Source: Fidelibacterota bacterium 408169 | GTDB taxonomy: Bacteria; Fidelibacterota; Marinisomatia; Marinisomatales; TCS55 | Assembly: GCA_002256485.1 (NCBI GenBank) | Contig: NNSG01000004.1 | Coordinates: 124,001-188,000 of the forward strand | Direction of reading: 5' to 3' | Length of the DNA stretch: 64,000 nt | Part shown: piece after piece, positions 1 through 64,000 of the stretch | How positions within the stretch are numbered: the stretch's first letter is position 1 | Layout: every line of letters starts with the position of its first letter | Made by a program: the position numbers and the translations under genes | The notes under the pieces: generated by a model | Database searches by the model: none | Told to the model about the DNA's origin: nothing | What the model saw: the letters and a program-made list of their open reading frames with translations, nothing else

Positions 1-77
1 GCAATAATGGTAACTAAAATAGTTACTGTAAGAATCAGCTCCGGCCAATATAGACTTAAACTTTGGAGATTATTCAT
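1..77 (-). CDS. nuoN: NADH-quinone oxidoreductase subunit N, N-terminal fragment
   Basis: Only the first 25 codons are in the window; the gene runs off the left edge and is too short for the ORF track. An ATG on the minus strand at 77 opens a frame reading MNNLQSLSLYWPELILTVTI, a short polar start followed by the first hydrophobic helix. It begins 5 bases after the nuoM stop, exactly where nuoN lies in nuo operons. NuoN is an antiporter-like membrane subunit of complex I that takes part in proton translocation. The identity rests mainly on position and the hydrophobic start, because the diagnostic core is outside the window. Confidence 0.8.
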   Translation of the reverse strand, partial: MNNLQSLSLYWPELILTVTILVTII

Positions 78-82
78 TTAGT

Positions 83-1633
83 CTAAAATACCCCTGCAAT
101 TCCGTTTATGTTGGCGACTGTATCAATTATAACATTCATCGTATTGCTGATCAAATCAAGGAATGGTCTTGGGTAAATTCCAAAAAACACAGTTATCACC
201 AATAACGGTACAACCGTAAAAAGCTCCATTTTATTAATCTCGGGTAAATCCTTATATTTATCATTTAATTCACCCATGAACATGCGTTGAAACGCCCAAA
301 GGAAATATGCAGCGTTTAATAGAATGCCCAACGTTGAAGCAATTACGATCGCTTTGAAAACCGGGAATGCACCGATAAAACACATGGCTTCACTGACAAA
401 TCCTGATAATCCAGGTAAACCAAGACCGGCAAAAAAAGCAACAGCTACAATTCCTGAAAAAATAGGCATGGATGTCGCCAATCCACCAAATCCTTCAATA
501 TCCCTGTGATGTGCTCGTTCATAAATAACACCCACTAGAATAAATAACATTGCTGAAATTGTACCATGATTAAACATTTGGAAGACTGCGCCACCCAATC
601 CTGCTTGTGCAGCCAACAAGTTATTTCCGTTCGCTTCTCCCGCAGCAATCACAGCGGCCATACCAATGAGTAAATATCCCATATGGTTCACACTGGAGTA
701 CGCAACCAACTTTTTTAAGTCCTTCTGAGCTAGAGCGCACATGGCACCCCAAATAACATTAATTAGTCCCAGCAAAGCCAATGCTCCGGCAAACCACCAA
801 ACTGCAACGGGCAACATTGTGTAATTAACCCGCAATATTCCATAAACACCAAGCTTTAGCAGGATGCCAGCCAGAATAACTGAAATGGCTGTTGGTGCTT
901 CTACATGAGCCAAGGGTAGCCAGGTATGGAATGGAAAAACTGGAACTTTGATGGCAAAACCAATAAATAGTAAAACCCAAATTACTTTTACTGCACTCAT
1001 CCCCCACCACATTACACCATCAAGTACAGTGGGTGCAGTCTGCATAAGCAGCAACATGTCAAATGTCCTTCCACATGAAAAGTACAACGCTAGAATTGCA
1101 ACGAGCATAAGCACAGAACCAAAGAGAGTATAAAGGAAAAACTTTATAGCAGCATATTCACGCTGGGGTCCACCCCACATTCCAATGAGAAAATACATAG
1201 GTAGTAACATCACTTCCCAAAATACATAAAAGAGGAAAAAATCCAGCGATAAAAAGACACCCATGACACCCGTGTTTAATAGAAGATAAAGTGCAAAATA
1301 CCCTTTTTGAGCACGGTCAATGTTCCAACTGACAAACGTTCCCAAGAAAAATAATAATCCCGTCAGTATGACCATGGGCAGACTAAGTCCGTCCACACCT
1401 AATATATAGGTTATATTGAACGATGGAATCCATTCCGCCCGTTCCATGAACTGAAATCCGCCATTCGTTACATCAAACCGCGACCACAGACCCAATGTTG
1501 CTAAAAATTGAATACCGGTGATTACAGCGGTAATTATTTTTAATATGAATACCTTTTCCCTTGGGACTAAGGCGATTACCGCCATTCCCACGACAGGAAG
1601 CCAGATGATCCAACTTAGAATGCTTGTATCCAT
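83..1633 (-). CDS. nuoM: NADH-quinone oxidoreductase subunit M
   Basis: This is one of the three antiporter-like proton-pumping subunits of the complex I membrane arm. The 516-residue product is almost entirely hydrophobic, with about 14 predicted helices, a normal length for NuoM. The family signatures are visible: the helix-5 glutamate in YVFWEVMLLPMYFLIG, the lysine in FAIKVPVFPFHTWLP, and the HVEAPTAISVILAGILLKLG stretch around the broken helix. It lies 25 bases after nuoL and 5 bases before nuoN, so it is surely cotranscribed with the rest of the nuo operon. Identification is secure. Confidence 0.97.
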   Translation of the reverse strand: MDTSILSWIIWLPVVGMAVIALVPREKVFILKIITAVITGIQFLATLGLWSRFDVTNGGFQFMERAEWIPSFNITYILGVDGLSLPMVILTGLLFFLGTFVSWNIDRAQKGYFALYLLLNTGVMGVFLSLDFFLFYVFWEVMLLPMYFLIGMWGGPQREYAAIKFFLYTLFGSVLMLVAILALYFSCGRTFDMLLLMQTAPTVLDGVMWWGMSAVKVIWVLLFIGFAIKVPVFPFHTWLPLAHVEAPTAISVILAGILLKLGVYGILRVNYTMLPVAVWWFAGALALLGLINVIWGAMCALAQKDLKKLVAYSSVNHMGYLLIGMAAVIAAGEANGNNLLAAQAGLGGAVFQMFNHGTISAMLFILVGVIYERAHHRDIEGFGGLATSMPIFSGIVAVAFFAGLGLPGLSGFVSEAMCFIGAFPVFKAIVIASTLGILLNAAYFLWAFQRMFMGELNDKYKDLPEINKMELFTVVPLLVITVFFGIYPRPFLDLISNTMNVIIDTVANINGIAGVF

Positions 1634-1658
1634 TCCTTTTCCTTTAACCTTTCAAATT

Positions 1659-3710
1659 TTAAAATGACTGTATCAAAACAATAACGACAACTCCCAGAAG
1701 CGCAAAAAGCATATAATTCTGTAAACGGCCAGTCTGTAAGTATTTCAACACACCGCCGGTCGAGCGGGCGCTGCGGCCGATACCATCTACGATTGTCTGG
1801 TCTAATCCATCATAATCCATTCGGCCAGTAAAAAAAGAGATTATTTTCCCTACTCTGCCAAATCCATTTATGAAGTATTTATCGTATAAATCCCAATCAA
1901 TGTGCGCCACAAGAGCAGATAGTTTCAAAAATGGTTGATAGATTAATCGATCATAGTTTTCATCGAAAAAATATTTATTGAATGATAATTTATACAGGGG
2001 TTTGAGTTTTCCTGCCCATTCATCTGCAGAAAGTTTTTTCTTAAAATAAAATGTCCATGATAAAAATATTCCCAAAGCAGCAACAAAAAGAGATAAAGCC
2101 ATAGCCGTATAATGAACGTGATGAATGCCTTCCGCAATATGGTGTGCGGTTGGATTTCCCGGCACTGCAGCATCAGAAGCAACAATGAGTTCCGTAAACC
2201 AGCCATGATCAGAAAAAGGATTAAAATAAGGTAGTGTATAAAAAATGAAAATGCTCATTGAACTCAAAAGAATCAGGGGAAAGGTCATTTCTTTGGGAGA
2301 TTCATGAATATCATCAACCAGTTCAGCCATTTGCGGCTTTCCATGGAAGGTCTTAAAAATTATACGGAACATATAAAATGCTGTAATAGCCGCTGCACCA
2401 AAACCAAAAACGGGTAAAAGGAAATGTTCGGGATGGTGTGAAGCGAAAGAAAGCGTACCTGCAAGGATTGCATCTTTAGATAAAAATCCCGAGAATAGAG
2501 GAACGCCAGAAATGGCCAATGTGCTGACCAACATTGCCCAGTATGTGATGGGCATTTTATCTTTAAAACCACCCATATTCCTCATGTCTTGGGGATCGGT
2601 ATCATGATCATGTTTTTTATGCAATGCATGATGCATGGCGTGAATCACAGAACCGGAACCATAAAATAAGCAGGCCTTAAACATGGCATGTGTCACCAAG
2701 TGGAAAAAACCGGCAATGTATGCACCTGATCCAACAGCTAATATCATGTATCCCAATTGACTGACAGTGGAATATGCCAGCACTTTTTTAATATCATTTT
2801 GGGTGATAGCAATCGTTGCCGCAAAAAGAGCCGTAAAGCCACCCACATAAGCAATTACAAGTAATGCATCAGGCGTAAACAATGGAAATAAGCGAACGCA
2901 TAAATACACACCGGCGGCAACCATAGTAGCTGCGTGCATCAAAGCAGAAACAGGCGTGGGACCTTCCATGGCGTCCGGCAACCAAATATGCAACGGAAAC
3001 TGGGATGATTTTCCCATTGCACCCAAAAACAAGCCTACACCGGCAAATGTCAAAATACTTCCGCCCATCTTTTCGGCGGTAATCCCATCAAATATTTCTG
3101 AAAACACAAATGTACCTAAGGTCGAAAAAATGAGCATAATTCCAATAAAAAAACCAATATCACCGACGCGGTTAACGAGGAATGCTTTTTTGGCAGCGTC
3201 GGCGGCGGAATCTTTTTCAAACCAGTGACCAATCAATAAATAAGAACTCACGCCCACTAATTCCCAGAACATATACATGGAAATCAAATTATTGGCCAGG
3301 ACGATGCCGTTCATGCTAAAGGTAAATAGTCCCAAATAAGCGTAATAACGAGAATAGCGAATATCACCTTCCAAATATTTGATAGAAAAAATGTGGGTCA
3401 TTGTGGAAATAAGCGCTACAACAAGAAGCATGGTTATGGTAATATTATCCACCAGAAAGCCCAACTCAATGTGGAAGGCTCCCATATCCAACCAGGTGAA
3501 TGATGCTTCCTGGGCAAAGTGGGGTTCATGGCCAATTAACATAGACGTAAACATGGCTATTGATAAAATGAGAGTTGTAACCACCGCACCAATGGCAACC
3601 CAATCACCTTGGCGGGGCAACCGCTTCCCAATAAATATTTGAATAAGAAATGCTGCCAGCGGCAGAAATAAAATCAGTAGCGAATAGTCCATTATCATAT
3701 TACCTGTCAT
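1659..3710 (-). CDS. nuoL: NADH-quinone oxidoreductase subunit L
   Basis: NuoL is the distal antiporter-like proton-pumping subunit of complex I. The 683-residue length fits NuoL and not NuoM or NuoN. Visible marks are the helix-5 glutamate in MYMFWELVGVSSYLLIG, the core GKSSQFPLHIWLPDAMEGPT, and a long C-terminal region (about residues 560-683). That C-terminal region should form the lateral amphipathic helix and the last membrane anchor. The ORF start overlaps the nuoK stop as ATGA. In-frame ATGs at codons 5 and 7 (MIMDYS) are alternative starts. A His-rich cytoplasmic loop (HAMHHALHKKHDHDTD, about residue 360) is noticeable but not unusual for the family. Confidence 0.97.
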   Translation of the reverse strand: MTGNMIMDYSLLILFLPLAAFLIQIFIGKRLPRQGDWVAIGAVVTTLILSIAMFTSMLIGHEPHFAQEASFTWLDMGAFHIELGFLVDNITITMLLVVALISTMTHIFSIKYLEGDIRYSRYYAYLGLFTFSMNGIVLANNLISMYMFWELVGVSSYLLIGHWFEKDSAADAAKKAFLVNRVGDIGFFIGIMLIFSTLGTFVFSEIFDGITAEKMGGSILTFAGVGLFLGAMGKSSQFPLHIWLPDAMEGPTPVSALMHAATMVAAGVYLCVRLFPLFTPDALLVIAYVGGFTALFAATIAITQNDIKKVLAYSTVSQLGYMILAVGSGAYIAGFFHLVTHAMFKACLFYGSGSVIHAMHHALHKKHDHDTDPQDMRNMGGFKDKMPITYWAMLVSTLAISGVPLFSGFLSKDAILAGTLSFASHHPEHFLLPVFGFGAAAITAFYMFRIIFKTFHGKPQMAELVDDIHESPKEMTFPLILLSSMSIFIFYTLPYFNPFSDHGWFTELIVASDAAVPGNPTAHHIAEGIHHVHYTAMALSLFVAALGIFLSWTFYFKKKLSADEWAGKLKPLYKLSFNKYFFDENYDRLIYQPFLKLSALVAHIDWDLYDKYFINGFGRVGKIISFFTGRMDYDGLDQTIVDGIGRSARSTGGVLKYLQTGRLQNYMLFALLGVVVIVLIQSF

Positions 3711-4012
3711 TGCCGCAGCTCCTGAACATCATCCACGTTGATTGTTTTATAATTATTATAAATATTAATAATAATCGCCAAAGCCACCGCCGCTTCCGCC
3801 GCAGCCATAATGATGACAAAGAGTGCAAAAATGTGACCTGAAATATTCATACCACCAAATTTTGCAAAAGCCAGGAAATTTAAATTAGCCGCATTCAAAA
3901 TAAGTTCGATTCCCATTAGGACAGCTACGCCATTTCGACGGGTGATAACACCAAATAGCCCCAATGAAAAAAGGATGGCAGCAACAAATAAATATGTATT
4001 TAAACTATCCAT
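3707..4012 (-). CDS. nuoK: NADH-quinone oxidoreductase subunit K
   Basis: This is a small three-helix membrane subunit of complex I at the junction between the quinone site and the antiporter subunits. At 101 residues it has the standard size. The two conserved membrane glutamates of NuoK are present at E36 (LMGIELILNAANLNFLAF) and E73 (MAAAEAAVALAI), matching the positions known in Escherichia coli. Its ATG shares one base with the nuoJ stop (TAATG), and its own stop overlaps nuoL, so the three genes are probably translationally coupled. Confidence 0.97.
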   Translation of the reverse strand: MDSLNTYLFVAAILFSLGLFGVITRRNGVAVLMGIELILNAANLNFLAFAKFGGMNISGHIFALFVIIMAAAEAAVALAIIINIYNNYKTINVDDVQELRQ

Positions 4013-4503
4013 TATTCATCTCTCCGGGATAGCATGGCGGCACCCATCAACGCAGCCAATAATAAGAGTGATGCCACTTCGAAAGGCAATAAATATTCCA
4101 TCATCAGCAATGTACCGATTGTAGCGGTTGTTTGAACCGGCTCAACAAATTCTGTTTGAAGCCATGGTGTATTGAGGATCATGACTCCAAGTACAAATAA
4201 AATTCCCAATACAACCATTCCCCCAATTCCTTTTTGGACACTTGTATGGGAAATATTCACCGATGTAATGCGATTGGTGAGCATAATTCCAAAAATGATC
4301 AGGACCAGAATACCGCCGACATAAATCACCACTTGGACACCAGCTAAAAAGTCAGCCCATAAGAAAACATACAGAGCCGCCATGCCAAAAAGCGTGAACA
4401 AAAGTGCGATGGCGGAATATATCAGTTTTTCATTAAGGACGACAGTGAGAGCCGAGCCCAACGTCAGAACAACAATAAACCAGAATGCCGCATCAACTAT
4501 CAT
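4012..4503 (-). CDS. nuoJ: NADH-quinone oxidoreductase subunit J
   Basis: NuoJ is a membrane subunit of complex I that helps form the central hydrophilic axis near the quinone chamber. The 163-residue product has about five predicted helices. The conserved third helix appears as VQVVIYVGGILVLIIFGIML, which contains the family's tyrosine and the pi-bulge region. The length is normal. It overlaps nuoI by 4 bases and nuoK by 1 base inside the nuo operon. Confidence 0.95.
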   Translation of the reverse strand: MIVDAAFWFIVVLTLGSALTVVLNEKLIYSAIALLFTLFGMAALYVFLWADFLAGVQVVIYVGGILVLIIFGIMLTNRITSVNISHTSVQKGIGGMVVLGILFVLGVMILNTPWLQTEFVEPVQTTATIGTLLMMEYLLPFEVASLLLLAALMGAAMLSRRDE

Positions 4504-5084
4504 GCTTTTGCCTCTTCTTTCTGGGGAAAATATTTTGATAATTTTTCGTCATCTATTTCTTTGGCAAATTTGTAAATAAGATCATTGCGATCGTATTGAG
4601 AAAATTCATAATCAATTGGATGCTTGTGAGAATTGGGGCCCCCAGTCATATAAATACATTCTTCCGGGCAGGGATACGTGCAAAGATTGCAATAGCAGCA
4701 TTCCGTCATATCAATATCGAATCGAGAAACTATCAATGCTTTTTTGGTTCCATTAGACGTAACACCCGTATGGTTTATATCTGGCAAATCTTCGCCTTTT
4801 GCTCCAGATTTTGTTGTAACAATTTTAATACATTGAACCGGGCAAGCACGTTCACACTTCATGCAACCAATACAATCATCAATATCCACTTGTAGCCGTG
4901 AGCGAATTACGTTATAATCGTCAATATTAAAGCCAATATCCCGCTCCGGACGTGGCCAGCGTTCTTCTGGATATTGCAGTGTAACATTATCCTTGCGAAT
5001 ATTTAACATATGCCGCCATGTAATTCCCAATCCAGTAAACAGAGTTGAGACTGCTTCAAATATATTGCTGAAATAATTAGACAT
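4500..5084 (-). CDS. nuoI: NADH-quinone oxidoreductase subunit I, 2x[4Fe-4S]
   Basis: NuoI is the ferredoxin-like peripheral-arm subunit that carries clusters N6a and N6b and passes electrons towards NuoB. Two complete CxxCxxCxxxCP motifs are present: C71, C74, C77, C81 (CIGCMKCERACP) and C129, C132, C135, C139 (CCYCNLCTYPCP). The 194-residue length is normal, with a charged C-terminal tail rich in Lys and Glu. It sits between nuoH (3 bases upstream) and nuoJ (4-base overlap). Because nuoE, nuoF and nuoG are absent, this subunit may be the entry point for electrons from ferredoxin or an unknown donor. Confidence 0.97.
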   Translation of the reverse strand: MSNYFSNIFEAVSTLFTGLGITWRHMLNIRKDNVTLQYPEERWPRPERDIGFNIDDYNVIRSRLQVDIDDCIGCMKCERACPVQCIKIVTTKSGAKGEDLPDINHTGVTSNGTKKALIVSRFDIDMTECCYCNLCTYPCPEECIYMTGGPNSHKHPIDYEFSQYDRNDLIYKFAKEIDDEKLSKYFPQKEEAKA

Positions 5085-5087
5085 TGT

Positions 5088-6164
5088 TTACCCTACCAGC
5101 AGACTCCAGATACCCACGCCAAAAATATTTAGCAAAGAGAATGGTAAAAATACTTTCCAGCAAATACTCATTAATTGATCAACGCGTAAGCGAGGAAACG
5201 TCCAGCGAAACCAAATCATTACAAATACGAGACTTAATGTTTTTCCCATGAACCAAAAGACTCCCCAACCGGGAGAGTCGAAAAATCCGGAAATGGGACT
5301 GTTCCATCCACCAAGAAACGCTGTAGCAGACACACCGCTTACAACAAACATTTCAGCATATTCACTTAAAAAGAAAAATGCATAACGCATACCGGAATAT
5401 TCCGTAAATGCTCCGGCCACTAATTCTGATTCAGCTTCGGGGATATCGAAAGGAGTCCTGTTGCATTCTGCGACACCGCTTATAAAAAAAATGAAAAAGG
5501 CTATAAAACTGAAAGGGTTATTAAAAATAATCCAATTGGGTAAAATTCCCCAAATAGTTCCCTGCTGAAATTCATTAATACCCTGCATACTCAACGTTTC
5601 AGTAAGCATAATAATGGAAATGATGGATAATCCGGCGGGAATTTCATAGCTGACTATTTGCGCAGCAGAACGCATACCGCCGTATAAGGACCATTTATTA
5701 TTGGAACTCCATCCAGCCAGTATAATTCCAATCACGCTCAAGGAACCGACGGCCAAAATATAAAAAATCCCAATATTCATATCTGCTATGATCGTATTTT
5801 GGCCAAAGGGCAAAGCAGCAAAGGAAATAAATGCTCCGATAAAAACGACAAAAGGTGCCATAATAAATAATTTTTTATCTGCAGCCGCTGGAATAATATC
5901 TTCTTTTAAAATTAATTTAAGGGCATCTGCTACGGGTTGAAGCAAGCCCCACTTACCGGCATGAAAACCAACACCTTGTCCCATGGGACCCACTTTATCT
6001 GCCATAAAAGATGAAATTTTCACTTCACCATAAATAGCCACCAAGGCATACACAGCTATAAAAAGAAATACAGGTAAGGCGCAGATTATAACGGCTGTCA
6101 GGAAAGTAATAACAGGCCAATCAGTTCCAAAAGGTAACCAGTTAATTAATTGATCCACTGTCAT
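5088..6164 (-). CDS. nuoH: NADH-quinone oxidoreductase subunit H
   Basis: NuoH is the membrane subunit that anchors the peripheral arm and forms much of the quinone-access channel. The 358-residue product has about eight or nine helices. The signature FMADKVGPMGQGVGFHAGKWG near residue 55 corresponds to the conserved GPN/GP loop after helix 1. The acidic loop ECNRTPFDIPEAESELVAGA around residue 230 is the most diagnostic NuoH segment. It overlaps nuoD by 4 bases and is followed 3 bases later by nuoI. Confidence 0.97.
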   Translation of the reverse strand: MTVDQLINWLPFGTDWPVITFLTAVIICALPVFLFIAVYALVAIYGEVKISSFMADKVGPMGQGVGFHAGKWGLLQPVADALKLILKEDIIPAAADKKLFIMAPFVVFIGAFISFAALPFGQNTIIADMNIGIFYILAVGSLSVIGIILAGWSSNNKWSLYGGMRSAAQIVSYEIPAGLSIISIIMLTETLSMQGINEFQQGTIWGILPNWIIFNNPFSFIAFFIFFISGVAECNRTPFDIPEAESELVAGAFTEYSGMRYAFFFLSEYAEMFVVSGVSATAFLGGWNSPISGFFDSPGWGVFWFMGKTLSLVFVMIWFRWTFPRLRVDQLMSICWKVFLPFSLLNIFGVGIWSLLVG

Positions 6165-7279
6165 CGGTCAATCTCTCCCAATACAATATCTAAACTGCCA
6201 AGTATAGCCAACACATCTGACATCATCCAACCTTGTGAAATTTCGCTCAATACACTTAAGGCAGTAAATGCTGGAGAACGCATTTTTAAGCGATAGGGAA
6301 TCGGAGAACCGTCACTGACAATATAGTATGCCAAATCACCACGAGGTGATTCAGTGCGCTTATAAATCGATCCTTGAGGTGGACGAATTTTTTTAGGCAG
6401 TGCTTGGTGTACATCGCCGGCAGGGATACCTTTTAATGCTTGGCGCGTAATCTTAACACTTTCTTTCATTTCTACCATCCGAACATAATACCTGTCCCAA
6501 CAGTCACCTACAGTACCCATTTCTCCAGCTCCAACGGGAATATCAAAGTCAAATTTATCATAAATGGAATAGGGTTCATCTTTGCGAATATCCCACTTTA
6601 CTCCGGACCCGCGTAAATTTGGACCGGTGACGCCATAACTGACAGCCACTTCCGGCGGCATAACACCTACGTCACCCGTACGCTCTATAAATATTTTATT
6701 ATAAGTGAGCAATTCATTGTATTCTTCAATCTTCGGTTCGAAATAATCCAGAAATGAATATACTGCACCAATAAACCCGGGAGGCAGATCATGGGAAACA
6801 CCCCCAACCCAAATATAATTGTAGAGCAACCGCGCGCCGCATAATGTTTCGAACAAATCCAAAATCCGTTCCCGATCGCGGAACATATATAAGAAAGGAG
6901 TAAAAGCACCCACATCCAAACCATATGCTCCCAAGGCCAATAAATGGCTGGCGATGCGGTTGAGTTCAGCCACGATAACGCGAATGTATTCGACGCGCTC
7001 TGGCACCTTTATTTCCATGAGTTCTTCGACTGTTACTGCATAACCAAAATTATTATTCATAGCAGCGATATAATCACATCGATCCGTATACGGAATTACT
7101 TGTTCATAAGTTACATTTTCGCAATGTTTTTCAAAACAGCGATGTAAATAACCAATGATGGGTTCCACTTCAGAAATTATCTCGCCGTCCGTTTTCACTT
7201 TCAGACGCAAGACTCCGTGAGTACTGGGATGCTGTGGCCCAATATTCAGAGTCATTAAATCGCCGTGAACTACTCCCAC
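6161..7279 (-). CDS. nuoD: NADH-quinone oxidoreductase subunit D
   Basis: NuoD is the 49-kDa-type subunit that forms the quinone-binding pocket with NuoB. It is recognised from GPQHPSTHGVLRLKVKTDGE at the N-terminus (the quinone-site His loop), the RGDLAYYIVSDGS segment and the C-terminal ILGSLDIVLGEIDR. The track start is a GTG at 7279, overlapping nuoC by 10 bases. An ATG at 7255 (MTLNIGPQHP) would give the compact start common in this family and is a good alternative. In many genomes NuoD is followed by NuoE, F and G; here nuoH follows directly. Confidence 0.96.
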   Translation of the reverse strand: MGVVHGDLMTLNIGPQHPSTHGVLRLKVKTDGEIISEVEPIIGYLHRCFEKHCENVTYEQVIPYTDRCDYIAAMNNNFGYAVTVEELMEIKVPERVEYIRVIVAELNRIASHLLALGAYGLDVGAFTPFLYMFRDRERILDLFETLCGARLLYNYIWVGGVSHDLPPGFIGAVYSFLDYFEPKIEEYNELLTYNKIFIERTGDVGVMPPEVAVSYGVTGPNLRGSGVKWDIRKDEPYSIYDKFDFDIPVGAGEMGTVGDCWDRYYVRMVEMKESVKITRQALKGIPAGDVHQALPKKIRPPQGSIYKRTESPRGDLAYYIVSDGSPIPYRLKMRSPAFTALSVLSEISQGWMMSDVLAILGSLDIVLGEIDR

Positions 7280-7974
7280 CCGTCTTTCACTTTCGGTACA
7301 ACAATACCATGATATGTTTCTTGTGTTTCATAATCTTTACGCAAGGGCCATCCTTCCCAATCTTCCGGACATAGGATTCGGATCATATTGCTATGACCTT
7401 CAAATTCGATACCATACATGTCAAATGTTTCCCGCTCAAACCAATCGCCAATTCGCCATACCTGTTCGACTGACGGAACTTTAGGATTATTGCGATCTGT
7501 TTTAATGCGGATTTCAATGGTATGATTGTGAGTCATGGAATGAAGGTTATAACGCACTTCCAAATCCTCACCTTCTCCAAAATCATAACCGGTAACACAC
7601 TGGAGTGAATCAAATAGAAAATCAGGATTATCCCGTAAATATTGAGCAATCTTAAACCAGTTTTTTCCTTTCATTTGAATATGACCATTCACATCTTCAG
7701 CTTCCAACGAATTAGGAAATTTCTCATTCAGACAAGCAGCTACTTTTTCCGATAAAGACTTTTCAGTTGGAGCTGAATCACCTACTTTCAATTCATCAGT
7801 ATTAGATGGGTCTTCTGCGGGTGTTGTGGCTTTAGCCAAACGTTTGGCTTTTACCAGTGCTGCTTTAGCTTTTGATCGGGTCACACGATCTTCAATATCA
7901 TTTATCGCATCCATATCACCAGCTAAGGCGTTTGCTACAGCTTTTTCAATGAGTTTTATCTGTTCGTCACTCAT
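7270..7974 (-). CDS. nuoC: NADH-quinone oxidoreductase subunit C, N-terminally extended
   Basis: NuoC is the 30-kDa-type peripheral subunit that packs against NuoD. The family core runs from about residue 75 to the end. It includes the signature [20 protein letters not shown] and the C-terminal [15 protein letters not shown]. The first 70 or so residues are not typical: a Lys/Ala-rich, probably helical segment ([17 protein letters not shown]) followed by a Pro/Ser/Thr/Asp-rich linker. The gene is single and not fused to nuoD. Its ATG overlaps the nuoB stop, so the extension appears to be a genuine part of the protein. Confidence 0.95.
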
Positions 7975-8462
7975 GCAATTTTTTTCGTCAATGGACGATC
8001 AGCCTGTATTTTTTCCTGCAGTTTTAATAGTCCTTCAATCAAGGCTTCAGGCCTGGGTGGACATCCAGGGATATACACATCAACAGGCACAACCAAGTCT
8101 ACTCCTTTAAGTACATGATATCCATGCTGCCAATAGGGTCCTCCGCTTGTAGCACAACTACCCATGGCAATCACATATTTCGGATCGGCCATTTGTTCAT
8201 ATAATTTTTTCACACGTAAAGACATTTTCATCGTTACCGTTCCGGCCACAATCATCACATCTGCCTGCCGTGGGGATGAACGGGGAATCATGCCGATTCG
8301 CATTAAGTCATACCGACTGGCAGCGGTGGCCATCATTTCGATGGCGCAGCAAGCTAATCCAAATTGAAAAAACCATGGGGATGTGGATCGTGCCCAGCCC
8401 AACAGTTTATCCATGGATGCCACAACGACATTATCCTGAAACCTGTTTTCAAGAACTCCCAA
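7971..8462 (-). CDS. nuoB: NADH-quinone oxidoreductase subunit B, cluster N2
   Basis: NuoB holds the terminal [4Fe-4S] cluster N2, which reduces the quinone. All four expected cysteine ligands are visible: the adjacent pair C38-C39 ([11 protein letters not shown]), C103 ([12 protein letters not shown]) and C134 ([16 protein letters not shown]). The length of 163 residues is usual. It overlaps nuoA by 14 bases and nuoC by 4 bases. Confidence 0.97.
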
Positions 8463-8883
8463 CTGTAGTTCCTTCTTTTTCAGTTATCACTTTACGGTAT
8501 CGGCCTCGGGCATATTTCACGCGGTATTTCACCCAATCCAGATCACCCTTCTTCCAAACGTAGGCAAGTCCTACTATTAAAATTAGTAGAAAAATGGACA
8601 TCTCCACAAATGCGAGTAAGCCCAGTTCTTTAAAAACAACTGCCCATGGAAATAGAAAGACTACTTCCACATCAAAAATAAGGAAAATAAGGGCAATGAC
8701 ATAAAAACGAATATTGAACTGCACCCATGCGGATCCTTCAGATTCTTCGCCACATTCATAGGTAGACAGCTTGTCCGGCGAATCATTTTTTGGCGCAACA
8801 AGCCGCTGAATAAGCAGCGGAACGTAGACCAAAACAATGCCGATCAAGATAAAGAGAAATATGGTTCCAAAGTCACGGTACAT
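8449..8883 (-). CDS. nuoA: NADH-quinone oxidoreductase subunit A
   Basis: NuoA is a three-helix membrane subunit of complex I and the first gene of this operon. The 144-residue product contains the conserved loop [22 protein letters not shown], with the cysteine loop that closes the quinone site, and the acidic helix [19 protein letters not shown]. The last 25 residues ([22 protein letters not shown]) form a basic tail that is somewhat longer than usual and overlaps nuoB. Upstream is an 89-base divergent gap shared with the proline dehydrogenase gene. Confidence 0.97.
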
Positions 8884-8914
8884 TTATAAAATCTCGTTAT
8901 ATTCGAGCCTGAAA

Positions 8915-8942
8915 TTTATAGATTTGAAAGTTCATCTTGCAA
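8915..8942 (-). promoter_or_regulatory. Putative sigma70-like promoter of the nuo operon
   Basis: Read on the minus strand, TTGCAA (8937-8942) and TATAAA (8915-8920) are separated by 16 bases and lie about 30 bases upstream of the nuoA ATG. The spacing and both hexamers resemble a sigma70 promoter. The assignment is pattern-based only. AT-rich DNA yields such matches by chance, and members of the FCB group can use a different -10 consensus. Confidence 0.35.
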
Positions 8943-8972
8943 GGCTAATCCCTGTAAAAATGAACAATTTTT

Positions 8973-9917
8973 ATGTTTGATGAGCCCGCAACGCTTCTGC
9001 TAAATTCAGCATTGATGAACCTCTTTAATTCAATACTTGCCGCCATTATTTCTATTTTTCCACGCTGGATAATCAAACCATTTGCAAAACCCTATGTTGC
9101 GGGAGAAACCATCACTGAAGCACTTACACATATTAATTTATTGAATGGAAAAGAATTTGCTGCTACGTTGGATATCCTAGGTGAACATGTACAATCGATT
9201 GATGAAGCGGCAGACATTACGAAATCATATATTGAAATATTAGACGCAATCAGTGAGCAAGATCTCGATTGCAATATTTCCATTAAGCCAACCCACATCG
9301 GTCTAGACATTAGCTATGATACTGCAAGGGATAATCTTTTCAGTCTTTTAACCAAAGCAAAAGAATTGCATAGTTTTGTACGTATTGATATGGAAGACTC
9401 TCCTTATACTGACGCATCCATCAAGCTCTATTTGGAAGCTTTGGTTCATTATGATAATGTGGGACCGGTCATTCAAGCATACCTCCACCGTTCAACGGAA
9501 GATATTAAAAGACTGAATAGTGAAAAATTCAATGTACGAATTTGTAAGGGAATTTATTCTGAATCAGAAACAATCGCATTACAGCTCGAAGATGAAATAA
9601 ATGATCAATTTATCCAATTGGTAAAAAATATTATAACAGGTGACGGTTATGTTGGGATAGCAACACATGATCTAACATTGATTAATGCATTGGATAATTG
9701 GATAAGTGAAAATGAAATTTCACCGGACCGCTTTGAATTTCAAGTGTTATTCGGTGTTCCTATGAAAGGACGATTACAAGAATTGCTAGATAAAGGATAT
9801 ACTGTTCGTCAATATGTACCATTTGGTAAAGATTGGCATGATTATTCAGTGAGACGCCTCAAAGAAAACCCAGCTATCGTTTCGTATGTAATAAAAAATA
9901 TGTTTAAAAAGAAATAG
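8973..9917 (+). CDS. Proline dehydrogenase (monofunctional PRODH)
   Basis: This enzyme oxidises proline to delta-1-pyrroline-5-carboxylate with FAD and passes electrons to the quinone pool. The PRODH beta/alpha barrel fills the 314 residues. Recognisable motifs in order are RIDMEDSPYTD, QAYLHRS, RICKGIY, IATHD, FEFQVLFG and the C-terminal RQYVPFGKDWHDYSVRRLKE, where the paired arginines bind the substrate carboxylate. There is no P5C dehydrogenase domain, so this is not a full PutA, and no separate P5C dehydrogenase gene lies in the window. M15 is an alternative start. The gene is divergent from nuoA and followed 10 bases later by a CoA-binding protein gene. Confidence 0.93.
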   Translation: MFDEPATLLLNSALMNLFNSILAAIISIFPRWIIKPFAKPYVAGETITEALTHINLLNGKEFAATLDILGEHVQSIDEAADITKSYIEILDAISEQDLDCNISIKPTHIGLDISYDTARDNLFSLLTKAKELHSFVRIDMEDSPYTDASIKLYLEALVHYDNVGPVIQAYLHRSTEDIKRLNSEKFNVRICKGIYSESETIALQLEDEINDQFIQLVKNIITGDGYVGIATHDLTLINALDNWISENEISPDRFEFQVLFGVPMKGRLQELLDKGYTVRQYVPFGKDWHDYSVRRLKENPAIVSYVIKNMFKKK

Positions 9918-9927
9918 GGGAAAGTTC

Positions 9928-10329
9928 ATGAATGAAATGGATACTATTAGAAATATATTTGCAATGAAAACAATTGCAGTAGTAGGAATGTCACCTAAAC
10001 CTGAACGTCCCAGTCATTATGTAGCACTTTATTTACGGGATCAAGGCTATACAATAATCCCAGTCAACCCCGGACAAAAAGAGATTGTTGGATTGAATTG
10101 CTACCCTTCCCTTTTGGACATCCCTGAAAAAGTGGATGTGGTGGATGTATTTAGACGGCCTGAGCATGTGCTTCCCATTGCAGAAGCCGCTATCGAGATT
10201 GGTGCCAAGGCACTTTGGCTACAAGATCATGTAATCAATGATGAAGCGGCTCAACTGGCGGAAGATGCCGGCTTACTGGTGGTTATGAATGACTGTATGC
10301 TGCGTCGTCATAAGTTATTGCATACATAA
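9928..10329 (+). CDS. CoA-binding domain protein (YccU-like)
   Basis: This is a 133-residue Rossmann-fold protein of the CoA_binding_2 family, a stand-alone relative of the CoA-binding half of succinyl-CoA synthetases. The nucleotide loop IAVVGMSPKPERPSHYVALYL is followed by IIPVNPGQKEIVGLNCYPSL, VDVVDVFRRPEHV and the family C-terminus ALWLQDHVIN...VVMNDCMLRRHK. The ATG follows a good Shine-Dalgarno sequence (GGGGAAAG). It probably forms an operon with the proline dehydrogenase gene 10 bases upstream. The physiological role of the family is not settled. Confidence 0.9.
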   Translation: MNEMDTIRNIFAMKTIAVVGMSPKPERPSHYVALYLRDQGYTIIPVNPGQKEIVGLNCYPSLLDIPEKVDVVDVFRRPEHVLPIAEAAIEIGAKALWLQDHVINDEAAQLAEDAGLLVVMNDCMLRRHKLLHT

Positions 10330-10383
10330 TAATTTAAGGTTATCTTTTAAAATGTAGGCAATCAATAATAGAAAAGGGAAGCT

Positions 10384-11664
10384 ATGAAAAATACATCATT
10401 AATTATTATCTCATTATTTATAATAAGCTTTATTTATTCACAGGAAGAGGTAGAAATCGTATTTGAACACACAGCTGGTCCACAGGAATGAACAGTTCCT
10501 GCAGGAGTTACCGAAATACATGTTGATGCTATTGGGGCATCCGGCGAACAGGATAGATTTGGTTATAATACTCCAGGTAAAAGCGGTAGAGTTCAATGTA
10601 ATTTATATGTAAATCCTAGAGAAACATTGTACATTTATTGTGGTGGAGTTCCAATTTTTAATAGAGCTATAACTGGATATAATGGTGGAGGGCGCCCAGG
10701 TTTAGGCAGACCTTTTTCTGGAGGGGGTGGAGGAGGTTCTACTGATATAAGAATTGGAGGAACTACATTAGAACACAGAGTTATTGTCGCCGGTGGCGGA
10801 GGCGGTGCCGGTGGGGGAAATATAAATGGGATTAATGTTTTCGGTGGAGATGGCGGAGGAACTGAAGCTAATGATGGTAATGGGTATGGTTCCGACAGCA
10901 ATAAAGGTGGAGGAAAAGGTGGAACTCAATCTACGGGTGGTTCTGGTGGTTTTTCTTGGTTCTCGAATGCAGGTGATGGAGAATTTGGAATTGGAGGAAA
11001 TGCTGATTACCTTGATAATAGTTATATTGCCGGTGGTGGTGGCGGTGGCGGTTATTTTGGAGGTGGTGGTGGGATAGGTGCCCATCACATTAATAGTAAG
11101 GAATTTTTTGGTGGCGGCGGTGGTGGAAGCAGTTACACTGATCCGGACTTATGTACAAATGTAAATCACACTTTAGGATATGCCCACACATCGGGAAAAA
11201 TAACCATCAGATATCCAAAAGCCCGGATAACTTATGTTCCTGATGACAATTTTGAAGCCTACCTGGAAAGGATCGGCTTGGGTGACGGTGTAGAAGACAA
11301 CGACCATGTCTTGACAGAAAGGGTTGCTGAATTTGATGGGGAATTGACCATTTATAATCAAAACATATCTGATTTGACGGGAATTGAAGATTTTACAGCA
11401 TTAACACATTTACTTTGTCACAATAATCAGATAGAAGTGATTGATGTAAGCGAAAATGAGAATTTGATTTATCTCCTCTGCATGAATAACCCGCCTCTCC
11501 ATTCTGTAGATTTACGGAACGGGAATAATCACAATATGAACAATTTTCAGGCATTTGAAAATCCAAATCTGGAATGCATTTTTGTTGATAATTCATATTC
11601 TTTTCCAAGTTATTTTGAGCCAGAAAGATTGAATATTGACAGTAATGCTTCATTGTGTGATTGA
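10384..11664 (+). pseudogene. Secreted glycine-rich/LRR protein gene with an in-frame TGA
   Basis: An ATG at 10384 with a strong Shine-Dalgarno sequence (AAAAGGGAAG) opens a frame with a signal peptide (MKNTSLIIISLFIISFIYSQ). After 35 codons it meets TGA at 10489-10491. The same frame then continues uninterrupted for 390 codons to a second TGA. The ORF track shows only the part after 10627. The text around the stop reads AGPQE*TVPAGVTEIHVDA. Glycine-rich domain proteins usually have Trp there (WTVPAGVT), so a TGG-to-TGA change is the simplest explanation. Downstream are a long Gly-rich domain (related to PF12810, about residues 40-275), a short LRR region (FTALTHLLCHNNQIEVIDVS) and no visible C-terminal sorting domain. 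It may be a fresh pseudogene, a sequencing error or a read-through gene. Confidence 0.7.
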
Positions 11665-11693
11665 GTTTAACAAATGAAACAGATTCGTAAGTT

Positions 11694-12626
11694 GTGGATA
11701 GAAAGTTGAAAAAAATTCTATTAATACTTTTTCCGTTGATGGTATTTATTAGCTGTGAAAAAGAAGAAGGGAAATTATCGTTTAAACACAATGGTGTCGT
11801 GAGGGAATATGTTGTTTCTTATCCGGAAAATACAGTGGAACCCTGTCCGTTAATCATTACTCTCCACAATTTTAACGGTAGTGCTTTATTCATCCAGGAA
11901 GTTAGTGAAATGGATGACTATGCACTGCCAAACAATATTGCTGTTGTATATCCAGAAGGGATAAGTAATTCCTGGAATGTAGGGACACCATGGAATAACA
12001 ATGAACATGATGATGTAGGCTTTATTGATGCACTCATAGATACTGTTGCCGGCCGTTACAAAATTGATCGAAACCGGGTGTATGCCTGTGGGTATTCTAA
12101 TGGAGGATATATGACCTATGAATTGGCCTGTCATTTAGCACATAAAATCACTGCCTTTGGTTCAATAGGAGGTAATTTTATGCTTAATGCAGACCAGATC
12201 TGCGATCAGGATCGCCTTGTACCCATCATTGACTTTAAAGGTACAGGTGACCCGTTTGTTGCTTATAATGTTCCTTTCCCCGGTCAATTTTCCGATGATG
12301 GTTCATTATTGATAAATGAGAATATTGCATATTGGAAAAAATTCAATGATTTAACTGATACATCCGTTGAATTCCTTGATGATCTTAATCAAGCTGACAG
12401 TACAACGGTCGAAAATATTATTTATTCAAATGAAAACCATCAAGCCAAATTTGTACATTATAAAATCATAAACGGTGGCCATCAATGGTTTGGTTCAAAA
12501 TTGGGTGATGATTATATTTCCTATATTGGCTTCAACAACCATGAAATACATGCAAGTGAAATTATGGTCAACTTCTTTTTAAACTACCAACTTTCAGATT
12601 TCACAATGAATGTTAATGACGATTAA
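11694..12626 (+). CDS. Lipoprotein esterase of the PHB depolymerase/LpqC type
   Basis: This is an alpha/beta-hydrolase related to extracellular poly(3-hydroxybutyrate) depolymerases and feruloyl esterases. The N-terminus is a lipoprotein signal (LMVFISC, Cys at about residue 21), so the enzyme should be anchored in an envelope membrane. Visible parts are the oxyanion region PLIITLHNFNGSA, the nucleophile elbow YACGYSNGGYM with the catalytic Ser, a likely acid in IIDFKGTGDPF, and the late histidine in INGGHQWFG. The start is a GTG with no obvious ribosome binding site; a TTG 12 bases later is possible. The actual substrate is unknown. It lies just after the glycine-rich gene. Confidence 0.8.
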   Translation: MDRKLKKILLILFPLMVFISCEKEEGKLSFKHNGVVREYVVSYPENTVEPCPLIITLHNFNGSALFIQEVSEMDDYALPNNIAVVYPEGISNSWNVGTPWNNNEHDDVGFIDALIDTVAGRYKIDRNRVYACGYSNGGYMTYELACHLAHKITAFGSIGGNFMLNADQICDQDRLVPIIDFKGTGDPFVAYNVPFPGQFSDDGSLLINENIAYWKKFNDLTDTSVEFLDDLNQADSTTVENIIYSNENHQAKFVHYKIINGGHQWFGSKLGDDYISYIGFNNHEIHASEIMVNFFLNYQLSDFTMNVNDD

Positions 12627-12665
12627 GAATATATCCTGAGCAGGCATTGTCAATTGCATTAACCA

Positions 12666-12986
12666 ATGGAAAAAATAAATTTAAATAAAATTCAAGACCA
12701 GGAAGTTGTCCCCGGCTTCCATCTTAAAGTGGTTCATTCTAAAAATATGACATTAACATATTGGAGAATAGAAGCTGCATCATCATTACCTGAACACTCC
12801 CACTTAAATGAACAAGTAACCAATATTATTGAAGGTGAATTTGAATTAACAGTTGATGGAAAAAGAGAGATTTTAAAACCTAATTCTGTTGTGGTGATTC
12901 CATCCAACTCTGTTCATTCCGGCAGAGCAATTACTGACTGTAAAATTATTGATGTTTTTTACCCGGTAAGAGATGATTACCGATAA
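12666..12986 (+). CDS. Cupin-domain protein
   Basis: This 106-residue single-domain cupin has the two expected motifs: PEHSHLNEQVTNIIEGEFEL (motif 1, with the metal-binding His pair and Glu) and a motif-2 region ending IPSNSVHSGRAI with the last His. Proteins of this size and pattern are metal-binding sensors or small isomerases and oxygenases. The sequence does not show which. It follows the esterase gene by 39 bases on the same strand. No ribosome binding site is obvious. Confidence 0.85.
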   Translation: MEKINLNKIQDQEVVPGFHLKVVHSKNMTLTYWRIEAASSLPEHSHLNEQVTNIIEGEFELTVDGKREILKPNSVVVIPSNSVHSGRAITDCKIIDVFYPVRDDYR

Positions 12987-13052
12987 ATGTAACAGCTCTT
13001 GAAAATTATTCAGGTTTCATGATAAAATGAAATTGCACTGAGGAGTCACATA

Positions 13053-13295
13053 ATGGATATTCAAACAGTAACATTATTTTTCATGTGGTGTACTATTTTT
13101 AATGGAGTGATTCTGACATCTTGGATTATTATACTGAAACTCATTCCAGATTTGGTGTATCGTGCTCAAAATACCTGGTTTCCAATGCCCCGGGAAAAGT
13201 ATAATATAATCATGTATTCATTTATGGGTATTTTAAAGCTCCTCTTTTTTTTCTTTAATTTTATTCCTTATGTAGTTTTATTGATCATTGGATGA
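13053..13295 (+). CDS. Small membrane protein, DUF6868-like
   Basis: This is an 80-residue protein with an N-terminal hydrophobic segment (about 5-28), a short polar middle (RAQNTWFPMPREKYN) and a second hydrophobic segment (about 58-79). The pattern resembles the DUF6868 family, whose function is unknown. The start is supported by GAGGAG 8 bases before the ATG. The next gene starts 16 bases after its stop and encodes another membrane protein, so the two may be cotranscribed. Confidence 0.6.
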   Translation: MDIQTVTLFFMWCTIFNGVILTSWIIILKLIPDLVYRAQNTWFPMPREKYNIIMYSFMGILKLLFFFFNFIPYVVLLIIG

Positions 13296-13311
13296 CTAGG
13301 ATAAAGAAGAA

Positions 13312-13719
13312 ATGAACCCTAAAAGAGAGTTTTTTTACCGTGGATTATTTTTAGTCAGTGCTATTTATGATTTAGTGCTGGGAATTGTTTTTACATTTTT
13401 CTACTCATGGGCGTTTGGATTATTTGGTATCAGTGATCAATTACCGAAATTCGGAGGATTTCTCTCGCTGATTGGAGCGTTTCTTTTTGTTATCGGTATT
13501 GCCTACTGGCTTATTTACCGGGGAGATTTGTACAAAAACATTGACCTTATCACTGTGGGAACACTGTACAAACTGGCTTACTGTGCTATCGCATATACCT
13601 ATTTTGCAATTGGACTGATTCCCCATATCATTTTTGTGGCACTCTTTGGTATCATTGATTTGGTTATGTTCTTTTTCATGTTGGAATGCCTGTTATATTT
13701 AAAAAAGAATCCGAATTAA
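13312..13719 (+). CDS. Four-helix membrane protein of unknown function
   Basis: This is a 135-residue integral membrane protein. Four hydrophobic segments are evident at about residues 11-35, 44-68, 80-100 and 104-128, and the C-terminus (YLKKNPN) is short and positively charged. The ATG is preceded by AAGAAG. I do not recognise a named family. It lies 16 bases after the DUF6868-like gene and converges on nadK, separated by a 72-base gap containing a tandem repeat. Confidence 0.65.
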   Translation: MNPKREFFYRGLFLVSAIYDLVLGIVFTFFYSWAFGLFGISDQLPKFGGFLSLIGAFLFVIGIAYWLIYRGDLYKNIDLITVGTLYKLAYCAIAYTYFAIGLIPHIIFVALFGIIDLVMFFFMLECLLYLKKNPN

Positions 13720-13771
13720 ATTCAATCTGAATTGTCTGTCGTACAATCGCGAATCACTACCAATCACCGCT

Positions 13772-13792
13772 CACCAGTCACCAGTCACCAGT
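13772..13792. repeat. Tandem 7-mer CACCAGT x3
   Basis: Three perfect head-to-tail copies of CACCAGT fill the convergent gap between the membrane-protein gene and nadK and touch the nadK stop codon. The 30 bases before it (ATCACTACCAATCACCGCT) look like degenerate copies. Related text occurs at 22782-22845 and inside a coding region at 54343-54387. Confidence 0.8.
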
Positions 13793-14682
13793 CATTCCCC
13801 CCGTCTCCCCCAGCCCATTTTTTTGCTTAATACATCAAAATAATTTGTATCTGAAAAAATAATCATCTGTGTTTTATAGCTCGCTTTGCGGATTATTACT
13901 TTGGCATGCAATTCTAATGATGCCTGCACTTGTCCATCTACAGCCAATCCCAAACCGCCTGCTTGATTATCAGCAAATGTGATTTCGATCGTTTTATCAT
14001 CAGGTAGAACAATTGGTCGTAATGTTAAAGTATGGGGACAAATAGGCGTAACAACCATGGCATCCAGGCTGGGCATAACAATGGGCCCGCCTGCAGATAG
14101 TGAATATGCAGTGGAACCAGTGGGTGTGGATACGATCAAACCATCTGCTTTATAATTGGCTACATGATTTCCATTTGCTTTTAACTCGCAATTAACCATA
14201 CGGTGGGAAGAACCGCGGTCGATGGTTATATCATTTAGAGCATGAAATATTTGAGGGTTATCTCCGTTTTGCACTGTGCATTCTAAGACCATGCGTTCAA
14301 GAATTTCACAATCCTCGGAAGCGACACGATCCAGTTTTTCAAACATATCTTCTGTGGTCACTTCAGCCAAAAATCCTAACTCCCCTAAATGAATGCCTAA
14401 AATGGGTGTTTTTCTGTTTCCCACTGCCCGCGACAAAGCAAGTAATGTTCCATCACCACCGAGAGATAGAATAAAATCCAATTGTTTAAAATCGTCTGCA
14501 TATTCAATTATACTATAATCAAAATCCAGTTTCTCATCCACTTTGGCGATAATACGCGTCGTTAAAAAAATTTCTAATTCGCGATTTTTTGCCCAGTTCG
14601 CAATTGAGGGAAGCAAATCCCAAAAGGCCGACTTTTCTGTATTTCCCCAGATGCCAATCCGTTTTGGTTTGCCGGACTGCAT
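13792..14682 (-). CDS. nadK: NAD kinase
   Basis: This enzyme phosphorylates NAD to NADP using ATP or polyphosphate in the cytoplasm. The catalytic GGDG motif is at residues 75-78 (ILSLGGDGTLLALSRA). It is followed by NDITIDRGSSHRM and the NAD-site loop DGLIVSTPTGSTAYSLSAGG, with the conserved HTLTLRPIVLPD near the end of the domain. The length of 296 residues is normal. The ATG shares one base with the xseB stop, so it is the last gene of the serS-to-nadK run. Confidence 0.96.
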   Translation of the reverse strand: MQSGKPKRIGIWGNTEKSAFWDLLPSIANWAKNRELEIFLTTRIIAKVDEKLDFDYSIIEYADDFKQLDFILSLGGDGTLLALSRAVGNRKTPILGIHLGELGFLAEVTTEDMFEKLDRVASEDCEILERMVLECTVQNGDNPQIFHALNDITIDRGSSHRMVNCELKANGNHVANYKADGLIVSTPTGSTAYSLSAGGPIVMPSLDAMVVTPICPHTLTLRPIVLPDDKTIEITFADNQAGGLGLAVDGQVQASLELHAKVIIRKASYKTQMIIFSDTNYFDVLSKKMGWGRRGE

Positions 14683-14891
14683 TATTTATCCTTGCCCAAC
14701 TTATCCATAAGTTCACTGACCTTTTGTTCTGCTCCAGACAATTGACCGCGTAACTGTTCAGAAAGTTTGACACCTTCTTCAAATAATGTTAAACTTTTTT
14801 CCAGCTTCATATCTTCCGATTCCATTTCCCGGACAATTTCTTCCAAGCGCTGAAATAATTCTTCAAATGATTTTTCGTTAGTCATAATCAA
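14682..14891 (-). CDS. xseB: Exodeoxyribonuclease VII small subunit
   Basis: XseB is the small regulatory subunit of exonuclease VII, which degrades single-stranded DNA in both directions. The 69-residue, helical product shows the family pattern SFEELFQRLEEIVREMES...LEKSLTLFEEGVKLSEQ. It lies 2 bases after xseA and overlaps nadK by one base. Codon 3 (MTNEKS) is an alternative start. Confidence 0.95.
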   Translation of the reverse strand: MIMTNEKSFEELFQRLEEIVREMESEDMKLEKSLTLFEEGVKLSEQLRGQLSGAEQKVSELMDKLGKDK

Positions 14892-14893
14892 AT

Positions 14894-16114
14894 TTACACT
14901 TTCTTTTGATGTGTGTTTGTATTCTTTTCTTTACGGGCCAATATGATACCTTTTGCGAGTTGCAGGTTAAACAATTCTCCTGTTTTTAATTCATCTGGGC
15001 TGTGGATAATTCTACCGGAATCAGCAGTCGCAATGGCATATCCCCTGTTCATAATACTCTTCGGGTTTAAAACAGACAATTCTGCTTGGAGTGTTTCTAA
15101 CTGTCCAAATCGTGATTGCAGTTTCATCAAAATTGATTGTTTCAATGCAGTATATAAATGGGTATTAAGATCAGTCATGCGATTGATAAATGCATCCGGT
15201 CGCTGGAGGGCAAAACGATCTTGTATATGATCCATCTTTTGCCAAAAATATTCCAGTTTATGTTCTAATAATATTGCTATTTTTTCATCTTTCGCCATTA
15301 AAGTTTGAGTCAATTCTTCTATACTCGGTGCTGCCAATTCTGCCGCTGCAGAGGGTGTTGGTGCCCGAAGGTCAGCGACTAAATCAGCAATCGTTGTGTC
15401 TGTTTCATGACCTACAGCAGAGATTGTGGGCGTTTGGCAATCAAAAATAGCACGGGCAACCTTTTCCTCATTGAACGGCCAGAGGTCTTCTAGCGACCCG
15501 CCGCCGCGCCCGAAAATGATTAAATCTGGTTTACCGTTTGTATCCATTTCCTGAATTGCACGAACAATATCAGCAGCAGCTTCATCACCTTGGACAAGCG
15601 TCGGTCGCAGAATTAATTTCACGTAGGGTGCCCGACGACCCAAAACGTTTATCATATCCTTAACTGCCGCACCGGTTTTAGAAGTGATTACTCCAATCGT
15701 TTCCGGTATTTTAGGCAATGGTTTTTTGAATTCATCATCAAAAAGACCTTCGGTTGACAATTTTTTCTTCAATGCTTCAAATGCTAGAAATAACGTCCCT
15801 AAACCCGCTGGTTCCAATCGAGTCGCAATTAATTGATATTGACCTCGAGGAGCATATACAGAAATCCTGCCACTAAGTAACACTTTCATTCCATTTTCCG
15901 GTTTGAAGCGTAAATACTGATTATTTCCTTTAAACATAGCAGACCGGATTTCGGATTCATCGTCCTTTAGTGTAAAATACATGTGACCTGATGAATGGTG
16001 TATAAAATTGGAGATTTCCCCCTCAACCCATAGTTGGGAAAACGAGCCTTCCAGAATTTCTTTTATTTGCCGGGTTAATTCGCCGACAGATATAGCTGAA
16101 CTATTTTCAATCAT
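14894..16114 (-). CDS. xseA: Exodeoxyribonuclease VII large subunit
   Basis: XseA is the catalytic subunit of exonuclease VII. An N-terminal OB fold (about residues 1-100, with LWVEGEISNFIHHSSGHMYFTLKD) is followed by the catalytic domain. Typical blocks there are IGVITSKTGAAVKDMINVLGRR, IIFGRGGGSLEDLWPFNEE and ISAVGHETDTTIADLVADLRAPTPSAAAE, followed by a coiled-coil C-terminal region. The track extends the ORF to 16159. I prefer the ATG at 16114 (MIENSSAISVGELTR) because it forms an ATGA overlap with the upstream nuclease stop and matches the usual family start. That gives 406 residues. Confidence 0.95.
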   Translation of the reverse strand: MIENSSAISVGELTRQIKEILEGSFSQLWVEGEISNFIHHSSGHMYFTLKDDESEIRSAMFKGNNQYLRFKPENGMKVLLSGRISVYAPRGQYQLIATRLEPAGLGTLFLAFEALKKKLSTEGLFDDEFKKPLPKIPETIGVITSKTGAAVKDMINVLGRRAPYVKLILRPTLVQGDEAAADIVRAIQEMDTNGKPDLIIFGRGGGSLEDLWPFNEEKVARAIFDCQTPTISAVGHETDTTIADLVADLRAPTPSAAAELAAPSIEELTQTLMAKDEKIAILLEHKLEYFWQKMDHIQDRFALQRPDAFINRMTDLNTHLYTALKQSILMKLQSRFGQLETLQAELSVLNPKSIMNRGYAIATADSGRIIHSPDELKTGELFNLQLAKGIILARKEKNTNTHQKKV

Positions 16115-16974
16115 TTTGGTGGTTCCGGTTCTCCGGCTGCCAGCCAGCATGAATACCAATACGATGCAACCAAAACAGCTGCCTGTCCTAAACGATCATG
16201 GACAACATCTTCAGTCTCGGCATAAAGCAATTTTAAATAACGATCTTCAAAATGGAGAATTTTATATGTACTTAATTGTGTAGCTTGTTCAGAAGTCAAG
16301 TGCTTGCGGGCGATGGAATCGGCACGAAGTAAACGAGGATAAACACTGAAAGATTCCCTGGTAATATTTAATGCAGATTCAATGAAGTTATCAATTTTTT
16401 GAACTTGCCCAACAGGTTCAAATTCGAGAATAAGTTCATCCACCATACGCGATTCCCAACGAAAATGGATTCCATCATTTCCTGTTAATTGACCGTTATA
16501 ATTTGCACACGTGTGGAGGGGCATATGAAGATCCGCAACGTAATGGCCTAAATGACCCATATAATAAAGTGCTTCATCCCAACGGTCGGCCTTCATCATT
16601 TTTATAAGGACATTTGCTGTTTCATCAATGGACCATGGAGCCATACCCCATTGCTTTATATTGTCTTGGCCAAAACGATTAACCAGTTCTTCATAAGCTA
16701 TGTTTAAATCATCAAAGGGATATGAAGTATATAAATCAGCATCAATAAAATGCCGATGAAATTCATCATGGTGAATATCTTTGATGAAATCGGCTACGGG
16801 CGCATACAGTGCCAAATCATCAGCATGAGATTTTGTATACAATCCAAGTTCGCCCTCCAAAATATGAGCCGCCTTGTCATTTATACGTTTATGGACATCA
16901 TACCCCCAACCCCAAATTAGACTTGTGAATATTAGGGGAAAAATCCAGCGCAATACCTGTGTGTTACGCCCCAT
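16111..16974 (-). CDS. Secreted S1/P1-type nuclease or zinc phospholipase C family protein
   Basis: This is a zinc-dependent hydrolase of the phospholipase C/P1 nuclease superfamily. A signal peptide (about residues 1-22) should expose the N-terminal Trp of WGYDVHKRIN, which with following His residues binds zinc in this family. Later zinc ligands appear in FHRHFIDADLY and in MGHLGHYVADLHMPLHTCANYNG. The ORF track starts at 17025, inside the upstream small ribosomal-protein gene. I chose the ATG at 16974 because GAAGAGG precedes it and the resulting N-terminus is a clean signal peptide. It overlaps xseA by 4 bases. Substrate (nucleic acid or lipid) cannot be decided from sequence. Confidence 0.8.
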   Translation of the reverse strand: MGRNTQVLRWIFPLIFTSLIWGWGYDVHKRINDKAAHILEGELGLYTKSHADDLALYAPVADFIKDIHHDEFHRHFIDADLYTSYPFDDLNIAYEELVNRFGQDNIKQWGMAPWSIDETANVLIKMMKADRWDEALYYMGHLGHYVADLHMPLHTCANYNGQLTGNDGIHFRWESRMVDELILEFEPVGQVQKIDNFIESALNITRESFSVYPRLLRADSIARKHLTSEQATQLSTYKILHFEDRYLKLLYAETEDVVHDRLGQAAVLVASYWYSCWLAAGEPEPPK

Positions 16975-16993
16975 GGACTTTCTAACCTCTTCG

Positions 16994-17089
16994 TTAAACT
17001 TTCTTTTTCTTATGTCGATTAGCACGCAAGCGCTTTTTTCGCTTATGCGTATTCATCTTCCGCTTCTTACGTTTTTTTCCGCAGGGCAT
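16994..17089 (-). CDS. Tiny basic ribosomal protein, COX24/mS38 (AURKAIP1-domain) type
   Basis: This 31-codon gene is absent from the ORF track. It reads MPCGKKRKKRKMNTHKRKKR then LRANRHKKKKV and stop. Very short, Lys/Arg-dominated proteins of this exact style (MPSGKKRKRHK...THKRKKR) are annotated in Bacteroidota as AURKAIP1/COX24 domain proteins. They are homologues of mitochondrial mS38 that sit on the small ribosomal subunit. It begins 9 bases after the HU stop and is followed 19 bases later by the nuclease ATG. Both the sequence match and the placement in a tight operon argue that it is real. Confidence 0.88.
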   Translation of the reverse strand: MPCGKKRKKRKMNTHKRKKRLRANRHKKKKV

Positions 17090-17098
17090 TCGTTACTT

Positions 17099-17389
17099 TC
17101 AATTTCTGGTTAATGAATCATTTACGCGTTCCCGCATATGTTTTGCAGGCTTAAATGTAGGTGCATTTCTTTCAGGCAAATAAATCGTTTCACCTGTTCC
17201 TGGATTACGTGCTTTTTTCGGTTTGCGGTGTTTAACACCAAATGTTCCGAACCCACGTAACTCAACGCGTTCATTTTTTGCCAGGGACTCAATAATGGCG
17301 GTCATAACACCGTTCATTATGGTTTCTGTTTCCACTTTAGTTAATCCCGTCGCTTCTGATACTTGATCAATTATATCCTGTTTAGTCAT
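17099..17389 (-). CDS. HU/IHF-family DNA-binding protein
   Basis: This small histone-like protein bends and compacts DNA. The sequence MTKQDIIDQVSEATGL...RVELRGFGTFGVKHRKPKKARNPGTGETIYLPERNAPTFKPAKHM shows the whole HU/IHF fold. It includes the beta-arm RNPxTGE motif that inserts proline in the DNA minor groove. The track start at 17407 adds six residues (MSRRRT). The ATG at 17389 is preferred because GGAGAAG lies at the right distance upstream. The HU and IHF branches cannot be separated safely here. Confidence 0.95.
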   Translation of the reverse strand: MTKQDIIDQVSEATGLTKVETETIMNGVMTAIIESLAKNERVELRGFGTFGVKHRKPKKARNPGTGETIYLPERNAPTFKPAKHMRERVNDSLTRN

Positions 17390-17416
17390 GGTTCTTCTCC
17401 GAGACAAGGTTAAGGA

Positions 17417-19048
17417 TTATCCTTGTTTCACCCATAAAACAAGTTTTTGTCCGGGGTATATATATTGCCCGTAAGATAAATTATTCCAACGTCTGATCTT
17501 CCCGGCTCTCGTGCCGTAATCTTCTGCAATATGCCCCAATGTATCCCCTTTTCTCACTGTATATACTACTTTAATATGTCCTGCGGGGCCATCTTGAGAA
17601 GCATAAGCTCCTCGTATAGGAATTGTTAATTTTTGTCCAATTTTAATCTTATGCCTGTTTCTAATTTTATTGACAGCTGCCACATCGTGAATAGACACTT
17701 TATATTTTTTTGAAATTGTAGATAAGCTTTCTCCTCGTCGAACCTTGTGTACAATATACTGAGGCGCAAAGCGCTGGTCCATAGGAAGAGCATTAAAATT
17801 AGCTGAAAACCGACTTTCAGTTCCTTTCGGTATTCGAAGATCATATGACCCGTTTTGTGGTGTAGCAGATTGGCGTAATTCAGGATTATAGTATTGTAAT
17901 GTTTTTAAACTAACACCCACTGAACGGGCTAAAACGGACAGGTCTGCACTTTTTTCCAATTCAACATAATCGAATTCAAAGGGGGTTTTGCTTTTTGAAG
18001 AATGAGCGACAAACCCATATTCTTCCGGATTTCTGGTGATAATAGCCGCTGCCAAGTAATATGGAATATAATTTCGTGTTTCTCTGGGAAGAGAATGGAG
18101 CTGCCAGAAATCGGATGTCTGGTGCAAGCGAATGGCCCGATGAATACGCCCTGAACCGGAATTATAGGCTGCCAGCGCCAAGTACCAGTGATCAAATTCA
18201 GCAAATAAATCTTTTAAATGAGCACAGGCAGCATAGGTTGCTTTGATAGGATCACGACGTTCATCCACGTACCAGTCACGTTTCAGTCCATACATTTTTC
18301 CTGTGGAGTATACAAACTGCCACATACCTGAAGCACTGGCCTTGGAAAATGCTTTGGGATTTAGACCAGATTCAATCATTGCCAAGTTTATCAATTCTTC
18401 AGGGAGTTCCTGTTCATCCAAAATGTCCTTAATCAAGTCACCATATTCTGGTAAACGATCCAACCAGATTTGAAATTGTTTCTGACCCTTGGTTTGAAAA
18501 TATTTAATATACTGGTCTACTGTTTTGGTGCGAACCAAGGGAATATGTCCATCTCGGTCATCTACAACTATAAATTTGCTGTTTCCCATTTCCATTTCAA
18601 CAGGAATCGTAGTATCATCAATCATTTGCCGTGCATAGGCAGCGGAAATGGGTGCTTCTGATAATTCAAGAGTATGGAGTCGTTTGGTATATATGTCATC
18701 TAAAGACGCAATAAATCGATCGAATTCTTCTTGGTCTGCATCCGTTTTTTCGCCCAGTTGATCCGCTTCTCCCAGAAGATCATAAATACGATCCAGGTAA
18801 TAAATTACTTCCAATGTATCTTTATATACATCGGCAATCATAGCTTCTGTCAATAACACTTTTACATCCAGTAACAATTGTGGCAGGCGATTTACAGACC
18901 CATCACCATTAGAATAAACGGTATTTGTAAACCCACTATTTACTTTACTTTCCATCTCTTCAGAATTAGCGACAGTCGAATCTTGGGCAAGTAGGGACAT
19001 CACCAAGATATTCAGTGTAAGAAATATTCGTGTAAATTCTTTAATCAT
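17417..19048 (-). CDS. Lytic transglycosylase with two LysM domains (MltD-like)
   Basis: This enzyme cleaves peptidoglycan glycan strands with formation of 1,6-anhydro ends. A signal peptide (about 1-21, ending SLLAQ) and a 150-residue helical region precede an SLT domain. That domain contains the catalytic Glu in NLAMIESGLNPKAFSKASASGMWQF and the later LALAAYNSGSGRIHRAI. Two LysM peptidoglycan-binding repeats close the protein, near residues 435-485 (VHKVRRGESLSTISKKYKVS) and 495-540 (YTVRKGDTLGHIAEDYG). No lipobox Cys is visible, so it is probably periplasmic and soluble. The long N-terminal insertion before SLT is not typical of Escherichia coli MltD. Confidence 0.92.
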   Translation of the reverse strand: MIKEFTRIFLTLNILVMSLLAQDSTVANSEEMESKVNSGFTNTVYSNGDGSVNRLPQLLLDVKVLLTEAMIADVYKDTLEVIYYLDRIYDLLGEADQLGEKTDADQEEFDRFIASLDDIYTKRLHTLELSEAPISAAYARQMIDDTTIPVEMEMGNSKFIVVDDRDGHIPLVRTKTVDQYIKYFQTKGQKQFQIWLDRLPEYGDLIKDILDEQELPEELINLAMIESGLNPKAFSKASASGMWQFVYSTGKMYGLKRDWYVDERRDPIKATYAACAHLKDLFAEFDHWYLALAAYNSGSGRIHRAIRLHQTSDFWQLHSLPRETRNYIPYYLAAAIITRNPEEYGFVAHSSKSKTPFEFDYVELEKSADLSVLARSVGVSLKTLQYYNPELRQSATPQNGSYDLRIPKGTESRFSANFNALPMDQRFAPQYIVHKVRRGESLSTISKKYKVSIHDVAAVNKIRNRHKIKIGQKLTIPIRGAYASQDGPAGHIKVVYTVRKGDTLGHIAEDYGTRAGKIRRWNNLSYGQYIYPGQKLVLWVKQG

Positions 19049-19097
19049 AAGGTTTTAGAGCAAATTTTGGAAGGCGAAATTAGACTTAACACAGGGG

Positions 19098-19571
19098 TCA
19101 GTCAAGTGCTTTAGATGATAAAATCCTGGAAATTATATTTGACGTACTGGCCCCTTCCACGAAAGGAATTATTATAATTTCTCCACCATGTGCCAATACA
19201 GTATCTCGCCCTACAATCTCATCTTCGTCATAATCACCACCTTTTATTAATATATCTGGTAAAAGTTCACCAATTAATTCAGCTGGTGTATCTTCATCAA
19301 AAATGACAACTTCATCCACACATGAAAGGGCAGTTAATATTGCCCTTCTATCCTGTTCATTTTGAAAAGGTCGAGAGTTTCCTTTTAATTTTCTCACTGA
19401 AATATCACTGTTTAAACCAATAATCAGTTTATCCCCTGCTGCTTTGGCAGCTTCCAAATAATCCACATGGCCGCGATGTAAAATATCAAAACAGCCATTT
19501 GTAAATACAACTTTATGTCCATCTTCCTGCCAACGAATGACCAGGTTTTTTGCTTCAGTTCTTGACAGCAT
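19098..19571 (-). CDS. rfaE2: D-glycero-beta-D-manno-heptose 1-phosphate adenylyltransferase-type nucleotidyltransferase
   Basis: This is a cytidylyltransferase-fold enzyme of 157 residues matching the stand-alone C-terminal half of HldE. It transfers AMP to heptose-1-phosphate for LPS-type heptose synthesis. The HxGH motif is in NGCFDILHRGHVDYLEAAKA. Other family blocks are SVRKLKGNSRPFQNEQDRR, DILIKGGDYDEDEIVG and the terminal EGASTSNIISRI. The kinase half (RfaE1) is not in the window. The start overlaps the DUF2851 gene by 17 bases. Confidence 0.93.
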   Translation of the reverse strand: MLSRTEAKNLVIRWQEDGHKVVFTNGCFDILHRGHVDYLEAAKAAGDKLIIGLNSDISVRKLKGNSRPFQNEQDRRAILTALSCVDEVVIFDEDTPAELIGELLPDILIKGGDYDEDEIVGRDTVLAHGGEIIIIPFVEGASTSNIISRILSSKALD

Positions 19572-20679
19572 TCACTTTCACTTGTTTTAGGAGACACATC
19601 ATGCAATATTGGGGTGTACAAAATTCTTTTTCTAATTGAAGTAATCCTTGGGCAATTTTCACAGAGCATAATTCTTTTCTTGAAAATAAATACCCGAATC
19701 TTTTTACATGGCGACCATAGGGATTCTGCAGTTTCAACTCAGACCAGGCACGTTTCCATTTTTTGTATTCAATTGCATTGTTGGTTTTTAACGCAAGAGT
19801 GGCAAAGGATGGATAAAAATAATTAATACAGCACTCCACCAAGATACCCCGGCCTCCGCTGGGACATGCTCTTGATAAATATTTAAAAAAAACATCAGGT
19901 TGAACAAATTCTATTGAGTTTATAATTTCAATAAATGAAATTAATTCAACCAAAAGCTGCAGTCTATTCTCCGGCCATTGAGCAGGTCGTATACCACAAT
20001 GTTCCCATTTGATATGATCAGCTATTTTATTTACATAATCAATTTTTTTCCTGAATGGTATTTCAATAATAACGGCTAAATCTATTGAATGAATCAACCT
20101 TTTAAAATTATCTTCATTTCCTCCACACCCTAGTGGTATTGACAATTCTACATACGACTGATCTTTTCTGCAATTCTCCACTTTATCATACCATCGCAGG
20201 GCACCAAGGCTTTTTAATAATGATCTATCATCAGATACACGATTTTTATCATTCAGCGAACAATTCCACCGTTTTATATTGGGTAAAATAACTGTATGTG
20301 GGATAGGTGAATTTTGCAATGTTGTTTCCTTGATGATATGAAGTATAACATTTTCATAATTGATATCGTCAGTATGCCCATGATTATACCAATCTGCTTC
20401 CTTGATATGGCATTCAATATCACCCATTACCCTATGTCCATTTATAAACAAAACTGCATCGTTAATATCTGGACCTTTATTATAATTGCGTCTTCCATGA
20501 TAAAGAATAATGACAAAGTCATGATTCTGCATTTGTAGTTTTGATCCAAGAGGCAATGAAAACCATTGCCTGATTAAATCAACTTCCCTACCTAATTTCG
20601 GTTCATAAATAGCCTTAAATGGAAATACATTATTCTCCGGAATCATGTATTGGCTTAAATGGTTGTATTTGTGGTTCAT
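19555..20679 (-). CDS. DUF2851 family protein
   Basis: This 374-residue protein matches the DUF2851 family found mostly in Bacteroidota and relatives. The pattern includes YNKGPDINDAVLFINGHRVMGDIECHIKEADWYNHGH and NYENVILHIIKE near residues 65-115. The acidic and His residues there look like a metal or catalytic site, but the function of the family is unknown. A C-terminal CxxxxC-like segment (FCTPQYCMMC) is visible. It overlaps plsC by 4 bases and rfaE2 by 17, suggesting coordinated expression with envelope genes. Confidence 0.85.
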   Translation of the reverse strand: MNHKYNHLSQYMIPENNVFPFKAIYEPKLGREVDLIRQWFSLPLGSKLQMQNHDFVIILYHGRRNYNKGPDINDAVLFINGHRVMGDIECHIKEADWYNHGHTDDINYENVILHIIKETTLQNSPIPHTVILPNIKRWNCSLNDKNRVSDDRSLLKSLGALRWYDKVENCRKDQSYVELSIPLGCGGNEDNFKRLIHSIDLAVIIEIPFRKKIDYVNKIADHIKWEHCGIRPAQWPENRLQLLVELISFIEIINSIEFVQPDVFFKYLSRACPSGGRGILVECCINYFYPSFATLALKTNNAIEYKKWKRAWSELKLQNPYGRHVKRFGYLFSRKELCSVKIAQGLLQLEKEFCTPQYCMMCLLKQVKVNAVKN

Positions 20680-21359
20680 GATGATTTTAAATTTACGACC
20701 TGATCACGAAGAATTTCAGTAACTCTATTTCGGTCCTCATATGAAAATTTATTTACGTCAATGGGTGTACCTATTTTAAGGTAAATAGGTGAGGAACGAA
20801 TTTTAAACGATCCTTTTTTTACAACATCTATTGTTCCACAGACGGCCATGGGTACCAGTGGTAAGCCAGTTTGAATCGCTAAAATAATACCACCTTTCTT
20901 AAACGATTTTATCTTTCCATTTATAGATCGTGTTCCTTCAGGAAATATCATAATTGAACGAGGGTATTTTCGTAATGAAATTATGGCATGATCCATTGAA
21001 GTTAAAGCAGCTTTATGGTTTTTCCTGTTAACAAAAATATATTTACCCAGCATCATGGCCCAGCCCATAAAAGGAATTTTCCGTAATTCAGTCTTGGCCA
21101 AAAAAACCAATTTATAGGGTAATGTAGCGAGAACCAACAAAATGTCAAATGCGGATTCATGGTTGGACGTAAAAACATATTGTTGATTGGGATCCAAATT
21201 TTCAAGACCTTTGACAGAATAGGAAATACCGCAAATCGATAAAAGTAATTTTGACCATCGTTTTGCAACCCAAGATATGGGTCTGCCACTCCAATCAAAA
21301 AAGGATAAGACAATTCCAATGGTCGCCCAAATAGGTGTCCACAAGAAAATATTAAACAA
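20676..21359 (-). CDS. plsC: 1-acyl-sn-glycerol-3-phosphate acyltransferase
   Basis: PlsC adds the second acyl chain to lysophosphatidic acid at the inner membrane. The HxxxxD catalytic motif is present in FTSNHESAFDILLV, and the substrate-binding FPEGTRS follows (SIMIFPEGTRSINGKIKSFKKGG). An N-terminal hydrophobic segment (about 5-22) is the membrane anchor. The length of 227 residues is ordinary. It lies 17 bases downstream of serS. Confidence 0.93.
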   Translation of the reverse strand: MFNIFLWTPIWATIGIVLSFFDWSGRPISWVAKRWSKLLLSICGISYSVKGLENLDPNQQYVFTSNHESAFDILLVLATLPYKLVFLAKTELRKIPFMGWAMMLGKYIFVNRKNHKAALTSMDHAIISLRKYPRSIMIFPEGTRSINGKIKSFKKGGIILAIQTGLPLVPMAVCGTIDVVKKGSFKIRSSPIYLKIGTPIDVNKFSYEDRNRVTEILRDQVVNLKSS

Positions 21360-21376
21360 GACCCAAATGGATCGAA

Positions 21377-22645
21377 TCAGCCTAGGACCTCTAACCCCAT
21401 ATAGGGCTGCAGATTTTTGGGTATCATGACTTTGCCCTCAGGTGTTTGATTCGATTCAAGCAACGCAATCACCAATCGCGGTGTTGCAACACCTGACCCA
21501 TTCAATGTATGGGTAAAATCTGTTTTTTTATCACTGGTTCGACGATAACGAATATTCCCCCGGCGGGATTGAAAATCTTCAAAATTACTGCAGGAAGAAA
21601 CTTCCAGCCATGTGTTTTCTGCTGGTGACCAGACTTCCAAATCATAACACTTGGCAGCAGAAAAACTCAAATCTCCAGTACATAATTCTATGACGCGATA
21701 ATGCAATCCCAAAGCTTGAAGTATTGCCTCTGCATTTTCAACTAATTTTTCTAATTCAGTGTATGAATTTTTAGGTGTTACAAATTTTAGCATTTCTACT
21801 TTATTAAATTGATGGACACGCAATAGTCCCCTTGTTTCTTTTCCATAGGAACCTGCTTCTCTGCGAAAACATGCAGAATATGCTGTGTAAAATTTTGGTA
21901 AATCTTCTTCTTTCAGAATTTCATCTCTATGGTAATTGGTCACAGGAACTTCTGATGTAGGAATGAGATAGAGTTCATCTTTATCCACATAATACATATC
22001 TTCCGCAAATTTCGGTAATTGCCCACACGTAAATGGAGCGGAAGATTTTGCCATAAAGGGAGGGAAAATTTCGATGTAACCATGTTTACTAATATGGAAA
22101 TCCAGCATAAAATTTATGAGACTTCGTTCCAGTTTGGCTCCCTGGCCGGTAAATAACGGAAATCCGGAACCGGATATTTTAGCGGAGCGCTCGAAATCAA
22201 ATAGTTTCAGGGATGTTCCTAATTCAATATGATTTTTGATTTTATAATCAAATTCAGGTTTAGCTCCCCATTCTCTTACAACTTTATTTTCTGATTCATC
22301 TTTTCCTACAGGAACGGATTTATGAGGAGAATTGGGAATCAATTCCAATGCAGACTGGATTTTAGATTTGAACTTATCAGCTCTATCTTCAAGCGATTTA
22401 ATCTCATCCCCCACTTCACGCATTGCGTTAATCGAATCACTCGCATCACCTCCAGTGCGTTTTACATTTGCTATTTCTTCTGAGACTCGGTTACGCTCGG
22501 CCCGTAGATCATTGACCTGTGTTTGAATGTCCCGATGCTGTTTATCAAGATCAAGTAACAAATTCAAGTCAATATGTTCACCCTTTGATGCTACTGCCTG
22601 CTGTATAGCATCTGGATTTTCACGAATGCGGGATATGGATATCAT
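21377..22645 (-). CDS. serS: Seryl-tRNA synthetase
   Basis: SerS charges tRNA-Ser. The N-terminal antiparallel coiled-coil arm occupies about residues 1-105 (LLLDLDKQHRDIQTQVNDLRAERNRV). The class II catalytic core follows, with motif 2 (YSACFRREAGSYGKETRGLLRVHQF) and motif 3 (NGSGVATPRLVIALLESNQ). The 422-residue length is normal. It is the first gene of the minus-strand housekeeping run, and the 200-base gap upstream probably carries the promoter. Confidence 0.97.
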   Translation of the reverse strand: MISISRIRENPDAIQQAVASKGEHIDLNLLLDLDKQHRDIQTQVNDLRAERNRVSEEIANVKRTGGDASDSINAMREVGDEIKSLEDRADKFKSKIQSALELIPNSPHKSVPVGKDESENKVVREWGAKPEFDYKIKNHIELGTSLKLFDFERSAKISGSGFPLFTGQGAKLERSLINFMLDFHISKHGYIEIFPPFMAKSSAPFTCGQLPKFAEDMYYVDKDELYLIPTSEVPVTNYHRDEILKEEDLPKFYTAYSACFRREAGSYGKETRGLLRVHQFNKVEMLKFVTPKNSYTELEKLVENAEAILQALGLHYRVIELCTGDLSFSAAKCYDLEVWSPAENTWLEVSSCSNFEDFQSRRGNIRYRRTSDKKTDFTHTLNGSGVATPRLVIALLESNQTPEGKVMIPKNLQPYMGLEVLG

Positions 22646-22845
22646 TTATATAAGTGTATTTATTTAGTGTAAAAATTAGAATGTAATCTATGGATTTACA
22701 ACGACGGAGATTATAATTGATCAGTTAGGAAATCTAGGAATAAAACATAAGATTGATAACTAAATATTTTACCATATACTGCTCACTAGTTACATTAACT
22801 TGCTACTTCTCCGGTGGGAAAACTCTACCAGTTACCATCCACTCC

Positions 22846-24261
22846 TCATCTTCCTTCACCTGAAAGCATTACCCAGATTGTGCTTACCATGATCTTCAAG
22901 TCCAGAGAAAAGCTTAAATTTTCAATATAATAAAAATCGTATTTTAATTTTTGACGAACATCTTCTATATCTTGATCATAAGGATGCTTAATCTGGGACC
23001 AGCCTGTAATTCCGGGGCGAATTTTATGACGACGATAATAAAAAGGATATTCATTAGCCAACTTATCTACAAAAAATGGACGTTCAGGTCGTGGACCAAT
23101 CAAACTCATTTTTCCTCTAATCACCATGAGTAATTGGGGTAATTCGTCTAAACGAAATCTTCTCAATAATTTCCCCACTCTTGTAATGCGCGGATCATCA
23201 TCTCTGGCCCAAACTGGCCCTGTCATTTGTTCTGCATTTTCCACCATCGTCCTGAATTTGTAAATAAAAAATTGCCTATGATTTTTACCAATGCGCTCTT
23301 GTTTATACAATACAGGACCTTTACTATCGAATTTTATAGATGCTGCAATTACAGCCCATAATGGTGACGATATAATCAACATGGGAATAGCTAAACATAA
23401 ATCTAATATCCGTTTAATAATGGTATTATAAACAGTATCCAGGTTAGGGTTAACTTGGATTAAAGGTACCCCATAAATCTGCTCTGTACGGGCTAGACCG
23501 CTGATAACTTCATGAAGATCCGGAACGATTTTTATAGATACGGGCGAACCATTTGCCCGGGTGATAATGCGCGTAACGTGAGTATGTTCTAATTTCACTG
23601 GGGCAACTATTACTTCCGATATTTGATTATCCAAAATAATCTGTCTCAGGTCTTTTTCATAGCCTATGACATTCATTTCTTCCTCGCCATTTAATTGGGG
23701 ATCATCATCTGAATGAACAAAACCAAGTAAATCAAATCCTTGGTGGCTTTGGGCGACAATGTCATGGGCTACTTGAAATCCCCTTTTATTTATACCTACA
23801 ATAATTGTTTTCCTTAAGCCATACCCTTTAGTCAATAAATATTTTTGTACTGTACGAAATGTCCATCTGGAAATAACCAATCCAAAAGCCAACGCAAGCC
23901 AGTAGCGCAAAATCACTTGAGGAGATAACAACAAAATTCCCGATGTTAGGGCATCAGTAAAAACAGCCAATAGTGCAATCAAGAATGTTGTACGAACCAT
24001 TTGTTGAATTTCATAAAATCGTGAAACGGTTGGTTCGCTCCTATACAGATTCATTGGCAAAAATATTATGCCCAATACAGTTTGCATGACCACAAAAATC
24101 AAAAAAATATCCAAATATGAAAAGTTATTCCGTTCAAGAAAAACAGGCATTAATACCCGTGTAAAAGCCAAGGCAGAAAAGAGCGCATCAAAGAAATAAA
24201 TTCCCCATGCCACTATCCACCGTGGATATCGAATACGTAAATGTTGAAATGTTTCCAGCAT
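22846..24261 (-). CDS. Polyprenyl-phosphate sugar-1-phosphate transferase (WbaP/WcaJ type)
   Basis: This enzyme starts surface polysaccharide synthesis by placing a sugar phosphate on undecaprenyl phosphate. The N-terminal half has four to five helices and a nucleotide-binding-like CoA_binding_3 domain (LRKTIIVGINKRGFQVAHDI). The catalytic polyprenyl sugar transferase domain (about 280-471) contains YKQERIGKNHRQFFIYKFRTM, RRFRLDELPQLLMVIRGKMS, LIGPRPERP and RPGITGWSQ. The transferred sugar cannot be read from sequence. The gene is divergent from the Wzi-like gene. Confidence 0.95.
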   Translation of the reverse strand: MLETFQHLRIRYPRWIVAWGIYFFDALFSALAFTRVLMPVFLERNNFSYLDIFLIFVVMQTVLGIIFLPMNLYRSEPTVSRFYEIQQMVRTTFLIALLAVFTDALTSGILLLSPQVILRYWLALAFGLVISRWTFRTVQKYLLTKGYGLRKTIIVGINKRGFQVAHDIVAQSHQGFDLLGFVHSDDDPQLNGEEEMNVIGYEKDLRQIILDNQISEVIVAPVKLEHTHVTRIITRANGSPVSIKIVPDLHEVISGLARTEQIYGVPLIQVNPNLDTVYNTIIKRILDLCLAIPMLIISSPLWAVIAASIKFDSKGPVLYKQERIGKNHRQFFIYKFRTMVENAEQMTGPVWARDDDPRITRVGKLLRRFRLDELPQLLMVIRGKMSLIGPRPERPFFVDKLANEYPFYYRRHKIRPGITGWSQIKHPYDQDIEDVRQKLKYDFYYIENLSFSLDLKIMVSTIWVMLSGEGR

Positions 24262-24497
24262 AATAATGAAATATTAGTTGATTTTATATTTCTGTTAAAT
24301 GTGCTGGATCACACCAAAAGGGGGATCGCTATACAGTTATTCATATTGATTTCGTTTATATTTTCGATTAACTGTTAGCGATTTAGGGCGATAATACTCC
24401 GTGAAGTTGATTGAAAATACAGTCTATTTATAGACGTTGTCAAGTATTTGACATAATTATAGAAATCAATCTTTTAAAGGGTGTAGACTTATTATAT

Positions 24498-26114
24498 ATG
24501 CTTAAACAATCTCAACAACGATTGCTTCGATTTATTACCATAATATTACATATCGGTCTATTATCAGGACAAACTGTGCCTATCCCTATGAATCATCCTG
24601 TAAATGATTTTATTTTACGTATATCAACACAGCATAAAATCCATGGAATCCATCCGGGAATACGACCCTTTACAGTTAACCAGGTTATGCAGGCTCTAGA
24701 TAAATTATCTACTGATGATTATAATTTATCATTACGTGAAAAATCATTGTTAATGCGCTTCAAAAAAGAGTTCGGTGTCCATGAAATTGAACCTGGTATC
24801 CAAGGTCCATGGCAATCAAAACAAATCTCTACCTTCGTTAAAAACATTTTTCAACCTTACGATTCTAAAAACGTTGAAACCAGATTTGTATCTTATCATG
24901 ACGATAATTTATTGATGTGGGCTGACTGGGAAGAATTTTTTAGCATTGATTTTCAAGACACCATTCAACGAGCATTCTATAACGATCAAGTAACCATTTC
25001 AGGGAAAATCACCAATCAATTCTCATTTCATAGCAAATATTCATTATTCAGAGTAGGTTATAAAGAAGGACATCCACTTCCTGAAGAATTCAAACAAGGA
25101 TTTGCTCTTATAGAAGAAAACACTAATTGGCTTGTTTGGGATGTAAGTGAAGCATCATTACATTTCAAAAACGTAATCATGAATACTGAAATCAGTAAAA
25201 TTCCAATTTATTGGGGATTTAGTAAAAAACACTCCCCTGTATTATCTGCAAATGTGCAATCCTTTTCATTTTTCAGATTTTCAAAAGATTATAAAAAAAT
25301 TCGAGCTCAAAGTTTTATGGGCTCTTTAGATCCCTTTGGAGACAATCGTAAAGGGAATGTTGAAGAAAAACACATCGCCGCCCATCGTTTTGAATTTGAT
25401 CTCACATCATCACTAACTGTTTCATTTACTGAAATGGTTATTTACGCACGTCGAAATATTGAATTGGGTTATTTATTACCGATTAATCTATTTTGGTCAG
25501 AAGAACACGGGCTTGGGAATCGGGATAATGTACTCATGTCTTTCGATGCCATGTGGAATGCAAAACCAGGGTTATCTATTTATGGTACATTTTTCTGGGA
25601 TGAATTATCCTGGTTTAAACTTTTTAGTCCATGGTGGGGAAATAAATTTATTTTTCAATCGGGATTCCATTGGGTTCCATTTTCAAATCCACAACTACCA
25701 GATTTCAGACTTGAATGGACCGCAAGCCGTCCATGGGTATACACTCACAATGATTCACTGTTAACCTTTACATCTTCAGAAATAGGATTAGGATTTCCAC
25801 TGGGACCGAATTCTCAATTAATCTATGCAGAAATGAACATGTGGTCAACTTATAAAATACTCCTTTCCCTGAATCTCTCTTATTTGAAAAAAGGGTCGGG
25901 GATTGGGTCTGACCCTAATAATAACTATAGTTTTAGAAATGAAGAGTTGGATGATACAACACCCATGTTGATCGGAGATATTAGTGAATCAACACTTATT
26001 GGTTTAAAGCTCGATTATCGACTAACTCAATTAGTCTATATCACTGGGAATTTAACTTTTGATACGAATGAAAATGAGTCTTCCGGGAGAATTGGTTTTT
26101 TAATGAATTATTAG
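24498..26114 (+). CDS. Wzi-like capsule assembly outer-membrane protein
   Basis: This is a probable outer-membrane beta-barrel of the capsule assembly Wzi family, which helps attach polysaccharide to the cell surface. The protein starts with a signal peptide (about 1-26, LLRFITIILHIGLLSGQ). It is then dominated by aromatic-rich alternating strands typical of outer-membrane barrels (SFHSKYSLFRVGYKEG, LGYLLPINLFWSEEHG), ending GRIGFLMNY with a terminal aromatic residue. The track starts at a TTG at 24411. The ATG at 24498 gives a proper signal peptide and is preferred. It opens the plus-strand island of the polysaccharide locus. Confidence 0.8.
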   Translation: MLKQSQQRLLRFITIILHIGLLSGQTVPIPMNHPVNDFILRISTQHKIHGIHPGIRPFTVNQVMQALDKLSTDDYNLSLREKSLLMRFKKEFGVHEIEPGIQGPWQSKQISTFVKNIFQPYDSKNVETRFVSYHDDNLLMWADWEEFFSIDFQDTIQRAFYNDQVTISGKITNQFSFHSKYSLFRVGYKEGHPLPEEFKQGFALIEENTNWLVWDVSEASLHFKNVIMNTEISKIPIYWGFSKKHSPVLSANVQSFSFFRFSKDYKKIRAQSFMGSLDPFGDNRKGNVEEKHIAAHRFEFDLTSSLTVSFTEMVIYARRNIELGYLLPINLFWSEEHGLGNRDNVLMSFDAMWNAKPGLSIYGTFFWDELSWFKLFSPWWGNKFIFQSGFHWVPFSNPQLPDFRLEWTASRPWVYTHNDSLLTFTSSEIGLGFPLGPNSQLIYAEMNMWSTYKILLSLNLSYLKKGSGIGSDPNNNYSFRNEELDDTTPMLIGDISESTLIGLKLDYRLTQLVYITGNLTFDTNENESSGRIGFLMNY

Positions 26115-26128
26115 GGTATAAATTGAAT

Positions 26129-27136
26129 ATGAACTCACTTAATGAGTTAATTAAATTGGATAAAATGAAATCAAATAAAAAAGTGTGCGTTGTTGGAGGT
26201 GGAAATTGGGGGAAAAACCATATCCGTACATTAAACGATTTGGGAGTTCTAGGCGGAATTGTTGATGCAAATCACGAACTTTTAAACCAATTTTCGAAAC
26301 AATATCCTAATGTTAAAGTTTTTTCAAAATTAGATGAAGCTCTATCAGATTCAGAATTTTCAGGTTTTACCGTAGCTACACCTGCTGAAACTCATTTCAC
26401 TATTGCTAAATTAGTAATAGAAGCAAAAAAACATATATTAATTGAAAAACCCCTTACATTAACTATTAATGATGCAGATACATTGTTAAAACTGGCTGAA
26501 GAAAATAATGTTAATCTTATGGTGGGCCATGTTCTACTTTTTCATCCGGCTATAATTAAAATAAAAGGATTAATTAATAAAGGAAAAATCGGGAAGCTAC
26601 AATATGTTTACAGTAACCGCTTAAATCTTGGGCAAGTAAGGACTGAAGAAAATGTTTTCTGGAGTTTGGCACCTCATGATATTTCTATTTTTCAATATTT
26701 TATTGAAGATTTTCCAATGCAAATAAACGCCCATGGCAGCACATTTTTACAAAAAAGAATTCATGATTCTACGTTAACCATATTGGAATATCCGAATAAT
26801 ATTCACGGCCATATATTTGTAAGCTGGTTGCACCCATTTAAAGAACACAGATTGGTGGTCGTTGGTTCTGAAGGAATGTTATCATTTGAGGATTCAGCAA
26901 TAGACAAACCATTAAAATATTATAATAAAAAATTTGAATTAAATGGGAAAATACCTGAAAAAATGGACGGCGAGGTAGAACTTATTGATTATGACCATAC
27001 AATGCCTCTGACCGAAGAATTACGTTATTTCGTGGATCATTTAGACGGGACTAAACCCAAAAAAGCAAACGGAGAACATGCGTTGGAAGTCATGAAAATT
27101 CTTGTTACCGTAAGCGACCAATTGGAGAAAATATGA
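26129..27136 (+). CDS. Gfo/Idh/MocA-family dehydrogenase, WbpB/WlbA-like
   Basis: This is an NAD(P)-dependent sugar oxidoreductase. The Rossmann loop is [17 protein letters not shown] near residue 18. The family EKP motif is in [16 protein letters not shown], and VGHVLLFHP follows. The best functional guess is UDP-GlcNAc(A) 3-dehydrogenase (WbpB/WlbA type), because the next gene encodes the matching N-acetyltransferase and overlaps it by 4 bases. The aminotransferase that would act between them (WbpE type) is not in the window. The ATG at 26129 is preferred over the upstream TTG at 26123. Confidence 0.85.
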
Positions 27137-27645
27137 GTGAAAAGAAAAATTATTTTGTACATGATTCTTCATATGTAGATGAAGACGTTGAGATTGGAAA
27201 AGATACTAATATTTGGCATTTCTCCCATGTACAATCCGGAGCACAAATCGGAACAAATTGTTCAATTGGACAAAATGTAAATATCGGTAATAATGTAAAG
27301 ATAGGAAACCACGTAAAAATTCAAAACAATGTATCCGTTTACGAAGGAGTGGAATTAGAAGATTATGTTTTTTGTGGCCCATCCATGGTTTTTACAAATA
27401 TAAAAATTCCTCGTTCAGAATTTCCCCAGCGTGGCAGTGATTATTATCAAAAGACACTGGTGAAGAAATCAGCAAGCATTGGAGCCAACGTCACCATTAT
27501 TTGCGGAGTAACGATAGGAGAATATGCCATGATTGGTTCCGGAGCTGTGGTAACCAAAGATGTACCAGCTTATTCTATGGTTGTTGGGAATCCTGGGAGA
27601 ATTATAGGAAAAGTGGATAAAAAGGGGAATCGATTAACTGAGTAA
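27133..27645 (+). CDS. Left-handed beta-helix N-acetyltransferase, WbpD/WlbB-like
   Basis: This hexapeptide-repeat acetyltransferase most likely acetylates the 3-amino group of a UDP-sugar acid. Hexapeptide repeats are clear: [39 protein letters not shown] and, after the substrate loop, [20 protein letters not shown]. The C-terminal block [20 protein letters not shown] is standard for this group. The length of 170 residues is a little under the usual 190. The stop overlaps the convergent epimerase gene by 12 bases. Confidence 0.88.
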
Positions 27646-28689
27646 AATGTCTGTAATTTTTCCTGCAGCATTTCCCTCTCCATAATGGGAAATCCACTTT
27701 TTAGGTATAGGCGGCGACTTTATTAATTCCAGTAGTCTACCATACTCTTCATTTACAATTGTATTCCATCCGTCTTCAACTGTTTCAATCCATTCCGTTT
27801 CTGGGCGTAGAGTTATGCACGGAACCTTTTGTAAATACGCTTCTTTTTGTATTCCACCTGAATCTGTAAGAATAACTTGAGCGTATTTTTCCAAAATTAA
27901 CATGTCCAAATATCCCACTGGATTGATTGGCTGAATTGTTTTGTGAGACTCAAAATCGAATTCAGAAAGTAATTTTCTTGTTCTAGGATGTATTGGAAAA
28001 ATCAATGGAATTGGCGATTGATTTAAAACATCAATTAATTTGAACATTATTTCTCTATCATCTGCATTTGCAGGACGATGAATTGTCATTAAACCATAAT
28101 TTTTAGAAGTTATGTTTAATTTTTTCATTATGGTCGCTTCTGTTTCAGCAAGTTTTGTAAAATGTAAAAGAGAATCCACCATAACATCTCCCGTCAAAAA
28201 GACACCATCAGTAATTCCTTCCTTTTTTAAATTCTTAACAGCAAGTTTTGTGGGACAAAATAAATATGAAGAAATAACATCCGTTAATACACGATTAATT
28301 TCCTCAGGCATTCTCCGATTGTAGGAACGTAAACCAGCTTCAACATGTGCAATAGGGATATGTAGTTTCGATGACGCTAATGCTCCAGCTACAGTTGCAT
28401 TCGTATCACCATAAACCAAAACTAAATCCGGTTTTTCCTTCATTATGACTTTCTCGATTCCTTCCAAACTTTTTGCCGTCTGTTCACCGTGCGAACCGGA
28501 ACCAACACCCAAATTATAATTCGGTTTAGGAATTTCCATTTCATTAAAAAATACGTTTGACATGTTTTCATCATAGTGCTGACCAGTATGTAATAGAATT
28601 TCATGGATTCCTTTTTTATGTAAAGAGCGAGAAACCATACTTGCTTTTATAAATTGTGGACGGGCTCCAATGATAGTTAATATTTTCAT
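27634..28689 (-). CDS. UDP-N-acetylglucosamine 2-epimerase (non-hydrolysing), WecB/WbpI type
   Basis: This enzyme inverts C2 of a UDP-HexNAc, giving ManNAc-type donors. The GT-B-like fold and motifs are clear: [18 protein letters not shown] at the start, [48 protein letters not shown] and [14 protein letters not shown] near the UDP site. The length of 351 residues fits. Given the WbpB- and WbpD-like neighbours it could act on UDP-GlcNAc(3NAc)A like WbpI, but plain WecB activity is equally possible. It overlaps the next glycosyltransferase gene by 4 bases. Confidence 0.9.
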
Positions 28690-29897
28690 AATTTATCCTC
28701 AATTTTTTCCATGGCTTTTTCAATTAAATCATCTTTCAATAAATGCTGATTGATATAGTTTGCACCATTCGAACCATGCATTTTTCTTAATTTTTTATTT
28801 TGGAAATACTCTATAATCCCATCAGCTAATGCCTGCTCATTTTCAGGTTCAATACATATTCCCGAATTTGATTTTTGCATTAAGTCTTCTACTTCTCCTT
28901 TTACTCCGATTATCACTGGCTTTCCACATGCCATATATTCTAATAATTTGGATGGAATTGCATTCATAAATAGAATATTATTTCTTAATGGAACTAAGCA
29001 CACATGGGCAGATTTCAAAAACGTAATTAACTTATTTCTTGATATAGGGTCAACAAACTCAATATTTACTAATTCTAATTTATGCACCATTTTTTCTAAT
29101 AATTTCCGTTCGACTCCGTCACCGATAATCTGAAATTTAATGGGATAATTTTTTAAAATTATTGCTGCTTTTATAACCGTTTCTAATCCTTGAGCTAATC
29201 CGATATTTCCGCTATATAAAACAGTAAATATGTCGTTCTCTTTCGAATTATCACATTCTATTTTATTAATAAATTTTTTACTCACACCATTCATTAGATT
29301 TGCTATTATTTTACGTTTTGCAAATGGAAATTGTTTTGTCAAATATTCAGTAAATCCCGGTACAGCCAAAAAGAAACCAGTAGAGTGTGAATAAATTTTT
29401 TCTTCGAACCACTTAGCAATGGATAAAATTAGTGTAGAATTTATTTCACCCAAGGCTCTTGCCGATTCAGGCCAAAGATCTCGGATATCAAATATCATTG
29501 GAATCTTTTTTAGTTTACTGAGAACCATACCCGAAATACCAACAAACAGTGGTGGTGATGAAGCGAAGATTAAATCAAACGAACCTAATTTTACACCTCC
29601 ATAAATGGCTGAAAACATAAAAGAGAGGTAAAACCCGATTCGTTGAATGGTAGTGTGCCGCCCATTCGCCCATACGGCTGTTCGAACAATCGTGAAGCTT
29701 TCAGTGGGATCTTTCTCTATCCAGAACCATTTTCTCGAATATTTTTCATTGATAATTCCAGAAGGATAATTTGGAATTTCGGACAAAACTGTTACCTTAT
29801 GTCCAATTTTTGATAAAATGTGTGCATAATCATTCCACCGCATGGCAGCTGCACCCATCTCTGGAGGATGATATTGAGAAATGATTAAAATTTTCAT
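28686..29897 (-). CDS. Glycosyltransferase family 4 (WbuB-like)
   Basis: This is a GT-B glycosyltransferase acting on the cytoplasmic face during repeat-unit assembly. The N-terminal domain begins KILIISQYHPPEMGAAAMRW, a start typical of WbuB-type amino-sugar transferases, and includes PMIFDIRDLWPESARALGE. The C-terminal donor domain has VLYSGNIGLAQGLETVI and PSKLLEYMACGKPVIIGVKGE with the conserved Glu. The donor sugar is uncertain; an N-acetylated amino sugar made by the adjacent epimerase is a reasonable inference. Confidence 0.88.
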   Translation of the reverse strand: MKILIISQYHPPEMGAAAMRWNDYAHILSKIGHKVTVLSEIPNYPSGIINEKYSRKWFWIEKDPTESFTIVRTAVWANGRHTTIQRIGFYLSFMFSAIYGGVKLGSFDLIFASSPPLFVGISGMVLSKLKKIPMIFDIRDLWPESARALGEINSTLILSIAKWFEEKIYSHSTGFFLAVPGFTEYLTKQFPFAKRKIIANLMNGVSKKFINKIECDNSKENDIFTVLYSGNIGLAQGLETVIKAAIILKNYPIKFQIIGDGVERKLLEKMVHKLELVNIEFVDPISRNKLITFLKSAHVCLVPLRNNILFMNAIPSKLLEYMACGKPVIIGVKGEVEDLMQKSNSGICIEPENEQALADGIIEYFQNKKLRKMHGSNGANYINQHLLKDDLIEKAMEKIEDKL

Positions 29898-29921
29898 ACT
29901 AGAAAAATAATTTTTTTATAC

Positions 29922-31064
29922 TTAAGAAATATCGTTCTCAAGAATTAAAGAATAGAAATTTAGCAACACCCGTTTTTCATTTTCCCAAGAGTAATAATTA
30001 TTATATACAATACTAGATGTACGTGCTTTATTTTCTAATTCATTTGCATCTGAGAACAAAGAAAGAATACAATCAGAGATTTCTTTCGAATTAGAAGAGT
30101 TACAAGTTAAACCACATCCATTTTCATCAATTATTTTCTTCCACAATGGGAAATTTGTTCCAATAATAGGTAGCCCCAACATCATATACTCAAATATTTT
30201 ATTTGGCATCGACTCAATATGATTTGGTAATGGTAAATAACAAATAATTCCAGCAGAATATTGTGAAGCTTTTTGGTACATTTCATTCATAGGTAAGACA
30301 TCATGAAAATGAATATAATCGTGCATAAATACGGACTTAATTTTTTTTTCATAATTCTTATCAGAGAAATCACCATATATATGAATATTAATGGAGATTG
30401 TTTTATGAGAGAGTACAACAGCTTCCAACATTTCTTCTATTCCACGAATAGGAGTTAATCCACCAATATATACTAAACTCTTCGGAATCACATTTTCCCG
30501 TTTTATCCTAATATGACTATTCTCTGGATAATTATGAACAATAACAGACTTTTCTTTTGGAAATAATGTTTGAATATGATCCGTAGCAGTTATAATGCCA
30601 TCAAATATTTTAGAAGCAAATTTTTCAACAAATCTATAAACCGCACTATAAATTTTTCGTAGCCATTTTGGAATCCAATCTCTCTCTAAAAGTACTAACG
30701 AGAAATCTTCATGCACATCAAATATCACAACTTGTTTAGATATCCATTTAAGAGCTACTCCATATAATATAAAATCTGGGTCATGAAAATGGTAAATATC
30801 TGCTTTTAATTTTAATGCTGTATTTAAAATTTTGATATTACCCCATAGTCGCTTATACTTATTATTTTTAGGTGGAATAGAAATAATGCGAATACCTTTT
30901 TCAATTCCATTGAAATTGCCTGGTGCTAAAAATGTAATTCTATAACCAGCATTATTTAATGTTTTTGCTTGATGATGAAAAATTCGTCCATCAAAACGAT
31001 CATGTGTCGTTGTAATTATACATACATGAAATTGTCCTGATTCTACTTTATTACAATGGAGCAT
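29922..31064 (-). CDS. Glycosyltransferase family 4
   Basis: This is a second GT-B enzyme of the polysaccharide locus, 380 residues. The acceptor domain shows CIITTTHDRFDGRIFHHQAKTL and YHFHDPDFIL. The donor domain shows SLVYIGGLTPIRGIEEMLEAV and MPNKIFEYMMLGLPIIGTNFP with the usual Glu. Its start overlaps the polymerase gene by 14 bases. Base composition becomes markedly AT-rich from here through the flippase gene, as is common for variable O-antigen or capsule genes. Donor and acceptor sugars are unknown. Confidence 0.85.
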   Translation of the reverse strand: MLHCNKVESGQFHVCIITTTHDRFDGRIFHHQAKTLNNAGYRITFLAPGNFNGIEKGIRIISIPPKNNKYKRLWGNIKILNTALKLKADIYHFHDPDFILYGVALKWISKQVVIFDVHEDFSLVLLERDWIPKWLRKIYSAVYRFVEKFASKIFDGIITATDHIQTLFPKEKSVIVHNYPENSHIRIKRENVIPKSLVYIGGLTPIRGIEEMLEAVVLSHKTISINIHIYGDFSDKNYEKKIKSVFMHDYIHFHDVLPMNEMYQKASQYSAGIICYLPLPNHIESMPNKIFEYMMLGLPIIGTNFPLWKKIIDENGCGLTCNSSNSKEISDCILSLFSDANELENKARTSSIVYNNYYSWENEKRVLLNFYSLILENDIS

Positions 31065-32457
31065 TTTTGAATTTACTTTGAAGATTTCTATAAAAGTATA
31101 ATAACAAAGGAATGAAAATCATTCCCTTTGTTATTGCAATGACGGTAATAGATGATGATACAAAACTAAAGGTAAAATGAGAAATAAATGCAGTGGTGAA
31201 TGTAACATAAATCATATCCATTTTGTAATCACTTGTTGCTAGTATCTGTTTATAGATATAATGAATCAAAAAGCCTAAAATCAGTGTCATTATCATAACA
31301 CCAAATAAACCAAAATCAGCCCAAAAATTTCCAATATAAACAGCATTTGCTGAACCAGTTGTAAACCGATCCTTCCACCACACTTGAGCAACATAATTTG
31401 CTGTATTAAAATTCCCATCTGAATGAATCCATGAAAACAGTTGAGTACTCCTTCCAAGTAAAAAGGGGTGTTTGTTGGGGAAAATTTTAAAATATTCAAA
31501 TAGTACTTCCGCCGGAACGATAAATAATCTATATGCAATAGCGTATAATAATTTTTCAGGTGTCCTCAAATGCGGCAAAGATGCAATATAATTAATCATG
31601 ACGGGAATGGAAAAAATGCTTATTATGCTAACAATTATCATTCTAAATGAAAAATGCCGCTTTTTTAGTAAATACATTGCCATTAAGGAAAAAAATATGG
31701 CAGCAATTGGGAGTTTTGCAACTGTAATCGAATTATTAAAAATACCTACAAAAAAATAAATCAAAAATAATAAAAAATATTTCCGTTTTTTATTATTCAT
31801 GTAAAGAAATAAGCTTGATACAATACCTAATGGTATGAGTAAATCTCGACTCCATGAATAAAAATATTTTTCAATTTTAGGAACATTGAGCAATTTCATT
31901 GATTCTTCACGTAGCATAAACAATGTTTTATAAACATTTGGGTTTCTAATAATTTCAAAAACAGGTATTGTTTCAACACGAATTATGTATAAACCCAGAA
32001 TCAAAATAATTATACTTAACATGACGATTAAAATTTCATAAATACGTCTATGACCCATCTCCAATGACCATTCCATTTCATACATTTTTTCCACTCTTTC
32101 ATGTTGAATGGGGTAAATTTTATTTCCAAAATACAATCCCATGGGAAACAGAAGGTAAAAAGATAAAACACTTAGAAAGTAATTTAGTTCTTGGGGATGG
32201 TCTATGGTAGAAATAATATATATACTGGGGATCGATATAAATACTGTATATGAAACAAAAATCAAGGAAGGTGTAGCTAATAACCAAACACCTCGAATAC
32301 CGGAATAAGGTTGATCCTGACTAATAAAAATTTCATAAATAATTATACTTGTTAATAATAATAGACTATAAATAAAAACGTCATTATCTACAAAAAATGA
32401 AATCAATAATAATCCCAATGGATATAATAGGATTACAGCTTTATCAATTTTTATCAT
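31051..32457 (-). CDS. Oligosaccharide repeat-unit polymerase (Wzy-like)
   Basis: This 468-residue integral membrane protein has about 11-13 hydrophobic segments and a large polar loop between about residues 320 and 370. That is the architecture of Wzy-type polymerases, which join lipid-linked repeats on the periplasmic face. Wzy sequences are poorly conserved, so the call relies on topology and on its place between glycosyltransferases and the Wzx flippase gene (14-base overlap). A ligase of the WaaL type is a less likely alternative. Confidence 0.75.
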   Translation of the reverse strand: MIKIDKAVILLYPLGLLLISFFVDNDVFIYSLLLLTSIIIYEIFISQDQPYSGIRGVWLLATPSLIFVSYTVFISIPSIYIISTIDHPQELNYFLSVLSFYLLFPMGLYFGNKIYPIQHERVEKMYEMEWSLEMGHRRIYEILIVMLSIIILILGLYIIRVETIPVFEIIRNPNVYKTLFMLREESMKLLNVPKIEKYFYSWSRDLLIPLGIVSSLFLYMNNKKRKYFLLFLIYFFVGIFNNSITVAKLPIAAIFFSLMAMYLLKKRHFSFRMIIVSIISIFSIPVMINYIASLPHLRTPEKLLYAIAYRLFIVPAEVLFEYFKIFPNKHPFLLGRSTQLFSWIHSDGNFNTANYVAQVWWKDRFTTGSANAVYIGNFWADFGLFGVMIMTLILGFLIHYIYKQILATSDYKMDMIYVTFTTAFISHFTFSFVSSSITVIAITKGMIFIPLLLYFYRNLQSKFKNAPL

Positions 32458-33913
32458 TTCTTATTATGTTACTATACATAATCCAACTGGCTTTTGTTTG
32501 ATAATAATAATAGAATAAAGAACTTATTATTATAAGTGAAACAATAAATTTTATTATCAGCAGATATAAAAATGAAATGTTTATAGATAGTGTGAAAAAT
32601 GCTAAAATATATATAATAACTAAAATAATAAAAGATACAAGATTGCTTTTTGTAAAGATAGAAATATTGGTGATTCTTTTTATCGTATAAAAAGCAATTC
32701 CAAACAATGTAAACAGACCTACTGAAAAGGAAAGTGTAATACTTATTGGATTATTAATAAATATTTTTAGGATGAAAGTTAGTGCTATTAATGTAATAAA
32801 TGAGAACATCGTTATAATATTTGAATAAGGATAAAAAGATAAGCCATCGATTATTCCGCGTATCATGATGTAACCAATAAATGGACCAACAAATGGACTC
32901 ATTAATTGTAAATATATTATGGTATTGACATAATTTTGTCCAAACCACATGATAATGATTTCCTGAGAAAATAAATAGATTAAAGGCCCAATAAAAAATA
33001 TAACTTGAAAAATAAATTCTATTATTATATTTATTCTTTCTCGGACTTGTTCATTAGAACCTATATCATGCAAATGAGAAAATGTGGGAAGAAATAATAA
33101 ATTAAATGGAATGCCAATCATAGCAGCAGTGTTTGCAACTGTGACAATGATTCCAATATGTGTGGCATCTGTTAATGAAAACCATTTTGATGTTAAATAA
33201 ATAGGTAGGAAAAATATAAGTCCGTAAAAAATACCACTGGGAATTCGAAATAAACTATATTCATAAATTTGCTTTAAATTTTGTTTTTTGACTATCTTAT
33301 TTGTCATTTTATTCGTGTCTTTAAACAAAATTATTATATTATATATAATAATTAACCATGCACCATAATAAAAAAATTCGGCTAATAATTCTGTTCCTAT
33401 TTTTAGAAAAATAATCAATAGCAGTACTACAATAGATGATGTGCGATAGAAAATATTTGATAAATTCATCAAATTATATTGTCGATTTCCCCTCAAATAG
33501 CCAACAGTGAGTACTTGAAATCCTGATGCAAATACAAAAAAGAAGATTGGGCTAATAATGTATTCATATTCATTATTATTATAAATAGTTTGACTCAATA
33601 TCGCATTGTCAAAAATCAAAATAAAAATAAAAAGCCCAAGCCCAATCAGAATATATGTAAAAACAATCTTATTAAAATATAATCGGCTAAAATCACGTTT
33701 ACTGCCGAACCAAGATAAACCCATGGCAAGGTTTAAAGTAATCAAAGGGATAAATAATAAAACTAATCTCCTGGAAAGAAAATAAATTCCTAAATTTTCG
33801 CTTGTTAGGTATAATGCCATTATCTTTACAATTAAAATACCTAATAGCACTGCCAAAAATTGAGATATATAGGTAAAAAATGTATTTTTAATAAACGGTT
33901 TGGAAATAAACAT
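32444..33913 (-). CDS. Polysaccharide flippase (Wzx-like)
   Basis: This MATE-fold-type flippase should move lipid-linked repeat units across the inner membrane. The 489 residues form about 14 helices. The start FIKNTFFTYISQFLAVLLGI is typical of PST-family flippases, and LTSENLGIYFLSRRLVLLF matches the conserved loop after helix 1. The gene is the most AT-rich in the window, full of A and T runs, which suggests a horizontally variable polysaccharide cassette. It is followed by polymerase and glycosyltransferase genes and preceded by a 153-base gap. Confidence 0.88.
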   Translation of the reverse strand: MFISKPFIKNTFFTYISQFLAVLLGILIVKIMALYLTSENLGIYFLSRRLVLLFIPLITLNLAMGLSWFGSKRDFSRLYFNKIVFTYILIGLGLFIFILIFDNAILSQTIYNNNEYEYIISPIFFFVFASGFQVLTVGYLRGNRQYNLMNLSNIFYRTSSIVVLLLIIFLKIGTELLAEFFYYGAWLIIIYNIIILFKDTNKMTNKIVKKQNLKQIYEYSLFRIPSGIFYGLIFFLPIYLTSKWFSLTDATHIGIIVTVANTAAMIGIPFNLLFLPTFSHLHDIGSNEQVRERINIIIEFIFQVIFFIGPLIYLFSQEIIIMWFGQNYVNTIIYLQLMSPFVGPFIGYIMIRGIIDGLSFYPYSNIITMFSFITLIALTFILKIFINNPISITLSFSVGLFTLFGIAFYTIKRITNISIFTKSNLVSFIILVIIYILAFFTLSINISFLYLLIIKFIVSLIIISSLFYYYYQTKASWIMYSNIIRNDKN

Positions 33914-34066
33914 TAAAATTACACTAATTACTTATAAGCTGATTATTGGATATTTAAATATATAAGTAAGGTATTTTAAATTTAGAAATTGGATTGTATG
34001 ATCGAATCTCCAATCATTTTGCTGAATATCAGCAGCTAATATATTTTCCATTACTGGTAATGATTA

Positions 34067-35413
34067 TTATTTAATGGTGCTGGTAGATAGTTGCCATCTC
34101 TTGCGAAAATAAACATAATACAATGAAAATACAGTTGAAAGAACAAACCCAATAATACATACTCTTGCTCGAGATGGTTTATATTTTAATTGAGGCAAAA
34201 CAGCATAATCCAGAACTTGTACTGTTGGTGTATCCTTTACTTCCTTGATTTTAGCTTCTTCGTATTGTTGGGTTAAAAATGTATATAACGTATTCTGAAC
34301 TTCAACATCTCTCATTAATCTTCCGATTTCAAGGCCTAAATCCGGTACATTTGAAAACCCAGGAATCATGGGAAAGTCATCTTCATTGTCCAATTCTTTT
34401 AATTGTGTATTTAATCCGGCAATTTCTGATTTTAATAACTTGATTTCCGGATGGTTGCTTGAAAGAGTCTGTTCTAATACGCTTAACTTTACTTTGCTTA
34501 CTGAGAGTCTTGAAATTATTTCTGTTGCTACTTGGATTGCCGCTGTTGTTTGTTCAGGAAGAGAAATTGTATTGTGTTTTTCTTGAAAAATGTTTAATTC
34601 TTCCTCCGCTTTTGCTAAATCTTCAATATTTTGATAATATCTATTTTCTATAAATTCACGATGTTGAGTTGCTTTTTCAGATTTTAATTTTTTATTGACT
34701 TCATCCAATTTCATGACAAAATAATTCGTTATATCTTTTGATAACTTTTTACAATATTCCTCCTCTTCATCCGGGTGGAACCATCCTGTTTTTATTTGAG
34801 AAGAGACACTGATAGTCCCCTCTTCATCAATTTCAAAATGTGTATCTTCTGATAACGATTCTTCAGCTTTTTCAATATTTACTGAATTATAAAATTCTAC
34901 TAAATTAAACTTTTTAATCACACTCCGTATTATGGTACGACTTTTAAGAATAGCTATAAAGGTACTCGCGTCATTTACTGATGTTGGATTTAGCAAACTT
35001 TCCAAAGCAAACATCTCTCCTCCTCCTCCAAACATATTTCTATCTCCCGAGGAAGCAGGAGGCATAATTATTGCTGTAGAACGATAAGTTTTTGGTAACA
35101 TAAATGCAAGAATCACAGATAATATACTTACAACAAATACATTTCGAAATATTTCTAATTTAGATGACCATAAAATCTGCCCTATTCTAAATAAATCGAT
35201 ATCATCAAAATCAGTGTTTATTGACAATTCTGACTCTTCACTTCCTGGCAGGACACCATATTTTTTCAAATCACCCATTCGATTACGAAGTGTTTTTTCA
35301 GTAAAACCCTCTTGATCTGCAATTTCTTTCCTTTTTTCCGGATTATGGATTATCTCAGGATTCTTTTTAACCAAATCCAGTATTTTTTGCTCGTGAGGTG
35401 TAAGTTTTATCAT
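34067..35413 (-). CDS. Wzz/GNVR chain-length determinant with N-terminal helix-turn-helix
   Basis: This inner-membrane polysaccharide co-polymerase sets chain length. Membrane helices lie at about 92-108 and 420-440. They flank a long periplasmic coiled-coil part with the GNVR-type region (TAIIMPPASSGDRNMFGG at the start, LYTFLTQQYEEAKIKE and a proline-rich PTVQVLDYAVLPQLKYKPSR before the second helix). The oddity is residues 3-56: KLTPHEQKILDLVKKNPEII and IADQEGFTEKTLRNRMGDLK read as a helix-turn-helix in the cytoplasmic tail. The ATG sits in a TAATG overlap with the wza stop, supporting this start. No tyrosine-kinase domain is present. Confidence 0.88.
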   Translation of the reverse strand: MIKLTPHEQKILDLVKKNPEIIHNPEKRKEIADQEGFTEKTLRNRMGDLKKYGVLPGSEESELSINTDFDDIDLFRIGQILWSSKLEIFRNVFVVSILSVILAFMLPKTYRSTAIIMPPASSGDRNMFGGGGEMFALESLLNPTSVNDASTFIAILKSRTIIRSVIKKFNLVEFYNSVNIEKAEESLSEDTHFEIDEEGTISVSSQIKTGWFHPDEEEEYCKKLSKDITNYFVMKLDEVNKKLKSEKATQHREFIENRYYQNIEDLAKAEEELNIFQEKHNTISLPEQTTAAIQVATEIISRLSVSKVKLSVLEQTLSSNHPEIKLLKSEIAGLNTQLKELDNEDDFPMIPGFSNVPDLGLEIGRLMRDVEVQNTLYTFLTQQYEEAKIKEVKDTPTVQVLDYAVLPQLKYKPSRARVCIIGFVLSTVFSLYYVYFRKRWQLSTSTIK

Positions 35414-36453
35414 TATTGCCCTATAATAGCTGCTTTGTATGTTAAATAGAGTGTTGCGATAGCTGTGGCCGTTTGTAGAATACTTATATTCCCAAACATT
35501 CGGCTACGAAGACTTTCCGGTACAAAAATAACATCGCCCGGTTCAACAAATTCATCAAAAGCATTGTTCAATTCACTTCCATCCGCTCGATATATTATTG
35601 TATTACTATAACTACCAATATTTAATGCTCCGCCTACCATTGCTATATAATCACTGGCTCTATAGCCAGGTACATAAGAAAACCCTCGAGGTCTTCTTAC
35701 AAAACCATGTACAATAATTTGATGGGTTTTATATTCGGTAAAGTTCTCTTTGTCCTTTTGCATTATTTCAACAAAAGGGATAATTATTTTATCACCCTCC
35801 ATTAATGTTGGATTTTGTGTTAAATCACCATTTATTAAAAATTCTTTCAAAGTCAGTTTTTGTTTAATTCCATTTCGTTCTAAAAATGCTACGTCACTGC
35901 TACCGTATTTTTGAACACCTTTTGTTGCTTTAATTGCATCTTTCACTCTACTAATAGGTGTCATTTCAACGTATCCGGGATATTCAACGGCTCCTATTAC
36001 TTGAATTTTAAATGAACGAATCGATGATAATCTGACTGTTGTTTGAATTTTTTTATATGATTTTTTAGAAGCTGCAGATTTGATTTCCTCTTTAATTTGC
36101 TGATATGTTTTTCCTTTTGTAGAAAATTGACCAATTGATGGTAAAGATAACTCTCCGGCGGGGCTTATATATTCATAATATTCCACAGTTTCTGCATTGA
36201 ATAAATCATATTCCTGTCCTGGAAGCAATTTATTTTCTAATGAAGTAACTACAATATGCAATTGATCTCCCGGGCCTAAATAATACTCGTTTGGGTCAAT
36301 TTCACTTTCCAATGGAATTGGAGGGTTGGATAAATCCTGATAAACTGGTTGATAACTACCGGCACCTTTCGTCAATGATTCAAATTCATCTGTTTGAGCA
36401 GATATCAAACACAGTAAAATAATGGATGAAATAAATTTAAATGTAATTTTCAT
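35413..36453 (-). CDS. Polysaccharide export protein, Wza-like (SLBB)
   Basis: This is an outer-membrane polysaccharide export protein. After a signal peptide (about 1-20, LLCLISAQ) it shows the Poly_export domain start PNEYYLGPGDQLHIVV, PAGELSLPSIGQFSTKGKTY and two SLBB-like stretches (FKIQVIGAVEYPGYVEMTP and QIIVHGFVRRPRGFSYVPG). A hydrophobic C-terminal segment (SILQTATAIATLYLTY) may be the outer-membrane helix. There is no lipobox Cys, unlike Escherichia coli Wza. It lies 6 bases after rfbB and overlaps wzz by one base. Confidence 0.92.
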   Translation of the reverse strand: MKITFKFISSIILLCLISAQTDEFESLTKGAGSYQPVYQDLSNPPIPLESEIDPNEYYLGPGDQLHIVVTSLENKLLPGQEYDLFNAETVEYYEYISPAGELSLPSIGQFSTKGKTYQQIKEEIKSAASKKSYKKIQTTVRLSSIRSFKIQVIGAVEYPGYVEMTPISRVKDAIKATKGVQKYGSSDVAFLERNGIKQKLTLKEFLINGDLTQNPTLMEGDKIIIPFVEIMQKDKENFTEYKTHQIIVHGFVRRPRGFSYVPGYRASDYIAMVGGALNIGSYSNTIIYRADGSELNNAFDEFVEPGDVIFVPESLRSRMFGNISILQTATAIATLYLTYKAAIIGQ

Positions 36454-36459
36454 GTTATG

Positions 36460-37524
36460 TTATAATACTCCCAATCTTTCCTGTTGATAGTTTTTGTTTT
36501 GAATATCCTTCCACCATGATTGATTTTCTAAATACCATTTAATGGTTTTTTTAATTCCTGTTTCAAATGTTTCTTTTGGTACCCAATTCAATTCATTTTT
36601 CAATTTGGAAGAATCAATGGCATAACGAAAATCATGACCGGGACGATCCGTCACAAATGTGATTAATTCCGTATAAGATTTGAGATGAGTTGATGGATTT
36701 ATTTCATCTAATAGATTACAGATTACGTTTACAATATCAATATTCATAATCTCATTATTTCCACCAACATTATATGTTTCTCCAATTTTCCCATTTTCAA
36801 TAATTGTATGTATAGCTTCACAATGATCATCTACGTATAACCAATCTCTTATATTTTCTCCTGTACCGTATACAGGAAGTGATTTTTCAGCTAAACAATT
36901 GAGGATCATTAAAGGAATTAATTTTTCAGGGAATTGATAAGGTCCATAATTGTTTGAACAATTTGAAATTATGATTGGGAGTCCAAAAGTTCTTTGCCAT
37001 GCTCTAACTAAATGATCAGAAGCTGCCTTGGATGCGGAATAGGGTGAACTGGGATTATAAGGTGTTTCTTCAGTGAAAAAACCCTTTTCATTTAAACTGC
37101 CAAACACTTCATCAGTTGAAACGTGGTGAAACCTGAATAATTCTTTATTTTCATTTTCTAATGTCTGAAAATAACGGAGCGATTCCTGTAATAAAGTGAA
37201 AGTACCAGAAATATTGGTTTTGATAAAATCACCAGGGCCATCAATTGATCTGTCTACATGGCTTTCAGCAGCAAAATTGACTATGACATTTGGACGTTGA
37301 ATCAGAAATAATTCCTTGACAAGATTCTGATTACAAATATCACCTTGAACAAACACATAACGCTCATCCTGTTGAAAATCTGATAAATTATTAGGATTTC
37401 CAGCATAAGTCAATTTATCGAGATTGATGATCTTTTCGGCATATCCTTCATTTAACATGAAATGGATGAAATTTGATCCTATAAATCCACTCCCACCAGT
37501 AACGATAAATATTTTACCCATCAT
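36460..37524 (-). CDS. rfbB: dTDP-glucose 4,6-dehydratase
   Basis: RfbB makes dTDP-4-keto-6-deoxyglucose, the branch point to rhamnose and other deoxysugars. It is an extended SDR: GGSGFIGSNFIHFML at the NAD site, FAAESHVDRSIDGPGDFIKT, the catalytic HHVSTDEVFGSL, the YxxxK motif in PYSASKAASDHLVRAW, and RDWLYVDDHCEAI. Its length of 354 residues is standard. It overlaps rfbC by one base. The dTDP-glucose pyrophosphorylase (rfbA) and the reductase (rfbD) are not in the window. Confidence 0.96.
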   Translation of the reverse strand: MMGKIFIVTGGSGFIGSNFIHFMLNEGYAEKIINLDKLTYAGNPNNLSDFQQDERYVFVQGDICNQNLVKELFLIQRPNVIVNFAAESHVDRSIDGPGDFIKTNISGTFTLLQESLRYFQTLENENKELFRFHHVSTDEVFGSLNEKGFFTEETPYNPSSPYSASKAASDHLVRAWQRTFGLPIIISNCSNNYGPYQFPEKLIPLMILNCLAEKSLPVYGTGENIRDWLYVDDHCEAIHTIIENGKIGETYNVGGNNEIMNIDIVNVICNLLDEINPSTHLKSYTELITFVTDRPGHDFRYAIDSSKLKNELNWVPKETFETGIKKTIKWYLENQSWWKDIQNKNYQQERLGVL

Positions 37525-38081
37525 TAGCCCTCGAAATTCGGCAATAATAATTTATCCTGATCTGCCAAATCCGGAAAATTGAGATCTCGATTGGAAAGTA
37601 TAAGTTTATCAATTGGCCATTGAATATTTGCAGTTGGATCATTCCAGCGAATTCCATATTCATCATCTGGGTAATATTTTTCTGTACATTTATATTGAAA
37701 TATGGCTTCGTCAGATACAACGCAAAATCCATGGGCAAACCCCGGTGGAATATATAAGGCAATGTGATCTTTATCGTTGAGAGTCATAGCAAAGGGTTTT
37801 CCAAATGTGGGTGATCCCTTCCGAATATCCAACGCCACATCAAACACTTCTCCCAAAGTGCATCGGACTAATTTTCCCTGACCGTGAAGTAGCTGATAAT
37901 GCAATCCTCGCAATACACCTCGTTTTGATTTGGATTGGTTATCCTGAACAAACGCTAATTTTAAGTCTGCTTTTTTAAAATATTCAGATCGGTAACTTTC
38001 GAAAAAATAACCTCTGTCATCACCATGAACATGTGGTTCAACAATCATTAATCCCGGGAACTCTGTTTTCATAATTTTCAT
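37524..38081 (-). CDS. rfbC: dTDP-4-dehydrorhamnose 3,5-epimerase
   Basis: RfbC is a cupin-fold epimerase of dTDP-L-rhamnose synthesis. Typical blocks are PGLMIVEPHVHGDDRGYFFE, the catalytic His in GVLRGLHYQLLHGQGKLVR, and YIPPGFAHGFCVVSDEAIF. The length of 185 residues is normal. It lies 2 bases after ugd and overlaps rfbB. Without rfbD nearby the end product is not certain. Confidence 0.95.
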   Translation of the reverse strand: MKIMKTEFPGLMIVEPHVHGDDRGYFFESYRSEYFKKADLKLAFVQDNQSKSKRGVLRGLHYQLLHGQGKLVRCTLGEVFDVALDIRKGSPTFGKPFAMTLNDKDHIALYIPPGFAHGFCVVSDEAIFQYKCTEKYYPDDEYGIRWNDPTANIQWPIDKLILSNRDLNFPDLADQDKLLLPNFEG

Positions 38082-38083
38082 TC

Positions 38084-39391
38084 TTATTTTCGACCAACAT
38101 TATCATATGTAAATCCATGACGTTCAAGAGTGTCATTGTTTAATATATTTCGACTGTCAAGAATAATAGGAGATTTTACCAACTCTTTTAACTTCGCTAA
38201 ATCCAGTCCTCTAAATTCATTCCATTCAGTCATAATCGCTACACAGTCCGCTTCTTTTACTGCATCTTCCCAAGATTCAAATACATTTATTTGATTGAAT
38301 TTTTTCTTCATATTCGCATTTGCAACAGGATCAAATACATTAACGGTAGCGTTGCTTGCTAGAAGTGATTCTATCATTTCTATAGCGGGCGATTCTCTAA
38401 TGTCATCGGTTTGTGCTTTAAATGCCAACCCAAGCAAAGCGATTGTTTTCCCGGATACATCATTACTCATTAATTTCATTAATTTTGCAACCATTCGTTC
38501 TTTTTGCCTTTTATTTGCCCTGATTGCACCATTGACGACTTCCAGTCCTGATCCCAGTTCATTTGCAGTTGAAATCAACGCTTTGGTATCTTTTGGGAAA
38601 CAGGAACCTCCAAAGCCGGGGCCTGGATGTAAAAACTTGGGGCTGATTCTGCCGTCAACTCCCATTGCTTTTGAAACAACATGTACATCAGCGTCAATTT
38701 CATCACATATATTTGCAATTTCGTTAATATAACTTATTTTCACTGCTAAAAAAGCATTGCTGGCATATTTTATCAATTCAGCTGTTTGAATAGTAGTTTC
38801 AATAATGGGAGTCTCATTGATATATAGCGGTCTGTACACTTCCTTCATCATGTCAATAGCTCTTTGGTTTGATGCACCTATTACCACCCTATCCGGCCAG
38901 AGGAAATCTTTTACAGCTGACCCTTCTCGTAAAAATTCTGGATTTGATACATAATCAAATTTTGTAGATGAATTGGACAATTTTGAAATTTTATCCATGA
39001 TTTGTAACCCGGTACCAATGGGAACGGTACTTTTTGTACAAATGACTTTATAATCATTCAAATTCTCTCCAATCGCCCGGGCTACTTCCAATACAGCTGA
39101 TAAATCCGAAGCTCCATTTTCACCCTCCGGTGTACCAACCGCTATAAATATTACATCAGAATCTTTGATTGCTTTATTTACATTATTAGAGAAAGATAAT
39201 CGACCTGCGTTTACATTTCTAAAGACTATTTCCTTGAGCCCGGGTTCATATATGGGAATTTCACTATTTTTAAGTAGGTTTATTTTATCGGCATCAATAT
39301 CTGCACAAATAACAGCATTACCAAAATCTGCTAAACCTGCTCCACTGACAAGACCGACATATCCGGTTCCTATAACTGCAATTTTTTTCAT
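38084..39391 (-). CDS. ugd: UDP-glucose 6-dehydrogenase
   Basis: This enzyme oxidises UDP-glucose to UDP-glucuronate. The Rossmann start is IAVIGTGYVGLVSGAGLADFG. The catalytic cysteine is in PGFGGSCFPKDTKAL near residue 259. The C-terminal UDP-binding domain shows LLGLAFKAQTDDIRESPA. The sequence resembles UDP-glucose dehydrogenases more than WbpA-type UDP-GlcNAc dehydrogenases, but the distinction is soft. It heads the minus-strand sugar-nucleotide run and lies 59 bases downstream of the vWA-like gene. Confidence 0.94.
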   Translation of the reverse strand: MKKIAVIGTGYVGLVSGAGLADFGNAVICADIDADKINLLKNSEIPIYEPGLKEIVFRNVNAGRLSFSNNVNKAIKDSDVIFIAVGTPEGENGASDLSAVLEVARAIGENLNDYKVICTKSTVPIGTGLQIMDKISKLSNSSTKFDYVSNPEFLREGSAVKDFLWPDRVVIGASNQRAIDMMKEVYRPLYINETPIIETTIQTAELIKYASNAFLAVKISYINEIANICDEIDADVHVVSKAMGVDGRISPKFLHPGPGFGGSCFPKDTKALISTANELGSGLEVVNGAIRANKRQKERMVAKLMKLMSNDVSGKTIALLGLAFKAQTDDIRESPAIEMIESLLASNATVNVFDPVANANMKKKFNQINVFESWEDAVKEADCVAIMTEWNEFRGLDLAKLKELVKSPIILDSRNILNNDTLERHGFTYDNVGRK

Positions 39392-39450
39392 TATACCTTA
39401 ATTAATTGATCTTTAACTTTATATTAATTGACGGAAACTAATTAATAATA

Positions 39451-41550
39451 TCAACTTAATCCAATAAATCTCCGTATATACCATTCTATAGATAGGAGTA
39501 TAACTAATATTATAATTCCTAATGTGTTTTCATTCAATATCACATTCCTAACTACAATTTCTTCATTAAATTTCTGATTAATCTTGTCAATTAATTCTGC
39601 CCGGGACTCCCATACTACATGTTTCCCATTTGTTGTATTTGCAATTTTAATCAATATTTCTTTATTAACTGATACTTGGTTTAATTCAATCTGACTTTCA
39701 TCAATCATAAGTGATCCATTTTGAGTAAAGACTTCATTTTCATTTTGCATTGTAATTTCATATGAATATGATCCAGGTTTACCTGCAAGAAATTTAGTTT
39801 CCCATTGTTCATTTACAGGATTATAAGTTAATTCGTATGTTATTGGAGAATCTTCTTTATTTAACAATGTGATGTAACCTGTAAATGTAAAAATTTCTTT
39901 TGCATCTTTTTTAAAATGTGATCCCATAATATGCACTTCTTCACCCTGTTGAAACACATCTTTATTCACTCTAAAATAGAGCTCATTTTCTCCACTCGTA
40001 CGTAAAAACCATGATAATAAATTATTTATTAATTCATCACTGATATCTTCATGATCTGTTTCCGTCATTTTATAAAAGAGTGTTGAAAAATCCGAAGAAG
40101 TCCATATACCAGATCTTAATCCTTCAACTTCACCTGATACTAATAGTGGAATTGATGAATTATCATAATAAGCTAGTGAGGAAATATTACTCTCTGGCTC
40201 TAAATATAATTTTGGTTTCAGCGGTGGATAGATATTTTCAAATCTAGTCCGATCAAATCCATCGGTGGAAAAGTATTTTACGATATTATTCTCTTCAGCC
40301 CAATACCATTGTTTTCTTTTATTATCATTAAATGTTACTTGGGAATTCTTTACATGAAAAAAGGGATACATCGATTCTGTTGCTTTCTTTTCTGTATTTG
40401 GTCCGGCAAATAAAAAGATTGATGATTTCTGGGAAACAATTTTTTTAGCCAAAATCTGTTTCCATCTTTTTGAAATTGGAATCAATGGAAAATTATCAAA
40501 AACAATTAATTCATATGGAGTTGACCAGAATTCATTTATTGATGGAATAAATTTATCATCGTTTTGAATATAATGGTCTAATTCAACCCTAGGAATTTTT
40601 CTAATGATTTTCTTTAGGGGCGCTGTATTAAAATTGGGTGCACCTGTTATTAATGCTAATTTATACTTATCCTTGAGAACTGATATTTGAAATGGTTGGC
40701 TATTATTATTTATATTAATCTCATCAGCTAAAACAGATGTTTTTACTATATAATTGTTTTCCCCTAATGTTTGTGGAGTAATTCTGAATTTTGCATTAGC
40801 TAAAGAACCCTCTCCTTGCAATTGTATATATTTTGATCCTAAAAGTTTTTTCCCTTTATATAATAAAATATTTATTCGATCATTAATTTTACCATGAGAA
40901 GACAAGGTAATGTTAATATCCATTTCTTCCCCTTTAATTATTACTGTTGGAGCTTCAACAGCTTGTATAGCTATATCCACTAAGGGAATCGTATCACCTA
41001 CACCAACTGTATATATAGGGATTAATAATTCTTTAAGTTGATTATGCGTTTGATCTCCTTTAGTAATTTGCCCATCGGTAATTATTATTGCTCCAGCCAA
41101 TTCTGATTCTGAATCTTTTATATGATCAAAAACCTTACCTAAATCAGTTGCTTCACCATTAAGAAAAAAAGATGTTTCATCTGCAGTGTACACTCTATGA
41201 TCAAAATAAAAATTTTGTGTTTCTGTATTTTTGTTTACAGCTGCAGAAAATAATGAATTCACATTATCGATATAGGAATTTGGAGAAAGAGCCTGATGGT
41301 AACCCATGCTCACTGATCTATCTGCATATATATTCCATCGTAATGGATATTGATAATGATCCTTCCAGGAAAATTTTGGTGACAGCAGCATGAATAACAA
41401 TACCATAAAAACACACATTCTTATTCCAATCAAACCCAAAAGCTTTTGTTCTTCCTTTATCGAAATAATAATCCATATCAGGGTAAGTATTGTGGCAATT
41501 AATAAAAGCCAAAACCAGCCATCCGTTTGCTTTAGAAACTCTAATGCCAC
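39451..41550 (-). CDS. Large membrane protein with vWA-like domain
   Basis: This 699-residue protein has two N-terminal helices (about 14-30 and 38-59), a large extracytoplasmic part and one C-terminal helix (LGIIILVILLSIEWYI). Residues 73-185 look like a von Willebrand factor A fold with an intact metal site: DRSVS (in YADRSVSMGY), later AIIITDGQITKGD and PIYTVGVGD. Beta-sandwich-like segments and a glutamine-amidotransferase-like stretch follow. Proteins of this architecture accompany aerotolerance/Bat-type genes in FCB genomes, but the function is unknown. It starts 3 bases after tsaD. Confidence 0.75.
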   Translation of the reverse strand: MALEFLKQTDGWFWLLLIATILTLIWIIISIKEEQKLLGLIGIRMCVFMVLLFMLLSPKFSWKDHYQYPLRWNIYADRSVSMGYHQALSPNSYIDNVNSLFSAAVNKNTETQNFYFDHRVYTADETSFFLNGEATDLGKVFDHIKDSESELAGAIIITDGQITKGDQTHNQLKELLIPIYTVGVGDTIPLVDIAIQAVEAPTVIIKGEEMDINITLSSHGKINDRINILLYKGKKLLGSKYIQLQGEGSLANAKFRITPQTLGENNYIVKTSVLADEININNNSQPFQISVLKDKYKLALITGAPNFNTAPLKKIIRKIPRVELDHYIQNDDKFIPSINEFWSTPYELIVFDNFPLIPISKRWKQILAKKIVSQKSSIFLFAGPNTEKKATESMYPFFHVKNSQVTFNDNKRKQWYWAEENNIVKYFSTDGFDRTRFENIYPPLKPKLYLEPESNISSLAYYDNSSIPLLVSGEVEGLRSGIWTSSDFSTLFYKMTETDHEDISDELINNLLSWFLRTSGENELYFRVNKDVFQQGEEVHIMGSHFKKDAKEIFTFTGYITLLNKEDSPITYELTYNPVNEQWETKFLAGKPGSYSYEITMQNENEVFTQNGSLMIDESQIELNQVSVNKEILIKIANTTNGKHVVWESRAELIDKINQKFNEEIVVRNVILNENTLGIIILVILLSIEWYIRRFIGLS

Positions 41551-41553
41551 GTA

Positions 41554-42543
41554 TTATGCCAATTTTAAATTGGGGTTAATATCGAAATCCATGGGTGAGG
41601 AAACGCCCATATTTAGATAAAGTTCACCCAGATATGCCACCATGGCAGCATTATCAGTACATAAAGATAAATCAGGATACAAAACACGAGTATTGGTTAG
41701 TGCTTTATTTACAGTTTTTCTTAATGATTTATTGGCGGCCACCCCTCCAGCTATAACGCATGTCTTAACATTTACTTTTTCTACTGCCTGGTTTAGTTTA
41801 CCCACTAAAACATCAATGATAGCCTGTTGATAACTGGCAGCAATATCTTCCAGTTTAACATTATCTTCTTCTTTGTTTGAATCCATAAAGTACAATAATG
41901 CTGTTTTTAATCCACTGAAACTGAATTCCAGCATTTTATCATTTAAAAATGCTCTGGGAAAATCTACAGCACGCTGATTTCCGTTTTTTCCTAGATTTTC
42001 AATTTCAGGACCTCCCGGATATCCTAATCCCAGGATTCGTGCCCCTTTATCGAATGCTTCTCCGGCAGCATCATCTCTGGTAGTACCTAATAAAGTATAG
42101 TTATTCATTTCGTTTACTAACCATAACTGGGTATGACCACCAGAAACGAGTAAACAAACAAAAGGGAAGTCTAATTCCGGATCTGCAAGAAAATTTGCGA
42201 AAATATGTGCTTCCAAATGATTGATTCCTATAATGGGTTTTTGCAATCCTTGTGCTAACCCTTTCGAAAAACATACACCGGATAATAATGTGCCAGCTAG
42301 ACCTGGACCCCTTGTAACCGCAATACCCTCTATATCCTGCTTATGTATATTTGCTTCTTCAAGTGCTTCGTCTACAATAGAATTCAATAAAAGTTCATGC
42401 TCTCGCGATGCTAATTCAGGTACAACACCACCAAATTTTGAGTGAATTACTTGGGAACTAACTACCGTTGATAAAATCTCATTGCTTGAACAAATGGCTG
42501 CTGCAGTTTCGTCACATGACGACTCAACACCTAAAACAATCAA
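41554..42543 (-). CDS. tsaD: tRNA N6-adenosine threonylcarbamoyltransferase
   Basis: TsaD transfers threonylcarbamoyl to A37 of ANN-decoding tRNAs, working with TsaB and TsaE, which are not in the window. The metal-binding His pair is H109 and H113 (GINHLEAHIFA). Other marks are GVESSCDETAAA at the ASKHA phosphate loop, PELASREHE, VSGGHTQLW, DDAAGEAFDKGARILGLGYPGG and CVIAGGVAANKSLR. The length of 329 residues is normal. It overlaps the YbbR-like gene by 4 bases. Confidence 0.97.
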   Translation of the reverse strand: MIVLGVESSCDETAAAICSSNEILSTVVSSQVIHSKFGGVVPELASREHELLLNSIVDEALEEANIHKQDIEGIAVTRGPGLAGTLLSGVCFSKGLAQGLQKPIIGINHLEAHIFANFLADPELDFPFVCLLVSGGHTQLWLVNEMNNYTLLGTTRDDAAGEAFDKGARILGLGYPGGPEIENLGKNGNQRAVDFPRAFLNDKMLEFSFSGLKTALLYFMDSNKEEDNVKLEDIAASYQQAIIDVLVGKLNQAVEKVNVKTCVIAGGVAANKSLRKTVNKALTNTRVLYPDLSLCTDNAAMVAYLGELYLNMGVSSPMDFDINPNLKLA

Positions 42544-43526
42544 TTTTTATCCTTTGTTACAACCAATTCCAAGTTTCGGGGTGAAAGGTCTTGCCAATCA
42601 AGTATGTCTTCAGGAACATTGACAGTCGGCTCATAATAATTTTTTCCGGAAATCCATTGTTTTGCAAAATCAATTGTTACAATAATATCTTCAGGATTTA
42701 TTTCTGCAATACGATCAACACCACCCACAACTGTCAATGCAACAGTTGTTGGGTTTACAAATAAGCGCAGGTTAGGCAATTCATTTATTACTTTTACAGG
42801 AATCTCACTTATAATTCGCTCACTGACGGGTTCTACATTTTGAAAAATTTTGATAGATGTTTGTGAAAATTCAATTAATGATCGTGTTTTTTTATCGACG
42901 TTTAAATTAGCATTTAAATCGAATTCCTGTAATAGAAATGTATCTTTTATAGTTGTAATATATTTCATTTTTTGAATGACTTCCTTCGGGCCAGCTGCTT
43001 GAATGGAATCAGGGTGGATATTCAGCTTACCAACTAATGTATATCCCGGGGAAGCATCTATATATACTGGTGCAATAACTGGGAGCATTTCCACCATATA
43101 TTGATCTAAACTGATATGGATGGAATCAGGTAAAACTACTTCAATGAATTCCAAATCATAAGATGGGGGAATGACTACTTTTTGGGGATATCGTTCGTAA
43201 TATTCATTGAGGTAAAAGTCATATTCTTCTGATATTCGATCCAAGTCGATAACTAACTTAAAGTCGGAAATAAAATTTTTGAGGAGTAGTGTCTTAAAAA
43301 GAACTCTTCCAGGACCTTTTAATCGAACCTGGGCATATTCAGGTACTTCTTTTTTGTGGGCTTTTTGGGCACTCAAATTACGTGCTTCTATGGGCATATC
43401 AATGATCATGGAATAATCATTTTCACTGACGACAAACACCCATAAGAGCAGTGCCAGACCAACTGCGCCAAACCTCATGCCCAACGATTGCCAGTTGAGA
43501 TAGTTTTGCAGTTGGTTTTTGCTCAT
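42540..43526 (-). CDS. YbbR-like domain protein (CdaR-like)
   Basis: This membrane-anchored periplasmic protein has one N-terminal helix (about 18-33, VGLALLLWVFVVSEND) followed by YbbR-type repeats: the MIIDMPIEARNLSAQ region, VIAPVYIDASPGYTLVG and SEIPVKVINELPNLR. In Firmicutes YbbR (CdaR) regulates the diadenylate cyclase CdaA. No cdaA is present here, so the partner is unknown. It is placed between rpsA (29 bases upstream) and tsaD. Confidence 0.85.
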   Translation of the reverse strand: MSKNQLQNYLNWQSLGMRFGAVGLALLLWVFVVSENDYSMIIDMPIEARNLSAQKAHKKEVPEYAQVRLKGPGRVLFKTLLLKNFISDFKLVIDLDRISEEYDFYLNEYYERYPQKVVIPPSYDLEFIEVVLPDSIHISLDQYMVEMLPVIAPVYIDASPGYTLVGKLNIHPDSIQAAGPKEVIQKMKYITTIKDTFLLQEFDLNANLNVDKKTRSLIEFSQTSIKIFQNVEPVSERIISEIPVKVINELPNLRLFVNPTTVALTVVGGVDRIAEINPEDIIVTIDFAKQWISGKNYYEPTVNVPEDILDWQDLSPRNLELVVTKDKN

Positions 43527-43555
43527 TATATCATCGCAGTTTTAGGGAGATATCC

Positions 43556-45472
43556 TTATTCTTCTGCGTCTGTTTTTTCTTCGCTTATTTCTTTTTGAAG
43601 TTCTTCAGGAATATTAATTTTTTCTGAAGCAGGTACATCTTGATCCTTTAGGAAATCTTTTACAGAATCTTTCGTTGCTTTCTCACCTCCTTCTGAAAAT
43701 TTTTCAGAAAAGAGAATGATTTTTTTATCATCAGGTTTGACTTCCATTACATTACCAGAGACAGTGTCACCCGGGTTTAGTTTTGAAGCGACTTCTTTGC
43801 GTTGTTTTTTTGGTTTTTTCCCAAATGGAATTATTCCCTCTACATCCATATCTAATTTTAAGATAATACCTTTATCTAAAACTCGAATAATGTCTCCACT
43901 GACTTCTTTACCGGTTTCGTAAAATTTTACAATCGACGGCCATGGATCATCTATCATTTGCTTCAAGCCAAGTGAAATACGACGATTATCTCTCGAAATT
44001 TCTAATACCTTTATTTCAACTTCTTGACCTTTTTCCAAAATTTCTTTTGGATGCCTAATTACGTTTGTCCATGAAATATCAGAAACATGGATTAAACCAT
44101 CTATACCTGATTCCAATTCAACAAAAGCTCCAAACTGTGTAAGGTTGTTAATGACACCTTTATGGGTTGAACCAATTACATATTTCTCTTCTATTTCATC
44201 CCAGGGATCCGGTTGGAGTTGTTTAACACCTAAACTAATTTTACGATCATCAGAATCAATAGAAAGAACCATTGCATCCACTGCATCGCCTAACTTATAC
44301 AACTCATTGGGATTGCGAATGTGGCGTGTCCACGACATTTCTGACACGTGAATTAATCCCTCCACGCCTGGCTCTAATTCCACAAATGAACCATAATTTG
44401 TCATACTTACAATTTTTCCTTTAACAGTGGAATGGACAGGATAGTTTATCTCAACATCTTCCCATGGGTGGGGTGTTAATTGTTTCAATCCAAGAGAAAC
44501 ACGTTGTTTTTCCTGATCAAAATCAATGATTTTAACTGTGAGCGCATCATCAACGCCAACCACTTCAGACGGGTGGTTCACACGACCCCAGGATAAATCG
44601 GTAATATGCAGCAATCCATCCACACCGCCGAGATCTATGAAAACACCGAAATCTGTAATATTTTTGACGCGGCCTTCCAATACAGTCCCTATTTCCATTT
44701 CACTTAATAATGCATCACGTTGTTCTTTTAGACTTTCTTCCAGAATAACTTTATGAGACACTACAATATTTTTACGTGCTTCGTTCAGTTTTACAATTCG
44801 CACTTCAATTTCTGTATCCAATAATGTATCAAAATCCTTGATTGGCCTCACATCTATCTGCGAACCGGGTAAAAATCCTTGGATTCCTTCCAGATCTACA
44901 ACCATGCCCCCTTTTATGCGTCTAGTTATTTTACAACTAAATGTAGTTTGATTTTCAAAAATCTCTCTTAAATTTTGCCAGCGACGCATGAAATCAGCTT
45001 TTTCCTTGGAAAGAACCATATTGCCGCGACGGTCTTCGAGCCGTTCTAAATAAATATCAATTTGATCACCTATTTTCGGTAATGATTCAACAGTGAATTC
45101 TGCTCTATCGATCATCCCTTCAGATTTAAAACCAATATCAATAAGTATAACATGGTCATTCATACCAATCACACGGCCTTTTATGACTTGGTTTTCAGAT
45201 ATTTCAGCTAATGAATTTTCATACTTACCTTTTAATTCATCTGTAATATCTTCATTAATTTCAGCTTCTTCAATTTCCCTTCGGGTAATTGTGCGTATAT
45301 TGCTGAATAAATCAGGGTCTAAATAATTTTCACTTTTGTCTGGTTTTCCGTTTGATGTTGGTTCGACCTCAGGTGTTTCCTCCACAGCTGATTCTTCTTC
45401 AACTATGTCAACACTGGCGTCTTCTACTAGTGTTTCAGACGTCTGTTCTTGGGTCAGTTCTTCGTTTGTCAT
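43556..45472 (-). CDS. rpsA: 30S ribosomal protein S1
   Basis: S1 brings mRNA to the 30S subunit. Six S1 RNA-binding repeats are visible, starting near residues 95 (IKGRVIGMNDHVILIDIGFK), 180, 265 (LEGRVKNITDFGVFIDLGG), 350 (VKGKIVSMTNYGSFVELEPG), 437 (HKGVINNLTQFGAFVELESG) and 525. An acidic N-terminal extension of about 50 residues (rich in Glu, Val and Ser) and an acidic C-terminus frame them. The length of 638 residues is somewhat above Escherichia coli S1. It follows cmk by 18 bases, the classic cmk-rpsA arrangement. Confidence 0.97.
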   Translation of the reverse strand: MTNEELTQEQTSETLVEDASVDIVEEESAVEETPEVEPTSNGKPDKSENYLDPDLFSNIRTITRREIEEAEINEDITDELKGKYENSLAEISENQVIKGRVIGMNDHVILIDIGFKSEGMIDRAEFTVESLPKIGDQIDIYLERLEDRRGNMVLSKEKADFMRRWQNLREIFENQTTFSCKITRRIKGGMVVDLEGIQGFLPGSQIDVRPIKDFDTLLDTEIEVRIVKLNEARKNIVVSHKVILEESLKEQRDALLSEMEIGTVLEGRVKNITDFGVFIDLGGVDGLLHITDLSWGRVNHPSEVVGVDDALTVKIIDFDQEKQRVSLGLKQLTPHPWEDVEINYPVHSTVKGKIVSMTNYGSFVELEPGVEGLIHVSEMSWTRHIRNPNELYKLGDAVDAMVLSIDSDDRKISLGVKQLQPDPWDEIEEKYVIGSTHKGVINNLTQFGAFVELESGIDGLIHVSDISWTNVIRHPKEILEKGQEVEIKVLEISRDNRRISLGLKQMIDDPWPSIVKFYETGKEVSGDIIRVLDKGIILKLDMDVEGIIPFGKKPKKQRKEVASKLNPGDTVSGNVMEVKPDDKKIILFSEKFSEGGEKATKDSVKDFLKDQDVPASEKINIPEELQKEISEEKTDAEE

Positions 45473-45490
45473 ATTGTTATTATTTCCTGT

Positions 45491-46156
45491 TTATTTTGTT
45501 TTTTGTTTGTTCACAATTTCAATTATTTTTGATACTTGTCCATCAATAGTCAAATTTGTTGTATTAATGTCTATAGCATCCTCTGCTTTCTTCAATGGTG
45601 AAATTTCTCTTGATGAATCATATTCATCTCGTCGAATAATATCCTCTTTCAATTCCTGGATTGATTTTTCTTCGCCCAAGGCTAACAAGTCTCGTTGTCT
45701 TCGTTCTGCTCTCACTGCAGAATCAGCAGATAAATAAAACTTATATTCCGCATTTGGAAATACAACAGTACCAATATCTCTACCTTCCATTACACAATCC
45801 GTTTTGGAAGAAATATTCCGCTGCATTTTCACCATTGCTTCCCGGACATTTTTTAATGCACTTACTGCACTAACGTTTTCTGTAACCTTTCCAGATCGAA
45901 TATCATCAGAAACATCAAGATTGTTCATCATAATCTGCAGTTTTCCATTTTTGTCTCGTAAATCAATGCTAATATTCTCCAACAGATCATTTATCTGTTC
46001 CGTATTGGAAACATGAATTCCGGCATTTATCATGGCAAGTGTTACACATCTGTACATTGCACCTGTATCAAGATATGTAAATCCCAATTTTTCAGCAACA
46101 ATTTTAGCAGTTGTACTTTTGCCCGAAGCAGCAGGTCCGTCAATAGCGATTATCAT
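45491..46156 (-). CDS. cmk: Cytidylate kinase
   Basis: Cmk phosphorylates CMP and dCMP. The P-loop IIAIDGPAASGKSTTAKIVA opens the protein. YLDTGAMYRCVTLAMI and the NMP-binding MEGRDIGTVVFPNAEYKFYL follow, and RRDEYDSSREISPLKKAEDAI is the typical lid and end region. The 221 residues fit the family. It is directly upstream of rpsA. Confidence 0.96.
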   Translation of the reverse strand: MIIAIDGPAASGKSTTAKIVAEKLGFTYLDTGAMYRCVTLAMINAGIHVSNTEQINDLLENISIDLRDKNGKLQIMMNNLDVSDDIRSGKVTENVSAVSALKNVREAMVKMQRNISSKTDCVMEGRDIGTVVFPNAEYKFYLSADSAVRAERRQRDLLALGEEKSIQELKEDIIRRDEYDSSREISPLKKAEDAIDINTTNLTIDGQVSKIIEIVNKQKTK

Positions 46157-46243
46157 CTAATTACCTTCTCAAAAAGCCGACGAATTTACAGTTATTGAGT
46201 ATTTAATACTATAATTATAGTCATTTAGTTTAAAGTAATGCAT

Positions 46244-46945
46244 TTACAATTTTCGGAGATTATTCACTTCATCTTTGGTCAATTTACGCCATTTTCCCAT
46301 TTGAACTCCCCGAAGATTAATGGGGCCATAGCTAATTCTTTTCAATGAATATATTTTTCTCTTTAATACAGCCATAATTCGTCTGATTTCTCTATTTTTT
46401 CCTTGACGTAATTCTAATCGTACTATGACTCTTTTTTTATTAACTTTTTGTTGTAGAACTTTGGCTTGACCTTTTTGTCGATGACCGATAAAAATACCAC
46501 GTTGTATTTTTATTATTTCGGGTTTTTCCAAAATACGATCAACTTCTAATTCATAAACACGTGGAATTTTATTCTTTGGCAGCATTAGTTCTTGGGCCAA
46601 GGTTCCATCATTCGTTAATAATAAAACACCTGTGGAATTTCTATCAAGCCTACCAACGGTAAATAACCTTGGTTTTTTTGGTACCAATTCCATGACAGTT
46701 TTCCGGCCTTGCGGATCATTCTGTGTTGTAATAAAACCTTTCGGTTTATTGAGGATTATGACCCAAATATTTTTTTCAATTGTGACCCGTTTTCCATCAA
46801 AAATAACATCATCCTCTTCGCTTACATTGTACGCAGGATCTGTCTGTAAAATACCATTTACAGTAGTTGTAGCAGCTAGAATTAGTTTATCTGCCTCTCT
46901 GCGGGAAGCCACTCCTCCCATGGCAAGAAATTTATTTAATCGCAT
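46244..46945 (-). CDS. RluB/RsuA-type pseudouridine synthase
   Basis: This is a 16S or 23S rRNA pseudouridine synthase with an N-terminal S4 RNA-binding domain (MRLNKFLAMGGVASRREADK). Its catalytic domain carries the active-site Asp in FTVGRLDRNSTGVLLLTNDG. Later blocks PRVYELEVDR and RQGKNREIRRIMAVL support the RluB/RluE/RsuA clade. Proximity to scpB and scpA matches the common scpA-scpB-rluB order and favours RluB. Target site assignment is inference. Confidence 0.93.
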   Translation of the reverse strand: MRLNKFLAMGGVASRREADKLILAATTTVNGILQTDPAYNVSEEDDVIFDGKRVTIEKNIWVIILNKPKGFITTQNDPQGRKTVMELVPKKPRLFTVGRLDRNSTGVLLLTNDGTLAQELMLPKNKIPRVYELEVDRILEKPEIIKIQRGIFIGHRQKGQAKVLQQKVNKKRVIVRLELRQGKNREIRRIMAVLKRKIYSLKRISYGPINLRGVQMGKWRKLTKDEVNNLRKL

Positions 46946-46980
46946 AAAATGCTAATGTATGAAGTGAGAAATGAAAAATA

Positions 46981-47598
46981 TTAGGCTGAAGGGCTTTCAG
47001 CGGGCTGGTCTATTTCGGGCGATGGTTGGACCGGTTCTCGAATAAAAGCATCCAATTGGTCATCCGCATCGCTTTCTGTTAATTCAATAATTTCTTTCAA
47101 TTTTGGCATATCAGCAATTCGATTTAATCCAAAATATTCCAAAAATATATCTGTTGTAGCATAGAGTAATGGCCGTCCTGGGCCTTCATCGCGACCTTTA
47201 ATTTTAATTAAATTTCTCTCTATGATTGTTTTCAATACACCTGAGCAATCGACACCGCGAATCGCTTCAATATCAAAGCGATTGACCGGTTGTTTGTAGG
47301 CAATGATTGCCAATGTTTCCAGTGCAGCTTGTGATAAAGTTAATTTTCCTGATTTGCTTAATAATCGTCGTACCCACGTTTCATATTCTACACGGGTTGT
47401 GATTTGATACCCACCAGCTATTTCCTGAATTTCTAAAGGCCGGTTTTCTTCAAAGAACTTATCCTGTAATTCTGGAATGAGATTAATTAATTGTGGTGCA
47501 TCTTTCAAAAATACAAGATTTACCCTTGATTGAGTTAATGGTTCTGAAGATGCAAAAAGCAATGCTTCTAAAATGTGTAATTGTTCCTTACGAGTCAT
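46981..47598 (-). CDS. scpB: Segregation and condensation protein B
   Basis: ScpB is a winged-helix partner of ScpA and SMC in chromosome condensation. Two winged-helix domains are evident, with the family core SKSGKLTLSQAALETLAIIAYKQPVNRFDIEAIRGVDCSG and GRPLLYATTDIFLEYFGL. The last 25 residues form an acidic, Pro-rich tail. It begins one base after the scpA stop. No smc gene is in the window. Confidence 0.95.
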   Translation of the reverse strand: MTRKEQLHILEALLFASSEPLTQSRVNLVFLKDAPQLINLIPELQDKFFEENRPLEIQEIAGGYQITTRVEYETWVRRLLSKSGKLTLSQAALETLAIIAYKQPVNRFDIEAIRGVDCSGVLKTIIERNLIKIKGRDEGPGRPLLYATTDIFLEYFGLNRIADMPKLKEIIELTESDADDQLDAFIREPVQPSPEIDQPAESPSA

Positions 47599-47599
47599 C

Positions 47600-48325
47600 T
47601 TAGGCTTCAGCTGTCAGTAATTGAATTTCAAGTTCGCCAAATAATTCATTCTGAACAATGGTAATCTGGTGGGATCGTATTAATTCCAATAAAGCCAAGA
47701 ATGTTACTATGATAGCTATTTTAGTTTCAAGCTGGTTGATGAGTGTTGAAAATCGTAATCGTCCATCTCCATCAAAAGATCGCAGAACCAATTCTTTTTG
47801 TTCATCGAGGTGAATAGGTTCTCTTTCTAATTCATAAACTTGAATGACGGGCATTTTATCCATTGCCGCCTTGAAAGCATTTGCAATATCGTATAAAGTA
47901 ACATCCCTCAAAATAACATTAACCTCTTCCGGAGCATCCGAGACAATTACTTTTTTCCCCGCAGGAAAAACATGGCTGCGTTCTAAAGCAAATATATCCA
48001 ACGATTCAGCCGCTTCCTTAAAACGTGAATAATTCAGTAATTGATCAACCAATTCTCTTCGAGGATCGATAATTTCATCATCCTCATCTAGTTCCGGTCT
48101 TGGAAGGAGCATCTTCGATTTGATGCGCATAAGCGTGGACGCCATTACAATAAAATCACCGGCAAAATTGATATTTAATTTTTTCATTTCTTCAATTGCA
48201 GCCATGAACTCCTCTGTGATATTTGATATGGGTATGTCGTAGATATTGATTTCATCGCGACGGATAAAATAAAGCAATAAATCCAGTGGACCTTCGAAGT
48301 TTTCTAAATGAACGCGGTATGTCAT
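47600..48325 (-). CDS. scpA: Segregation and condensation protein A
   Basis: ScpA is the kleisin that bridges SMC heads. The N-terminus YRVHLENFEGPLDLLLYFIRRDEINIYDIPI is diagnostic, followed by EFMAAIEEMKKLNINFAGDFIVMASTLMRIKSKMLLPRP. The C-terminal winged helix is FSTLINQLETKIAIIVTFLALLEL. The length of 241 residues is normal. It overlaps trpS by 4 bases. Confidence 0.95.
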   Translation of the reverse strand: MTYRVHLENFEGPLDLLLYFIRRDEINIYDIPISNITEEFMAAIEEMKKLNINFAGDFIVMASTLMRIKSKMLLPRPELDEDDEIIDPRRELVDQLLNYSRFKEAAESLDIFALERSHVFPAGKKVIVSDAPEEVNVILRDVTLYDIANAFKAAMDKMPVIQVYELEREPIHLDEQKELVLRSFDGDGRLRFSTLINQLETKIAIIVTFLALLELIRSHQITIVQNELFGELEIQLLTAEA

Positions 48326-49293
48326 GCCCTGTAATTTAACCCTGTTGCGTTTCTCACCGGAGTTAAAAATGTTTCTGCAACAATCGTTGCTTTTTCAGCG
48401 CCTTGCTTCATGATATCAAAAACGTCATTTTTGTGTTGCTCGTAATATTCTCTCTTTTCTCTGAAGGGCTGGAAAAAATCCATCATGGTAGAAAAAAGAT
48501 CTTTTTTAATTTCACCATATCCTGTACCAGGTGTTTCGAATTTATCTGCCAACTCATGTTTTCCTTCTTTATCAAGAAAAAGACTGTAAATATTAAATAA
48601 TGCACAGTTGGTATTTTTTGCTTCGTAAACACCGGCAGAATCTGTTACGATTGACATCACTTTTTTCTTAATAATCTTTTCTTCCCCAAAAATAGGAATT
48701 GTATTATTGTATGATTTACTCATTTTCTGACCATCCAGCCCAGGAACCAATTGTGTATTTTTATCGATGTCAGGCTCTGGAATAACTAAAATATTACCAA
48801 ATGTTTTGTTAAAGCGTATGGCAATATCTCGAGTCATTTCTAAATGCTGCTTCTGATCCTTCCCTACTGGAACGATTTCTCCACCATATAATAGGATATC
48901 TGCCGCCATGAGGATTGGATAAGAAAATAAACCCATGTTTGGTGTAACGCCTTTTGCCAATTTATCCTTATACGATGTACCCCGTTCCATGAGACCAACT
49001 CCGGTAACAACAGATAAGATCCATGTTAATTCTGCCACATAATGCACATCGCTCTGTATCCAAAAAGTAGATTTTTCGGGATCCATACCAAGTGAAAGAA
49101 AATCCATAGTTGCATTCAAGGTATTTTCTTTTAATAAGTCACCATCTTGTATTGTCGTCATGGCATGATAATTAACGATAAAACAAAATAAATCGTTCTT
49201 TTCCTGGTAACGAATCATCCTTGACATCATGCCGAAATAATTACCAAGATGAAGTTTACCGGAGGGTTGGATGCCGCTTAAAACTCTCTTCAA
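48322..49293 (-). CDS. trpS: Tryptophanyl-tRNA synthetase
   Basis: TrpS charges tRNA-Trp. It has a HIGH-type motif in SGIQPSGKLHLGNYFGMM and the KMSKS loop in LDGQKMSKSYNNTIPIFG, with GKDQKQHLEMTRDIA between. The track start at 49323 adds ten non-conserved residues (MASLSIFGFI) inside the HNH gene. A TTG at 49293 (overlapping the HNH stop as TTTTGA) would give the usual start KRVLSGIQPSG, so I prefer it; the ATG is the alternative. The core length of about 323 residues is standard. Confidence 0.95.
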   Translation of the reverse strand: MKRVLSGIQPSGKLHLGNYFGMMSRMIRYQEKNDLFCFIVNYHAMTTIQDGDLLKENTLNATMDFLSLGMDPEKSTFWIQSDVHYVAELTWILSVVTGVGLMERGTSYKDKLAKGVTPNMGLFSYPILMAADILLYGGEIVPVGKDQKQHLEMTRDIAIRFNKTFGNILVIPEPDIDKNTQLVPGLDGQKMSKSYNNTIPIFGEEKIIKKKVMSIVTDSAGVYEAKNTNCALFNIYSLFLDKEGKHELADKFETPGTGYGEIKKDLFSTMMDFFQPFREKREYYEQHKNDVFDIMKQGAEKATIVAETFLTPVRNATGLNYRA

Positions 49294-49826
49294 AATGAAT
49301 CCAAAAATAGATAAGGACGCCAAGCAGTCTGGTCATGATTTATAAATTGCTGGAAATAATGAATTCTGTTTGGTTTTCTTGGCTGACGATTCAGAGGCAT
49401 TTTAGCTTCTTCCGGTAATAGATTTCCCTTTTTCTTATTACATTGTTGGCAGGCAGTAATAAGGTTATCCCAATTATCGTTTCCACCCCGATCCTTTGGA
49501 ATAATATGATCAATTGTCATGGATGAGGATTTAGAACCGCAATACTGACATGTATGTTTATCTCTTATCATAATATTTTTACGGCTCATAACGACATTCA
49601 TGCTGTTATAATGTACAAAATCCCTGAGCTTAATGATACTGGGTAAATTCAGCGAAATGGATGGAGAATGAACTATATAATTATATGTTTCAAGAATCTC
49701 TACTTTCTCTAAATACTTTAAACAGATAGCCCGTCGAGCTGTACAAATCATTAAAGGTGAATAATTTGTATTTAAGACCAAAACAGCTTTATTTAATAAA
49801 GACCCATTTTGAGATGGATGCATCAT
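49290..49826 (-). CDS. HNH endonuclease-domain protein
   Basis: This 178-residue protein has a complete HNH zinc-finger nuclease motif near residues 92-140: CQYCGSKSSSMTIDHIIPKD, then RGGNDNWDNLITACQQCNKK. The N-terminal half (AVLVLNTNYSPLMICTARRAI) and the C-terminal part (RQPRKPNRIHYFQQF) match a widespread stand-alone HNH family in FCB bacteria and cyanobacteria. The biological role of that family is unclear. It is embedded in a housekeeping operon rather than beside a methylase or intron, which argues against restriction or homing. Confidence 0.9.
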   Translation of the reverse strand: MMHPSQNGSLLNKAVLVLNTNYSPLMICTARRAICLKYLEKVEILETYNYIVHSPSISLNLPSIIKLRDFVHYNSMNVVMSRKNIMIRDKHTCQYCGSKSSSMTIDHIIPKDRGGNDNWDNLITACQQCNKKKGNLLPEEAKMPLNRQPRKPNRIHYFQQFINHDQTAWRPYLFLDSF

Positions 49827-50602
49827 CAGTTTTTCACAACCTCATCAATCGAAACAGCCTTAACAAACAGATCTTTCAATTTCTGACTGAAAACTGCAGA
49901 AGATGGTTCTAAACTTTCATTCCTCACCCACCCCCTGGCATTGACTAAATTGGTGCCACCTAAACTTATTGCCACATGACTAATTTTACTCTGTTCAGCA
50001 AAAAAGAGTAAATCTCCGGGTATCACTTCATCAAATTTGATTTCATTTACGAAGAAGTCAGCTTGTTCATGCGAATCCCTTGGTAATGGAATATCATGCG
50101 CCTTGAAAATAGATTGAACAAAACCTGAACAATCAAACCCCAGTGTCGATTTACCGCCCCAACTATAAGGAATTCCTAAAAATGATTGTGCTACATTTAC
50201 AATCGAATCTCGACTGGGAATCAAACCATCAATATAGAGATTTGACTCTATATATCCAATATGACCATCCGGAAGTGTAATAGAATAATTTTTATTAGTT
50301 TGTTCTGCATTTACTTTACCACCAAAATTCATTGTGCGGATTCCTTTACCTGCAGAATTTACAATTTCGCATGAATGTCCGAAGAATGAATGAGTTGTCG
50401 TATAGACCTCGTCTTGGATTATACCATAAAAATTATTTGCCCAGCCTTCGTATCCATCCCATTGTTTAATTTTCGTCCAATTATCGGATTGCTTGAGGAC
50501 ACTACAGGATTCCCCCAGAAGTCCCTGAGTAACGACTTCAGATCGAAATGTAGGTTCTTTATAAAGATTCATGACAGCAACATTTATGATAAAATTTGAC
50601 AT
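49826..50602 (-). CDS. SH3-NlpC/P60 peptidoglycan hydrolase
   Basis: This is a cysteine peptidase that cleaves cell-wall stem peptides. An N-terminal bacterial SH3-like domain (about 1-65, LLGESCSVLKQSDNWTKIKQWDGYEGW) is followed by a second SH3-like part. The NlpC/P60 domain is at about 133-258, with the nucleophile in GGKSTLGFDCSGFVQSIF and the His in SKISHVAISLGG. No signal peptide is obvious at the N-terminus (MSNFIINVAVMNLYK), so export is uncertain. The gene is divergent from the cobalamin riboswitch and overlaps the HNH gene by one base. Confidence 0.9.
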   Translation of the reverse strand: MSNFIINVAVMNLYKEPTFRSEVVTQGLLGESCSVLKQSDNWTKIKQWDGYEGWANNFYGIIQDEVYTTTHSFFGHSCEIVNSAGKGIRTMNFGGKVNAEQTNKNYSITLPDGHIGYIESNLYIDGLIPSRDSIVNVAQSFLGIPYSWGGKSTLGFDCSGFVQSIFKAHDIPLPRDSHEQADFFVNEIKFDEVIPGDLLFFAEQSKISHVAISLGGTNLVNARGWVRNESLEPSSAVFSQKLKDLFVKAVSIDEVVKN

Positions 50603-50687
50603 AGGGATTATTTAATTCAAAATTCAACGACGAATTTATTCATCTCTCCCTCTGAAACACAACATATCTGTGAGAAGAATTTGAACT

Positions 50688-50716
50688 TTGATTATATTCG
50701 TTTTTTAAATTAGTAT
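50688..50716 (+). promoter_or_regulatory. Putative promoter of the riboswitch-TonB receptor transcript
   Basis: TTGATT (50688-50693) and TAGTAT (50711-50716) are separated by exactly 17 bases. A start site about 7 bases further on would fall just before the first riboswitch stem (50727). The fit to sigma70 spacing and the position make it credible, but it is a pattern call only. Confidence 0.45.
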
Positions 50717-50726
50717 CTTACGTTAC

Positions 50727-50826
50727 ATACATCGTTATGTTGTGGGGAAGCTCGTGAAATCCGAGCACAGTTCCCGCTACTGTATATGCATTACGCATGA
50801 GTCAGGAACCCAAACAGGCGATGTGT
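50727..50826 (+). promoter_or_regulatory. Cobalamin riboswitch aptamer
   Basis: The B12-box elements are present in order: GGGGAAGCTCGTGAAATCCGAG, then ACAGTTCCCGCTACTGTA (the conserved CCCGC.ACTGT element) and GAGTCAGGAACCC. The flanks form an 8-bp P1 helix: 50727-50734 (ATACATCG) pairs with 50819-50826 (CGATGTGT), including one G-U. The GCTCG/CGAG arms give the small internal hairpin, and TGCAT/ACGCATG forms another. The aptamer is short, near 100 bases, without the large peripheral domain of many class I members. It lies directly upstream of a TonB-dependent receptor gene. Confidence 0.88.
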
Positions 50827-50882
50827 CAACTGATCTTCGGGATAAAGGTCATGATGCAAACGACACCATTCCTTGCTCATGA

Positions 50883-50910
50883 CCCCTTAATAAGAAAGGG
50901 GTTTTCTTTT
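50883..50910 (+). terminator. Riboswitch expression platform: terminator or SD-sequestering hairpin
   Basis: CCCCTT (50883-50888) pairs with AAGGGG (50896-50901) across a 7-base loop and is followed by TTTTCTTTT, a textbook intrinsic terminator. The 3' arm AAGGGG is also the best Shine-Dalgarno sequence for the receptor, 7 bases before its TTG start. A perfect 8-bp inverted repeat, GGTCATGA (50847-50854) with TCATGACC (50877-50884), overlaps its 5' arm and may act as an antiterminator. Confidence 0.8.
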
Positions 50911-52957
50911 GTTAAAAAATGTATTGTATTCCCTAGTTGTTGGAATATGTTGCCAAACAATTATTTGGACTATGGAAGTTTCGGGGTTTGTTCTAAATGA
51001 AAACCTTGAGAACTTACCTTACGCAACTATTTCTCACCCAAAAAGCGAATCTTGGGTGATTGCTGATGAAGAAGGACGATTTCTCCTTCAAGCTGAAGTT
51101 AACTCTGGCGACAGTCTGATTTTTCAACGTTTCGGATACCGAAAAAATATCCTGATCTCTTCAGGAGAAAAACAATTGAAGATTTTTCTGCAACGGAATG
51201 CTATTCCCATGGATTCAATTGAGGTTGAAGGACAAAATTTTACCAACAGCGCACCATGGGAAATAATACATATTACGGAAACGGATCAAATGAGTTCTCA
51301 CGGTATTTTCCAACGCATACCCGGGTCCTTTCTTAAGACCTATGGAGGACGAGCAGGTATCAGCAATGTTGGGATGGACGGTGGACAATCGGAGCATACA
51401 AAAATTGTTCTTGACGGAATTGACTTAACGAGCCCTCAGAATGGACAAACGGATTTATCGGACATACCGCTTGCATTTTTCCAACAAATGTTTCAATCAC
51501 GCTCTCCCGAAATTGACTATGGTTCGGGATCCATGGATGGCGTCATCCACCTTAGTCCATGGTTCAATCGGTCATATTTAAATGCAGAAACAGGAATGTT
51601 TGGCTTCAAAAGTATGTCCACAGGTTACAGGTTGACTTTTCCCAAAACTGCATTACAGTTGATAGGTGGCGGTTTTTCCAGTGATGAAGACTACGCTTTC
51701 TCGTTTAATGATTCCACATATAACCGTAATAACAACGGTATTGATCAAACTTTTTTTGGCAGTCGGATACAGTATTTACACTCAAAAAAAACAATTATTA
51801 AAAGTTCCCTATTTCTTACTTTCAGTGATCGCGGTGTTGCAGGATCTGTATCTTTCCCTTCACTCAATGCGGATCGAACAAATACCTTAAGTCTGGCAAA
51901 TGCAACATTAATCAAATTCTTGAATTCCGGTCATTTAAGCTTACACCTTAGTCGCCGTGCGAATGATGAACAATATTCTAATCCTGACGTCTCAATTAAC
52001 AGCCGGCATGAGGTATCATCTCACCGTCTGAAAATGAAATGGGATCAGCATTTTTTCGAACATTTGGAATCCATTACTTCTCTTGAGTTTTATGACGAGA
52101 TGATTAAAAGTAGCGATATTGGAAATCATAACCGAAGTTCGTCAGCAGCATCAGTCTCACTGGTTTACAATGTTACTCCCAGATTCACTTTTCGCCCTAG
52201 TATTAGAGGAGATTGGGGTGAATCATTTAAGGCAACTACCACTGACTATAATATTCAATTCGACATTCCTAAATTAGGGGAAATTAGAGGACGAATAGGA
52301 AATGGGTTCCGACTTCCCACATTAAATGATATGTATTGGCCTGAGGGAGCATATTCTATTGGAAATCCAGATCTTAATATTGAGACAAGTGAATATTTTT
52401 CTGTTGGGCTTCAACGTAGTTTTTTAAATAAAGGTCAGATCGAATTTAAATGGAGTGAAAAAAATACTAATAAACTAATTACTTGGGCAGTAGGAAATGA
52501 CTATAAGTGGAGCCCAATCAATCTCAATGAAGTTTCACGGAATAGTTTTAATGTATCATTCTCCGTACCTGTGTTATTTAAAAAACTGTCTGTTTCTGGA
52601 TATTTAACCCAAACTAAAACAAAAGATAAATCTACAGGAAAAGGGCTTCAGTACATCCCGGAATATACAGGAAATCTAATGCTACAGTATTCACAGGCAA
52701 ACGTTTTGCTGGACATTCAAATTTTTTACAACGGTAAACGCTATTACAATGGGTATGATTTATCTTTTAATTTGACCGAAATTGATCTTGATCCATTCAC
52801 GGATGTAACTGTGGGAATTCACTATCGAATACCAATGTATAATAACGTACGTTTACATGTAACTATTGAGAACCTACTTGATGCGGATACGTCTTTCTTT
52901 CCAGAGTATCCAGAGCCGGGTATGAGGATAAACGGAGGTATGTCAATCCAGTTGTAG
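50909..52957 (+). CDS. TonB-dependent receptor, probably for cobalamin (BtuB-like)
   Basis: This is an outer-membrane active transporter of 682 residues. Domains in order are a signal peptide (about 1-22), a carboxypeptidase-regulatory-like beta-sandwich (about 24-95, with VIADEEGRFLLQAE), a TonB plug (about 115-210, with RIPGSFLKTYGGRAGISNVG and IVLDGIDLTSPQNG) and a 22-strand barrel. The barrel ends with NLLDADTSFFPEYPEPGMRI and GGMSIQL. The upstream cobalamin riboswitch strongly suggests B12 or a corrinoid as substrate. The start is a TTG at 50909, supported by AAGGGG seven bases before it; TTG at 50924 is less good. No btuFCD genes are in the window. Confidence 0.9.
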   Translation: MLKNVLYSLVVGICCQTIIWTMEVSGFVLNENLENLPYATISHPKSESWVIADEEGRFLLQAEVNSGDSLIFQRFGYRKNILISSGEKQLKIFLQRNAIPMDSIEVEGQNFTNSAPWEIIHITETDQMSSHGIFQRIPGSFLKTYGGRAGISNVGMDGGQSEHTKIVLDGIDLTSPQNGQTDLSDIPLAFFQQMFQSRSPEIDYGSGSMDGVIHLSPWFNRSYLNAETGMFGFKSMSTGYRLTFPKTALQLIGGGFSSDEDYAFSFNDSTYNRNNNGIDQTFFGSRIQYLHSKKTIIKSSLFLTFSDRGVAGSVSFPSLNADRTNTLSLANATLIKFLNSGHLSLHLSRRANDEQYSNPDVSINSRHEVSSHRLKMKWDQHFFEHLESITSLEFYDEMIKSSDIGNHNRSSSAASVSLVYNVTPRFTFRPSIRGDWGESFKATTTDYNIQFDIPKLGEIRGRIGNGFRLPTLNDMYWPEGAYSIGNPDLNIETSEYFSVGLQRSFLNKGQIEFKWSEKNTNKLITWAVGNDYKWSPINLNEVSRNSFNVSFSVPVLFKKLSVSGYLTQTKTKDKSTGKGLQYIPEYTGNLMLQYSQANVLLDIQIFYNGKRYYNGYDLSFNLTEIDLDPFTDVTVGIHYRIPMYNNVRLHVTIENLLDADTSFFPEYPEPGMRINGGMSIQL

Positions 52958-52977
52958 AGACCTGTAAAGGGAGGATA

Positions 52978-54588
52978 TCACTCCTTAAACGTCCAGTGTA
53001 TGCCAAACATGACCATCCGACCCATGGGTGGAAATGTTGGGTTATGCTGGATAAGAAAATCTCCAGTTTCCTTTTCCGGAAACAATTTTAATGATGTCGG
53101 TTCAATTGCTTGAAGAATATTACGGACTGACCATGTTATAATCATGGATGAAATAGTTACAGCCACTTCTGCATTCAATAACCAAATATCAGCAAGAGCA
53201 TCTGAACTAATTACCATATATTCATAGGGAAAACCGTTGATTGGTTCAAAACCATTTGATTGTTCTCTGTTTAGCAATCCTTCTCCGGAAAGTCCTATTT
53301 TCAAATCAAAACGATTGAATACATTTTCATTTTTGTATTGTAAATCAAACATGGTAATAGCGTAGATACCATCAAATAAAAGTGTACCGCCTTCCCTGTT
53401 GAAATAACTCCCTGAAAATGAAAAATGATTTAATAAAGTTGTCTGGATAAACATTCCCGTTTGAAATGTCATATATTTCTTTCCATCGTACACCATAGAA
53501 GAATTATCAACGGTAAAATCGATGATAGTACTGCCAAATATACTTTGTATTTTTAAATGTGAGAGTCTGTTTTTTACAATGCCATCACCGTATGATATCA
53601 AATTAAAATGGTGCGGTTTTGAGGTTTCCTCAAACAATCCTTGAATATTGAACCTTCCCCATGATTTTGTAAAATCAACAGCAATATAATCGACCACTTT
53701 AGAGTCGATTTGGGTCAGGCCAAAAGCTGAATTAAAATCCCATAGATTTACTTGGCCATAAAGTGTATACCATTTGATATCTCTAGACGTCGAGTCATTT
53801 TTGCTAATGGATTGTATATTCATATCCAAGCCAAGGAGCGGATTTAATCCTCCGAAGGACAGCCCGTCGATTTGCTGATGCCAGCGAGTCCGATTAATGA
53901 ATTGCTTTTTCCTATTGGTGAACCATGATGCATCCACCCTGCGCCATTGTTGGAACAACGCTAATTGAGTTGTCCACTGCAGTATTTCACCGGGTGATTG
54001 TACTATGAGACCGGCGGATAATATTTCGTCTTCCAGCAGTCCATTCGCATCTCCCGAATCAGGTAGCCCTGATTCTGTGACAAATCTTGCTGCTGCTGCG
54101 TCGATTAACCAGTCATTTTTATTTGATCTATAATCCACTTTATACGACTGCTGCATGGGAGATGGTGATCCCAAAGGGTGAAAAAATTGCCCTTCTCTTC
54201 CGGCATAGCTTCGTTTAAAAAAATGTAGACCTGCATATCTATTCATTGATTCATAATCTACATCAATTGCCAGTTGGTCATAATTATAATCTCCCCTTAT
54301 ATAATCAAGAGTTGTTGTTATATCAGTTGAATCCGGGGTAGTGTGAATTGTGAGTGGTAACTGGTTAATGGTAACTGGTGAAAATTGGGTAATGATGTTT
54401 TTTCCATATCGCTGTGGATAATGAGTATAGGTACCATCAAATAATAAGGGTCCGGATGTCCAATCTGTATTCCAAAACAATCTCCCGTTTATTGATACCA
54501 TTCCAAATTGTCCACTCCAGTCAAATGGAAGATCGTTATATTGACCAAACACAGATGAAAAAAAAAGGAAATATTTTATAATTTTCAT
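52978..54588 (-). CDS. Secreted outer-membrane beta-barrel protein, plug-less TonB-receptor-like
   Basis: I do not recognise a named family. The 536-residue product has a signal peptide (about 1-15, FLFFSSVFGQ) and then alternating aromatic strands over its whole length. Its end, NPTFPPMGRMVMFGIHWTFK, resembles the last strands of TonB-dependent receptors (PGR...G..W.F). A plug domain is not visible. The ATG overlaps the upstream ECF S-component stop as ATGA, so the two are translationally coupled, and the gene converges on the riboswitch-controlled receptor. A role in uptake of the same or a related cofactor is inferred from context only. Confidence 0.65.
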   Translation of the reverse strand: MKIIKYFLFFSSVFGQYNDLPFDWSGQFGMVSINGRLFWNTDWTSGPLLFDGTYTHYPQRYGKNIITQFSPVTINQLPLTIHTTPDSTDITTTLDYIRGDYNYDQLAIDVDYESMNRYAGLHFFKRSYAGREGQFFHPLGSPSPMQQSYKVDYRSNKNDWLIDAAAARFVTESGLPDSGDANGLLEDEILSAGLIVQSPGEILQWTTQLALFQQWRRVDASWFTNRKKQFINRTRWHQQIDGLSFGGLNPLLGLDMNIQSISKNDSTSRDIKWYTLYGQVNLWDFNSAFGLTQIDSKVVDYIAVDFTKSWGRFNIQGLFEETSKPHHFNLISYGDGIVKNRLSHLKIQSIFGSTIIDFTVDNSSMVYDGKKYMTFQTGMFIQTTLLNHFSFSGSYFNREGGTLLFDGIYAITMFDLQYKNENVFNRFDLKIGLSGEGLLNREQSNGFEPINGFPYEYMVISSDALADIWLLNAEVAVTISSMIITWSVRNILQAIEPTSLKLFPEKETGDFLIQHNPTFPPMGRMVMFGIHWTFKE

Positions 54589-55109
54589 TTGACGAGAAAT
54601 TTTGTGATTCGGGGAACACCAAATGCAAAAATGAAACCGTTGGCAATTTGATGCAAAAATGTAAAACCAATCCCAGAAATATAAAGACCCATTGTCCGTG
54701 AAAAATCAAAGCCGGCGCTTAAGGGATAACTTAATGTGGTTATTGAATCAAAAATAAATGTGAGCATCAAACCGGTTATTCCCACTGCAATTATTTTATT
54801 CAAAGAATATTCTTTTAACAAAAATATTCGACGGAGAATACCACCCGTAAATCCAACCCCGGCCATACCAATAATTTGAGCGAAAAATAAAGGTGGGAAA
54901 CTCAAGCCAGAGCCCAGGGGATTCATGCCGGAAAAAATCATTTCTGCTGTACCGCCAACAATTATACCCCAGGCAGGACCCAAATAAAGTCCCGCTGTAA
55001 AAATAATAACTGTTATAAGTTCGACATTGGGGATCATGAGCAATGAGAATCCTGCTCCAATGGCCAGGGCAGCAAAGATCGATGCCCGCACCAATTTATT
55101 TAGATTCAT
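54585..55109 (-). CDS. ECF transporter S component-like membrane protein
   Basis: This 174-residue inner-membrane protein has about six helices. The beginning MNLNKLVRASIFAALAIGAGF and the segments LYLGPAWGIIVGGTAEMIFS and ISGIGFTFLHQIANGFIFAF resemble substrate-binding S components of energy-coupling-factor vitamin transporters. The track start at 55184 lies deep in the upstream gene. The ATG at 55109 (codon 26) is preferred and gives a 14-base overlap. The substrate is unknown; cobalamin is suggested only by the riboswitch-controlled receptor next door. The EcfT/A/A' energising module is not in the window. Confidence 0.7.
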   Translation of the reverse strand: MNLNKLVRASIFAALAIGAGFSLLMIPNVELITVIIFTAGLYLGPAWGIIVGGTAEMIFSGMNPLGSGLSFPPLFFAQIIGMAGVGFTGGILRRIFLLKEYSLNKIIAVGITGLMLTFIFDSITTLSYPLSAGFDFSRTMGLYISGIGFTFLHQIANGFIFAFGVPRITKFLVK

Positions 55110-56061
55110 CAATTCCTTTGAACAAAGCAGTATGAAAAATGTTTTTCCTGTCTGTCCATTTTCCAACTTGCTGATCTTCTTCAATGGCCTGTTTCATCAT
55201 ATTCATTTTCGCATCTAGATTATCTATTAAATGTACCAGCAAAGCTTCCTGAAAATTAGGTTGTTTGGGGCTTTGCCATTCATAGCGTCCTTGGTGAGAT
55301 AAAATAATATGTTCCAGTTTTTGCTGAAGTTCTTTAGGAAATCCTTTTATCGCAGCAATGGCTTCTCTGACCATGTCCCGGCCGATGACGATATGTCCGA
55401 TGAAATTTCCATCATCAGTGTATTCGGCTTCCAGATCAGGTGAAATCTCGATCAACTTGCCAATATCATGAAGCAAAACACCCGCCATGACTAGGTCATG
55501 ATCAACCATATATAATGGTGTAAGTTTTTCAGCAATTTTCGCCATAGATAAAACATGTTCCATAAATCCCGAACGATAATTATGATGCATCATTACGGAT
55601 GCAGGATGAAGGAGCAACTGCTCCTTATGCTCGCGATAAATGGATGAGACTACTTTTTTAAGAAATGTATTTTTCATTTTACTTATAATTTGAACAACAG
55701 TCTTCCACATTGTTTGCGGATCGTAGGGAGACGCAGGAACGATTAGAACTGGATCATATCCATAACGTCCATAATGCTGAACAGAGGCGGTATTGATTTT
55801 TTTGATGACTAATTGAGGACGATCCTGAAAGGATTCCACATTCCCTTTCACTGCTACAGGATTTCCAGCAGAAAATTTTTCATTAAATTCATCCACCTTA
55901 TCCCAAACCTTGGCATGGACAGTACCGGTATTATCCCTTAAGACAACATCTAGGTATAAATCACCGGCACGGGTATGGCGCAGATGTTTTTCGATGCAAA
56001 GGTAAAATCCCTGAATAGAGGTCCCTTCTTTGAATGATGATATTTGTGTTATGGATTTCAT
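55096..56061 (-). CDS. YhaM-like 3'-5' exonuclease (OB fold plus HD domain)
   Basis: This is a predicted 3'-5' exoribonuclease of the YhaM/CBF1 family. An N-terminal OB fold (about 15-100, DVVLRDNTGTVHAKVWDKVD) is followed by an HD phosphohydrolase domain. That domain's metal residues appear in HHNYRSGFMEHVLSMAKIAE, MAGVLLHDIGKLIEI, NFIGHIVIGRDMV and LEHIILSHQGRYEW. The length of 321 residues is normal. It heads a three-gene overlapping operon with the ECF S-component and the barrel protein. Confidence 0.9.
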   Translation of the reverse strand: MKSITQISSFKEGTSIQGFYLCIEKHLRHTRAGDLYLDVVLRDNTGTVHAKVWDKVDEFNEKFSAGNPVAVKGNVESFQDRPQLVIKKINTASVQHYGRYGYDPVLIVPASPYDPQTMWKTVVQIISKMKNTFLKKVVSSIYREHKEQLLLHPASVMMHHNYRSGFMEHVLSMAKIAEKLTPLYMVDHDLVMAGVLLHDIGKLIEISPDLEAEYTDDGNFIGHIVIGRDMVREAIAAIKGFPKELQQKLEHIILSHQGRYEWQSPKQPNFQEALLVHLIDNLDAKMNMMKQAIEEDQQVGKWTDRKNIFHTALFKGIDESK

Positions 56062-56108
56062 AGATTAGTACAACTTTTACATGATTGAAAATAAGTAAAC
56101 TTCTGTAT

Positions 56109-56588
56109 ATGAAAGTTACATTGGATACTGTCTTTTATTCTAATTCTAGTGATCGCAAAATTCTGCAGGCATGTCTGCAAAACTGGTTCAGGAATCCAAA
56201 GGATTTACAATTTACCGATCCTCGGATGTCTTATCCTTTTGATTTCAGAAAATGGTGCGCACTATCTTATACTGAGGAAAATGTCAAAACGTTTGTTATT
56301 AAAAAAGATAAATGGATCATAGCCTACTTAAGCATACAGATTGTTCAAGAGAGTAATCATGCTCACCTTTTTCACTTATTTGTAGATCAGGAGAACCGTC
56401 AATTGGGTTTTGCTAAAATGCTTATTGATCATGCAGTTGAAATGGCAAATAATTTAAAATTAAAATATATCACACTCCGCGTTAGTCCAAAAAATGAACG
56501 GGGAATCCTTATTTATAAAACAGCAGGATTTGAGGAAAATGGGGTTACTGCCCAAGGCAGTATTAAAATGAAAAAGAATTTGGGATGA
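56109..56588 (+). CDS. GNAT-family N-acetyltransferase
   Basis: This is an acetyl-CoA-dependent acetyltransferase of about 159 residues. The CoA-binding signature is in HLFHLFVDQENRQLGFAKML (Q/RxxGx-type), followed by ITLRVSPKNERGILIYKTAGFEENG, the usual C-terminal GNAT block. The track begins at a TTG at 56085. The ATG at 56109 is preferred, although no strong ribosome binding site precedes it. The acceptor is unknown. It is divergent from the YhaM-like gene and converges on the feo operon. Confidence 0.85.
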   Translation: MKVTLDTVFYSNSSDRKILQACLQNWFRNPKDLQFTDPRMSYPFDFRKWCALSYTEENVKTFVIKKDKWIIAYLSIQIVQESNHAHLFHLFVDQENRQLGFAKMLIDHAVEMANNLKLKYITLRVSPKNERGILIYKTAGFEENGVTAQGSIKMKKNLG

Positions 56589-56592
56589 TGGG

Positions 56593-56628
56593 TTGATTGG
56601 TTGATAGAAAGTCCAATCAGTCAATCAA
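56593..56628. terminator. 13-bp hairpin between convergent genes
   Basis: TTGATTGGTTGAT (56593-56605) can pair along its whole length with ATCAGTCAATCAA (56616-56628), with two G-U pairs and a 10-base loop. It sits between the GNAT gene and the FeoB-associated gene and overlaps the latter's last codons. No T-run follows on either strand, so it may be a weak or Rho-assisted bidirectional terminator or an mRNA-stabilising stem. Confidence 0.45.
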
Positions 56629-56786
56629 GTGTCTGATTCTTTCTGTTTTTTCAATTGTTCCGGAACATCACAATTATCACATTTGGGATCAGCGTCTCCC
56701 TTCTTCCAGTTGCGTTTGATTCGAATAGCTGTATATACAACTGCTCCGGCTAATATTGTTATTGCTAAAAGTGTTTGAATATCCAT
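56625..56786 (-). CDS. FeoB-associated Cys-rich small membrane protein
   Basis: This 53-residue gene is absent from the ORF track. Translation gives a single N-terminal membrane helix (MDIQTLLAITILAGAVVYTA), a basic stretch (IRIKRNWKKG) and a CxxC motif (DPKCDNCDVPEQ). This matches the small FeoB-associated Cys-rich family that often follows feoB. It begins 69 bases after the feoB stop on the same strand, as the last gene of the fur-feoA-feoB unit. Function is unproven; roles in iron handoff or in assembling the FeoB complex have been proposed for the family. Confidence 0.88.
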   Translation of the reverse strand: MDIQTLLAITILAGAVVYTAIRIKRNWKKGDADPKCDNCDVPEQLKKQKESDT

Positions 56787-56855
56787 ACTGTTCACTAATT
56801 ACCTGTGATTAAGCTTCATACTATTTAAGTAATAATACGGTTAATATACATCATA

Positions 56856-59000
56856 TTAACCAAACCCTAACAGCAGACCACCCTGATAAACAAGGAATGA
56901 AGCACTATAGGCGAGTACATTCATGTACACTATCATAAATAAGGGCCATTTCCAGGTATTTGTTTCATTACGAACAATAGCGAACGTCGCCATACATTGG
57001 GCGGCAAATACAAAAAATACGATTAACGATAAGGCAACTAGCGGTGTATAAAGAGGTTCCCCTGTTTTGGGATTTCTATCAGATTTCATGGCATCTTTCA
57101 ACTGTATGACATCATCACCATCGGACTCCACATTGTAAATAGTAGCCATGGTGCTTACCAACACTTCCCGTGCGGCAAATGATGTAATTAAACCAATTCC
57201 TAATTTCCAATCAAATCCCAGTGGCTCAATGACAGGTTCAATTGTACGACCAATTTTTCCAGCATAACTATTATGTATAGAATTTTCATTACCATTAGGA
57301 TTATCCACTTTTGGGAACGAAGCCAAAAACCAAAGGACGATAGAAATAGCCATGATAATTTTTCCTGCATTTACAACAAATAACTTCCCCCTGTTTAACA
57401 CTTGGCTAAATACAGATCTCCAAAGTGGAGTTCTATAAGGAGGCAGCTCCATTACAAATGAGGACTTTCCTTCTACTTTAATGAATATACTAAACACTTT
57501 TGCCAGGAGAAACGCAGTTGCTGTACCCAAAAAATACATCATAACCAATGTCAATCCCTGGAGATTTATAAATCCAAATACATTAGCTGTTGGGATAAAT
57601 GCGCCTATCATTAATGCATAAACTGGTAATCGAGCACTACAACTCATAAGGGGAAGAATCAAGATGGTAATCAAACGTTCTTTCCAGCTGTCAATGGTTC
57701 GGGTAGACATTATACCGGGAATCGCGCAGGCATAACCGCTCATCAACGGCAATACCGATCGTCCGTGCAAACCAATTATGGTCATGAAGCGGTCCATCAT
57801 AAACGCTACTCTGGCCATATAACCTGTATCTTCAAGTAATGTCATGAAAAACATAAGAATTAATATTTGAGGTAGAAAAATGAGAATAGCTCCCACACCG
57901 GCAATTACACCTTCTACAAGCAAATCTCGTAACATGCCCGCAGGCATTATGTTTAATATTTGACTTCCTATCCAACTTACACCACCATCAATCCAATCCA
58001 TGGGAATAATTGCCCAGGTAAAAATGGATTGAAAAATAAAATATAACAGTAAAACAAAAATGGCTGGACCGGCAAATTTATGGGTCAGTAGTCCATCCAG
58101 TTTTTCACTATAATTTGTTTCAGCAATTTGAGGATCAATATTGATTTTGGTAGTCCTAAGAACGCTGTCCAGCCATTCATACCTTAAGGTCGCTTCCATG
58201 ATTCTATGTTTAATACCCAAATCTTCTAAAATATCAACTGCATTCTGGCGTTTGTATTCCAGAGATTCTAAAAATGAATTATCAACTGAAATTCCATTTG
58301 TTGTCAATTCATTGTAAATCTCCAGAGTTGAATGGCGGGTTATTAACCGTAATGCCTGGGCTGTTGAAAAACGATCACCATAACCAAATTCACGTTTAAT
58401 GATATCCTGTAAAGGATCTAATGCACTGGAAATATCATCATTCAAAAAAATGGGAAACGGATTTTCATGGTTTTTTACACCTATTGATGTTTGGATAGCT
58501 GAAAGTAATTTATTCTGCCCCCATTTTTCAGTTGCAGACATGGGAACAATTGCTGCAACACCCAAATCTTTGGCAAATTTTTCAAGATTAATTTCTAATT
58601 TATCTATTACAAGATCCATCATATTCAATGCAACAACAACAGGAATTCCAATGTCTGCTAATTGTGTAGTAAGGTAAAAATTACGGCTCAAGTTTGTGGC
58701 ATCTACAACAGACACAATAACACTTGGAGAATTATCCCCATGTATCCAATTCAAAACTTGTTCAGTTACAATCCGTTCATCCATAGATTCAGGTGTAAGA
58801 CTATACGTGCCGGGTAAATCCAGGAGATCGAACTGATCACCATCGGTAAAACGAGCCTTACCTATTTTCTTTTCAACGGTCACGCCCGGATAATTGGATA
58901 CTTTTTGATTTAATCCGGTTAATACATTAAAAATGGCTGTTTTGCCGCTATTGGGATTTCCCACAAGTGCGACCCATGGCGTTTTTGCAGCAGTCCTCAT
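56856..59000 (-). CDS. feoB: Ferrous iron transporter FeoB
   Basis: FeoB imports Fe(II) across the inner membrane. The N-terminal G domain has G1 VGNPNSGKTAIFNVLTGLNQ, G2 PGVTVEK, G3 DLPGTYSL and G4 ALNMMDLV. A helical spacer (about 190-300) and the membrane part follow, with two Gate regions: EDTGYMARVAFMMDRFMTIIGLHGRS and SCSARLPVYALMIGAF. The length of 714 residues is normal. Its ATG overlaps feoA as ATGA. A third subunit of FeoC type is not seen; the small Cys-rich gene may take its place. Confidence 0.97.
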   Translation of the reverse strand: MRTAAKTPWVALVGNPNSGKTAIFNVLTGLNQKVSNYPGVTVEKKIGKARFTDGDQFDLLDLPGTYSLTPESMDERIVTEQVLNWIHGDNSPSVIVSVVDATNLSRNFYLTTQLADIGIPVVVALNMMDLVIDKLEINLEKFAKDLGVAAIVPMSATEKWGQNKLLSAIQTSIGVKNHENPFPIFLNDDISSALDPLQDIIKREFGYGDRFSTAQALRLITRHSTLEIYNELTTNGISVDNSFLESLEYKRQNAVDILEDLGIKHRIMEATLRYEWLDSVLRTTKINIDPQIAETNYSEKLDGLLTHKFAGPAIFVLLLYFIFQSIFTWAIIPMDWIDGGVSWIGSQILNIMPAGMLRDLLVEGVIAGVGAILIFLPQILILMFFMTLLEDTGYMARVAFMMDRFMTIIGLHGRSVLPLMSGYACAIPGIMSTRTIDSWKERLITILILPLMSCSARLPVYALMIGAFIPTANVFGFINLQGLTLVMMYFLGTATAFLLAKVFSIFIKVEGKSSFVMELPPYRTPLWRSVFSQVLNRGKLFVVNAGKIIMAISIVLWFLASFPKVDNPNGNENSIHNSYAGKIGRTIEPVIEPLGFDWKLGIGLITSFAAREVLVSTMATIYNVESDGDDVIQLKDAMKSDRNPKTGEPLYTPLVALSLIVFFVFAAQCMATFAIVRNETNTWKWPLFMIVYMNVLAYSASFLVYQGGLLLGFG

Positions 59001-59224
59001 TGATCAATGAGGATGTTGCGGGCATCGACTTGTCGGAGCGACAAATGGTAATCTCGTACCTTCAATTCGATGGGGCCATTCATAGGTGCTGTTTTAATAC
59101 GGCGTATTCGAATGCCGGGAAGGATTCCCATTTCTACGAGTCGGGACTGGAGTTCCATGTTCCCGGTAAATGATTTTACAGTAGCGATTTCTCCATCGAT
59201 TAAATCATAGAGTGTCACTGGCAA
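58997..59224 (-). CDS. feoA: Ferrous iron transport protein FeoA
   Basis: FeoA is a small SH3-like cytoplasmic protein required for FeoB function. The 75 residues show the family pattern: LQSRLVEMGILPGIRIRRIKTAPMNGPIELKVRDYHLSLR. It overlaps fur by 10 bases and feoB by 4 bases, so the three are almost certainly cotranscribed. Confidence 0.94.
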   Translation of the reverse strand: MPVTLYDLIDGEIATVKSFTGNMELQSRLVEMGILPGIRIRRIKTAPMNGPIELKVRDYHLSLRQVDARNILIDQ

Positions 59225-59640
59225 TCCTTACATATACCAAATAGTTGATGGATATGACGCACAAGTATAAACTCGTATTCTTTTGCAACAGAATCTTGTA
59301 AGCTTTCGATTTGATCAACAACAAATTCTTCGATATGACCGCATTGAATACAAATGATATGGTCGTGGTGAGAAGTATTCATTTTGTGCTCAAATTTACT
59401 GGGACCTACTCCCACATCCAGTTTCCGAACCATATTATTTTTTACCAATACATCAATGGTTCGATATACAGTAGCTCTGGAAACTAAAACCCCGTTTTGT
59501 CTGATTGCCATGTAAATTTCATCTGCATTACGATGTTCATCGCTGGAGATGATTTCATTCCACACAGCCTCTCTTTGGCTAGTGAAACGTAAACCTTCTT
59601 TATGGAGAACCTTTTTTAATTTTTTTATATTCTTTGACAT
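59215..59640 (-). CDS. fur: Fur-family ferric uptake regulator
   Basis: Fur is a metal-responsive repressor. The DNA-binding winged helix (about 1-82) shows RFTSQREAVWNEIISSDEHRNADEIY and VSRATVYRTIDVLVKNN. The metal-binding dimerisation domain has HHDHIICIQCGHIEEF and a second CxxC in CKDCQ at the extreme C-terminus, suggesting a structural zinc site. The length of 141 residues is normal. It leads the feo operon and has a Fur box 14 bases upstream of its start, which points to autoregulation. A Zur or PerR assignment is possible but less likely next to feoAB. Confidence 0.93.
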   Translation of the reverse strand: MSKNIKKLKKVLHKEGLRFTSQREAVWNEIISSDEHRNADEIYMAIRQNGVLVSRATVYRTIDVLVKNNMVRKLDVGVGPSKFEHKMNTSHHDHIICIQCGHIEEFVVDQIESLQDSVAKEYEFILVRHIHQLFGICKDCQ

Positions 59641-59653
59641 AGGATAACCTTAA

Positions 59654-59668
59654 TGAGAATGAGTCTCA
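59654..59668. promoter_or_regulatory. Fur box upstream of fur-feoAB
   Basis: TGAGAATGAGTCTCA is a 7-1-7 inverted repeat: the left arm TGAGAAT and the right arm AGTCTCA match in 6 of 7 positions after reverse complementing. The layout is the same as the classic TGATAATNATTATCA Fur site. It lies 14 bases upstream of the fur ATG, where bound Fur would block transcription of the whole operon. A possible -10 (TAAATT) is immediately upstream of it on the minus strand. Confidence 0.7.
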
Positions 59669-59729
59669 AAGAATTTAAGAATGAATTTATTTTCTTGAAA
59701 GAGAATTAAAAGGAATTATTATAAATGAA

Positions 59730-61898
59730 TTAACTAACTTTTTTCAGCTTGGCAAATTTGACAATCAACTTCTTTTTTAAACCATCTTTAAATACCACAC
59801 CTACACGCTGGTTCTCTCCGGAGCCACTTAAGGCCATGATTTTGCCCACACCAAAAATAGCATGTTCTACTAAATCACCCACACGAAAATCATCAAATAC
59901 AGTGACAGTTCGCTTCACTTCCATTTTGGCGTAACCCCGTTTTGACCCAATAACCTTGCGTGTCAAGGCTGAAGAAAAATTGATATTTTCTAAATGGTCT
60001 TCAGGAATCTCTCTGACAAACCGAGATACCAAGCCATAAAACTGTTCTGCACCAGCCCGGCGACGATTATTTGCATAAAGTAGAAATACATTTTGTTTCG
60101 CACGTGTTAATCCAACGTAAAATAATCGCCGTTCTTCTTCTAATTCATGTTTATCCTTCAATGAATTATAAAGAGGGAATAATCCGTCTTCCATACCCGT
60201 AAGAAAAACGACAGGAAATTCCAGGCCTTTTGCTGAATGGACTGTCATAAGTGTTACCCTGTTTTCTTGATCATTCCAATGATCGATGCCTGTTAGTAAT
60301 GAGACTTCTTCAAGAAAATCTGTTAGCATAGCATTGGGATTTCGGGCCATGAATTCATCTACGCTGTTTAAAACTTCATTAATATTATTTATTCGTTCCA
60401 GATCTTCAGGTGTATCTTGTTTCTTATAGTGCTTTAACATACCCGTCTCATCCACTAGTGTCCTGACAAGTTCACCTGCATTCAGCTTATTCAACAAATC
60501 ATTATACTTGCTAATAATTTCATAAAACATGTTCAATTCTTCCGCCTGTTTGCCACGTATATTCATTTTGGACGGATCACCTAATACATCAAATAATTCT
60601 TTCTTACACTTTTTTGCTTCCTGAACGCATTTATCAACTGTTTTTAATCCTATTCCCCGTGGTGGAAAATTGATTACTCGTCTGAGGGAAATGGTATCCT
60701 GTTTATTTACAAGTAATTGCAAATAAGCCAGCAAATCTTTGACTTCCTTTCGTTCGTAGAAACGAATACCGCCAATAATTTTATACGGTATACCATTCCG
60801 ACGGAGACTATCTTCCAACGCCCTTGATTGTGCATTGGTTCGGTATAAAACAGCAAAATCGCTAAATGTGCGTTTGTTCATCTTAATTTCTTTTTCTAAC
60901 ACACTGATAAGAGCATCCGCTTCTTCCATCTCATCGTTCGTTTCCAGGAGTCCCAGCTTATCACCGGCACCATTCATAGCTTTTAATTCTTTCAAAGCTC
61001 GATCTTCATTATTCTTAACAACGGCACTGGCTGCATTAAGAATTTGCTGAGTAGAACGGTAATTTTGCTCAAGTTTATAAATTTCACACCCAGGGAATGA
61101 TTTTTCATAATCAAGAATATTTCTTATATCTGCTCCCCGCCAACCATAAATAGATTGATCATCATCACCCACAACACAAATCTGATTATGGGCTTTGGCT
61201 ATAGAACTTACAAATAGAAATTGCGGACGGTTTGTATCCTGATATTCATCTACAAGTATATACTTCCATTTTTCCTGATACTTTTGTAGTACATCAGGAA
61301 ATTTTTCAAACAATACCAAGGGAAATAGTAAAAGGTCATCAAAATCAAGGGCATTATTTTTTTTCAAAGCAGATTGATATTTTTTGAATATATCACAAAT
61401 TGTTTTATCTAAAACTGTCCGGGCAGACCGTTTTGCAGTTTCAGCATCCATCAGTTTATTTTTGTAAAAACTAATTTTATTTCTGACGGATTTAGGATCA
61501 ACATACGTTCGAGAAATATTCAATTCATCTATAACCAGTCGAATAAGTGCAGTTTGATCTTGTACGTCATAAATAACAAAATCTTTTGAAAATCCCAATC
61601 GGTGAATTTCTAGCCTGAGGAGGCGTGAACAAATGGAATGGAACGTACCAATATTCAGAGATACATTTTTTTTCTTGAGTAAAGATTGTACCCGCTTGAA
61701 CATTTCTTCTGCCGCTTTATTTGTAAATGTTACAGCTAAAATTTCTTCTGGTTTATAGAGACCTTTTTCAATTAAATATGCAATTTTATGTGTTAAAACG
61801 CGCGTTTTACCGCTACCGGCACCGGCAAAAATCAAAACAGGATTATCAACTGCTTCTACTGCTTTTTTCTGTACTTTGTTTAATTTTTGATTTTTCAT
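59730..61898 (-). CDS. UvrD/PcrA-type DNA helicase
   Basis: This is a superfamily 1A 3'-5' DNA helicase for repair and replication restart. Walker A is in VLIFAGAGSGKTRVLTHKIA, motif Ia in LAVTFTNKAAEEM, Walker B in YILVDEYQDTNRPQ, motif III in VCVVGDDDQSIYGWRGADI, motif IV in LEQNYRSTQQIL, and motifs V/VI in TVHSAKGLEFPVVFL and EERRLFYVGLTRAK. The 722-residue length and the basic C-terminal tail with HAIFGVGKIMAL fit PcrA. It starts 4 bases after mltG. Confidence 0.96.
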   Translation of the reverse strand: MKNQKLNKVQKKAVEAVDNPVLIFAGAGSGKTRVLTHKIAYLIEKGLYKPEEILAVTFTNKAAEEMFKRVQSLLKKKNVSLNIGTFHSICSRLLRLEIHRLGFSKDFVIYDVQDQTALIRLVIDELNISRTYVDPKSVRNKISFYKNKLMDAETAKRSARTVLDKTICDIFKKYQSALKKNNALDFDDLLLFPLVLFEKFPDVLQKYQEKWKYILVDEYQDTNRPQFLFVSSIAKAHNQICVVGDDDQSIYGWRGADIRNILDYEKSFPGCEIYKLEQNYRSTQQILNAASAVVKNNEDRALKELKAMNGAGDKLGLLETNDEMEEADALISVLEKEIKMNKRTFSDFAVLYRTNAQSRALEDSLRRNGIPYKIIGGIRFYERKEVKDLLAYLQLLVNKQDTISLRRVINFPPRGIGLKTVDKCVQEAKKCKKELFDVLGDPSKMNIRGKQAEELNMFYEIISKYNDLLNKLNAGELVRTLVDETGMLKHYKKQDTPEDLERINNINEVLNSVDEFMARNPNAMLTDFLEEVSLLTGIDHWNDQENRVTLMTVHSAKGLEFPVVFLTGMEDGLFPLYNSLKDKHELEEERRLFYVGLTRAKQNVFLLYANNRRRAGAEQFYGLVSRFVREIPEDHLENINFSSALTRKVIGSKRGYAKMEVKRTVTVFDDFRVGDLVEHAIFGVGKIMALSGSGENQRVGVVFKDGLKKKLIVKFAKLKKVS

Positions 61899-61902
61899 TT
61901 TA

Positions 61903-62955
61903 TTATGAATTTACTTTTTTCAATTTTTCTTCTCGGTGAACTTTTCTACGCACTTTCTGAAATTTTCGTTTTGCTTTCAAATGCTCTCTCTCTGTTTTTG
62001 AAAATGCATGATAACCATCTCCCCGAGCGACAAAATATAGATAATCATTCTTCAGGGGATACAATGCGGCCAATATTGACTCTTTCCCCGGATTATTGAT
62101 CGGCCCCGGCGGTAATCCCATATTCAAATATGTATTGTACGGTGATTCAATCTTTAAATCTTTTTTTAAAAGCCTTCTGGGTCCATCATCGATAATATAT
62201 TGGATCGTCGGATCTGCTTGCAATTTCATTCCTTTTTGTAAACGATTATGATATACTCCCGAAATTACTGGTCTTTCGGAATTATATAATGCTTCTCCTT
62301 CAATAATTGATGCTAATGTGACTACCTCGTTTATATTAAGACCCAATTCTCGAGCTCGGTTACGTAGGGAATCAGTCATACAATTATGATATTCCTTTAC
62401 CATGGTTTCCATGATTTCTTTAGGATGTTGATCTTCCAGAAAATAATATGTATCCGGAAATAAAAAACCTTCAAATGAATCATGGTTGATATTCCATTTT
62501 TTCAATAATCTCCTGTCTGTACATAGTTCTAAAAAATCATCTGTATCTGTTCCCAATACTCTTTCCAATTCAGCAGCAATCACATTTAGCGTCCAACCTT
62601 CCTGCACAGTAACACGTTTAAGATTCGGAGACCCATGGACTAATTGATCAATAATCTGATAGTTTGATCGGGCTCCATTTAAAGTATACGAACCGGCAGG
62701 TAGTTTTTTCTCGTGGCCTAAAGTCCATACTGCAATCCGAAACATTTGTTTATTCGCAATTATTTTCTTTTCATTTAATATCCTGCTAACATCTGCCACA
62801 TTTGATCCCTTTGGGATAGTGACCATCACTAAAGCATAGGGATTCCCCTGGGGCCAATTAATGATTAGCAGGAAAAAAGCCAGCACACTGAATAAAAAGA
62901 TTCCCAGCACCACGCCAACCAGCCGCTTCCCCGGATTAAAATACTGTAACGTCAT
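61903..62955 (-). CDS. mltG: Endolytic murein transglycosylase MltG
   Basis: MltG is an inner-membrane enzyme that cuts nascent peptidoglycan and sets glycan length. One N-terminal helix (about 13-33, VVLGIFLFSVLAFFLLIINW) is followed by a LysM-like segment (VTIPKGSNVADVSRILNEKK) and the YceG catalytic domain. The catalytic Glu is in TLASIIEGEALYNSERPVIS, with VYHNRLQKGMKLQADPTIQY and PYNTYLNMGLPPGPINNPG following. The 350 residues and basic tail are usual. Confidence 0.95.
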   Translation of the reverse strand: MTLQYFNPGKRLVGVVLGIFLFSVLAFFLLIINWPQGNPYALVMVTIPKGSNVADVSRILNEKKIIANKQMFRIAVWTLGHEKKLPAGSYTLNGARSNYQIIDQLVHGSPNLKRVTVQEGWTLNVIAAELERVLGTDTDDFLELCTDRRLLKKWNINHDSFEGFLFPDTYYFLEDQHPKEIMETMVKEYHNCMTDSLRNRARELGLNINEVVTLASIIEGEALYNSERPVISGVYHNRLQKGMKLQADPTIQYIIDDGPRRLLKKDLKIESPYNTYLNMGLPPGPINNPGKESILAALYPLKNDYLYFVARGDGYHAFSKTEREHLKAKRKFQKVRRKVHREEKLKKVNS

Positions 62956-63091
62956 GATTTAAAGGGTGCAAATTTAGGAACTCTTTTTTACATAAATCAA
63001 TTTTCTGTTAATAAATAATAAAATAAAATTTTTAGGATTACAAAGTTTCCATTTGGTCGTGGTGAATGGTCGCTTTAATTTCCCCGCCGCT

Positions 63092-63322
63092 ATGAGTAAG
63101 GAAATGAAAAAAGAACACATGCATTTGATAGAAAGCTGGGCGTTTACCAGCAAAAATTATATCATATTTGCAATGGGTGTTCTATTGATTGCCCTTGGTT
63201 ATATTGTAATGGCTGGTGGTGAAACAACCAGCACCCAAAGTCTGACGATTGCTCCAATTTTGCTTTTTTTGGGTTATATTGTTGTTATACCTGCGGCACT
63301 TATATACCGAGATAAAAAATAG
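63092..63322 (+). CDS. DUF3098-family small membrane protein
   Basis: This 76-residue protein has two helices (about 20-40 and 50-68). The pattern WAFTSKNYIIFAMGVLLIALGYIVMAGG then LTIAPILLFLGYIVVIPAAL matches DUF3098, a family found in Bacteroidota and relatives with no known function. The track starts at a TTG at 63053. The ATGs at 63092 and 63104 are better candidates, but none has a clear ribosome binding site. It is divergent from mltG. Confidence 0.8.
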   Translation: MSKEMKKEHMHLIESWAFTSKNYIIFAMGVLLIALGYIVMAGGETTSTQSLTIAPILLFLGYIVVIPAALIYRDKK

Positions 63323-63342
63323 CTTTTTAATAATTGGGATCG

Positions 63343-63481
63343 CCCGCCTACATCCCGATCATATCGGAATTACGTCGGGTAAATAGTTCCCCGACTCCGA
63401 AGTTTCGGGGTACGGGGCAGGCAGTTGGTTACCCGCCTGGCTGACGCAGTCGGGCAGGGAGCGTCCCGATAGTTATCGGGA
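63343..63481. repeat. Cluster of GC-rich palindromic hairpins
   Basis: A 140-base block richer in G and C than its surroundings contains at least four inverted repeats. These are CCGAT-CAT-ATCGG (63355-63367); CCCCGA...TCGGGG with nested CCGAA/TTCGG (63389-63410); CCTG..GAC-GCA-GTC..CAGG (63436-63458); and the perfect TCCCGATA-GT-TATCGGGA (63464-63481). No ORF covers it. It resembles dispersed REP-like or intergenic palindromic elements. It lies between the DUF3098 gene and tRNA-Asp. Confidence 0.75.
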
Positions 63482-63544
63482 AGGTCGCTAGGAAAGTCAG
63501 AAAGACTTTGAACTCGCTTTTGACAGATAAAGATTTTTAAAAAT

Positions 63545-63618
<74 letters not shown>

Positions 63619-63623
63619 CTCTC

Positions 63624-63661
63624 AAAAACCCCGTTTTCTCATCGAGAGATCGGGGTTTTTT
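63624..63661 (+). terminator. Intrinsic terminator after tRNA-Asp
   Basis: AAAAACCCCG (63624-63633) pairs with CGGGGTTTTT (63651-63660), with an inner TCTC/GAGA stem and then a run of T. The A-rich left arm and T-rich right arm make it look bidirectional. Confidence 0.88.
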
Positions 63662-64000
63662 GTTTCCCTTTTGTACTTTCCCGATATGACAGAAATAGAC
63701 ACAAATAGACCGTTTTTGAAGTAACCACCTGTCGTATACCAGTCTTCGTTTTTCATTTATTCAATATTAAATAACTATTTTTATAAAATCGAAGCAACCT
63801 GAAGTCGATTATTAAGATTTGACTTGGGCAGAACTGGTCAAGAGTAGACAGGGTTAGACTTATGCGACACCTGGAAGAGAATGAGGGGTTTTAAGGGCGG
63901 GTTTTACCCTACGTGAATTTTTTTAGGGGCGTATTCGGGCGATTTTGGGGCTCGGTATTTTTTGGAGTGGGGTTATATGTAATTCTGGTATTTAGTCACA
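63662..64000. other. Non-coding stretch, no gene recognised
   Basis: About 340 bases at the right edge contain no ORF with family-like sequence on either strand, no tRNA and no clear repeat array. A short minus-strand ATG frame (MKNEDWYTTGG) runs into the terminator and looks accidental. The last 150 bases are G-rich on the plus strand (GGGCGGGTTTT, GGGGCGTATTCGGGCG), possibly the beginning of another palindromic block cut by the window edge. Confidence 0.6.

Follow-up and report, generated by a model that had tools for sequence, protein, structure and literature searches.

The polysaccharide locus of the window (the whole analysed stretch of 64,000 nucleotides) carries a gene for a Wzz-type polysaccharide co-polymerase with an N-terminal helix-turn-helix (HTH), a fold that commonly serves in DNA binding; the protein is here called HTH-Wzz (Table 1). 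The boundaries of the open reading frame reported in the earlier note were found to be exact; the strand, which that note did not give, is minus. The ATG is set by an overlap with the wza stop codon that reads TAATG (...gggcaaTAATGataaaa), confirming in the sequence that the HTH is translated as part of Wzz. In most relatives examined, the genes are ordered cmk-rpsA-ybbR-tsaD-699 aa gene-ugd-(rfbC-rfbB)-wza-HTH-wzz. HTH-wzz closes the constant part of the polysaccharide locus, and beyond it lies a variable set of genes for flippase, polymerase and transferases. The 699-aa gene between tsaD and ugd (39451-41550 in the window) encodes a membrane-anchored protein and was observed in most relatives with a full locus. 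No tyrosine-kinase gene, fused or adjacent, was found in the window's polysaccharide locus.

Table 1. Features of the HTH-wzz gene and the surrounding polysaccharide locus (window coordinates).
Feature	Position	Strand	Evidence
HTH-Wzz polysaccharide co-polymerase, 448 aa	34067..35413	-	PF02706 and PF13807 above cut-off; full-length model matches
HTH domain, residues 1-58	35240..35413	-	profile, AlphaFold model, Foldseek, Pfam
Recognition helix, residues 39-52	35258..35299	-	E39, K40, T41, R43, N44 and R45 invariant in 47 homologues
Linker, residues 57-84, acidic, partly disordered	35162..35245	-	HTH/Wzz-body exchange border in relatives
Membrane helix 1, residues ~85-105	35099..35161	-	hydropathy and full-length model
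Periplasmic co-polymerase domain, residues ~106-413	34175..35098	-	Pfam and full-length model
Membrane helix 2, residues ~414-438	34100..34174	-	hydropathy and full-length model
wza, outer-membrane export protein	35413..36453	-	stop codon overlaps HTH-wzz start codon
rfbB, rfbC, ugd; conserved left part of polysaccharide operon	36460..39391	-	synteny in relatives
Gap before ugd, the only recurrent intergenic gap of the operon	39392..39450	-	promoter-like block, two genera
Exchangeable cassette: flippase, polymerase, glycosyltransferases, wecB-like epimerase	27634..33913	-	gene list and synteny

The HTH is followed by the full Wzz/GNVR architecture that had been read from the sequence before. 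Both Pfam domains score above their cut-offs (Wzz, PF02706, residues 70-168, 48.6 bits, 1e-12, cut-off 25.5; GNVR, PF13807, residues 365-438, 45.9 bits, 5e-12, cut-off 27.7), and hydropathy gives two membrane segments at residues ~85-105 and ~416-437. The two membrane helices stand on either side of a periplasmic helical body, as is characteristic of the Wzz family. The full-length AlphaFold model (mean pLDDT 76) resembles PDB structures of Wzc, WzzE and KpsE. Its linker is poorly ordered, with pLDDT <50 at residues 57-71, and membrane helix 2 is followed by a 10-residue tail that holds no kinase. Residues 1-58, which form the HTH, all precede membrane helix 1, which is where the domain had originally been placed. 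HTH-Wzz is the sole co-polymerase found in the window's genome. Its membership in the Wzz family predicts an oligomeric ring (octamer) and a role in chain-length control.

To characterize the N-terminal domain, a family profile (24 members) was compared with solved structures. Csa3 (6e-6) and GerE (1e-3) were matched, as were Lrp-type chains. When the 24 HTH members were scanned singly against Pfam, HTH_24 was matched by 17 (best 4.8e-7), HTH_11 by 16 and CggR_N by 15. The commonest match, obtained for 18, was the NirDL-like HTH of sirohaem decarboxylase, an enzyme, so that an HTH of such a type can be recycled. The window's own copy alone reaches 19.3 bits, just under the Pfam cut-off of 21.9. 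In the AlphaFold model of residues 1-67 (mean pLDDT 81), residues 6-17, 19-22, 25-35 and 39-52 form helices and no strands are present. Therefore, of the initial description as a 'winged or simple HTH', the simple HTH is retained and the wing is not. Foldseek searches with this model returned Lrp/AsnC HTHs with a probability of 0.99 and NarL/GerE-type domains with 0.6-0.8; the E-values are weak, which is usual for a model of 67 residues. The [S/T]EKT-x-RN segment of the HTH family is also found in GerE (SEKTVRN) and Csa3 (SEKTLIN). The second HTH motif quoted in the earlier note had to be corrected, as the sequence reads DQEGFTEKTLRNRMGDLKKYG. Profile, AlphaFold, Foldseek and Pfam all give a tri-helical HTH fold with a recognition helix. 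A different fold of residues 1-60 had been considered as a reason to abandon the HTH; AlphaFold and Foldseek returned an HTH, which therefore stands, and residues 1-58 are confirmed as a genuine HTH, beyond chance resemblance.

Among 47 non-redundant copies, the mean pairwise identity is 54.7% for the HTH versus 33.2% for the Wzz body. Eleven HTH positions are invariant (L4, E8, P19, R28, A32, E39, K40, T41, R43, N44, R45), six of which (E39 to T41 and R43 to R45) make up the first half of the recognition helix. Helices 1 and 2 vary freely where they are exposed. The basic recognition helix, whose loss in homologues would have spoken against the proposal, is kept in 47 of 47: K40, R43, N44 and R45 provide an invariant basic/polar DNA-reading face, the exposed side being assigned from helix position. 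For the HTH, dN/dS could be computed in 13 close pairs; it lies at 0.04-0.2 in 12 of them, and the one outside this range is a nearly identical pair. The domain is evidently under purifying selection.

The HTH profile matched 46 genomes among the 199 of the phylum. Forty-three of them belong to the window's own Marinimicrobia order and carry the HTH as part of the Wzz encoded at this locus, which answers the suggestion that the fusion be sought in related genomes. Among the 46, G131 is an outlier of another group, and the remaining two matches are NtrC-type regulators. Weak matches in G064 and G072 were rejected, since they are actually C-terminal HTHs of NtrC-type regulators; further weak matches in the phylum occur in G211, G216 and G244. 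A second copy was found in one genome only, where it is cut off by the contig end, and the others are single-copy. We found no other protein with the same HTH in the window's own genome (E<=1), no match in the viral contigs searched, and none at E<=1e-8 in 82 KSB1-group genomes or in 144 genomes of the group of L015. The 199 genomes of the Scalindua phylum gave one strong match, the Scalindua MAG itself. With 43 genomes in one order and nearly none elsewhere, the fusion is a trait of one Marinimicrobia order, a group of uncultured marine bacteria. The same wzz family also has members on short contigs in MAGs of other phyla, namely L010 and L012 (Scalindua rubra MAG) and L004 (KSB1 MAG), the last being truncated where its contig stops. 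The stray Scalindua and KSB1 copies may be mis-binned or transferred. Within the order, family f13 retains the locus with a Wzz that lacks the HTH and with no HTH anywhere else in its genomes, so the HTH is dispensable in f13. A literature search, with a coverage that omits most subscription journals, yielded no description of a Wzz with an HTH or winged helix, the three papers returned seeming unrelated from their titles, and no paper combining Marinimicrobia and Wzz.

Comparison of close relatives points to different histories for HTH and body. In genus g5, the HTH of G016 is 80% identical to that of G021 and G009, and the bodies are 31-33% identical. DNA identity in this genus is ~72-90% across the wza end and the HTH and falls to ~45% directly past the HTH; the drop coincides with the HTH/linker border, inside one gene. 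Genus g10 (rpsA 98% identical) shows 58% identity for wza, 33% for the Wzz body and 71% for the HTH. For the window's genome G000 and its relative G005 in genus g1 (rpsA 96%), the values are 44%, 36% and 62%, respectively. In g10 and g1, wza and the Wzz body have been replaced, and the incoming gene was likewise HTH-bearing. With HTH-less proteins from a different family (G063, G108) the window's body shares 49% identity, and with the body of G005 only 36-37%; many HTH-less bodies are 45-50% identical to the window's. In a tree built from the bodies only, HTH-bearing and HTH-less proteins are interleaved, with 14 changes, at least 4 of which are forced by well-supported branches; the tree was built quickly and its branches are long, so the count is approximate. 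The same-genus comparisons are independent of it. Judging from the sequences, the Wzz body has been swapped repeatedly beneath a retained HTH. Because the HTH is constant above exchanged and interleaved bodies, it appears to serve the locus and not one glycan. The fusion thus presents itself as order-wide, selected and with an unusual exchange history.

Some loci show irregular arrangements. At L173 (G176:C6, 1178-1477, minus strand), the HTH frame follows wza normally and ends in the linker at ~76 residues, and flippase and Wzz-body fragments come next on the opposite strand. This is an inversion whose breakpoint falls in the linker, or else a misassembly. Upstream of the HTH-less wzz of L011 (5900-6500) lies an apparent decayed fragment of another Wzz N-terminus, possibly the scar of a gene replacement. 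In L007 (5850-6010), stops and frame shifts break the HTH part of wzz and the Wzz body is open, reflecting either natural loss or sequencing error.

On the cytoplasmic side, co-polymerases normally bear a tyrosine kinase or no domain at all (PMC12004946), in agreement with the earlier note. They form rings, and the cytoplasmic kinase of Wzc switches ring states (PMC12004946, PMC12881504). Octamer assembly of Wzc is driven by this kinase (PMC12881504), and a pseudokinase is able to drive assembly by contact alone (PMC12004946). In 13 of the 15 HTH-bearing genomes tested, the window's included, no tyrosine-kinase match above the TIGR01007 cut-off was obtained, so the HTH is the sole recognisable cytoplasmic domain of the co-polymerase machine there. 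A Wzc-type kinase was observed in 3 of 4 HTH-less versus 2 of 15 HTH-bearing genomes tested, which is too few for a claim. In G048, G059, G063, G038 and G013, a Wzc-type kinase of ~800 aa is located at another locus.

A DNA target was searched for in the gap before ugd, which is only 16-34 bases long in several genera. In the gaps of nine lineages, the sharing of words of 7-10 bases did not rise above shuffles, and no order-wide motif emerged. A promoter-like block, GTTTMCGTCRATWANTAYGTAGTTT, is conserved before ugd in genera g1 and g2 and not in the rest of the order; it lies in the window's gap (Table 1) and at L078 8636-8660, L079 9668-9692 and L092 11487-11511. We take it to resemble a Bacteroidetes-type promoter (TTTG / TAnnTTTG). 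Conservation extends to the stretch that separates these two elements, which could be an overlapping operator. As the block is limited to g1 and g2 and the window's copy is altered in its right half, it was not attributed to the HTH. Scans for sigma-70 promoters and terminators gave no more than shuffles.

A regulatory role of the HTH seems plausible. In our preferred reading, to which we give a probability of about 0.5, HTH-Wzz carries a membrane-tethered DNA-binding head on a co-polymerase, the action of which depends on the state of the ring. We put forward more tentatively, at slightly below even chances, a signalling co-polymerase: the chain-length ring would itself act as the tethered transcription factor, collecting several DNA-binding heads under the polymerase and coupling polysaccharide assembly directly to gene expression, and the locus would keep these heads while the body is swapped between glycan types. 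Sequence and models show a conserved HTH at the cytoplasmic N-terminus, connected through a flexible linker to a Wzz body of the usual two-helix type, next to Wza and the Wzx/Wzy cassette. The body would assemble into a ring, as its Wzz and Wzc homologues do in octameric form, and would thereby gather about eight HTHs beneath it. Ring assembly, or engagement of Wzy/Wza, could then permit, or prevent, joint DNA binding by the HTHs. The polysaccharide locus or another target would thus be transcribed in step with the state of the machinery, whatever the glycan, with the HTH acting as activator or repressor. We infer each of these links between ring state, DNA binding and transcription. The constancy of the HTH across bodies argues for a partner that every body shares and that does not depend on the glycan, and the invariant recognition helix argues that this partner is a nucleic acid. 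Together, the two observations favour the membrane-tethered DNA-binding head. Against it stand the lack of a shared target word in the nine representative gaps before ugd, the shortness of this gap in several genera, the absence of a predicted wing, the f13 locus that is kept without an HTH, the enzyme-borne HTH as commonest Pfam match and the weak Foldseek E-values.

The main rival is a protein-docking role, in which the HTH fold is recycled for contacts in cytosolic docking or in ring assembly/disassembly and replaces the Wzc-type tyrosine kinase. Octamer assembly by the Wzc kinase, the sufficiency of a pseudokinase, the distribution of kinases among HTH-bearing and HTH-less genomes and the known enzyme-borne HTH of sirohaem decarboxylase all fit such a role, which we consider a real but less likely possibility. 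The invariant residues cluster on the DNA-reading face and not on a random face, and retention of the HTH across very different Wzz bodies makes an intramolecular partner unlikely. In addition, the many HTH-less bodies similar to the window's cope without the domain, and the kinase matches are in separate Wzc-like proteins away from the HTH-wzz locus. It is improbable that the HTH binds DNA but controls something outside its own locus, for instance a global target in cell division or adhesion. In favour of this, the recognition helix does not vary across the order while the DNA upstream of the operon does; against it, the HTH stays with one locus and is single-copy in all but one matching genome, and nothing points to another target. 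HTH-less Wzz proteins at equivalent loci start near residue 70, as would be expected if the HTH were a chance resemblance or annotation artefact, i.e. a spacer translated ahead of an internal Wzz start, or a fusion created by sequencing. This explanation can practically be dismissed, since the HTH is in frame, conserved in dozens of genomes, under purifying selection and matched by profile to solved HTHs.

A membrane-tethered DNA-binding head would add a third conserved cytoplasmic domain of co-polymerases, of DNA-binding type, to the known alternatives of none or a tyrosine kinase. If true, it would be a one-protein answer to the question of how a cell senses that its polysaccharide machine is assembled, and it suggests that chain building reports directly to genes. 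With a constant head and a swapped body, a surface-sugar locus can change its product and keep its control element, and the border of exchange is visible within the single gene HTH-wzz.

Like WzzE, KpsE and CapA (PCP-1/PCP-2b), HTH-Wzz consists of Wzz and GNVR domains with two membrane helices and a periplasmic coiled-coil body, and its gene likewise sits between wza and the Wzx/Wzy cassette. Unlike these proteins, it has an N-terminal cytoplasmic HTH, and its locus holds no kinase partner. With the Wzc-type PCP-2a proteins it shares a cytoplasmic domain on a co-polymerase beside Wza, and Wzc is the best full-length fold match; however, the domain is an N-terminal HTH in HTH-Wzz and a C-terminal kinase in Wzc. 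In ToxR, CadC and TcpP, the DNA-binding domain is of the winged OmpR type, and a single membrane helix leads to a C-terminal periplasmic sensor. The CadC/ToxR-like character proposed in the earlier note holds for the working principle, i.e. an N-terminal cytoplasmic DNA-binding-type domain, a membrane anchor and a periplasmic body. Family membership was ruled out, as HTH-Wzz has an HTH that lacks a wing, and its biosynthetic body is anchored by two membrane helices; Trans_reg_C is not among the Pfam matches listed and the AlphaFold model has no strands. Streptococcal CpsA is an LCP protein reported to bind the capsule promoter. It resembles HTH-Wzz as a membrane-bound capsule-assembly protein with a proposed feedback on capsule transcription, but belongs to an unrelated family and has no conserved HTH domain. 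GerE/LuxR, Csa3 and Lrp/AsnC, in contrast to HTH-Wzz, are soluble regulators that are not fused to a membrane enzyme, and it is their HTHs with which HTH-Wzz shares the recognition-helix signature and the fold.
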